A stretch of DNA of 29,418 nt from positions 1 through 29,418 of the IMG/VR virus record IMGVR_UViG_3300011116_000308; one strand, written 5' to 3'. The translations under genes were made by a program, and so were the position numbers. Numbering within the stretch: position 1 is the first letter of the stretch; each line of letters starts with the position of its first letter. The DNA comes from a virus. The notes beneath the pieces are model-generated. The model was not told where the DNA came from and searched no databases. It saw nothing but the letters and a program-made list of their open reading frames with translations. Positions 1 to 29,418 of this stretch are shown in pieces.

Positions 1-61
1 AACGTTCGCGGTTATTATCGTAAGTTGTTAATGCTTTCATTAACATCTCATCAATTTGCAT
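1..61 (-). CDS. Partial small ORF, hypothetical (N-terminus only)
   Basis: The first 20 codons of a leftward gene that runs off the left edge; it begins MQIDEMLMKALTTYDNNRER. An AAGGGAG ribosome binding site sits 8 nt before the ATG. The start lies inside the end of the upstream gene, whose TGA stop is at 51-53, an 11-nt overlap of the kind seen throughout this operon. Too little is visible to assign a function. Confidence 0.65.
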   Translation of the reverse strand, partial: MQIDEMLMKALTTYDNNRER

Positions 62-299
62 TTACTTGCTCCCTTTTTTGTAGTTGTGTATCTACCAACT
101 CTTTGAATTGTTGGTAAGCCTCTCCATCTATATCGTCATTTACTTCCATACCTGTTACAACGTTGTCCCATTCAGTGTCGGTTAATACAGGTTCATCTTC
201 TGTTTGCACTTCTGCATCTTCTCGGAGATAAATAAGGCAATAAACTTGTTCTTGCCTATCTAACTCTTGCAATATATCTATTGCTTGATATACCTTCAT
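51..299 (-). CDS. Hypothetical acidic phage protein (82 aa)
   Basis: I do not recognise a family. The protein is small and acidic, with an N-terminal VYQAIDILQELD helix followed by a Glu/Asp-rich middle and a polar C-terminus, so it is probably soluble. A GAAGGG ribosome binding site lies just before the ATG at 299. It is part of the dense leftward early operon, 12 nt after the coiled-coil gene and overlapping the next gene at the window edge. Confidence 0.75.
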   Translation of the reverse strand: MKVYQAIDILQELDRQEQVYCLIYLREDAEVQTEDEPVLTDTEWDNVVTGMEVNDDIDGEAYQQFKELVDTQLQKREQVNAN

Positions 300-311
300 T
301 TTGTATCCCTT

Positions 312-650
312 CTATATGTCTAATGAAGCCCTAACGGAAGTTCCGATAGAGCGTGCAATATCTACTTGTGTGCGGATACGCATTGAGTTACCTCTGGCGG
401 CTTTCACAACTGCTTCTGCCGCATTTAACGCTTTATATTGCTCTTGACAATTTATTAAAGCGCAATCTTGAATATCTTGAACACGCATTTTTTCGGTAGA
501 TAACTTCATACGAGAGTGTGCCATTTCAATTTCGTAATCTGTTTTTGCTCTGTGATAAGCGTGTTCTGCCTTTTCAAGAAATTCGTGGGCTTCATCAACC
601 TCGCGGCTAAGTGTTGCCAACCTATTCTCTATTGCTTGTGGGGTTACCAT
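312..650 (-). CDS. Conserved phage coiled-coil protein (112 aa)
   Basis: Almost wholly helical and charged, with Leu/Ala heptad-like spacing (IENRLATLSREVDEAHEFLE, then AEAVVKAARGN) and a short C-terminal segment RTQVDIARSIGTSVR. This layout resembles a small coiled-coil protein found in early regions of actinobacteriophages; its function is unknown to me. A very strong ribosome binding site, AGGAAAGGAG, precedes ATG 650 and lies inside the preceding 46-aa zinc-ribbon ORF, suggesting translational coupling. Confidence 0.8.
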   Translation of the reverse strand: MVTPQAIENRLATLSREVDEAHEFLEKAEHAYHRAKTDYEIEMAHSRMKLSTEKMRVQDIQDCALINCQEQYKALNAAEAVVKAARGNSMRIRTQVDIARSIGTSVRASLDI

Positions 651-762
651 TCATTTTCTCCTTTCCTGAATTACCACATACATTGCACTGTGATATTGCG
701 GTTTCTTTCCAGTTACCGCAATACCAACAGCGATACTGCGGTTGATTAGGTATTACGGGCAT
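622..762 (-). CDS. Small zinc-ribbon protein (46 aa)
   Basis: A 46-codon ORF fills the gap between two larger genes. The protein starts MPVIPNQPQYRCWYCGNW and carries two CxxC knuckles (Cys12/Cys15 and Cys26/Cys29) 10 residues apart, the geometry of a treble-clef or rubredoxin-like zinc ribbon. It starts inside the end of the 78-aa gene and ends 29 nt inside the coiled-coil gene. A GGGG tract about 10 nt upstream could serve as the ribosome binding site. The cysteine pattern makes a chance ORF less likely, but the overlaps keep confidence moderate. Confidence 0.6.
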   Translation of the reverse strand: MPVIPNQPQYRCWYCGNWKETAISQCNVCGNSGKEKMNGNPTSNRE

Positions 763-982
763 TGTTTGCAACCCCAACAATTATGATGAGTGCTTCATCT
801 TGCGTAAAACCTGCCATTTGTAGGTTTCCATAAAGTTCAAATAATCTATCTACCGAAATGCCTAATAACGGCGTGTCATTTGATACCTTTTTTATTGTGA
901 TTTTACTAGTGGTTGTTGTGTTTGTGTTACTTAGATTAGTTAAAAAATCCAACCAATCTTCTCCTGTATTTATGTGTGCCAT
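746..982 (-). CDS. Hypothetical protein (78 aa)
   Basis: Family not recognised. The N-terminal half is Asn/Thr-rich (LSNTNTTTTSK) and likely a linker. The C-terminal half (SVDRLFELYGNLQMAGFTQDEALIII) looks like a compact two-helix unit of the kind seen in small phage proteins whose last helices read AGFTxDEA. An AAAGG ribosome binding site lies 6 nt before ATG 982, and the gene follows the 105-aa gene by 2 nt. Confidence 0.75.
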   Translation of the reverse strand: MAHINTGEDWLDFLTNLSNTNTTTTSKITIKKVSNDTPLLGISVDRLFELYGNLQMAGFTQDEALIIIVGVANNARNT

Positions 983-984
983 TT

Positions 985-1302
985 TTAACCTTTCATTGTT
1001 CTTAGTTCAAATATGCCGTCCCACTCTGGGTGGCGTTCCAATATGAGCCGTGCGTAATACGGAACATAATTATTATTAATCTTGAAATCAGAATTAGGGT
1101 CATCTGTTTGCAAGTAATAATTCCAGCGCAAAACCTCTACCAGCATTTTCATACCGATTTTGCGCCTTCCCTTTTCAACCATTTGTGATGTCATTGTTTC
1201 TAACACTTTATACACCTGCGGATTAAGTCTGTTAAATTCTTCAAACTTATCCGCAGATGTAAGTGCAGTATTAAAATCAAGAAACCAAGTGTCGTTAGTC
1301 AT
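985..1302 (-). CDS. Conserved phage protein next to RecT (105 aa)
   Basis: A compact protein with a conserved-looking core: EFNRLNPQVYKVLETM, GRRKIGMKMLVEVLRW and a C-terminal NNNYVPYYARLILERHPEW. The same arrangement (NP.V, then G..K..I..L.E.LRW, then NN.Y..YAR) occurs in many phage early regions next to recombination genes. I know no assigned biochemical role. I chose ATG 1302, which overlaps the RecT stop as ATGACTAA; a GTG 12 nt further upstream is possible but would add only four residues. Confidence 0.82.
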   Translation of the reverse strand: MTNDTWFLDFNTALTSADKFEEFNRLNPQVYKVLETMTSQMVEKGRRKIGMKMLVEVLRWNYYLQTDDPNSDFKINNNYVPYYARLILERHPEWDGIFELRTMKG

Positions 1303-2095
1303 TTGACTTAGCACTTTCTAAAGTAGATTTTCTCTCCATAATTTCTGCTCGGAGAGTGGTCATTTCATTAGTTGCTCGGTCTGGAAATTCATTATCCAAT
1401 TCCGATTTGTAGTCAGTAAATACTTTGCGCAATAAATCTAAATCATCAATTTTTTTGATATTTTGTGCAGTATCTTGATAATTTGCAATCATATGCGGAG
1501 TTTCAACTGGCTTTGGTTTAGATAGTTCAACAACTGCCGCAATCGGCGATGGTGCAACTTCTACCTGTTCCATTTCCTCTGACGTATAAATTCCACTTAG
1601 GTCATTTGGAAACGCTTTACGTAGTGCTAATGCTTCTGCGCATTTAGCAATCATTAAGTCGGGCATTTTTTTCCATATTGGGCTATTAGCGTTGTAACTA
1701 TCAAATTTTGCTACCGCCCATAACGGTTCAACAAAACCCTTTCGCAATACGCCAACTTTTGCGGCAATCGGTGGAGTTTTTTCCAGCCATATATCTGTCC
1801 ACGTTCCATCTTCGCCACACCAATACGGTCCAACTTGTCCTGCATATTCGCCTGAACGTTGTGCCACGATACGCAAACCATCAATAGACGATTGAATGGT
1901 GTATCTACCACCGCGTTCAATCATATAAATTTGGCGTGCAAATGGGTCAAGCCCAGTTCGTTGGGCGTAGTGCAAAAACACCGCTAATTCTGCTTTAGGT
2001 GCGTTTGCTAACCCGATTTGTTTCAAGGCGGCTAACTGTTGGTCGTCCCAAAAGTTTTGCTCGCCATTTACTGCAAGTGCTGAGTTATTACTCAT
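1295..2095 (-). CDS. recT: RecT-family single-strand DNA annealing protein
   Basis: RecT/Bet-type recombinase that anneals complementary single-stranded DNA during phage recombination, normally with a partner exonuclease. The N-terminal half has the family signature: VFLHYAQRTGLDPFARQIYM, then GRYTIQSSIDGLRIVAQRSGEY, and later DLMIAKCAEALALRKAFP before GIYTSEEM. The final ~80 residues are a charged, probably flexible tail. At 266 aa it is a normal length. A GGGAG ribosome binding site lies before ATG 2095, and the 55-aa upstream gene stops directly against the start. No exonuclease partner is seen in the window; it may lie to the left. Confidence 0.93.
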   Translation of the reverse strand: MSNNSALAVNGEQNFWDDQQLAALKQIGLANAPKAELAVFLHYAQRTGLDPFARQIYMIERGGRYTIQSSIDGLRIVAQRSGEYAGQVGPYWCGEDGTWTDIWLEKTPPIAAKVGVLRKGFVEPLWAVAKFDSYNANSPIWKKMPDLMIAKCAEALALRKAFPNDLSGIYTSEEMEQVEVAPSPIAAVVELSKPKPVETPHMIANYQDTAQNIKKIDDLDLLRKVFTDYKSELDNEFPDRATNEMTTLRAEIMERKSTLESAKSND

Positions 2096-2263
2096 TTATT
2101 TCTCCCTTGTTTGTATTTGGTCATCATTTATGTATATGCGCCCTGTTGTTAAACCTTCTTCAAGCGCATTTGTTATATCGCGTAGTAAAGGCGAGTTGTG
2201 GATACTCGCTAATACAGTAAGTTCCACAACCCAACCTTCAACTTCATTAACCGTGAGTGCCAC
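2096..2263 (-). CDS. Small ORF between two early genes (55 aa, GTG start)
   Basis: This ORF exactly fills the gap between the 65-aa gene (stop 2266) and RecT. It starts with GTG and reads MALTVNEVEGWVVELTVLAS, continuing to a charged C-terminus, and its TAA abuts the RecT ATG with no spacer. The amino-acid composition is protein-like. The ribosome binding site is weak (AAAGAA), so translation may be coupled to the upstream gene. I recognise no family. Confidence 0.62.
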   Translation of the reverse strand: MALTVNEVEGWVVELTVLASIHNSPLLRDITNALEEGLTTGRIYINDDQIQTREK

Positions 2264-2265
2264 AG

Positions 2266-2463
2266 TTATTCTTTGTCTTCCCTTGCAACTCTCACTCGGA
2301 GAATTTGTGGTTGTAAATCAGCCAAATTGAGTGCGTCTAACACTCTTTCTTCGGCTAAATTGCGCAGTTCCTTATTAATTTCCGCGCCCTTTAGTTTTTC
2401 CACGTTTGATGTTGGAATAGGTATCTCTACCGATACCAACACTTTCACCGTTCCTGTTGCCAT
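2266..2463 (-). CDS. Hypothetical protein (65 aa)
   Basis: Small protein with a beta-like N-terminus (GTVKVLVSVEIPIPTSNVEK) followed by an amphipathic helix (INKELRNLAEERVLDALN) and a second strand (PQILRVRVAREDK), probably a small alpha/beta fold. A GGAAGG ribosome binding site lies 7 nt before ATG 2463. It is the first gene after a 67-nt gap carrying two palindromes, so it may start a RecT transcription unit. Family not recognised. Confidence 0.78.
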   Translation of the reverse strand: MATGTVKVLVSVEIPIPTSNVEKLKGAEINKELRNLAEERVLDALNLADLQPQILRVRVAREDKE

Positions 2464-2484
2464 TATTTACCTTCCTGTAAATAT

Positions 2485-2526
2485 CTGCTCACAATTTGTG
2501 TGCAGAAACTTGTTTGAATTAAACAA
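2485..2526. promoter_or_regulatory. Two adjacent DNA dyads, operator-like
   Basis: In the 67-nt gap upstream of the RecT gene cluster there is a 21-bp dyad (2485-2505) with arms CTGCnCACAA and TTGTGnGCAG, followed after 4 nt by a second dyad (2510-2526) with perfect 6-bp arms TTGTTT and AAACAA. The first has a centre too tight for a good RNA hairpin, so a protein-binding operator is more likely than a terminator. I see no convincing promoter hexamers beside it, so the role is inferred only from symmetry and position. Confidence 0.4.
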
Positions 2527-2530
2527 ATGC

Positions 2531-2764
2531 CTAAATCCAATGCACTTTGCACTCGGTTGTAGTTGCATTTGCCCGTAAATCGCAATCCCATTGAATATGT
2601 AATGTAATTTGCGATAGTAAAAACCCACCAATAAGTGCAGATACGAATAAAACTCTGCGACCACGTAGAGTTAATTTGATGGGGTTTTCATTAAGTGTGT
2701 TAGTAGCCAACATCGCTACTGCGAAAATAAAAGCGAAAATAACGCTTAAAACTATTTCTGCCAT
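2531..2764 (-). CDS. Small membrane protein with two transmembrane helices (77 aa)
   Basis: Starting at MAEIVLSVIFAFIFAVAMLA the protein has one hydrophobic helix at about residues 3-21, a basic loop (KLTLRGRRV) and a second helix at about 36-53, then a polar tail with two cysteines (Cys60, Cys71 region). I chose ATG 2764 because GGAGG lies 8 nt upstream; longer upstream reading frames have no such site. Topology by the positive-inside rule would place the RGRR loop in the cytoplasm. Function unknown; small early membrane proteins of phages sometimes act in host takeover or superinfection control, but nothing here shows that. Confidence 0.72.
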   Translation of the reverse strand: MAEIVLSVIFAFIFAVAMLATNTLNENPIKLTLRGRRVLFVSALIGGFLLSQITLHIQWDCDLRANATTTECKVHWI

Positions 2765-2809
2765 TTGGGTTGCCTCCATTGAATATGTTAATTGATATAT
2801 GGGATTTGT

Positions 2810-2877
2810 CCAGTAATTAAAAAGTGCAAGTCGCGTAACTACTGTTCTGCCTATTAGTAGATACGCAACTTGCACTT
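2810..2877 (-). terminator. Intrinsic terminator after the DUF932 gene, leftward
   Basis: Inverted repeat with 16-nt arms (2822-2837 and 2862-2877; core AAGTGCAAGT/ACTTGCACTT) containing one mismatch, with an inner CTACT/AGTAG pairing in the loop. Read leftward, the stem is followed directly by a TTTTTAATT tract, as in a rho-independent terminator. It separates the DUF932 gene from the small membrane protein gene. Confidence 0.75.
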
Positions 2878-2904
2878 AATTGTTAATCAGTTGTAGGAAG
2901 TCCA

Positions 2905-2965
2905 TAGGCGGTTTAGCACTTAGAGGGGTTACTTAACTATTACCCAACCTAAACTAAACCGCCTA
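2905..2965 (-). other. Long stem-loop directly after the DUF932 stop codon
   Basis: Perfect 12-bp arms TAGGCGGTTTAG (2905-2916) and CTAAACCGCCTA (2954-2965) enclose a 37-nt loop. The TTGTAGG at 2891-2897 can also pair with CCTACAA at 2962-2968, so two mutually exclusive folds exist. No U tract follows, so it is not itself a canonical terminator; together with the terminator at 2810-2877 it could be an mRNA 3'-end stabiliser, an attenuator or a short structured RNA. Confidence 0.6.
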
Positions 2966-2980
2966 CAACGAACCTATGAC

Positions 2981-3991
2981 TTATAGCAGATTAAGAACCT
3001 TGTTCTTGAAGTTATCTCCTGCGCCAGTAACAATTCTGATAGCCCTTGCAGTTTCAGGATTTTTGTCCCGAATTGGCTTAGCCCAATCAGAATATTCGGT
3101 GAACGCGTTATATGCCGCCCACTTAGTTCCTGCAATATTGGATTGTGTAGGTGCTTTCCACAATCCGTTAAGAGTTCCACGTGCGGTTTCTGTCAGTGTT
3201 ACTGCGCGTGGGCTTTCAGGGTCATCAATTGGAAATACATTCTCAACTAATGTATAAAATTCCTTATCGGTCATTTTCTGACTAATAAGATTATTTGCCA
3301 TTGCTTCAAATGACTCGGTGTATTTCCAAGTCAATTTAAGCGTTTCACGTGCGGCTTGGATTTTACTGTCCACTTTTGGTGTGTGGCGTAATGTGAAAGT
3401 GGATTTAGCACTTTGTATTGCCGCCGTTAAAGTGTTCTGGCAAACCACGCGGATAGGAGTAACTAGAACATTAAATGAAGATGTTCCATCGTGTGTGTTC
3501 CAAGCCATTAAATATAAATCAACGGCATCTACACCGCCGATTTGTAACCCTTCTGGCATTTTCATAGTCATAAAAACTTTACGACCATTATCAATACTGC
3601 CAGCAGTTTCAAATACGGCGCCACTTTCATCGGCTACCGCATTAAGAAACGAAAACGCTTGCAGGTTCTGAACTGGTGTGTAACGATTACCCACAACTCC
3701 AAGTGCTTGTGCCTTGTTTGTCTTTGGGTGATAGCGGTAAGTCATAAACTTATCCGCAAATGTAATTTCTTCCATTGACCCTTGTTCCATAGCAGAATTA
3801 CCGAACATTGGAACCATTGTCGTAACTGGGTCATCAGATTTAATCACCTGCCAATCAAGTTGTGCAGTTTTTAGCGCATCTTCTGCGGTTAATGCGCCTT
3901 CTGTAACGGTGCCTAGTTTGTGCCAAGCAACCTCTCTTGCGGAAAAGAAGGCGGAAGTTCCGTCTGCAAATTCCTCTAGTCTGTGTGCCAT
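2981..3991 (-). CDS. DUF932 (TIGR03299-type) phage/plasmid protein
   Basis: A 336-aa protein with the layout of the DUF932 family found on phages and plasmids: an N-terminal WHKLGT segment, then TYRYHPKTNKAQALGVVGNRYTP-like core with VGNRYTPVQNLQAFSFL, an AWNTHDGTSSFNVLVTPIRV segment with VVCQNTLTAAI, and a helical C-terminus ending KNKVLNLL. The biochemical role of the family is unsettled; its frequent neighbourhood with recombination and replication genes, as with RecT here, suggests a DNA-metabolism role by inference. Start ATG 3991 overlaps the stop of the 111-aa gene (TAATG). It ends at a double hairpin and terminator. Confidence 0.88.
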   Translation of the reverse strand: MAHRLEEFADGTSAFFSAREVAWHKLGTVTEGALTAEDALKTAQLDWQVIKSDDPVTTMVPMFGNSAMEQGSMEEITFADKFMTYRYHPKTNKAQALGVVGNRYTPVQNLQAFSFLNAVADESGAVFETAGSIDNGRKVFMTMKMPEGLQIGGVDAVDLYLMAWNTHDGTSSFNVLVTPIRVVCQNTLTAAIQSAKSTFTLRHTPKVDSKIQAARETLKLTWKYTESFEAMANNLISQKMTDKEFYTLVENVFPIDDPESPRAVTLTETARGTLNGLWKAPTQSNIAGTKWAAYNAFTEYSDWAKPIRDKNPETARAIRIVTGAGDNFKNKVLNLL

Positions 3992-4326
3992 TATGCCTTT
4001 ATCCCTTCAGTTATTGGTGCATTTTGTTGGTTTATTGCGTATTGCATTTCATTACGCAATTCTATGTGTATTACTTCTTGTGTTAATTCAGAAGCAACGC
4101 TTACTGCGGCTTGGTAATTTAAGCCGTTAAATACGGGGCGCGGTGGTCGAACAAACTGATTTGTAAATCTTTGTTCGTTATACCATCTAACCCATAATTC
4201 ATAATCAACTACCAGATATTCACCAGACTTTGCAAACCCTGAACGTCTGCAAGCCTCGTTGTAATGTCCATCTGGACCGCAAGTGATAAATGATTGTTGT
4301 TCGGTGCGTGAATTGAAATTAGTCAT
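3991..4326 (-). CDS. Hypothetical protein (111 aa)
   Basis: Starts MTNFNSRTEQQSFITCGPDG and contains a hydrophilic middle rich in Arg, Trp and Tyr (DYELWVRWYNEQRFTNQF), ending in a helical segment. I recognise no family. ATG 4326 was chosen because it overlaps the previous stop (ATGACTAA) and follows a GAGG motif; the long upstream extension in this frame is only a shadow of the previous gene. Translational coupling to both neighbours is likely. Confidence 0.75.
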   Translation of the reverse strand: MTNFNSRTEQQSFITCGPDGHYNEACRRSGFAKSGEYLVVDYELWVRWYNEQRFTNQFVRPPRPVFNGLNYQAAVSVASELTQEVIHIELRNEMQYAINQQNAPITEGIKA

Positions 4327-4813
4327 TATCTTCAACCTCAAAATCTTCCACTTCATATGACTCAGATGTTTCTTCCATTTCATCATCATTGAGATTGTGA
4401 GAGATACGGATATCAAAATCGCCATCTGAGATGTCATCATCTGTCCAATCAAGCGGAACATTGAATTCATATTCTGCTTTAACGGTAAATGTAACTTTGA
4501 TAGATTTTGTAAGTTCAATATTGAGTTCCTCTGCTAATTCTTTAAGGTCATCAATATCAACTGCATCTTCCTTTACTTTATCTTTAATGAATTCCTCTAC
4601 CGCATTACGAGTGTTGATGTATTTGGCTTGGTTTTCATTTGCGCGGTTTTCTTGTCTTGCCGCTTTTACTTTTAGACTATCTGTTTCGTCAAGTAAGCGT
4701 GTAATTTCATCAACGATTTGTAAAGATGTCATTGTTTTAACAATTTCATCTGCGCGTTGTTGATTGTTAAACGCTTCTGCTGGTATTGATGTGATTTGTT
4801 CATTGGTTGTCAT
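4319..4813 (-). CDS. Acidic coiled-coil phage protein (164 aa)
   Basis: Residues about 20-100 form charged helices (IVDEITRLLDETDSLKVKAA, then NAVEEFIKDKVKEDAVDIDD) that should form a coiled coil. Residues ~105-125 look like strands (SIKVTFTVKAEYEFNVPLDW), and the last 40 residues are extremely acidic (EDFEVEDND end). AAAGGG lies before ATG 4813; an upstream ATG at 4882 would run through the intergenic hairpin and is less likely. No family recognised; the acidic tail is compatible with DNA mimicry or a chaperone-like role, but that is speculation. Confidence 0.75.
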   Translation of the reverse strand: MTTNEQITSIPAEAFNNQQRADEIVKTMTSLQIVDEITRLLDETDSLKVKAARQENRANENQAKYINTRNAVEEFIKDKVKEDAVDIDDLKELAEELNIELTKSIKVTFTVKAEYEFNVPLDWTDDDISDGDFDIRISHNLNDDEMEETSESYEVEDFEVEDND

Positions 4814-4875
4814 TTTTATTATCCCTTTTTTTATTTTTAACCATTTGCCGATGAGAGGCTCATCAGTAGTGCCGA

Positions 4876-4932
4876 ATAGCACTAGATAGCACTTGTGAAA
4901 ATTAAAAAACTGCTGACTTCCGCAAGTGCTAT
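4876..4932 (-). other. Inverted repeat in 125-nt intergenic gap, with T tract
   Basis: Perfect 10-bp arms ATAGCACTTG (4886-4895) and CAAGTGCTAT (4923-4932). A second partial copy of the left arm, ATAGCACT, lies at 4876-4883, so two left arms compete for one right arm. In the leftward transcript a TTTTTT tract lies within the loop rather than after the stem. This could be an attenuator-like switch or a regulator site; the gap holds no gene. Confidence 0.45.
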
Positions 4933-4938
4933 TTCGCC

Positions 4939-5154
4939 TTATTGATGTTGATTATGAATTGCGTATAAACCAATTGCGTTACTACTTTCAACTAATTGGT
5001 CTGCAATCTTCATTGCCATATCGTGATTTTGAGAAGCAATTGCTCTGGCAAATATCTCTGGTGCTAATAAGAGAAACGCCAAATCGGATTCAATATTTGT
5101 AACTGGTATTGACGGACAGTTACATTGGCTGGGTAATTTAATTACTTCACCCAT
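4939..5154 (-). CDS. Hypothetical protein (71 aa)
   Basis: Starts MGEVIKLPSQCNCPSIPV; the rest is a helical segment (LAFLLLAPEIFARAIASQ) followed by MAMKIADQLVESSNAIGLYA. I used ATG 5154 because it overlaps the upstream stop as TAATG, implying coupling; ATG 5172 (six residues longer) is an alternative. Family not recognised. It is moderately hydrophobic but has no clear transmembrane helix. Confidence 0.65.
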   Translation of the reverse strand: MGEVIKLPSQCNCPSIPVTNIESDLAFLLLAPEIFARAIASQNHDMAMKIADQLVESSNAIGLYAIHNQHQ

Positions 5155-5360
5155 TACGCCACCGTTACCCATCTATGAACCATTGCAATTAAGTTGTCAT
5201 AATCTCCACTCATACTGTCCATTGAGTATTGACTTAGTTCCTGTTTGGTTGCGCCAGCATTTTTTAACGCTTTTTGAACTACGCCCATAATTTCAAATGC
5301 GTTTTCAGTAAGTGTTAAGTGAACAACTGCCTGTGGATACTTAGGTGTTACTTTATGCAT
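5154..5360 (-). CDS. Conserved small phage protein (68 aa)
   Basis: The pattern NAFEIMGVVQKALKNAG, then a helix QELSQYSMDSMSGDYDNLIA and a terminal HRWVTVA matches a small protein I have seen repeatedly in phage early regions (NAFxIxGxVxxALxxAG...SGDYDxLI). Its role is unknown to me. A GGAG ribosome binding site lies 8 nt before ATG 5360, which overlaps the end of the 125-aa gene by 8 nt. Confidence 0.8.
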   Translation of the reverse strand: MHKVTPKYPQAVVHLTLTENAFEIMGVVQKALKNAGATKQELSQYSMDSMSGDYDNLIAMVHRWVTVA

Positions 5361-5730
5361 TTACTAACTCCTTTTCTGTCTCAACTAATGCGGTGTAATA
5401 AGCCGCTTTAATTTGATTTGATGTTGTAGAGAAACCACGCTTTTCACACAATTGATTCATACGTTTTAGAAACTGTGCTGATGTTGTATTTGCAACGTTA
5501 GTTGAAAGACCAATACGGCGCCTTACATCTTCTAACGTGATGTTGTCATCACCAGTAATTAACGCATAAACTTTAATGCGTGCGTAAAATTCACCGCAAT
5601 TTGTATCGGTGATTTCACCTAAATCCACGACCATTGTTAGAAAGTAGATGCTTTGTGTGGTTGGGAAATTTGCGTCTGTGTTTAATTCTTCCCAATTAAC
5701 GCAATTGCTGATATTTGTGTGTAGTGCCAT
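5353..5730 (-). CDS. Hypothetical protein (125 aa)
   Basis: A protein with an N-terminal WEELNTDANFPTTQSIYFLT segment, a helix EFYARIKVYALITG, and a C-terminal half that looks like small helices (LEDVRRRIGLSTNVANTTSA, then FLKRMNQLCEKRGF). The C-terminal part could be a winged-helix or helix-turn-helix-type unit, but I cannot show it. A GAAAGGG site lies 9 nt before ATG 5730. Neighbouring genes overlap downstream. Confidence 0.72.
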   Translation of the reverse strand: MALHTNISNCVNWEELNTDANFPTTQSIYFLTMVVDLGEITDTNCGEFYARIKVYALITGDDNITLEDVRRRIGLSTNVANTTSAQFLKRMNQLCEKRGFSTTSNQIKAAYYTALVETEKELVNA

Positions 5731-5794
5731 TTTGTTTTTGTCCCTTTCTTAAAAAACTGCCTACGATTTGCAGACAATTTGTATTGCTATTTAT

Positions 5795-6031
5795 TTACTT
5801 ACTTATTTCTTGTTGAAACTTTGCCCAAGTATCACTAAATGATTCTTTAGTTGATGAGTGTTCTGCCTTAATTAAAAATAAATCTTGGCGGAAACGTGGA
5901 TTATCTTGTCCAAAAGCGCCGACTAGCATCATTGTTAATACTTCAAGTCCTTCTGTTGCTTCTGGGTGATATTCTTTTGCGGTAACTATTAAGTGTGCTA
6001 TTACCTCGTAGTGTGTTTTTGTTAGTGCCAT
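5795..6031 (-). CDS. Hypothetical helical protein (78 aa)
   Basis: Mostly helical: HYEVIAHLIVTAKEYHPEAT, then EGLEVLTMMLVGAFGQDNPR and a polar C-terminus with DTWAKFQQEISK. The composition resembles small phage early proteins that begin with a long amphipathic helix. The stop of the upstream gene lies directly against the ATG. A GAAGG motif lies just upstream. No family recognised. Confidence 0.72.
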   Translation of the reverse strand: MALTKTHYEVIAHLIVTAKEYHPEATEGLEVLTMMLVGAFGQDNPRFRQDLFLIKAEHSSTKESFSDTWAKFQQEISK

Positions 6032-6208
6032 TTAAGCCACCTTCTTCCCTTTGTATGTGGTCATATATTTACTTTTTGTAACTGTCCATTCGGTTACTTT
6101 TACTTTGTGATTGTGTTTAGTTAGTAACGCTTTTGCTTCTTTTACTGTTTTCTTTTCTGCGCTTTTCCAACCGCAATCGCAGAAAGATTGATATACGATT
6201 TTTGCCAT
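6032..6208 (-). CDS. Small Cys-containing protein (58 aa), first gene of the left arm
   Basis: Starts MAKIVYQSFCDCGWKSAEKK; a CxCGW motif is followed by helix KEAKALLTKHNHKVK with two histidines, so a single small metal-binding unit (CxC...HxH) is possible. The C-terminus is very basic (Lys-rich), which would suit nucleic-acid binding. GAAAGGG precedes ATG 6208; the upstream ATG at 6241 has no ribosome binding site. It is the first gene reached by leftward transcription from the large intergenic region. Confidence 0.7.
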   Translation of the reverse strand: MAKIVYQSFCDCGWKSAEKKTVKEAKALLTKHNHKVKVTEWTVTKSKYMTTYKGKKVA

Positions 6209-6244
6209 TTTTGTCCCTTTCGTTAATAGGCGTTCCATCATCAG

Positions 6245-6296
6245 TTACGGCGTGCCTAGTGCCGTAAGACCACGCCAACTTTTAGTGTTAGCGTGG
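6245..6296. repeat. Two tandem stem-loops upstream of the left-arm operon
   Basis: Stem one: TTACGGC (6245-6251) with GCCGTAA (6261-6267), loop 9 nt. Stem two: CCACGCCAAC (6270-6279) with GTTAGCGTGG (6287-6296), one A-C mismatch, loop 7 nt. They lie 2 nt apart, just before the first left-arm gene. Neither is followed by a T tract in the leftward direction, so they look like leader structure or the 3' end of an RNA rather than a plain terminator. Confidence 0.6.
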
Positions 6297-6984
6297 TTTC
6301 GGAATTTGTTTGTCCCTAGTTATTTAGTGTTTGCGTTATTGTGAAACGCTATCGGTGTGCCAAACCGACCTAAAAGGTAATTCTCCATACCGACTTCCGC
6401 CTTATTTGGATTGCGCTGATTAGCAACTACTGTGGGTGCCTTTATCTGTCACTTTCTAGGACTTACCCGTTGCGTGCGTTCCCTTATTTGCGTGTCATAA
6501 CTCCGTGTAATGTGTTATATCGGCGTATTGTGAACCTTGCCGAATACCGAACCTCTGCCTAATTACTGTTAGTGTGATTATCAGCGACTAACAGATTGTG
6601 CTGGCTATGTTCGGACTTGCACTTTGTTACTGGATACTCTAAACGGTGCAAATAAATAACGAATTTGCTTACCGTTCGTGCCTTCCATTTGAAATAAGTA
6701 TCAAATAAATTTTGCTAAACCGTTTACAGTCCCTAGGGATTTAATGCTGGGCGGTTTGGTTACTCTCTATTTGTTACTTATTTATTTGTCAATTTGCGTG
6801 TGGGTAATTTACTTTCGTGAGCCGAAGTTAGGGTGCCTAGGCGTTAATCCCTGTCCGATTTCTCGGGTAACGGTTTCTCTCGATTTCTAGAACCACTATT
6901 TAGTTATGGAAGTATCCTATCACACCACGCCGAGATGGGTTTTAGAGGGTGTTTTTAACGCCGTTACAGCCCCGTAGAAGCCCG

Positions 6985-7015
6985 ATTATATGCAAATGAT
7001 AGGTAGATATTGCAA
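6985..7015 (-). promoter_or_regulatory. Candidate leftward promoter for the left arm
   Basis: On the minus strand a perfect TATAAT (plus positions 6985-6990) lies 19 bp downstream of TTGCAA (7010-7015). The spacing is slightly long. A transcript from here would start near 6978 and carry some 770 nt of hairpin-rich sequence before the first left-arm gene. A second possible -35 (TTGACA, 6787-6792) has only a poor -10 (TAGAGA). Confidence 0.4.
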
Positions 7016-7038
7016 CTTGTATTTGAGTGGCTTAAATT
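7010..7038 (+). promoter_or_regulatory. Candidate rightward promoter
   Basis: TTGCAA (7010-7015), 17 bp, TAAATT (7033-7038) on the plus strand, upstream of the only plus-strand genes. TTGCAA is its own reverse complement and is also the -35 of the candidate leftward promoter, so the two may be back-to-back. Both hexamers match the consensus at four of six positions, so this is tentative. A second option is TACACT at 7126-7131, placed so that transcription would begin on the ATG at 7138 (leaderless). Confidence 0.3.
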
Positions 7039-7137
7039 GGCTTACAAGGCAGATAGTAGGCATTTGATTAATTCCGCGCAAATGTTACACGGTGTTGCAC
7101 TTGCTATGTTATGTATGTGTGGCTCTACACTTCCGAT

Positions 7138-7368
7138 ATGGCTACATCACCAGATAAATCACATTACACACACATTGAAATACGGTGCGGTGGGTTAATT
7201 GTTGCGTTCGGAACAGAAGCAGAATATCCAGATTTGGTTGATGATTTGGCGGCACGCACACTAAATATGTTCAAAGAAAGCGTTGCGGTTGCAAAAGAAA
7301 ACGGGATTGATATTACAGATATGCGGTTAATTACTGCCGATTATGGCGATGATGACGAAGAAGATTAA
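7138..7368 (+). CDS. Hypothetical plus-strand protein (76 aa)
   Basis: One of only two credible genes on this strand. It begins MATSPDKSHYTHIEIRCGG, has a strand-like GLIVAFGTEAEYPDLVDDLA, a helix, and an acidic C-terminus (DYGDDDEED). Neither ATG 7138 nor the upstream in-frame ATG 7111 has a ribosome binding site. TACACT 7 nt before 7138 would fit a leaderless transcript, which is common in actinobacteria, so I prefer 7138. It overlaps the 29-aa Cys-rich ORF through TAATG. Family not recognised; a small regulator transcribed against the late block is possible. Confidence 0.68.
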   Translation: MATSPDKSHYTHIEIRCGGLIVAFGTEAEYPDLVDDLAARTLNMFKESVAVAKENGIDITDMRLITADYGDDDEED

Positions 7369-7457
7369 TGTGCATAAATTGTGGAGATTGCGGTAAAGAA
7401 CATTCATATGACCCTTTGCAGGGTGTTGATGATGTGGAAGATAATCCTTTAATCTAA
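7368..7457 (+). CDS. Cys-rich microprotein (29 aa)
   Basis: Starts at the ATG of a TAATG overlap with the preceding gene: MCINCGDCGKEHSYDPLQGV, then an acidic tail ending NPLI. Three cysteines and a histidine (CxxCxxC...H) could bind one metal ion. The stop lies 9 nt inside the 3' end of the convergent metallophosphoesterase gene. Very short, so a chance ORF is possible, but the coupled start and the non-random cysteine spacing argue for a real product. Confidence 0.5.
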   Translation: MCINCGDCGKEHSYDPLQGVDDVEDNPLI

Positions 7458-8483
7458 CCAAACTTTGTATTCTGCGGTAACTCTGCCTTTAATTGGGTCA
7501 ATAAAGTGCAAACGTTGTGATGGTATTGCGCTGGCGGCTAATAAATCTCTTGCATACCGATTATCACTCTCAGTTGAACCTGTTTGATAAATACTTCCTA
7601 ATCCGTTTGCCATTGGCCAACAGGCGTGTGTGTGGTAATGCCCCACATAAACATCTCTAAATTCCCACGGATAAGCACCAGACCGCCAACGATTTGCGTG
7701 TTGAACAATGGCAGTAGGTGAAGCAAATCCGTTTCTGCCGACTTCATCACCGTGGATTAATAAAGCCCGATAGTTACCAATTTCAACTCTTTGCACATCA
7801 TCTGGACAATCTTGCCAAGTTAAACGTTTTTCATCTGATAATAACTGGCGTGCCAATTCGTAACACATTCGGTCAATATTATCGTTGCGTGGAACATCTG
7901 CGCGTTTGTTACCAATTCGCCCGTGATTACCCCACTCTGCCACAACTAATACGTTTTCATACATAGATAATGCTTTTCTAATTACATCTGTAATTAATCT
8001 TGATACCGTTACATATTGTTCAAATAACGTGGCATCAACTTCGTGCAATTGCGCAGGATAGTTAAATAAACCTTCAACCATATCTCCACCAAATAGCACT
8101 ACCACATCTTTAACTGGGTGGTCTGCTCTTTGTATTTCGGTAATCTTGTAAGCCTTATCAACAAACTCCATAACTCTTTTGCGCATAACTTCCGAGTTAT
8201 ATGTGGTTGTTTTCTTACTACCTTGCCAATCTGTCATATGCCATAACGCAATTTCGGTAGATTTTTTACGTTTATCAATAACTGGTTCAGATACAGGTTT
8301 AATTGCGCCCATAGCAAGAGTTGCATCTTTAGCGGCTTGTATAGTGGCATCAACTAATTCTTCTGTTCGGTTCTTTGCATCTTTTAGTTGTTTCTGTGTG
8401 CGCACTAATGCTTTACGTAATTCCACCACATCATCTGACTCAATACCCTCTGGTAAATCTGCAAAACGTTTTTCAAGACTCAT
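7449..8483 (-). CDS. Calcineurin-like metallophosphoesterase
   Basis: A 344-aa protein with a helical N-terminus (about 1-60) and a metallophosphoesterase domain. The motifs appear in order: TDWQGS (Asp85), VVLFGGDMVEG (Asp134), EWGNHGR (Asn186, His187), LLIHGDE (His244) and YVGHYHTH (His282, His284). This is the dinuclear-metal site of calcineurin-like enzymes, which cleave phosphomonoesters or phosphodiesters, including DNA in SbcD/Mre11. In the first motif the usual D-x-H is D-W-Q, so one metal ligand is replaced. Its place after the HNH and DUF6378 genes suggests a DNA or nucleotide role. GGAG lies before ATG 8483, which overlaps the upstream gene by 11 nt. Confidence 0.88.
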   Translation of the reverse strand: MSLEKRFADLPEGIESDDVVELRKALVRTQKQLKDAKNRTEELVDATIQAAKDATLAMGAIKPVSEPVIDKRKKSTEIALWHMTDWQGSKKTTTYNSEVMRKRVMEFVDKAYKITEIQRADHPVKDVVVLFGGDMVEGLFNYPAQLHEVDATLFEQYVTVSRLITDVIRKALSMYENVLVVAEWGNHGRIGNKRADVPRNDNIDRMCYELARQLLSDEKRLTWQDCPDDVQRVEIGNYRALLIHGDEVGRNGFASPTAIVQHANRWRSGAYPWEFRDVYVGHYHTHACWPMANGLGSIYQTGSTESDNRYARDLLAASAIPSQRLHFIDPIKGRVTAEYKVWLD

Positions 8484-8724
8484 TTGTTATCTCCATACCG
8501 TGTTGTGTGTAACCAGTTTTGTCTAACCAATTATCTTCGTGTAACGGATTAGATACACAACGGATTGTTTTGCCAGCGTCATACATAAGCGCCACAATAT
8601 GTGGTGGTATATCTTGAATTTTTAATATTGCGCCCCACATACGACCTATTGCGGTGAAATTAATTACTGCATCACCGTGTATTTCTTGTCTATCGGCAAG
8701 AATTTTCTTTACTTTTTCGGACAT
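8473..8724 (-). CDS. DUF6378-like phage protein (83 aa)
   Basis: The sequence VKKILADRQEIHGDAVINF, then MWGAILKIQDIPPHIVALM, and CVSNPLHEDNWLDKTGYTQH matches the layout of the DUF6378 family: an HGD motif, a helical core with I.P..VALM, and a terminal DNW.D..GY segment. These small helical phage proteins resemble MazG-type nucleotide pyrophosphohydrolase folds in shape, but catalytic activity is not established. The start overlaps the end of the 80-aa gene by 16 nt, with no strong ribosome binding site, so translation is probably coupled. Confidence 0.82.
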   Translation of the reverse strand: MSEKVKKILADRQEIHGDAVINFTAIGRMWGAILKIQDIPPHIVALMYDAGKTIRCVSNPLHEDNWLDKTGYTQHGMEITNES

Positions 8725-8951
8725 CTACACATACCATTTCTATGTGCCCGAATTGATTCATTACTACTTTTAATACCTTCTGCGCGTAATGCCATTATTA
8801 CAATATTTGCAGAATAACCTTTAGCCCAAGCATCATCTAACGCTTTTTTATTTTCTGGCGTTAAATTGTCATACATTATTTGATAAGCGCAATATGTATC
8901 TGGTTTTGTTCTCTTAGCCGCGCTTTCTGCAATTCTATCTGCTAACCCCAT
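8709..8951 (-). CDS. Small phage protein, possible DNA-binding (80 aa)
   Basis: Begins MGLADRIAESAAKRTKPDTY and continues with a Cys, a helix ENKKALDDAWAKGYSANIVI, then MALRAEGIKSSNESIRAHRN and a terminal CRCPKK. The final layout (A..L..EG....S..S...HR...C.C) resembles short phage proteins with a terminal helix-turn-helix-like unit; I infer possible nucleic-acid binding. ATG 8951 follows an AAAGG site; a GTG at 8984 without a good site would add 11 residues. Confidence 0.72.
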   Translation of the reverse strand: MGLADRIAESAAKRTKPDTYCAYQIMYDNLTPENKKALDDAWAKGYSANIVIMALRAEGIKSSNESIRAHRNGMCRCPKK

Positions 8952-8998
8952 ATATTTGCCTTTCTCGTTTGCAAAAGCATACACGAAAAAGCAAATGC

Positions 8999-9014
8999 GC
9001 TCGTATTCACGAGC
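8999..9014. repeat. Short stem-loop just after the HNH gene
   Basis: Perfect 6-bp arms GCTCGT/ACGAGC with a 4-nt loop lie 7 nt beyond the HNH stop codon. In the leftward direction a TTTTT tract follows only after a further 8 nt, so it would be a weak terminator. Confidence 0.45.
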
Positions 9015-9020
9015 CGTGTT

Positions 9021-9413
9021 TTATCTTTTACTTATGCGAGCGCAAGTGGCACATCTACGCCCACGCTGACCTTTTACATACTTAGTATTAATAGCAGTAA
9101 ATTCGTGTCCGTTTTTGCAATGGGTTCTGGCACTTCTAGCCTTAACTAGCAAACTTCTTTGAATATTATTTGATTGAGTTATTGCCTGTAAGTGTTTTGG
9201 ATTTACACAACTAGGGTTTCGGCAAATATGGTCTATTACCAATCCTTGCGGAATAGCACCGTGAAAATGCTGAAACGACCAGCGATGCGCAGTAACAGTT
9301 TTTCCATTTTCGTCAGTAAATAATCCATATCCGCTTTTAAGTTTTGATGCTTTCCATAACCAGCACTCATCGCTAATTACGTATTTAGCATTAAATCTGC
9401 CTTCAATATCCAT
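9021..9413 (-). CDS. HNH homing-type endonuclease
   Basis: A 130-aa free-standing HNH nuclease. The core shows AHRWSFQHFHG (His43, Arg44), then GLVIDHICRNPSCVNPKHLQ with the catalytic DH pair (Asp61, His62), structural cysteines (Cys64, Cys69) and Asn71/His74. The C-terminus adds a zinc-finger-like unit (Cys99, His103, Cys121, Cys124) common in phage HNH proteins of this type. An N-terminal WLWKASKLKSGYG strand pair is typical of the same group. Such enzymes spread as mobile genes by cutting related phage DNA. The ribosome binding site is weak and sits at the foot of a 15-bp hairpin. Confidence 0.93.
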   Translation of the reverse strand: MDIEGRFNAKYVISDECWLWKASKLKSGYGLFTDENGKTVTAHRWSFQHFHGAIPQGLVIDHICRNPSCVNPKHLQAITQSNNIQRSLLVKARSARTHCKNGHEFTAINTKYVKGQRGRRCATCARISKR

Positions 9414-9425
9414 ATTAATACCTAA

Positions 9426-9464
9426 TTGCTAGGCGGATAACTTCCCCAATTATCCGCCTAGCAA
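9426..9464 (-). repeat. 15-bp perfect hairpin between holin and HNH genes
   Basis: Arms TTGCTAGGCGGATAA (9426-9440) and TTATCCGCCTAGCAA (9450-9464), loop 9 nt, no mismatch. In the leftward transcript no T tract follows; instead the AGG of the HNH ribosome binding site begins about 2 nt after the stem. It may therefore restrain HNH translation, stabilise the lysis mRNA end, or mark the insertion boundary of the HNH gene. Confidence 0.75.
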
Positions 9465-9470
9465 AAAGCG

Positions 9471-9677
9471 TTATTTAGTTTTTTTCTTACTTACAAGACC
9501 AAATTCTTTTTCAGCCTTGTCCGCCCACTTTACAGCAGGTGCCGCAATTGCGCCAATTAATACCGCATACTCTGGTTTCATATTAGTAACAAGTGCAAGT
9601 CCAGTTGAAATTGCGCTTGCTAAAACTGCGCGTAAATAGGATTTAATTATTGCTTTCTTTTGTGCATCTATTTTCAT
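9471..9677 (-). CDS. Probable holin (68 aa)
   Basis: Small membrane protein next to the endolysin, with two hydrophobic segments, about residues 14-31 (LRAVLASAISTGLALVT) and 36-50 (EYAVLIGAIAAPAVKWA), and a highly charged C-terminus (KKKTK). This size, topology and position fit a holin, which forms the inner-membrane lesion that releases endolysin at lysis. The DKAEKEFGL after the second segment resembles small actinobacteriophage holins. It starts directly after the endolysin stop codon. Confidence 0.8.
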   Translation of the reverse strand: MKIDAQKKAIIKSYLRAVLASAISTGLALVTNMKPEYAVLIGAIAAPAVKWADKAEKEFGLVSKKKTK

Positions 9678-10148
9678 TTATTTTCCTTTTGGTCGAGCAA
9701 CTGCCATAATTGTGGCATAGTTGCGTTTCTTCAAATAATAACCATCACCATTTGATTGACTACCTGCTTTACCGCTAGAAGTATTGCCTTCCCACACATA
9801 CATATATTTCAATGTAGTGTTATGTCCCTTAACAATTCCAACGTGGTCTGGTTCTGCATCTGTATCAAATTGAAAAAATACAATATCGTCTGCTTTTGCT
9901 TGACCAATAGGCACTAGCTGATTTTGCTTGGTTAAATAAGTTAGCCATTCTGCGCAAGATGCAAACCCTTTTGGTTTTGATTTAGGCGCAACTTCGGTAA
10001 TACGACCAGCATCAAAAAATATCTTTGAAGCAGACATAGCGCACCACGGTTGATTATTTAATCCAAACCATTTGCCAAAAGTTGTATTGTTATTTCCGCT
10101 TTCTGTGTAATTCTCAGATGCTTTGCATAACTCTTGAACCGTTGCCAT
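9678..10148 (-). CDS. CHAP-domain endolysin
   Basis: A 156-aa single-domain peptidoglycan hydrolase. The CHAP Cys is seen in NQPWCAMSAS (Cys36), the His in EPDHVGIVKG (His102), and a third polar residue in VWEGNTSS (Glu120 or Asn122). CHAP enzymes cut peptide bonds or the amide link in the bacterial wall and cause lysis. No signal peptide and no separate cell-wall binding domain are seen, so release through a holin is expected. The stop touches the holin start, and its ATG overlaps the upstream membrane gene by 1 nt. Confidence 0.9.
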   Translation of the reverse strand: MATVQELCKASENYTESGNNNTTFGKWFGLNNQPWCAMSASKIFFDAGRITEVAPKSKPKGFASCAEWLTYLTKQNQLVPIGQAKADDIVFFQFDTDAEPDHVGIVKGHNTTLKYMYVWEGNTSSGKAGSQSNGDGYYLKKRNYATIMAVARPKGK

Positions 10149-10405
10149 TATTTGTTGCCTTCCTGTATATGTTGGTCAAATCTGCCTGTTAATTTTGCAA
10201 CATCTCGGTCTATTCTGTCCACACTATCTCTTAATGAACTTCCACCGTTACGGTGAAATTGACTTTCAATCCTGATTAATCTTATATCTTGTTCGGTTAA
10301 TCTAATATCTAATTTGTTCCATATTTTATATGCGCCAAAAGGCAGCACTCCAATAATAGAAACAATCTGCGCAATGGTTAGTGCGGTATTTAAGTCAATG
10401 TTCAT
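10148..10405 (-). CDS. Small membrane protein with coiled coil in lysis cassette (85 aa)
   Basis: One N-terminal transmembrane helix (about residues 8-27, ALTIAQIVSIIGVLPFGAYK) followed by a charged helix with heptad-like spacing (DIRLTEQDIRLIRIESQF, later SVDRIDRDVAKLTGRFDQ). The order hub, this gene, endolysin, holin puts it in the lysis cassette. It resembles DUF2746-type or accessory-holin phage proteins; a second holin or lysis regulator is possible. GAAAGGG precedes ATG 10405. Confidence 0.7.
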   Translation of the reverse strand: MNIDLNTALTIAQIVSIIGVLPFGAYKIWNKLDIRLTEQDIRLIRIESQFHRNGGSSLRDSVDRIDRDVAKLTGRFDQHIQEGNK

Positions 10406-10428
10406 TTGCGCCCTTTCGGGTTATGTGG

Positions 10429-10644
10429 TTATGTCCAAGTAATAACTCTAACATTATCATTTGCATCAACAACTTTTAACAGATTTGTGGTGGTGTTTAA
10501 CCAAATATCACCCTTGCGTGGGTTTGTTGGGTCAGTAGTTACGTTAGGCGCGGTAAATCGTGTAGCCGTTTCAAGTTTTTTTAATCTATTATCTAAATCT
10601 GCAAATATATCTTTAAGATTTGGTGTGTAATTAATATAACCCAT
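10429..10644 (-). CDS. Small structural-type protein (71 aa)
   Basis: Starts MGYINYTPNLKDIFADLDNR, a helix that continues as a short coiled coil (LDNRLKKLETATRF), then a small beta motif, NPRKGDIWLNTTTNLLKVVD. The KGDIWLN...LKVVD segment is the recurring pattern of short phage tail-fibre or tip proteins. Probably a minor component at the tail tip; the start overlaps the hub stop (TAATG). Confidence 0.68.
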   Translation of the reverse strand: MGYINYTPNLKDIFADLDNRLKKLETATRFTAPNVTTDPTNPRKGDIWLNTTTNLLKVVDANDNVRVITWT

Positions 10645-11756
10645 TAGATGCTTCCTGTCGTCAAAGTTAGTGTTACACGTTCAGGTCCATTTTCGCCAGC
10701 CTGAACCGTTAATGCTATAAGTCTGTAAATGCTATCAAGTGTTGTAGGAAAACGGTTATCTGTAATTCTAACTCTAACGTCATCACCAATTTGATATGTG
10801 CCAAATTCAGGGTCTAAGTAAGGCGGTGCAATAACTTTAAGAGTTGTTGGCGGATAAGAAACTGCCGCAACTTGACCAGAGGCAAGAGTATTCAAAACAG
10901 TTGCATCTGTTATATCGGAATAGTTTGCTTGGTCTTCAAGCAACGGCCAACCTGCTGATAATTTACTTGTATCGCTATAAGTAGAAATTAATTTACCTTC
11001 ATTACTTCCTGCACCAAGAACATAAATTGTATTAGCCGCAACTGAACCATCTTCTGGATATGAATACTCAACTATATTTCCTGACGGTAATTCAAATACA
11101 GGCGCACTCAAACTTGTGCTGGAATAAGCCGTTCCTGCTCTTGGATAATAAGTGTTAAAAGATTTGGCAGGGTTTCCATTGCCGTCATAATAAACGCTAA
11201 TTTCAAAATCAAAACCTGTGCTTTGTTTTGATAAATCTTGAATTGCACTAAAAACAGTTTTTAATTCGTATCCGTAATAAACTCTTGAAACTAATACGCC
11301 AGAAGTAATTGTTGAGCCAGAACCTTGATTGTAAAGTAATCCAATATTTCCGTTTAACGCACCTGCGGAGTTAGATATTACCGCTTGCGCAATAGCAAGT
11401 TGGTCGGTATTAGTAAAAGAAGTTGTAGCAGTAATTCTTCGGCGTTCATAATAAGACAAAAATTCTCTGCCTTGAAAAGTTAGAGTTTGAGTATCGCTAT
11501 TGTAATCTCTGCCCCATAAAACACCGCCCCAAACTAATACGCCATTGCGGTCAATATAAACTGCGGTTCTAGCAGGAATAGTTCCATCAGCAATATTAAG
11601 TGCTTCCGCATTAACACCAGATAATAATAAATGTCCTGTGAAAGTTCCTGCCGAATTAAGCGTTTGGGTATAACTAACTCCTGTTAATGGCAATTCTGCC
11701 AAGATTGAGTTAGTTAATAAATCTGCAAATAAATAACGGTATGTTGTGGTTGCCAT
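10644..11756 (-). CDS. Gp37-like tail hub / minor tail protein
   Basis: A 370-aa protein whose N-terminus (YRYLFADLLTNSILAELPLT, followed by a beta-rich segment with VYIDRNGVLVWGGVLWGRDY) matches the siphovirus ReqiPepy6 Gp37-like family, hub proteins at the tail tip of phages of Gram-positive hosts. The middle reads TLTFQGREFLSYYERR, and the end has GDDVRVRITDNRFPTTLDSI and ERVTLTLTTGSI. It should sit at the distal tail end, acting like the gp27/Tal hub. Unusually, several other tail-end genes lie between it and the distal tail protein gene. Confidence 0.82.
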   Translation of the reverse strand: MATTTYRYLFADLLTNSILAELPLTGVSYTQTLNSAGTFTGHLLLSGVNAEALNIADGTIPARTAVYIDRNGVLVWGGVLWGRDYNSDTQTLTFQGREFLSYYERRRITATTSFTNTDQLAIAQAVISNSAGALNGNIGLLYNQGSGSTITSGVLVSRVYYGYELKTVFSAIQDLSKQSTGFDFEISVYYDGNGNPAKSFNTYYPRAGTAYSSTSLSAPVFELPSGNIVEYSYPEDGSVAANTIYVLGAGSNEGKLISTYSDTSKLSAGWPLLEDQANYSDITDATVLNTLASGQVAAVSYPPTTLKVIAPPYLDPEFGTYQIGDDVRVRITDNRFPTTLDSIYRLIALTVQAGENGPERVTLTLTTGSI

Positions 11757-11760
11757 AGCG

Positions 11761-12027
11761 TTACTTTACCGTAGGTTCAATTACTTCTTTCGGAGCAGGA
11801 GTAATCATGCCAATAGAAATTAAATAATCTTCTGTTGGCGGAGTAAATGTATCTGTTTTTTTATCATATTCAGACCAACGAGCAGGCGCATTTTTATCTC
11901 CAAGCCAAATAAATTTATCGTAGTTATATTCAATACAAATACGAGTTGCTAAATCATCATCTTGTTCAGCAAAAACTAAAGTGTTTTCAACGCGATTAGC
12001 AACAAGAAATGTGTAATGTTTTTCCAT
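11761..12027 (-). CDS. Hypothetical tail-region protein (88 aa)
   Basis: Starts MEKHYTFLVANRVENTLVFA and contains YNYDKFIWLGDKNAPARW and a terminal acidic/Pro segment. The pattern (N-terminal hydrophobic strand, a central W/D-rich loop, C-terminal TPPTEDYL) recalls small phage proteins encoded beside tail fibre genes. ATG 12027 follows TGGAG by 7 nt; a TTG at 12054 would also be in frame but lies inside the previous gene and has no such site. Function unknown. Confidence 0.7.
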   Translation of the reverse strand: MEKHYTFLVANRVENTLVFAEQDDDLATRICIEYNYDKFIWLGDKNAPARWSEYDKKTDTFTPPTEDYLISIGMITPAPKEVIEPTVK

Positions 12028-12029
12028 AA

Positions 12030-12821
12030 TTAACTCCAATAAGTAACGCGACAATAACCCGAACCGCCATTAGCACCCGTTGAAGCACCTGAACCAGTAT
12101 AAGCGCCGCCGCCACCGCCGCCTGTATTAGCGGTGCCTGCCGTTGCGGCAGTTGGGGTGTTACTTGCTCCATTACCGCCGCCGCTTGAACCAGGTTGAAC
12201 AAAACCACTGGCGCCAAATCCGCCACCGCCCCCACCGCCAAAATTATTTATACCTATACCTGCAACTGAAGCAGTGCCATTAGCGGCAGTAGCACCAATT
12301 CCACCTTGCGTTCCAATTCCGCCCATTCCGTAAGCAGTGGTTGTTCCGCCTGCGGCAAAAGCAGGACCTCCTGCACCGCCACCTGAACCACCATAAGTAA
12401 CTGTGTTTCCACCTGCGGCACCGCCACCACAACCACCGTTTCCGCCTGCAACGCCTCCTGTTCCAGTAGGATTAAATCCACCGCCACCGCCACCGCCATT
12501 AGCGGTTAATAACGCGCCAAAAGTAGAATTACCACCAGTAGCCCCTGTAAGAGTTCCGCCAGTTCCACCAGCACCAATAGTTACTGTATAAGCAGTATTA
12601 GGAACAACGGTAACGGTTCTCCAAACAACACCACCACCACCACCACCACCACCAATAAAATTAACAGATGCACTTACAGAACCACCACCTTGCCCACCAC
12701 CAGCAACAAGAAAGACTTCAGCCGCTACGCAGTTAGCAGGAGCAGTCCAAGTTCCAGTTGAAGTAAATACATCTACCTTTTGAGTTACACCGCCACTTGT
12801 AGGAATAGTTGATGAACCCAT
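12030..12821 (-). CDS. Glycine-rich tail-tip protein B (263 aa)
   Basis: The N-terminus is MGSSTIPTSGGVTQKVDVFT, then a short TWTAPANCVAAEVFLVAGGG beta segment, followed by long runs of Gly with Thr/Asn/Ala loops to the end (final CRVTYWS). This is the Gly-rich phage domain (xVPAGVxxVxVLxVGGGGGG), which forms repeated structures on virion surfaces. Its start MGSS-x-IP matches its paralogue at 13198-14130. Presumably part of the host-recognition end of the tail, by analogy with polyglycine adhesins. A pure GGT repeat (8 units) lies within it. Confidence 0.78.
   Translation of the reverse strand: MGSSTIPTSGGVTQKVDVFTSTGTWTAPANCVAAEVFLVAGGGQGGGSVSASVNFIGGGGGGGGVVWRTVTVVPNTAYTVTIGAGGTGGTLTGATGGNSTFGALLTANGGGGGGGFNPTGTGGVAGGNGGCGGGAAGGNTVTYGGSGGGAGGPAFAAGGTTTAYGMGGIGTQGGIGATAANGTASVAGIGINNFGGGGGGGFGASGFVQPGSSGGGNGASNTPTAATAGTANTGGGGGGAYTGSGASTGANGGSGYCRVTYWS
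12631..12654. repeat. Pure trinucleotide run encoding poly-Gly
   Basis: Eight uninterrupted CCA units on the plus strand, which read as eight GGT codons in the glycine-rich gene. Slippage would add or remove single glycines without breaking the frame. Other poly-Gly stretches in the same genes use mixed codons, so this run is the most homogeneous. Confidence 0.85.
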
Positions 12822-13189
12822 CAGAGATTATCCTTTTCTTCCTGCGTCATAAACTTTTTAGAAATAGGTTCATATACTAAACCTTCGGGAACAAAAACAT
12901 TCCAAGTTTTGTCGTAAGTGCAAAAAGCAGTTATGAAATTATTTTCAGGAATACGAACACAATCTTTACCTGAAATATCTTCCGCTTCGTTTTGAGTATT
13001 AGCAAATACTGTTTCAATAACTTGATTTTTTCCATCAAGAACCGCAAAACCTGACAATGCAGATACTTCTAAATAATCACCTTTACCGCAAGAATTACAA
13101 GTAGTAAACATTTGTGGTTGATTTTTTAGGCGTTGTTCTATATATTTATGTGAACATTTAATACATTTATATTCATATTTAATAGTCAT
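12821..13189 (-). CDS. Zinc-ribbon protein between two Gly-rich genes (122 aa)
   Basis: The N-terminus has an FmdB-like zinc ribbon, YEYKCIKCSHKY (Cys9, Cys12, His14) with a second knuckle TTCNSCGKG (Cys31, Cys34). The remaining ~80 residues show IETVFANTQNEAEDISGKDC and a strand-like FCTYDKTWNVFVPEGLVYEP, probably beta-rich. The sequence after the ribbon resembles small tail-fibre-associated phage proteins rather than a regulator. The start abuts the Gly-rich gene at 13198 and the stop overlaps the Gly-rich gene at 12821 (ATGA). Function unknown. Confidence 0.75.
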   Translation of the reverse strand: MTIKYEYKCIKCSHKYIEQRLKNQPQMFTTCNSCGKGDYLEVSALSGFAVLDGKNQVIETVFANTQNEAEDISGKDCVRIPENNFITAFCTYDKTWNVFVPEGLVYEPISKKFMTQEEKDNL

Positions 13190-13197
13190 TTTGCCTC

Positions 13198-14130
13198 CTA
13201 GTAGTAAAGTAAAACATAACCATTGCCGCCAGCGCCACCGCTTGAACCAACAAGTAATGAACCTGAGTTTCCTGCTGACCCAGCACCGCCACCGCCACCG
13301 TTTCCACTTGTTCCCGCTGACCCAGCATTGCCTACGCCACCAGTAGAGTTACCACCTGCTCCTGATGAACCTACATAACCTGTTTTAGCCGCGCCACCTG
13401 AACCGCCAGCGCCACCGCTAGAGTTTCCGCCGCCACCACCACCGCCGCCGCTAGTAAAACCTTGTCCACCAGTTCCGCCAGCACCAGAGTTATTTGCTCC
13501 ACCACCACCGCCACCTGCACCTACAACAGAGTTTGAAACTGAAGTTCCATTACCAGTTGTTCCGCCAGCACCACCGCTCATTTGAAAACCACCTGTTGCG
13601 GTATCAGTATTAGAACCAGTTCCAAAATATCCAGTTCCGCCTAAACCACCAGCAGGAGAAGAAGTTGCTCCGCCAGCGCCACCGCCACCTGAACCGCCTA
13701 AAACACCATTTCGCCCTGCTTGTGCCGCCGCAGGTGCGGAACCAGCACCTTGTCTTCCGCCACCACCGCCGCCACCGCCACCTGCCGCTAAAATTCCATA
13801 AACAGTTGTTCCACCAACGGAGCCTTGAGTTGCTTGGTCGGTAGTTGCGTTTGTTCCGCCAGCGCCGCCAGCGCCAATTATGATAGATGATGAAGCAATA
13901 GTCCAACCTTGAGTTACACCACCACCAGCGCCACCACCGCCACCGCCACCTGCCGCAATTGCGTTATTACCGCCACCGCCACCACCGCCGCCACCGCCGC
14001 CACCAACTAAAAGCGCATATACGCTAGTAACGCCAGCAGGAATTGTAACTGAAGTTCCTGATGTAATTGTTTGTTGAAGAGTTAATCCTGCTTGGCTAGT
14101 AGACGCGGCTGGTATTTGTGATGAACCCAT
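13198..14130 (-). CDS. Glycine-rich tail-tip protein A (310 aa)
   Basis: Starts MGSSQIPAASTSQAGLTLQQ, followed by a Gly-rich domain with signature TIPAGVTSVYALLVGGGGGG and an uninterrupted run of a dozen glycines, and then Gly/Ala/Thr/Asn-rich repeats to the terminal YVLLYY. The TIPAGVTSVYALLVGGGG core is the recognised entry to the Gly-rich domain of phage tail proteins. It is the larger paralogue of the 263-aa protein downstream. Both may form trimeric or polyglycine-II-like structures at the tail tip; that is inferred from composition. Confidence 0.8.
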   Translation of the reverse strand: MGSSQIPAASTSQAGLTLQQTITSGTSVTIPAGVTSVYALLVGGGGGGGGGGGGNNAIAAGGGGGGGAGGGVTQGWTIASSSIIIGAGGAGGTNATTDQATQGSVGGTTVYGILAAGGGGGGGGGRQGAGSAPAAAQAGRNGVLGGSGGGGAGGATSSPAGGLGGTGYFGTGSNTDTATGGFQMSGGAGGTTGNGTSVSNSVVGAGGGGGGANNSGAGGTGGQGFTSGGGGGGGGNSSGGAGGSGGAAKTGYVGSSGAGGNSTGGVGNAGSAGTSGNGGGGGAGSAGNSGSLLVGSSGGAGGNGYVLLYY

Positions 14131-14447
14131 TACGCAACCTCAACACCTGAAATATGAAACGATACAGTAACCGCAGACGCTCCACCCGTAATTGTGTTTG
14201 TTGCTGTGAGTGCTTGTTTTAAGTCAATATAAATTGTTGAGTTTGCCGCAATAGCAGTTGTTGTATGAAGTGCAGTATTTGCGCCAGCAGTTCCCATACC
14301 AAGAGTAAAAGTTGCAGCAGAAGCGGCGGTATTAGTTACCGCAATATTGCTAACAATAGTTGTTGTTGAAGCAGGAACGGTATAAAGAACCGTAGTGGTT
14401 GTTGTTGTTGCCGCCCCGCGAAATAAACGGACTGGTGTGCTTGCCAT
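14130..14447 (-). CDS. Small beta-rich virion-type protein (105 aa)
   Basis: Thr/Ala-rich throughout, with alternating hydrophobic strands: LYTVPASTTTIVSNIAVTNT, ATFTLGMGTAGANTALHTT and STIYIDLKQALTATNT. The VPAxxxTxVxNIxVxNTxxxxxTxTLxxG pattern is that of a small beta-sandwich decoration or tail protein. No cysteines or charged patches stand out. Position between two tail-tip genes supports a structural role. The start abuts the gene at 14448. Confidence 0.72.
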   Translation of the reverse strand: MASTPVRLFRGAATTTTTTVLYTVPASTTTIVSNIAVTNTAASAATFTLGMGTAGANTALHTTTAIAANSTIYIDLKQALTATNTITGGASAVTVSFHISGVEVA

Positions 14448-15050
14448 TTAGTATGCTCCCATCAAAATCATAGTTAATTTATCTTCTACTGAACCTTGTC
14501 CACCTGTGCTTACCAAAACAACATCAGTTACGTTAAGCACTGATGTAGAGTTTACAACACCATTATTTGCTACTACTCGGTTATCCGTAATATTAGCATT
14601 TAATATCTGAGTTGCACCTGCCGCAACGGCAATAGTTGCCAAAAGAATTGAGTTAGCAGGGGTTGTAGGAGCAACAGGAGATACGGCTGGCGTTCCAGCA
14701 ATTACTGAAAAAGATACCGAGTTAAGTGAACCTGTGTAATAAGCATCATTTACTTGAACTACAACAATATCAATACGTGGGTTTGACGGATTTGAAGTTG
14801 TAACGGTAAGAGTTGCTGATGCATCATTGTAAGCAATATATGAACCCATATTTGCTTGTGTAGTTCCAACAATGTTTGCATAACCGCTTGCCACCAAAAC
14901 TGACATTCCCGGACTTGCGGCTTGTGTAACGGCTAAATCGGTTGAACGCAATACACCTGTTGAAGTCCAAAGAGCCTGTGTTGTTAATCGGTCATTTTCG
15001 GCAGGGTGAGAACCGTTTTGTAACCAACTCGGTGGTGTTCTTAATGCCAT
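14448..15050 (-). CDS. Minor tail protein (200 aa)
   Basis: The N-terminus LRTPPSWLQNGSHPAENDRL with TGVLRSTDLAVTQAASPGMS matches a conserved protein encoded just after the distal tail protein in actinobacteriophages: a PSW...GS...DR segment, then DLAVTQ...PGMSV and a beta-rich RIDIVVVQVND core. I expect it at the tail tip. C-terminal residues (SVEDKLTMILMGAY) look like a helix. It follows the distal tail gene by 9 nt and runs into the 105-aa gene. Confidence 0.78.
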   Translation of the reverse strand: MALRTPPSWLQNGSHPAENDRLTTQALWTSTGVLRSTDLAVTQAASPGMSVLVASGYANIVGTTQANMGSYIAYNDASATLTVTTSNPSNPRIDIVVVQVNDAYYTGSLNSVSFSVIAGTPAVSPVAPTTPANSILLATIAVAAGATQILNANITDNRVVANNGVVNSTSVLNVTDVVLVSTGGQGSVEDKLTMILMGAY

Positions 15051-15059
15051 TGTTTCTCC

Positions 15060-16178
15060 TTAGATGTAAGCATTATACCAAGATACTGATGCTGATGAGG
15101 TTCCAGCAAGAGTTCCTGTTCCAGTTAAATAAAACAAGTTTGTGCCTGTTTGAGCAGAAAACCAAGTTGAGTTACCAGCAAGTAAATTACGTGCAGAAGC
15201 ACCATTTACTGTTATTAACTTTGAATCAAGATTTACTGTTATTACATCGGTATTAGTATAACTGCCATTTACCGTTATATAAGCATTTTGAGTCAAGTTT
15301 CCAATAGTCGGATTGTTAATTGGTCCGTTAATGGTAATAGTAGGATAAGTTGTAGCCCAACCTGTATTTGTAACAGTTGTGGTAATTGCGCTTGAACCTC
15401 CGCCATAGGTCAAAGGATAAACGCGGTTATAGGTTCTACCTAAAGAAGTGCTGATTGTAATTGCCGCAGTATTTAGCGTGTTGTCATAATATTTAGGGTC
15501 GGGGCAAAAAAAAGAATATTGCGATTTAATAAAACCATAAGTGTAATCTGGGTCAACGGTAGTTGCATTTACGCGAACGCGAGCGTTTGTAAATTGTAAC
15601 GGGTGAGAAATGTCCATTTGAAATTGAAGCAAACCAGTTCCGCTTGTTTGTGGTAAAAGATTTGCTTGTAACAAATTGTAATTAAATTGAGCACTTGCAG
15701 ACATTGAAACTGTTCCGCCAGATGTGTAAGTATCTGTGAGTATTACTGGAATTGTAAATTGTGTATTCGAGGTTACTGTGCAAACTTGTGATGTTTGGTT
15801 AAATCCTGTTCCAGCCGTTCCTGATGGATTGCCCGTAGATAAAACGTCAGTAATTGTTACAATTTGACCACTAACTAATCCGTGGTCGCTTGAAGTGGTA
15901 TAAGTTATTTTGGCAGTTCCAGTTGCAGAGGCGGTTGAAATTGTTTTTGAAATTGAATTTGCAAAAGTATTAATGGTAAGAGTTATTGTGCGCCCTGCTA
16001 AAAAGTCATTACCTGAAAACATACCGTCAAAATAACCACGGTTATCATCTTGATTTCTAATTTGAGGAAGTGCTTCTAATCCTTCAACGGATAAAATTTG
16101 GTAAGGACTTCCTGCTCCGCCAAAAGCAAAACCATTAAATCCAAATCCGTAAAGAGGTAAAGATGTAAGAGTAGGCAT
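15060..16178 (-). CDS. Distal tail protein (Dit-like) with inserted beta domain
   Basis: A 372-aa protein starting MPTLTSLPLYGFGFNGFAFG. Residues ~27-75 (YQILSVEGLEALPQIRNQDD, then GYFDGMFSGNDFLAGRTITL) are the recognisable Dit/siphovirus tail-component N-terminal domain. Residues ~81-158 form an inserted DHGLVSGQIVTI-type beta domain that other Dits lack. The C-terminal half (HPLQFTNARVRV, later YNRVYPLTYGGGSS) is a galectin-like, carbohydrate-binding-type region by layout. ATG 16178 overlaps the tape-measure stop (TAATG) and follows AGGGGG; a TTG two codons upstream is less likely. Confidence 0.85.
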   Translation of the reverse strand: MPTLTSLPLYGFGFNGFAFGGAGSPYQILSVEGLEALPQIRNQDDNRGYFDGMFSGNDFLAGRTITLTINTFANSISKTISTASATGTAKITYTTSSDHGLVSGQIVTITDVLSTGNPSGTAGTGFNQTSQVCTVTSNTQFTIPVILTDTYTSGGTVSMSASAQFNYNLLQANLLPQTSGTGLLQFQMDISHPLQFTNARVRVNATTVDPDYTYGFIKSQYSFFCPDPKYYDNTLNTAAITISTSLGRTYNRVYPLTYGGGSSAITTTVTNTGWATTYPTITINGPINNPTIGNLTQNAYITVNGSYTNTDVITVNLDSKLITVNGASARNLLAGNSTWFSAQTGTNLFYLTGTGTLAGTSSASVSWYNAYI

Positions 16179-18955
16179 TACCAACCCCCTGACCTAGCAA
16201 AATTTCTAGGAACAGTAACTGTTGTTCCATATTTAATTGCGCTAACAGTAGCAGATAAAGTTGCACTAGCATCAGGAGTTGTATTTGTAATTTGTTGATT
16301 AATATTGACAACACTTCCTGTTGAACCACCTGATGTATTTGCAGAAGAATTTCCGTTTAATGAACTATAAACATAATTATCTGTATAACTGGAAGCGGCA
16401 GGAGTTGGCATAGGTTTAGCGGCTAATTCTCTAGCCGCATTTAAAGCAGCAATCATAGCGCGAATAGCCGCAGTAGTTTGGTTAGTAGCATTTTGAATAC
16501 TTCCTAATTTATCTTGAAATTCTTTTTCAATATCTTTCAAAGATTTCGCTAATGCTTTTTTAGCCGCATCTTGTGAATTAACCAAATCATCATATGCTTC
16601 TTTAAGCGCACTATCTAAATCTGCATTTACTTGAGCAATACTTTCAGCCAAATCTGCTTGTATTGAAGCCAAAGTTTCATCTCTGGTTTTTTCCAAATCA
16701 GCCATTTGGTCTGAAAATCGCTTATTAATTTCTTTTTGAGCATCGGCAAAATCTTGACTTTGTTTTGCTAAACTTTCTTGTAAATCTATTTGTGCTTGCT
16801 TATATGCTTCATTTAATTCATCTGTCGCAAGTTTACCGTTACCGTTCATAACCTTACCAAGACCATCTAATGCAGTGGTTGAAGTTTTTTCCAAATCAGC
16901 ATATGTAGCCTGTAATTCTTTAATGGTTTCAGGGGTGGCATTTTTAAGGCTTTCTGCAAGTTTATTACCTACTTCTGGTCCTTGTGACACAACTTGTTCA
17001 ATAAAGGTTTGAGAAAAACCCATCGCCTGTAAACGAGCCGCATTTGCCGCTAATTCTTTAGCGCCAGCCAATTTATCTTGTAGAGATTTTAATAAATTAT
17101 CTGCGCTTGCAGAACCTGCCTCTGAAAGTCCTTTGAATATATCTCCAACATTAAATGCCGTGCCTTGTGCAAAAGCGTTACGCAAACGGTCAATAGATTG
17201 TTGAATAATACTTTGTAATCTTTCTTGACCTGCTTTAGTTATTTCTGTAACTTTGTTTTGATTATCTAATGTTGCTTTTGCCATATCTTCGGCATATTTT
17301 TTGTTAAGGTCGCCCATTGAATCGTTAAAGCGTTTTTGCGCTTCTGCAATCTTTTTATTAGCATCATTTTGTAACTTAACAATTTTATTGGCAGCATCGG
17401 CTCTAAGTTTTGATGTCTTGTCGTTGTAATCTTCTTCAAGTTTTGTCATTGTTTCGTTGAATTTTTCTTTTGCGTCAGCAATTTTTTCATTCAAATCTTC
17501 AACAATTTTCATATAATCTTTGTTTGCTTTTGCGGCTTCTTCTTGCGCCTTCTTTTGTTCAGGAGTTAAACCTTTACCAGTTTTTTCATTTTTTGTTACT
17601 TTATTACCAAATTCAGTTTCAGGTAATTCTAACAATTTGACTTTAATTGGTTTATTAAATTTATCTAATCCATCAGCAAGTTTTTTTGCTTTTGCTGCTG
17701 CTTTATCTGCAAAATCGCTAACTCCTTCAAGCCCTTTATTCAAAATATCCAAACCTGCTTTGGCATATTTACCGACACCAGGCAAATGAGATAACGCGCT
17801 TAATACAACTTTAAGTGGTGTTAAAAGCATTTTTAAGATTGCTTCCCCAACTTGACCAACCATAGGAATAATTGAAGCAAATCCGTATAATGCCGCCTTT
17901 GCCATAGTAATAACGCCTTTACGAAAAGTTTCAGATTTGTTCCACAAAATTACAAGCACACCAATAAGGGCTACAACCGCCATTACAACAAGACCAATTG
18001 GATTAATTGCCATAGCGCCGTTAAGTGCAATTTGTTGTCCTGTAAGTAGCGCAGTAGCGGTTTTAGCCACACCTTGAATAAACGCATATGCTTTTGTGGC
18101 GGCAGTTATTACTTTAAGTGTTATTGCGTAAGATGCTAAGGCAACTGTAACGGTTAAAACAATACCGCCAAAGATTTGAAATGCAGTTGAGTTACGTTTT
18201 ACAAATTCTATTGCTTTATTAAAATTCTCAACAAGAGTTTTTAGATAAGGAATTAACACTTCACCAACGGCTTGCGCGGCATTGTTAAATTGTTCTTTAA
18301 GAATTTGTAATTGAACGGAAAGTGTTTCTGTTGCCTTTTGTGCTTGACCGCTTAACTTTTCTTTCAATTCTTGCATTGCTTTTGAAGTTGCTTCCGCTTT
18401 AGGCAAAGTTGTATCTAACTCAATTCCAAATTGCTTAAATACTTTACCTGCACCCATATTTGCTCTTACAAGCATTTGAGATGCTTCTTCTAAACTGATT
18501 GTTTTAGCACGTGCCAAATCAGCTGACATTGCCAACAATTCTTTTGATTTTGCTAAATCGCCAGTTGATTGAATTAAAATCTGCATACTTGATGCGGCGG
18601 CTTCATCATCAAATCCAAGTTTTACAAAACTTGTAGAAAGGTCATCAATTTCTTTTCTAGTTGCCGCAGTATTTAATCCTTGTGCCGCTAATGTGGCATT
18701 TAATTTGGTCATAATAATTTCGGCATCCATAGCCTCTTTAATACCAAGAGCCGCAAAACCAGCAAATGCCGCGCCCATAGCCAATAAACCAGCAGTAGCA
18801 ATACGACTTGCTTTGTCAATACCAGCAATTGAACCGCCAGCCTTCATTGACTGGTCTTCCATTTTGCCTAGTTCATTATTAACTTGCTTAAATTCTGCAA
18901 TAGCCTTATCAGCAACCGCTTTAATTTCAAATATTGCTGGTGGTAAAAATGCCAT
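16178..18955 (-). CDS. Tail tape measure protein (925 aa)
   Basis: The longest gene in the virion block. Residues 1-60 are a helical start, followed by hydrophobic segments at about 53-73, 260-287 (FQIFGGIVLTVTVALASYAI) and 314-338 (AMAINPIGLVVMAVVALIGV), as in tape measure proteins that insert in the host membrane. The middle and C-terminal parts are long charged coiled coils with repeated EKF/EDY/KRF and NKKYAEDMAK patterns, then an Asn/Ser-rich tail. It spans the tail lumen and sets tail length; by the usual 1.5 angstrom per residue rule the tail would be around 140 nm (rule of thumb, not measured). The start overlaps the gp10-like stop. Confidence 0.93.
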   Translation of the reverse strand: MAFLPPAIFEIKAVADKAIAEFKQVNNELGKMEDQSMKAGGSIAGIDKASRIATAGLLAMGAAFAGFAALGIKEAMDAEIIMTKLNATLAAQGLNTAATRKEIDDLSTSFVKLGFDDEAAASSMQILIQSTGDLAKSKELLAMSADLARAKTISLEEASQMLVRANMGAGKVFKQFGIELDTTLPKAEATSKAMQELKEKLSGQAQKATETLSVQLQILKEQFNNAAQAVGEVLIPYLKTLVENFNKAIEFVKRNSTAFQIFGGIVLTVTVALASYAITLKVITAATKAYAFIQGVAKTATALLTGQQIALNGAMAINPIGLVVMAVVALIGVLVILWNKSETFRKGVITMAKAALYGFASIIPMVGQVGEAILKMLLTPLKVVLSALSHLPGVGKYAKAGLDILNKGLEGVSDFADKAAAKAKKLADGLDKFNKPIKVKLLELPETEFGNKVTKNEKTGKGLTPEQKKAQEEAAKANKDYMKIVEDLNEKIADAKEKFNETMTKLEEDYNDKTSKLRADAANKIVKLQNDANKKIAEAQKRFNDSMGDLNKKYAEDMAKATLDNQNKVTEITKAGQERLQSIIQQSIDRLRNAFAQGTAFNVGDIFKGLSEAGSASADNLLKSLQDKLAGAKELAANAARLQAMGFSQTFIEQVVSQGPEVGNKLAESLKNATPETIKELQATYADLEKTSTTALDGLGKVMNGNGKLATDELNEAYKQAQIDLQESLAKQSQDFADAQKEINKRFSDQMADLEKTRDETLASIQADLAESIAQVNADLDSALKEAYDDLVNSQDAAKKALAKSLKDIEKEFQDKLGSIQNATNQTTAAIRAMIAALNAARELAAKPMPTPAASSYTDNYVYSSLNGNSSANTSGGSTGSVVNINQQITNTTPDASATLSATVSAIKYGTTVTVPRNFARSGGW

Positions 18956-19398
18956 TATTTGACCACCTGACCAATATGTTTAGCAACGATTGCAGGAGCA
19001 ACTACACGGAACCTAATAAATGCTGGCTTCATATAAGGAAAACCAGCCATAGCAGAAGTTCCTTTCCAAGAAGGTGGCGCCCATTGTCCGCCTAATTCTA
19101 CGGCGCGCCCGTAAATAATTGTCGGTCCAACAATAGCAGAATAACTAGCAAAACCTTTGCGAAACTTCTCGCCACGTATGGAACGGCGCAAATTACCTGT
19201 GCGGTTCATAGGCGGTTGTCCAGATGTTGCCTTATCCCAAACACCGCCATTTTTACCGCGTCTGCCTTCAATTTGTTCTTTTGATAATTGGATTAGTGTA
19301 AGCATCATTTCATCTCGCGCCGCCATTGCGCCTTTGTCCATATTTCCGCCAGCCTTTTCTAACGCTTGGCGAACCATTTTAAGATTTGACGTTATCAC
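18955..19398 (-). CDS. HK97 gp10-like tail completion protein
   Basis: A 147-aa basic protein. Its core GNLRRSIRGEKFRKG, then VGPTIIYGRAVELGG and FPYMKPAF, matches HK97 gp10-like family members that take part in tail completion or head-tail joining. The start is GTG 19398, with AAAGG 6 nt upstream; ATG 19377 (seven residues shorter) is an alternative that follows the frameshift-product stop by 1 nt. Unusually it lies between the tail chaperone and the tape measure; in many siphoviruses it is found between the connector and the tail tube. Confidence 0.8.
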   Translation of the reverse strand: MITSNLKMVRQALEKAGGNMDKGAMAARDEMMLTLIQLSKEQIEGRRGKNGGVWDKATSGQPPMNRTGNLRRSIRGEKFRKGFASYSAIVGPTIIYGRAVELGGQWAPPSWKGTSAMAGFPYMKPAFIRFRVVAPAIVAKHIGQVVK

Positions 19399-19929
19399 TT
19401 TCTACCTTTTTCACTAATGCAGAAATAGAGATTATCCAATCCACTAAACCTGCTGGTTGTTCATCTACTTCGGTAGGTGTCCAACCAAATTCTTTTGCGC
19501 AAGTGTAGTAAAACCATTCCGTGTCGGGATATGTAAACGCCTCGTGGCGTTCACCGCCTTCAAGTAGCCATTTTAATCTTTGGACTCTACGAAAGGGCTT
19601 TCGGTATCCTTTTCATTTTCAGGTGTATCTGCTAAAGCAGGGAACAAAATCTTTTGCGCATCTTTGCTTTGTTCTACAAGTGCATCGTAATCAGCCATTT
19701 CCATTTCATCAATAGACTCAATACGAATTGAAGGGATTACTAGGTCAAGTGTCCAATCTTTAATCAAAACAGAAATTAATCCATCTGTTAAAGATAGGGC
19801 TTGCATAATTCCTTCGTCTGCTTTTCCTGCATTTGCGTAAATCTTTTTGCGGTCTTTAACACGCAATTCAGCAGGGTCGCGTAGCGTTACTTTTGCACCA
19901 CTCGGTAATGTAATTATTTTTTCAGCCAT
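19379..19929 (-). CDS. Tail assembly chaperone GT fusion (programmed -1 frameshift product)
   Basis: Ribosomes that slip one base back at CCCTTTC leave the G frame at position 591-597 (plus 19591-19597) and enter the overlapping T frame, which has no start of its own. The T part is 70 codons and reads KWLLEGGERHEAFTYPDTEW and FGWTPTEVDEQPAGLVDWII, the family hallmark (WTPxEVDxQPxxLVDWxI) of the C-terminal T domain. The fusion is 183 aa (113 G residues plus 70). It and the short G protein together chaperone the tape measure. The layout is join(19379..19591,19591..19929) on the minus strand. Confidence 0.88.
19573..19929 (-). CDS. Tail assembly chaperone G (short form)
   Basis: The zero-frame product is 118 aa, from MAEKIITLPSGAKVTLRDPA to the Asp/Glu-rich SPFVESKD end. 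ATG 19929 was used because AAGGAA lies upstream; a TTG at 19944 is in frame but unlikely. The region with ELRVKDRKKIYANAGK, then LIKDWTLDLVIPSIRIESID, is typical of the gpG-type chaperone. It sits directly upstream of the tape measure region, as expected, and follows an intrinsic terminator after the tail tube gene. Confidence 0.88.
   Translation of the reverse strand: MAEKIITLPSGAKVTLRDPAELRVKDRKKIYANAGKADEGIMQALSLTDGLISVLIKDWTLDLVIPSIRIESIDEMEMADYDALVEQSKDAQKILFPALADTPENEKDTESPFVESKD
19591..19597 (-). promoter_or_regulatory. Programmed -1 ribosomal frameshift site CCCTTTC
   Basis: In the zero frame the codons are AGC CCT TTC, so the heptamer is C CCT TTC, a perfect X XXY YYZ slippery sequence; after slippage the codons read CCC TTT and then CGT. 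A 9-bp stem (554-546 with 541-533, one G-U pair, ACGA loop) lies about 36 nt downstream of the site, further away than the usual 5-10 nt, so its contribution is uncertain. Confidence 0.88.
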
Positions 19930-19974
19930 TTTGTTTCCTTCCAATCGGTTGTTTGCCTTCCTACATTGTATTAC

Positions 19975-20033
19975 AAAAAGGTGCTAGAGAGTGGGAGCAG
20001 GGAAGGCGACTGCTACAACCAACCCTCTAGCAC
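19975..20033 (-). terminator. Intrinsic terminator after the tail tube gene
   Basis: Leftward hairpin: arms GTGCTAGAG (19981-19989) and CTCTAGCAC (20025-20033), with an inner AGCAG/CTGCT stem, followed in the leftward transcript by CTTTTTG. It lies between the tail tube gene and the tail chaperone gene, likely reducing expression of the downstream genes relative to the tube protein. Confidence 0.85.
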
Positions 20034-20050
20034 TATTGTTCTGTTACTTA

Positions 20051-21037
20051 TTAGATATAAGTTCCAGAAGCCTTTGCATTTTGCAGAACCCACTTGATAG
20101 GAGCAAAACCGCCAGAAGCACCTGCATCTGTGGTATTTCCTAGTCCGTTGATATTGACTTTGATTTTCACATAGTCATCTCCACGGTCATAAGCGGCGGC
20201 GGTATATACGCCTTTTGTGATAGTTGCTTGGATTTGAATTGCACTAGCACCTGCGCCATAAGCCCAGTTAAGAACAATGGCAGGTTGTGTATTTGTTAGG
20301 TAGCGTGTTAATTCTGTATCCGCTTCCATAATAAATTCCATATCACCTGTAACATCAAGAGCGCCAACAAATATGCTAAATGGGTCTTGTGTTTGTGAAA
20401 TTCCATAGATAGGTGTAACTGCTCGTTTCATAGCAAGTGTGCCGTTTATAGCATTTGATACTGTTGAACCACCAATAGATACAGTTCCTTGCCAAACTGG
20501 TGTTGGCAATACTGTGCTAAATGTTGGTGTTGGCGCAGTTGTTGTATTTGACAATTCACCTGTTGATTTAGCATCAAATTCCAACATACCATCTGCGCTA
20601 AACTTTAGCGTTACATCGTGGAATTGATGTCCTGCATATTGACGAACACCAGCAGCATAAAAATCTGTAAGTGTGTATGAGAGTGGTTGAACATCAGTAG
20701 ATGCCGCAAGGCTATTCTTTAATGAAATTGTGTGTGTATATGGAGCAGATGCGCCAGTTGTAGCACAAGCACCCATAATACCTGTTAGTGCATAACCAAT
20801 ACCATCAGCAAATACTGCACCACCTAAATCAAATGTGGAACGTGTGCGACCAGGAATATAATTGTAATTTTCAACCATAGAACCGCGAAGTCCTTGGTCA
20901 TACAATGGGTCAATTACATCTACTGGTTTTACAGTATCTTTATTTACTAAAAGATAATCTGTTGGTGCTACTGGGGTTCCTTTTGTTGTTTCTTTCGCAA
21001 TTCCTATAAAGGAGCGAACGGAATTTTGGACTGCCAT
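20051..21037 (-). CDS. Major tail tube protein
   Basis: A 328-aa protein whose N-terminus RSFIGIAKETTKGTPVAPTD is the common start of siphovirus tail tube proteins, followed by VKPVDVIDPLYDQGLRGSMV and a beta-rich body (PLSYTLTDFYAAGVRQYAGH, then DVTLKFSADGMLEFDA). It polymerises around the tape measure into the tube. Highly abundant proteins of this type often have a terminator behind them, as here. It is followed leftward by the chaperone genes. Confidence 0.87.
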   Translation of the reverse strand: MAVQNSVRSFIGIAKETTKGTPVAPTDYLLVNKDTVKPVDVIDPLYDQGLRGSMVENYNYIPGRTRSTFDLGGAVFADGIGYALTGIMGACATTGASAPYTHTISLKNSLAASTDVQPLSYTLTDFYAAGVRQYAGHQFHDVTLKFSADGMLEFDAKSTGELSNTTTAPTPTFSTVLPTPVWQGTVSIGGSTVSNAINGTLAMKRAVTPIYGISQTQDPFSIFVGALDVTGDMEFIMEADTELTRYLTNTQPAIVLNWAYGAGASAIQIQATITKGVYTAAAYDRGDDYVKIKVNINGLGNTTDAGASGGFAPIKWVLQNAKASGTYI

Positions 21038-21041
21038 TTAA

Positions 21042-21239
21042 TCACTCTCCTGCTGTTGTGTTTGTTGTTACAAACGTTGTTGGTGGGGTCGCTGGTTTTG
21101 CAGAAATCTTAGCATTAATACTAATAACTTCATAAGCATTAAAGTCATCTGGCGCATCAAATTCTTCGTTGGGTGCAACTGTAAGCCCAAGCGAAGGAAA
21201 AGCACGCTTATCTGTTCCTGTGTATTTATATCTAGCCAT
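21042..21239 (-). CDS. Small structural-region protein (65 aa)
   Basis: Starts MARYKYTGTDKRAFPSLGLT, followed by NEEFDAPDDFNAYEVISINA and a Pro/Thr-rich tail. The pattern (a short strand, FPSLG, PxxxFDAPDD) recurs in small proteins encoded next to the tail tube gene in actinobacteriophages, usually called head-tail or tail accessory proteins without assigned function. It ends just before the tail tube gene. Confidence 0.72.
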   Translation of the reverse strand: MARYKYTGTDKRAFPSLGLTVAPNEEFDAPDDFNAYEVISINAKISAKPATPPTTFVTTNTTAGE

Positions 21240-21248
21240 TTTTTCTCC

Positions 21249-21737
21249 TTATGCTTGAATCATTTCAGTTACATCAAATTGTAACTCGGCAAATGTTTCC
21301 GTTGCTCCTTCTTGAACCGTGCTTGGTTCTCCGTAAGAGGCATTAATAATTGGTTCTGCTCCTTGCCAAACCAAAGTGCCTGTTGTATCACCAAAGTTGT
21401 GGTTAGAGCGCAATCTTGTCTTAATATTATCAATAAGTGCGTCAAAATCAGCCATTGCATCTTCTGCGTTGCGTTGTAACGAGTGATGAAATACCTGCAA
21501 AATAACAGAATAATCAACACGTTTCCAACCGTTAGTTGCACCGCCAATAGCCAAACGGGTTTCATTTTCAGATTGAATAAATACCACTACTGCGGCACGT
21601 GATAATTGCCCTGCGGTTGAATTAACCTGAAAATTGATGCGTTTGGGAAATGAAGTTAATACCTGATTTAGCCCAGTAATTGGTGGAGTTGCTAAAAATG
21701 TTGCCAATGTGGCACGAACTCCAACGCGCCCTGCCAT
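21249..21737 (-). CDS. Tail terminator-like protein (162 aa)
   Basis: The central region RVDYSVILQVFHHSLQRNAE, then MADFDALIDNIKTRLRSNHN, and the C-terminal ETFAELQFDV is the layout of a minor tail / terminator protein (helices with a small beta domain). The position, after the head-tail connector and before the tail tube, is exactly where a tail terminator occurs. Its ATG overlaps the connector stop (TAATG). I prefer terminator, but head-tail adaptor is possible. Confidence 0.68.
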   Translation of the reverse strand: MAGRVGVRATLATFLATPPITGLNQVLTSFPKRINFQVNSTAGQLSRAAVVVFIQSENETRLAIGGATNGWKRVDYSVILQVFHHSLQRNAEDAMADFDALIDNIKTRLRSNHNFGDTTGTLVWQGAEPIINASYGEPSTVQEGATETFAELQFDVTEMIQA

Positions 21738-22621
21738 TAACGAACCCTGCGGTAAAGTTTAATCATTTCAAGAGCAGTAGCAATATCTCCACCGTAACGT
21801 TGCGCCCCATCAACGTTTGCATTTGCGCTTGTTGTAATCTGCATAGTCATTGAGTTATCGCCACGCATTTTAATAAATGCGGTTGTGATAAGAATACAAG
21901 CCTGTTTAATTGTGGTCGGCAAATTACCGATTGCAACTCCTGCGGCGTGTGTGGAAACCAATGCACTTGTTAGCGGAACTGTGGTTGAACCATTTGTGTA
22001 ATTTGATGCAACTGTTACATCTTCACTTGTTGCGCCATCATAGATATGCAAAGTTTGACCAGCAATAATACCTACACCGCTTTTGACAGTAAGTGAAGTT
22101 GCCGCCGCAGTAGCAGTTACAATTTTTGTATTTACATAACCTGCTACGTAAGTGTATTTTGTAAAGATTTGTTGGCGTGGAAATCCACCGCCAAATGCAA
22201 GTGGTCCTTGACTTGAATATGAAGTTGATAATTGTGATAGTGGAATAATTATTTGCTGATTTTCAAACCAAGTTTGTGAGCAATCTTGTAACGTTTGTAG
22301 ATTAAGTGGGCTTCCGCCATATTGAAAATCTGATAGTTGAATAACTGGTGCATTGTTTGGGTGTAAAGCGATATACCCTTCATTTGTCATACGTGTGCGT
22401 TGAGTTTCTACATATGTTTGCGCCGTCAAATTTTGGTTAAAGTGTTGGTCCATATAGGAAGATGCACGCATAATAACGTTTGCTAATTCTGCATCTTGCG
22501 CCCCAGCGTTACCGCCTACAACAAGGTTGTCGTAGTCAATAGATGTTGGTGCATTTTTGTATTCAGCAACGGTAAGGTAGGCACTTTCATCTGTTGTGTC
22601 TGGTGTAATACCTACTGCCAT
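21737..22621 (-). CDS. Head-tail connector with inserted beta domain (294 aa)
   Basis: The N-terminus AYLTVAEYKNAPTSIDYDNL, then ELANVIMRASSYMDQHFNQN and LQTLQDC, is the helical connector (gp6/adaptor-like) pattern, and C-terminal TTIKQACILITTAFIKMRGD with the terminal helix completes it. Between them, about residues 165-232, there is an extra beta-rich piece (ATSLTVKSGVGIIAGQTLHI, then TVPLTSALVSTHAAG) not needed for the connector. Its stop overlaps the start of the terminator-like gene. Confidence 0.75.
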   Translation of the reverse strand: MAVGITPDTTDESAYLTVAEYKNAPTSIDYDNLVVGGNAGAQDAELANVIMRASSYMDQHFNQNLTAQTYVETQRTRMTNEGYIALHPNNAPVIQLSDFQYGGSPLNLQTLQDCSQTWFENQQIIIPLSQLSTSYSSQGPLAFGGGFPRQQIFTKYTYVAGYVNTKIVTATAAATSLTVKSGVGIIAGQTLHIYDGATSEDVTVASNYTNGSTTVPLTSALVSTHAAGVAIGNLPTTIKQACILITTAFIKMRGDNSMTMQITTSANANVDGAQRYGGDIATALEMIKLYRRVR

Positions 22622-22624
22622 TTG

Positions 22625-22903
22625 CTATTTCCCATCTCTTTGAATTACATCGTTTGTATGTCCGCAACGACCACACTTAATAAAATAACTTCCAAATCCA
22701 CATTCTGTGCAAGTATAACCTTCAACGTATGTTGCTGGTGCTAAACCTGCAACGCCTAAACCTTCTTCTTTAAGTTTCTTAGCAAGTTTTGGATTATTAA
22801 CGTGAAATGTGCCATCTTTATCGCGTTTCAAAACTCTTTCGCGCCCTTTTGAATCTGTTACTGATAATGAGTTCAAACCTTGTGGTGCAATCATACGTGC
22901 CAT
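22625..22903 (-). CDS. Zinc-ribbon phage protein after the capsid gene (92 aa)
   Basis: The N-terminus is a beta-like SLSVTDSKGRERVLKRDKDG and FHVNNPKLAKKLKEEGLG segment; the C-terminal CTECGFGSYFIKCGRCG forms two CxxC knuckles (Cys65/Cys68 and Cys77/Cys80). It follows the major capsid protein through a hairpin. Its role is unknown; a head decoration, stabilising or DNA-binding role is possible. Confidence 0.75.
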   Translation of the reverse strand: MARMIAPQGLNSLSVTDSKGRERVLKRDKDGTFHVNNPKLAKKLKEEGLGVAGLAPATYVEGYTCTECGFGSYFIKCGRCGHTNDVIQRDGK

Positions 22904-22927
22904 TTATTTACCCTTCTTTATTATTAA

Positions 22928-22958
22928 TAGGTAGCGTGCGCCTTCTGCACGCCACCTA
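22928..22958 (-). terminator. Hairpin after the major capsid gene
   Basis: Arms TAGGTAGCGTGC (22928-22939) and GCACGCCACCTA (22947-22958), one A-C mismatch, loop 7 nt, in the 72-nt gap after the capsid gene. The leftward transcript continues ATTAATAATAAA without a clean U run, so it is more likely a partial terminator or 3'-end stabiliser than a full stop. Confidence 0.55.
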
Positions 22959-22975
22959 CTAATGATTTATTTCAG

Positions 22976-24685
22976 TTATGCCTTAACAATTCCTGAAACT
23001 GCGCCGTTCCAAGCAGGAGCGGTGCAGAAGAAGTTACCACGGAAGTATGTGCTGAACTCATATGCAAACTGAGTTACAGGCCATTGAATGCCCATGTAAT
23101 CCTGAACCATGAAGTTAGCCCAAACATCTGTTACCTCTGTGTCTGGAATTGGAAGTGTGTATGAAAGCACTGGTGATACACCTTGTGGTAGCCAAGGGTG
23201 AACGGTTAGTGGAACCATCTTGCCAGTAATTTCGTTGTGTAGAGCGCCGATAACTGCACCACCAACATAATCTCCCACTTCATTTTGTGAAAGGTTAATA
23301 CGGTAGTTAGCAGTTGAACCGTTTTTGATTGCATCTGAGAGTTGCTTACGGTCTGCGCCGTTTAGGAAAATCTCATCTGGGTCAGCCTTTACGTTGTCGT
23401 AAAGATTGCTAAATACAACTTGATATTCATTTCCTGGGTTAGAGGTTGAGAATGTTGAGTTGATTGAGTTGTTGTAACCGCTTGATGAACCAAGAACAGT
23501 AGGCAAAATTCCGTCATAACCTGTTGCATATGCAGATGTATCTGCGGTTGCGCGAGATGCGGCGGCACCTGTTGTTGTAAATGCGGCGTTGTTACCTGTT
23601 AGACCAGATGCGCTTGCACCTTGAATTGTAAATGTTCCAGTACCACGAAGTGTTCCCTGATACTTGAGGTTTGCTGCGCCTGTTGCAGTTCCAACATAAA
23701 TGTTGTAACCAAGTGCGCCTGCTACTGCGGTTGAAACTGTAACAGTAAGAACATCACCTGCGGCAACAACTTCTGAAACTTCAGTTCCAAGAATTGACTC
23801 ACCGAAGCCTGATGAAGAAATACCAGCATCAGCAGTTACATTTATGTAGTAAGTGGTTGCTGCTAGTGCAGTCTGTGAACCAGATGCGACTGGTGAAGCC
23901 TTTGTGAATGTAGGTGCTGAAAGTGCGCCAGAATATCCTGATGCAGTTCCGCGTGCCATAAGCATCATACGCTCTTCCATCAACATTGTTGCGTAAAGTG
24001 TTGAAGTTGATGAGAGTTGGCGCAAGTCCTGATATCCCATACCTGAGAAGTTAGCATCAAATGATACTGAGTCAGATAGTGAGTATGAGTTGTATGGCAA
24101 CACTAGGTCGTCAGCAGCATAAGCAATCTTTGGACCGCGTTCGTAGTTAATTGAACCGAAAGCAGTTGTTGTGCTTTCTGTAATTCCGGGCCAGATGTTT
24201 CCTACTCCGCCTGTACCTGTACCTGTGTATCCGTTAATACGCTTTACACGGTGTGATGTACCGACACCCTTTTTACGCGCAATTTTGTTACGCAATGGTG
24301 TTGGGCGTGGTGTAAGCAACTTAGAAGGTGCTTCAAGGTCAAAAGCCGCAAAAGATGTGCTAAGTGGGCTTGTGAGTGTGATGTCTTTCTGAATGTCTTG
24401 CATAGCAAGGCGTTGTGAAGCAAGTGCGTTATTAAGCGCGCCGACTGCATCTGGTGAAAGAGATTTGTTTGTTGCTAGGGCTTCAAGTGTTGATACTGGG
24501 TCGCCAGATGCCTGAGCAAATGTTGATGTACCTGACTTGATAGCCATAATTGCTGATGGGTCTGAAATAGATTGTCCAACAGACTTATTGAAAGCATCGG
24601 TGTATTCGTCCATGCGAACTGCTGCATCTTTTGCAGTAGTGGCATCGCCGAACAACTCAGTTGCTTTAACTGGTGCTAGAGCCAT
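22976..24685 (-). CDS. Major capsid protein with inserted Ig/FN3-like domain
   Basis: A 569-aa capsid protein, longer than a typical HK97-fold capsid. Residues ~120-250 (KLLTPRPTPLRNKIARKKGV, then IAYAADDLVLPYNSYSLSDS and GYQDLRQLSSTSTLYATMLM) and the C-terminal ~390-569 (LNGADRKQLSDAIKNG, then VLSYTLPIPDTEVTDVWANF) form the conserved parts. About residues 255-375 are an inserted domain (TYYINVTADAGISSSGFGES, then GALGYNIYVGTATGAANLKY), which has the fold pattern of an Ig/FN3-like repeat and would stick out from the capsid surface. Strong AAAGGA site before ATG 24685. Confidence 0.92.
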   Translation of the reverse strand: MALAPVKATELFGDATTAKDAAVRMDEYTDAFNKSVGQSISDPSAIMAIKSGTSTFAQASGDPVSTLEALATNKSLSPDAVGALNNALASQRLAMQDIQKDITLTSPLSTSFAAFDLEAPSKLLTPRPTPLRNKIARKKGVGTSHRVKRINGYTGTGTGGVGNIWPGITESTTTAFGSINYERGPKIAYAADDLVLPYNSYSLSDSVSFDANFSGMGYQDLRQLSSTSTLYATMLMEERMMLMARGTASGYSGALSAPTFTKASPVASGSQTALAATTYYINVTADAGISSSGFGESILGTEVSEVVAAGDVLTVTVSTAVAGALGYNIYVGTATGAANLKYQGTLRGTGTFTIQGASASGLTGNNAAFTTTGAAASRATADTSAYATGYDGILPTVLGSSSGYNNSINSTFSTSNPGNEYQVVFSNLYDNVKADPDEIFLNGADRKQLSDAIKNGSTANYRINLSQNEVGDYVGGAVIGALHNEITGKMVPLTVHPWLPQGVSPVLSYTLPIPDTEVTDVWANFMVQDYMGIQWPVTQFAYEFSTYFRGNFFCTAPAWNGAVSGIVKA

Positions 24686-24711
24686 TTGTTTCCTTTCGTA
24701 AAGAGTTTGAA

Positions 24712-25512
24712 TTATTTGTTGGCTTGTATTGCTAGTGCTTTGGCTTCAAAATCTGATGCCAATTCTTTGTAACCGCGTGCTAAATCTTTGTCATCGGTTA
24801 CGACAGACTTTGCGCGATATTCAGCCGCTTTTTGCAATAGGTCGCCAAGTTCGGCAATTACTGCTGGCTTAATAACGGAACGCTTTGGTCCGCCTGATAC
24901 TGCTTTTGTTTTCGCCGTTGCTAATTCTGCATTTAACTTGTTAATTTCCTCTTGATAGGAAATAACCTCATTAGTTATTGCATCTTTTGCACTCTTTACG
25001 GCTTTCTCAATGATTGCAGTAATTGTCTTGTTTGACAAATCCTCATCATCTGAGGAATCTTCATCTGTGCCGTCATCTGCGACATCATTTCCATCTACAT
25101 CAATGCGTGGAATAATTGTGTCTGATGACTTAGGGGTTTCGGTAGGTGAAACCATAGTTGCAGTTGATACATCATCACGACCGTGCGCATCTGATGGCTT
25201 ATCGCAACCACATTCTAGACACTTGGCGGTATCTGATTTATCTAAAGGCTTCTTGCCTTCTGCTTCTTCAACTTCTTCTTCGGCGGCTTCTGGTTTTGAA
25301 CCTTCTTCGGTTTCTTCCTCTGCAGTTTCGCCATATTGCTTTTCTTCATCTTCATCAAGATAGCCTGCTTCTTTGCACATCTTTTCGTGTTCCATTAACT
25401 TCTCACGCAAATCTGCTAATGCTTTTAGCGCTTCTTCTTTTGAAGGCTTTTCGGCAACGGCTTTTTCTTCTTCTTCGTGCATAGATTTTGTTACTGTCTT
25501 TTTACGCGCCAT
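24712..25512 (-). CDS. Internal in-frame start: candidate scaffold protein (266 aa)
   Basis: Within the protease-scaffold frame, codon 446 is an ATG preceded by AAAGGAG with a 6-nt spacer, a better ribosome binding site than that at the annotated long start. It would yield a 266-aa protein beginning MARKKTVTKSMHEEEEKAVA that carries only the coiled-coil scaffold part. This is the same arrangement as lambda C/Nu3, where the scaffold is an in-frame internal product of the protease gene. Confidence 0.65.
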   Translation of the reverse strand: MARKKTVTKSMHEEEEKAVAEKPSKEEALKALADLREKLMEHEKMCKEAGYLDEDEEKQYGETAEEETEEGSKPEAAEEEVEEAEGKKPLDKSDTAKCLECGCDKPSDAHGRDDVSTATMVSPTETPKSSDTIIPRIDVDGNDVADDGTDEDSSDDEDLSNKTITAIIEKAVKSAKDAITNEVISYQEEINKLNAELATAKTKAVSGGPKRSVIKPAVIAELGDLLQKAAEYRAKSVVTDDKDLARGYKELASDFEAKALAIQANK

Positions 25513-26847
25513 TGCACGCTCCTTTATGTTAGTTGTTGTTACAGATTTTGAATCGCGTTCATTGTAAACATCAAGCATTGCTTCAACTTCATCTATACCT
25601 TCTTGAAAATATCCATCATTTGCAAGACTTGAAATTGATTTGCTATCTGCGTTGGCTAAAATAGTTTGTGCTTCTTCCATACGCACCATTGCATTTTCAA
25701 GAGCATCTTTGCGCTCACCATCATCTTTAGCGTTATATGCTCTATCTAATTGCTCGTTTGCTTCTGATAGTGCACTTTCTGCTGCTTCAACCGCATCTTC
25801 ATCTTTATCGGTTGTATTTTCATCATAATCATCACTATCTTCATCAAATACGGAATCCATCATTTGTGAAATACCATCATTTGCATCTATTGCAGAAGAA
25901 ATTGCTTCTTGGTCCATTGAGTTGTAACCTGCTTCTGGCTTACCACCTTCTGGTTTATCGCTTTCAGGTTTATCTGAACCGCCACCGCCAGAACCAAAGC
26001 GACCTGCTTCATCGCGCTCTTGTTCCTTTTCAATAAATTCTTCAACTTGTTCTAATGCGCCAGCAGTATCAGATTTAGCCAACATTAGTTTTGCATTTGG
26101 ATTTGCTGGTCTATCAACTAATGAAATTTCTACAATCTGTCCGTCAATAATTCTTCCGTTAGCGGCTTTAGTATCTCTAACAATACGTGGCGCACGAATA
26201 CCAATTGAGAAACCTTTTAGCACACCTGCTTCAACCTTTTTGATACTAACTGGGTCCACAACTAATGCAGAGATGTAATGTCCATCTGCTTTGCTATCTA
26301 ATTCTTTTGCAACACCTGCGGCGATATTGCTATGTTGTTCTCTAATGTTACCGCCAGTTTTGAACCACTCTGGCATTGCTCTATCTAACCAACCTGCATC
26401 ACAAATCTGTTGGTCAATATCTAATGCATCATCAGTTGCCTTGCCATATACCAATAACGTTCCATCTTCTTGCTTTTCTTGCTTAATAATTGCCGCATAT
26501 GAATGTGCTAAGTCTGTGAACATTGATTTATCCTTTTTCTTTTCTCTCTCTGCAATACTATCTGCCCAAGTTTTTCCTGCATCACCACCCCATAGTAGCC
26601 ACGCAATATAACCGCGAGAAGGATTTGAGGCGTTACCCCAATCCTTTCCTTTTTTATCAGCTTCGTGCCTAGCGAAATAACTTACCATACGATTAATGGT
26701 TTTTAACGGTAAAGATTTACCATTTGATAAATCTCTAGCACGTGCAACCCCAACCATAGTTCCGCCACGCTTAAACTCTTCGCGTAATTTTAAACCACGG
26801 CGAGCATTTTCTTGTGCGCCTTTAGGCGGTATAAATCCATCTGTCAT
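24712..26847 (-). CDS. Prohead protease-scaffold fusion (711 aa)
   Basis: Residues ~10-105 are a small helical domain (KSLPLKTINRMVSYFARHEA, then SRGYIAWLLWGGDAGKTWAD) that also occurs attached to other phage head proteins. Residues ~110-260 are the HK97-type (U35) prohead protease: His172 (REQHSN), Ser214 (LKGFSIG) and Glu240/Asp245 (VEISLVDRP) are the likely triad. A Gly/Pro linker follows (GRFGSGGGGSDKPESDKPEG). Residues ~310-711 are acidic helices and coiled coils as in scaffold proteins, with a possible CxxCxC...H cluster (Cys543, Cys546, Cys548, His555). Internal starts suggest separate short products. The protease would remove scaffold before DNA packaging. Confidence 0.88.
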   Translation of the reverse strand: MTDGFIPPKGAQENARRGLKLREEFKRGGTMVGVARARDLSNGKSLPLKTINRMVSYFARHEADKKGKDWGNASNPSRGYIAWLLWGGDAGKTWADSIAEREKKKDKSMFTDLAHSYAAIIKQEKQEDGTLLVYGKATDDALDIDQQICDAGWLDRAMPEWFKTGGNIREQHSNIAAGVAKELDSKADGHYISALVVDPVSIKKVEAGVLKGFSIGIRAPRIVRDTKAANGRIIDGQIVEISLVDRPANPNAKLMLAKSDTAGALEQVEEFIEKEQERDEAGRFGSGGGGSDKPESDKPEGGKPEAGYNSMDQEAISSAIDANDGISQMMDSVFDEDSDDYDENTTDKDEDAVEAAESALSEANEQLDRAYNAKDDGERKDALENAMVRMEEAQTILANADSKSISSLANDGYFQEGIDEVEAMLDVYNERDSKSVTTTNIKERAMARKKTVTKSMHEEEEKAVAEKPSKEEALKALADLREKLMEHEKMCKEAGYLDEDEEKQYGETAEEETEEGSKPEAAEEEVEEAEGKKPLDKSDTAKCLECGCDKPSDAHGRDDVSTATMVSPTETPKSSDTIIPRIDVDGNDVADDGTDEDSSDDEDLSNKTITAIIEKAVKSAKDAITNEVISYQEEINKLNAELATAKTKAVSGGPKRSVIKPAVIAELGDLLQKAAEYRAKSVVTDDKDLARGYKELASDFEAKALAIQANK

Positions 26848-26848
26848 T

Positions 26849-27127
26849 TTACAAAGTCCAAAGTAAGCAGATTTTTGATGATGAAGCAGATACGCACCAA
26901 ATTTGTTCTCCGCCGTTTAATTCCATATTCAAAGTTGCACCATTATTTAAGTTGTAACCTTCATCTGCATTTGAAACAGTTACAGATGCATCACCTAAAT
27001 ACGCCTTACTTCCACCTTCATTTGCAATATACAAACTAACTTTGCCATAAGTAGTTGGCGCTTCAAATAACATAACTGGCGTTGTGCCGATTGTAGTTGT
27101 TTGATGACCTACTTGTGGTTGTGCCAT
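26849..27127 (-). CDS. Small beta-rich head-region protein (92 aa)
   Basis: Starts MAQPQVGHQTTTIGTTPVML and continues with strands: YGKVSLYIANEGGSKAYLGD, then VTVSNADEGYNLNNGATLNM and EQIWCVSASSSKICLL. A repeated strand pattern of this type (xVxLYIxNxGxxxxYxGDxxVT) is shared by small virion proteins that decorate the head. GGAG lies before ATG 27127. It lies between the MuF-like gene and the protease gene. Decoration or head-joining role inferred. Confidence 0.7.
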   Translation of the reverse strand: MAQPQVGHQTTTIGTTPVMLFEAPTTYGKVSLYIANEGGSKAYLGDASVTVSNADEGYNLNNGATLNMELNGGEQIWCVSASSSKICLLWTL

Positions 27128-27129
27128 TG

Positions 27130-27972
27130 TTATTCTCCGTTCAAAATATAGTCTAACGCATCTTGTCCAATATCACGTGTATCTACTACATATGGCGCAA
27201 TATCGCAAACGCAGTTTGGGTGTGCTGGCGGTTCGGTATCTCCGCTTGGGAATACATCACCAATACCGATAGGTGATACATCTGCATTTTCTTGACAAGT
27301 ATCGCAAGGGTCTGCAACTAGCCACTCTATCAGTTCCGCACCACTTTCTTCATATAATTCCCTAGAAGCAACAGATACGGCACTACTCATTTCGGTTTGC
27401 GCAATAGTTAATGCGCGCTCGCTATCGTCAAAGAAATCGTCCAGTTCATCACGCACACTTGCTGGCGTTGCGCCCGTTGCTAGCGCTCTACCTAAAATTG
27501 TTCCAATGCGGTCAAGTGTGGTTCTATTTATGCCTTGAATTGTTACACCACGCCTATCTAACAAATCAGATAATCCGCGAGGCGGTTTAATCAAATTAGC
27601 GGCGGCACGGTTTCCGGGTTTCCAGTTATCCCAGTTAATGCCCATTGCACGTTGTAACTCTGCTTTTGTTGGCGCTTTGTTAATCTTTGCTTTGGATAAT
27701 GCGCTCATAGCAATATCTTGCCCAAGCGTGTAACTATCTACATAAACAGTTTCTAATGCTCTAAATAATTCTTTGCTATCTGGGCGAATATGAATACGCG
27801 CATAGGCACGTGTTTCTTCTGTGGTTGTAGTTGATGTAAATGCCATAGCAAAAAAATCATCTACAACTGCATCAATATTTACCGAAGCACGTAACGCATC
27901 TCTAACAAGTTTTGCGCGCCGTGCCGCAAGGCGTATCTTTGCGCCTTGTCTTTTCTTCCACGCCCTGTTCAT
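27130..27972 (-). CDS. MuF-like minor head protein (head morphogenesis)
   Basis: A 280-aa protein of the SPP1 gp7 / MuF family, a minor head protein that joins the portal and may be ejected with the DNA. The C-terminal signature is AQTEMSSAVSVASRELYEES, then EWLVADPCDTCQENAD and EPPAHPNCVCDIAP, with Cys and His residues for a zinc-binding knot. The N-terminal part is basic helix (RAWKKRQGAKIRLAARRAKL). Its ATG follows directly after the portal stop codon. No fused toxin domain is seen. Confidence 0.9.
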   Translation of the reverse strand: MNRAWKKRQGAKIRLAARRAKLVRDALRASVNIDAVVDDFFAMAFTSTTTTEETRAYARIHIRPDSKELFRALETVYVDSYTLGQDIAMSALSKAKINKAPTKAELQRAMGINWDNWKPGNRAAANLIKPPRGLSDLLDRRGVTIQGINRTTLDRIGTILGRALATGATPASVRDELDDFFDDSERALTIAQTEMSSAVSVASRELYEESGAELIEWLVADPCDTCQENADVSPIGIGDVFPSGDTEPPAHPNCVCDIAPYVVDTRDIGQDALDYILNGE

Positions 27973-29418
27973 TTAGGCTAAATAACGTTCCGCATACCAG
28001 CGTGCGCTATCGTAATCTTTAGCCATTACAAACTTGTTTAACACATCTGCATAAACAACAGGTGTATCTTGGAAACGGAAAGTCCTATCGGGTGCTTTTG
28101 ATAAGAAGCGCAGAAACTTTTTTAATTCCTGTTGCGCTTTAACTGCTTCTGTTACATCTACTTCTGGTTTATCTTCTATTGCAGGAACTTCTGCATCTGA
28201 TAATGATTCACCATCTTCGGTAAGTGTTTGTGTGCCATCAATTAACACCATACCTGTTTCTGTTACAAGATATGAACCAGTTGCGGTTGAGAAGATAGGA
28301 ATATCTGCTTCTGGCGCTTCAATTAAAGGCAGACCAGAACGAGAGCGTGCTTCATTTAGCGTTAATGTTCCAGATTTGATATTTATATCTGCGGTGCGTG
28401 CATTACTTTCTGTATCTTCTCTGCCACTTTCCATAAACTTAAATTCAAGTTCGCGTGGCATACCCAGAAATACATATGAGAGTTGAGTAATCATTTTTGC
28501 AACCCAGTTTGCTAATGGAATTGCGCCAATTACTTCACTGCTTTCTGCCTGACCTAATTGGAAACCTGCTCCACCCAAACCACCTTTAGGACTAAATCCA
28601 ATTTCAGAAGGTTGAACTCCAAAGTGTCCACAAATGCTATTAACTAGGTAATCATCAAGTGTGTCTTTGAACTTCTCACCGTAACCATCAAATTGAATTG
28701 GTTCCATACCTACTGGTAGAAGGCGAACACGCTTACGTTGTTCTGTTTGTCCTGCTAAATCGTTATTAAAAATGTTTTCATATGCGCGTAACAAGTCTGG
28801 GTTATTACCAAAGTTTGCATCTGTTTTCATCATCAATTCTGGTGTAACGCCATCTGTATATTCTGCACGTATCCATTGCTGACGGCGCAAGTAAATATCT
28901 GCTAGTGGTAATGCACGTTCAGTTGGTCCGTAACCATACACAGAAGTTGTTCTGCGATTACGTATCAAATATGCCAATTCATCACTTGTAAATTCGCCAT
29001 CTGCTTCTTCTGTTTCTGTTGGTGCGGTAAATTCGCTACGTGGGAAACCAAACAAGATTTGTTGATATGCACTAAACGGTGGCATTGGTCGCATACCTCT
29101 GTCATCAATTAACGGCTTAATTGTTGAACCATCAAGAATTTGTAATCCATATAGTTCATCACCGACAGATTTTTGCGGCCATATAGCCCACGCATCTAAC
29201 ACAAGAATTTCTTCAAGTGCAATATTTAGCCAATCGTAAAACAATAATCCGTTTGCCTTATCTGGTTGTTCCCAGAATTGGCGCACTCGGTTAATATCTG
29301 CGGTAAAATTATCACGTGCAGTTTGCATAGCACGAACGCGAGCGCCACCTATTTCGCTAATAATCTTTTCAGCACTATCTTCGCCTAATGTAATATCCCA
29401 ATTTAATCCAAGTATCTT
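27973..29418 (-). CDS. Portal protein, 5' end outside the window
   Basis: The reading frame is open to the window edge: 30 codons upstream of the ATG at 29328 continue in frame (reading KILGLNWDITLGEDSAEKII at the edge) without a stop, so the true start lies further right and 481 residues are visible. Portal marks are LLFYDWLNIALEEILVLDAW, then SDELAYLIRNRRTTSVYGYG-PTE and a typical late region PREIGFSPKGGLGGAG-like segment (IGFSPKGGLGGAG). The portal forms the dodecameric DNA entry gate. The C-terminus is helical with YDSARWYAERYL. Confidence 0.93.
   Translation of the reverse strand, partial: KILGLNWDITLGEDSAEKIISEIGGARVRAMQTARDNFTADINRVRQFWEQPDKANGLLFYDWLNIALEEILVLDAWAIWPQKSVGDELYGLQILDGSTIKPLIDDRGMRPMPPFSAYQQILFGFPRSEFTAPTETEEADGEFTSDELAYLIRNRRTTSVYGYGPTERALPLADIYLRRQQWIRAEYTDGVTPELMMKTDANFGNNPDLLRAYENIFNNDLAGQTEQRKRVRLLPVGMEPIQFDGYGEKFKDTLDDYLVNSICGHFGVQPSEIGFSPKGGLGGAGFQLGQAESSEVIGAIPLANWVAKMITQLSYVFLGMPRELEFKFMESGREDTESNARTADINIKSGTLTLNEARSRSGLPLIEAPEADIPIFSTATGSYLVTETGMVLIDGTQTLTEDGESLSDAEVPAIEDKPEVDVTEAVKAQQELKKFLRFLSKAPDRTFRFQDTPVVYADVLNKFVMAKDYDSARWYAERYLA

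Follow-up and report, generated by a model that had tools for sequence, protein, structure and literature searches.

The stretch of DNA analyzed here, referred to as the window, is a 29,418-base IMG/VR virus record in which nearly all genes are read leftwards. These include the portal, tape measure, and tail genes, a DNA-repair-type exonuclease gene, and, beyond a gene-free stretch, the DUF932 and RecT genes. Judged by two of the window's proteins, its best matches among named phages are actinobacteriophages. The gene-free stretch is bordered by ATG codons at 6208 (minus strand) and 7138 (plus strand) and, together with the adjoining plus-strand gene at 7138-7368, separates the exonuclease gene from the early genes. 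The first-pass annotation had described a gap of approximately 900 bp without a gene, and this description holds: open reading frames (ORFs) within the stretch are 20 to 53 amino acids (aa) long on both strands, and the longest stop-free run in six frames of homologous sequences is almost always 26 to 83 codons, the exceptions being runs of 114 and 126 codons, each in one homologue sequence. A tRNA/tmRNA search of the window found neither, and a tRNA or tmRNA identity was rejected on these grounds. The product of the divergent gene at 7138-7368 is an acidic protein of 76 aa without a family. A listed 69-aa ORF at 6032-6241 begins within the ribozyme described below; its true start is probably at 6208, behind the Shine-Dalgarno-like sequence GAAAGGGACAAAA. 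In the following list of features, HHR1 and HHR2 denote two hammerhead ribozymes, and "RNA" denotes the putative leftward product of the gene-free stretch.

7138..7368, plus strand: small divergent gene, 76 aa, at the border of the RNA; retained whether or not a relative has the RNA
6269..6980, minus strand: RNA body plus ribozyme stem III, recognized by homology, covariation, and the lack of an ORF
6655..6660, minus strand: pseudoknot loop strand GUUAUU, within hairpin 6676-6642
6374..6639, minus strand: multibranched central/3' domain, with most helices 91 to 100% paired and carrying double changes; they include 6630-6626/6501-6497, 6614-6609/6552-6547, 6595-6582/6576-6565, 6546-6536/6527-6516, 6473-6469/6427-6423, and others
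6319..6324, minus strand: pseudoknot linker strand AAUAAC, directly upstream of HHR1
6301..6318, minus strand: CUAGGGA ... UUCC, the GGGA of which could base-pair with the UUCC strand of stem II
6227..6304, minus strand: HHR1, type II hammerhead, recognized by cmscan (RF02276), a strict descriptor, and its pseudoknot
6304-6301/6236-6233, minus strand: HHR1 stem II
6300-6297, minus strand: HHR1 GAAA
6297-6287/6279-6269, minus strand: HHR1 stem III, 11 bp
6267-6261/6251-6245, minus strand: HHR1 stem I
6258-6254/6231-6227, minus strand: HHR1 loop-I pseudoknot
6244-6238, minus strand: HHR1 core CUGAUGA
6032..6208, minus strand: first gene after HHR1, 58 aa, at the variable-cassette position
4846..4939, minus strand: HHR2, type II hammerhead by the strict descriptor, with a predicted cut between 4885 and 4884

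Relatives were collected via the exonuclease, which yielded 80 contigs, about 19 of them containing the entire non-coding stretch, and extra relatives were added by means of conserved RNA patterns, resulting in a group A of 23 distinct sequences, including the window. The stretch is homologous in 22 other IMG/VR contigs, at roughly 66 to 82% identity to the window. Groups B (L032, L033, L036, and kin) and C (L022, L024 to L028, L030, and L056) are divergent; the size and place of their RNA are as in group A, and motifs in the central/3' domain are common to all three groups. Group D (L041, L043, L046, L052, and kin) has a shorter leader of about 300 nucleotides (nt) in which some 3' motifs are retained. 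We noticed that L041, L042, L043, L046, L059, L052, and L054 combine a leader of this length with a divergent HHR1 and the motifs AAGTAAGGGAACGTACA and ATAGGGACAAAC, and it is possible that the leader of such contigs is a reduced form of the large RNA. The remaining relatives, many of them close, are without the RNA stretch. A blastn search against named phages gave no real match, and 117 exact RNA-pattern matches in cellular genomes included no homologue by profile and are chance matches only. L012 carries an insertion of about 100 nt (approximately 4456-4570) in the 3' domain of its RNA, which no other member of group A has.

Two nearly adjacent stems at 6245-6296 had been noted in the first-pass annotation. 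They are present, and they belong to a type II hammerhead as its stems I and III, an identity that had been overlooked, as had the second copy 1.3 kb downstream. The core of HHR1 is complete (CUGAUGA, GAAA, and U6269-C6268 before the cut) and identical in the relatives, and from its sequence the cut is predicted to fall between 6268 and 6267, after C6268. A narrow cmscan matched the window's HHR1 to RF02276 with 29.8 bits (E value of 8.4e-5) against a gathering score of 37 bits. In L040, L024, and L056, Hammerhead_II, matched at the region's 3' end, exceeds this score (44.0, 41.8, and 38.4 bits). The strict descriptor recovers HHR1 in nearly all relatives. It gives no additional hammerhead at the RNA's 5' end and has no match in cellular DNA (1.76 Mb, counting both strands). 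Throughout 21 sequences, pairing is complete in stem III (11 bp) and stem I (6 to 7 bp), and the open stem II is 84.5% paired. According to PMC3088659, a pseudoknot between loop I and the sequence after stem II is typical of type II hammerheads. Since the automatic alignment misplaces this pseudoknot (49% paired), each sequence was checked individually, and at least 4 bp were found in every complete HHR1, with a compensatory change from UAGGC/GCCUA to UUGGC/GCCAA in L040 and L109. A direct repeat, AGGGACAAA, occurs in the linker (6317-6309) and in the Shine-Dalgarno region (6218-6210), so that the ribozyme sits between two copies; in two members of group D (L046 and L059), the repeat is lengthened to approximately 15 nt, AGGGACAAACAAAAT.

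The strict descriptor places HHR2 of the relatives 0.5 to 1.8 kb downstream of HHR1. This ribozyme has no loop-I pseudoknot like that of HHR1. Its stem III contains a long insert, which is common to the relatives and is probably the reason why an Rfam search of the window itself did not detect HHR2; hammerheads at the HHR2 position of L024 and L056 attain the Rfam score. Three hammerheads each are found in L004, L052, L054, and L092.

A large structured leftward RNA had been suggested for the stretch, with covariation in related phages as the means of checking it, and this covariation is found. For group A, RNAalifold gives 178 pairs; 93% of the cells are paired, and both sides have changed in 70 pairs. 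Many double changes within this group derive from a few clades. In a separate alignment evaluated with our own counting tool, 94.4% of cells are paired, compared to 85.7% after shuffling, and 53 pairs are double changed, compared to 28.7; the covariation score is 0.276, versus 0.125 for shuffled alignments and at most 0.069 when the structure is slid. Substitutions were also re-dealt along the tree in a tree-aware, R-scape-like null. Under this approximate null, which had no more than 23 sequences to draw on, 9 of the 178 structure pairs reach an E value of ≤0.05, and these lie in several separate helices of the body and HHR1. The minus strand as it stands has a folding z score of -3.15, and the mean over 13 homologues with the ribozyme removed is about -1.1. 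Folding energy alone is weak evidence for structure, and it is mainly the comparison of the relatives (pairing and double changes against shuffles) that places the structure beyond chance. The hairpin CCGA-GAAA-UCGG remarked on previously is present at 6866-6855, with a CCGU/ACGG variant in relatives. The 5' end of the RNA is only an estimate, with conservation starting from about 6975, and its predicted 3' end after cleavage is C6268. It is very likely that the stretch specifies a structured RNA that is conserved and has a type II hammerhead as its end. A TATAAT, as noted earlier, is indeed present at about 6990-6985, but its reading as a leftward promoter is not supported, as it is not kept in relatives. 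A consensus scan gave no sigma-70-like promoter, no conserved promoter for the RNA was found, and a terminator scan returned one terminator-like site, no more than the chance level.

The loop of hairpin 6676-6642 and the linker preceding HHR1 form a non-nested long-range helix, with all 6 pairs formed in each of 21 sequences and three pairs double changed. Its commonest sequence is GUUAUU/AAUAAC, which is replaced by GACAAUUAC/GUAAUUGUC in L020 and is also re-paired by other sequences in L010. Group B has GUUAGU/ACUAAC, and in group C the helix is GGUAAUU/AAUUACC in L024 and GGUAGU/ACUACC in L056.

The gene directly after HHR1 falls into 14 unrelated clusters among the relatives, which argues that the RNA and its ribozyme are a module independent of their neighbors. 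The gene after HHR2 belongs to a single family in 18 of 21 cases, and the two hammerheads hence appear to bracket an exchangeable cassette, while the RNA and ribozyme stay constant. L127 (981-3218) has an RNA that is 92% identical to that of L003 beside an exonuclease only 53% identical to that of the window, whereas the exonuclease of L003 is 94% identical to it. Together, these findings point to a self-contained, moving module and to a role in trans rather than to a switch for a given gene. L440 has an L127-type exonuclease and the start of the RNA, and no other relative with this type of exonuclease has the RNA; L127 is an apparent case of horizontal transfer of the RNA module. Comparing the sequences shows that the structure is conserved, that the ribozyme and the pseudoknots are present, and that the context is modular.

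In light of this, we propose that a structured RNA of about 700 nt heads the leftward operon toward the DUF932 and RecT genes. The body would fold during transcription, with the loop-linker pseudoknot forming beside the ribozyme, and HHR1 would then cut after C6268 and free the large RNA from the mRNA. The freed RNA would end in the stem III hairpin with a 2',3'-cyclic phosphate, and the remaining mRNA would start with a 5'-OH and carry the cassette of exchangeable small genes, which HHR2 (4939-4846) would sever from the conserved early genes. By analogy with GOLLD or ROOL, the freed RNA would most likely act in trans as a stable structural RNA. Transcription, cleavage, and stability are what we infer from these features, and for any trans role the sole basis is that the neighboring genes change; on balance, a released trans-acting RNA is the probable reading. 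Because the pseudoknot adjoins the ribozyme, gating also stays under consideration, and we tentatively entertain the idea that this phage RNA, about 700 nt long, is mobile and gates its own hammerhead release via the loop-linker pseudoknot. Such a self-gating RNA might, with the same degree of reserve, be either a hammerhead under natural allosteric control or a nanocage-type RNA that matures itself.

Alternatively, the large RNA could be a cis-acting leader that, as a sensor or a gate formed by folding, turns the hammerhead on or off and in this way controls the downstream genes. It would then be a natural allosteric ribozyme with a logic comparable to that of glmS. The covarying pseudoknot ties the body to the linker just before stem II, the CUAGGGA segment is able to compete for a stem II strand, and the Shine-Dalgarno sequence of the downstream gene follows shortly after most HHR1 ribozymes, all of which would suit such a leader. 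However, the gene to be controlled is inconstant, belonging to 14 unrelated clusters, and the GGGA/UUCC pairing, a possible competitor of stem II, is missing from group D and unvarying in group A, hence its lack of covariation support. We consider control in cis unlikely. Somewhat more doubtful still is an mRNA leader concerned with stability or antitermination, in which the hammerheads merely split the transcript into gene-sized pieces and the 5' fragment has no role. Cutting of a polycistronic RNA has been proposed for prophage tandem hammerheads flanking gene blocks (PMC3088659), and the pattern in the window is the same, but for a mere leader there would be no need of some 700 nt containing pseudoknots and covarying long-range helices, or of movement between phages as a unit.

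With regard to the strand, A makes up 65% of the invariant unpaired positions when the minus strand is read, compared to 20% among paired ones. A-rich unpaired sites are a usual mark of large structured RNAs, and the minus strand was for this reason taken as the RNA. The 15-to-0 ratio of G-U to A-C cells in the ribozyme stems fits an RNA read leftwards. In the body helices (30 GU versus 60 AC cells), wobbles do not favor the minus strand, and folding energy does not tell the strands apart, neither being unusually stable without the ribozyme. Given these body z scores and wobble counts, it is conceivable that the body instead acts as plus-strand RNA, serving the divergent gene (7138-7368) as a long 5' leader. 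In that case, however, the invariant unpaired sites would become 65% U, unlike those of large structured RNAs generally; moreover, the ribozyme and its linked pseudoknot are minus-strand features, and the plus-strand gene is present also in relatives without the RNA. We hold a plus-strand leader to be highly improbable, and the functional strand of the body is very likely the minus strand. A DNA element, either a packaging site or the replication origin offered as an alternative in the first-pass annotation, is the least credible reading, with hardly any probability left to it: the stretch is non-coding, rich in palindromes, and flanked by divergent genes, and its body helices have few wobbles, but GC skew has no turning point here, the intact core of the hammerhead and the pseudoknots are hallmarks of RNA, and many close relatives lack the stretch.

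Membership of the RNA in the GOLLD or ROOL family had also been raised, and it finds no support: neither these nor any other Rfam family matched the body in the window or relatives, at the gathering score or at relaxed E values (≤5 for the window and ≤2 in two relatives). GOLLD is often located near tRNA islands, and the RNA described here differs in that its window has no tRNA. GOLLD and ROOL are large ornate phage RNAs that form nanocages (PMC12286853); like them, the RNA here is phage borne, several hundred nucleotides long, and pseudoknotted, and as in GOLLD its 3' part is more conserved than its 5' part, but it has no sequence or structure match to them in Rfam and would have a 3' end made by a hammerhead. 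HHR1 resembles RF02276 in its core CUGAUGA, GAAA, UC cleavage step, closed stems I and III, open stem II, and loop-I pseudoknot. The occurrence of tandem copies around phage genes is likewise shared and was described by Perreault et al. in 2011; a hammerhead that ends a large conserved RNA and is tied to it by a pseudoknot is not described in the passages of that report consulted (PMC3088659). Theta ribozymes, located at the 3' ends of phage tRNAs, are similarly phage self-cleaving ribozymes positioned so as to generate an RNA 3' end, but they have an HDV-like fold and a tRNA cargo in place of a hammerhead and a large RNA (PMC10879173).

In the open-access literature, to which our search was confined (subscription journals and supplements lay outside its scope, so that a prior mention is possible), a large structured phage RNA with a hammerhead end is unreported. 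The body, which is conserved across many freshwater-type phages, appears to represent a new large phage RNA family, and to our knowledge, few RNAs this large and complex are known. The work also bears on why phages keep hammerheads, for which it offers a concrete and testable answer, namely, that in at least some of them the ribozyme would make the end of a large RNA, and the RNA-hammerhead module may serve as a defined system for asking what large phage RNAs do.
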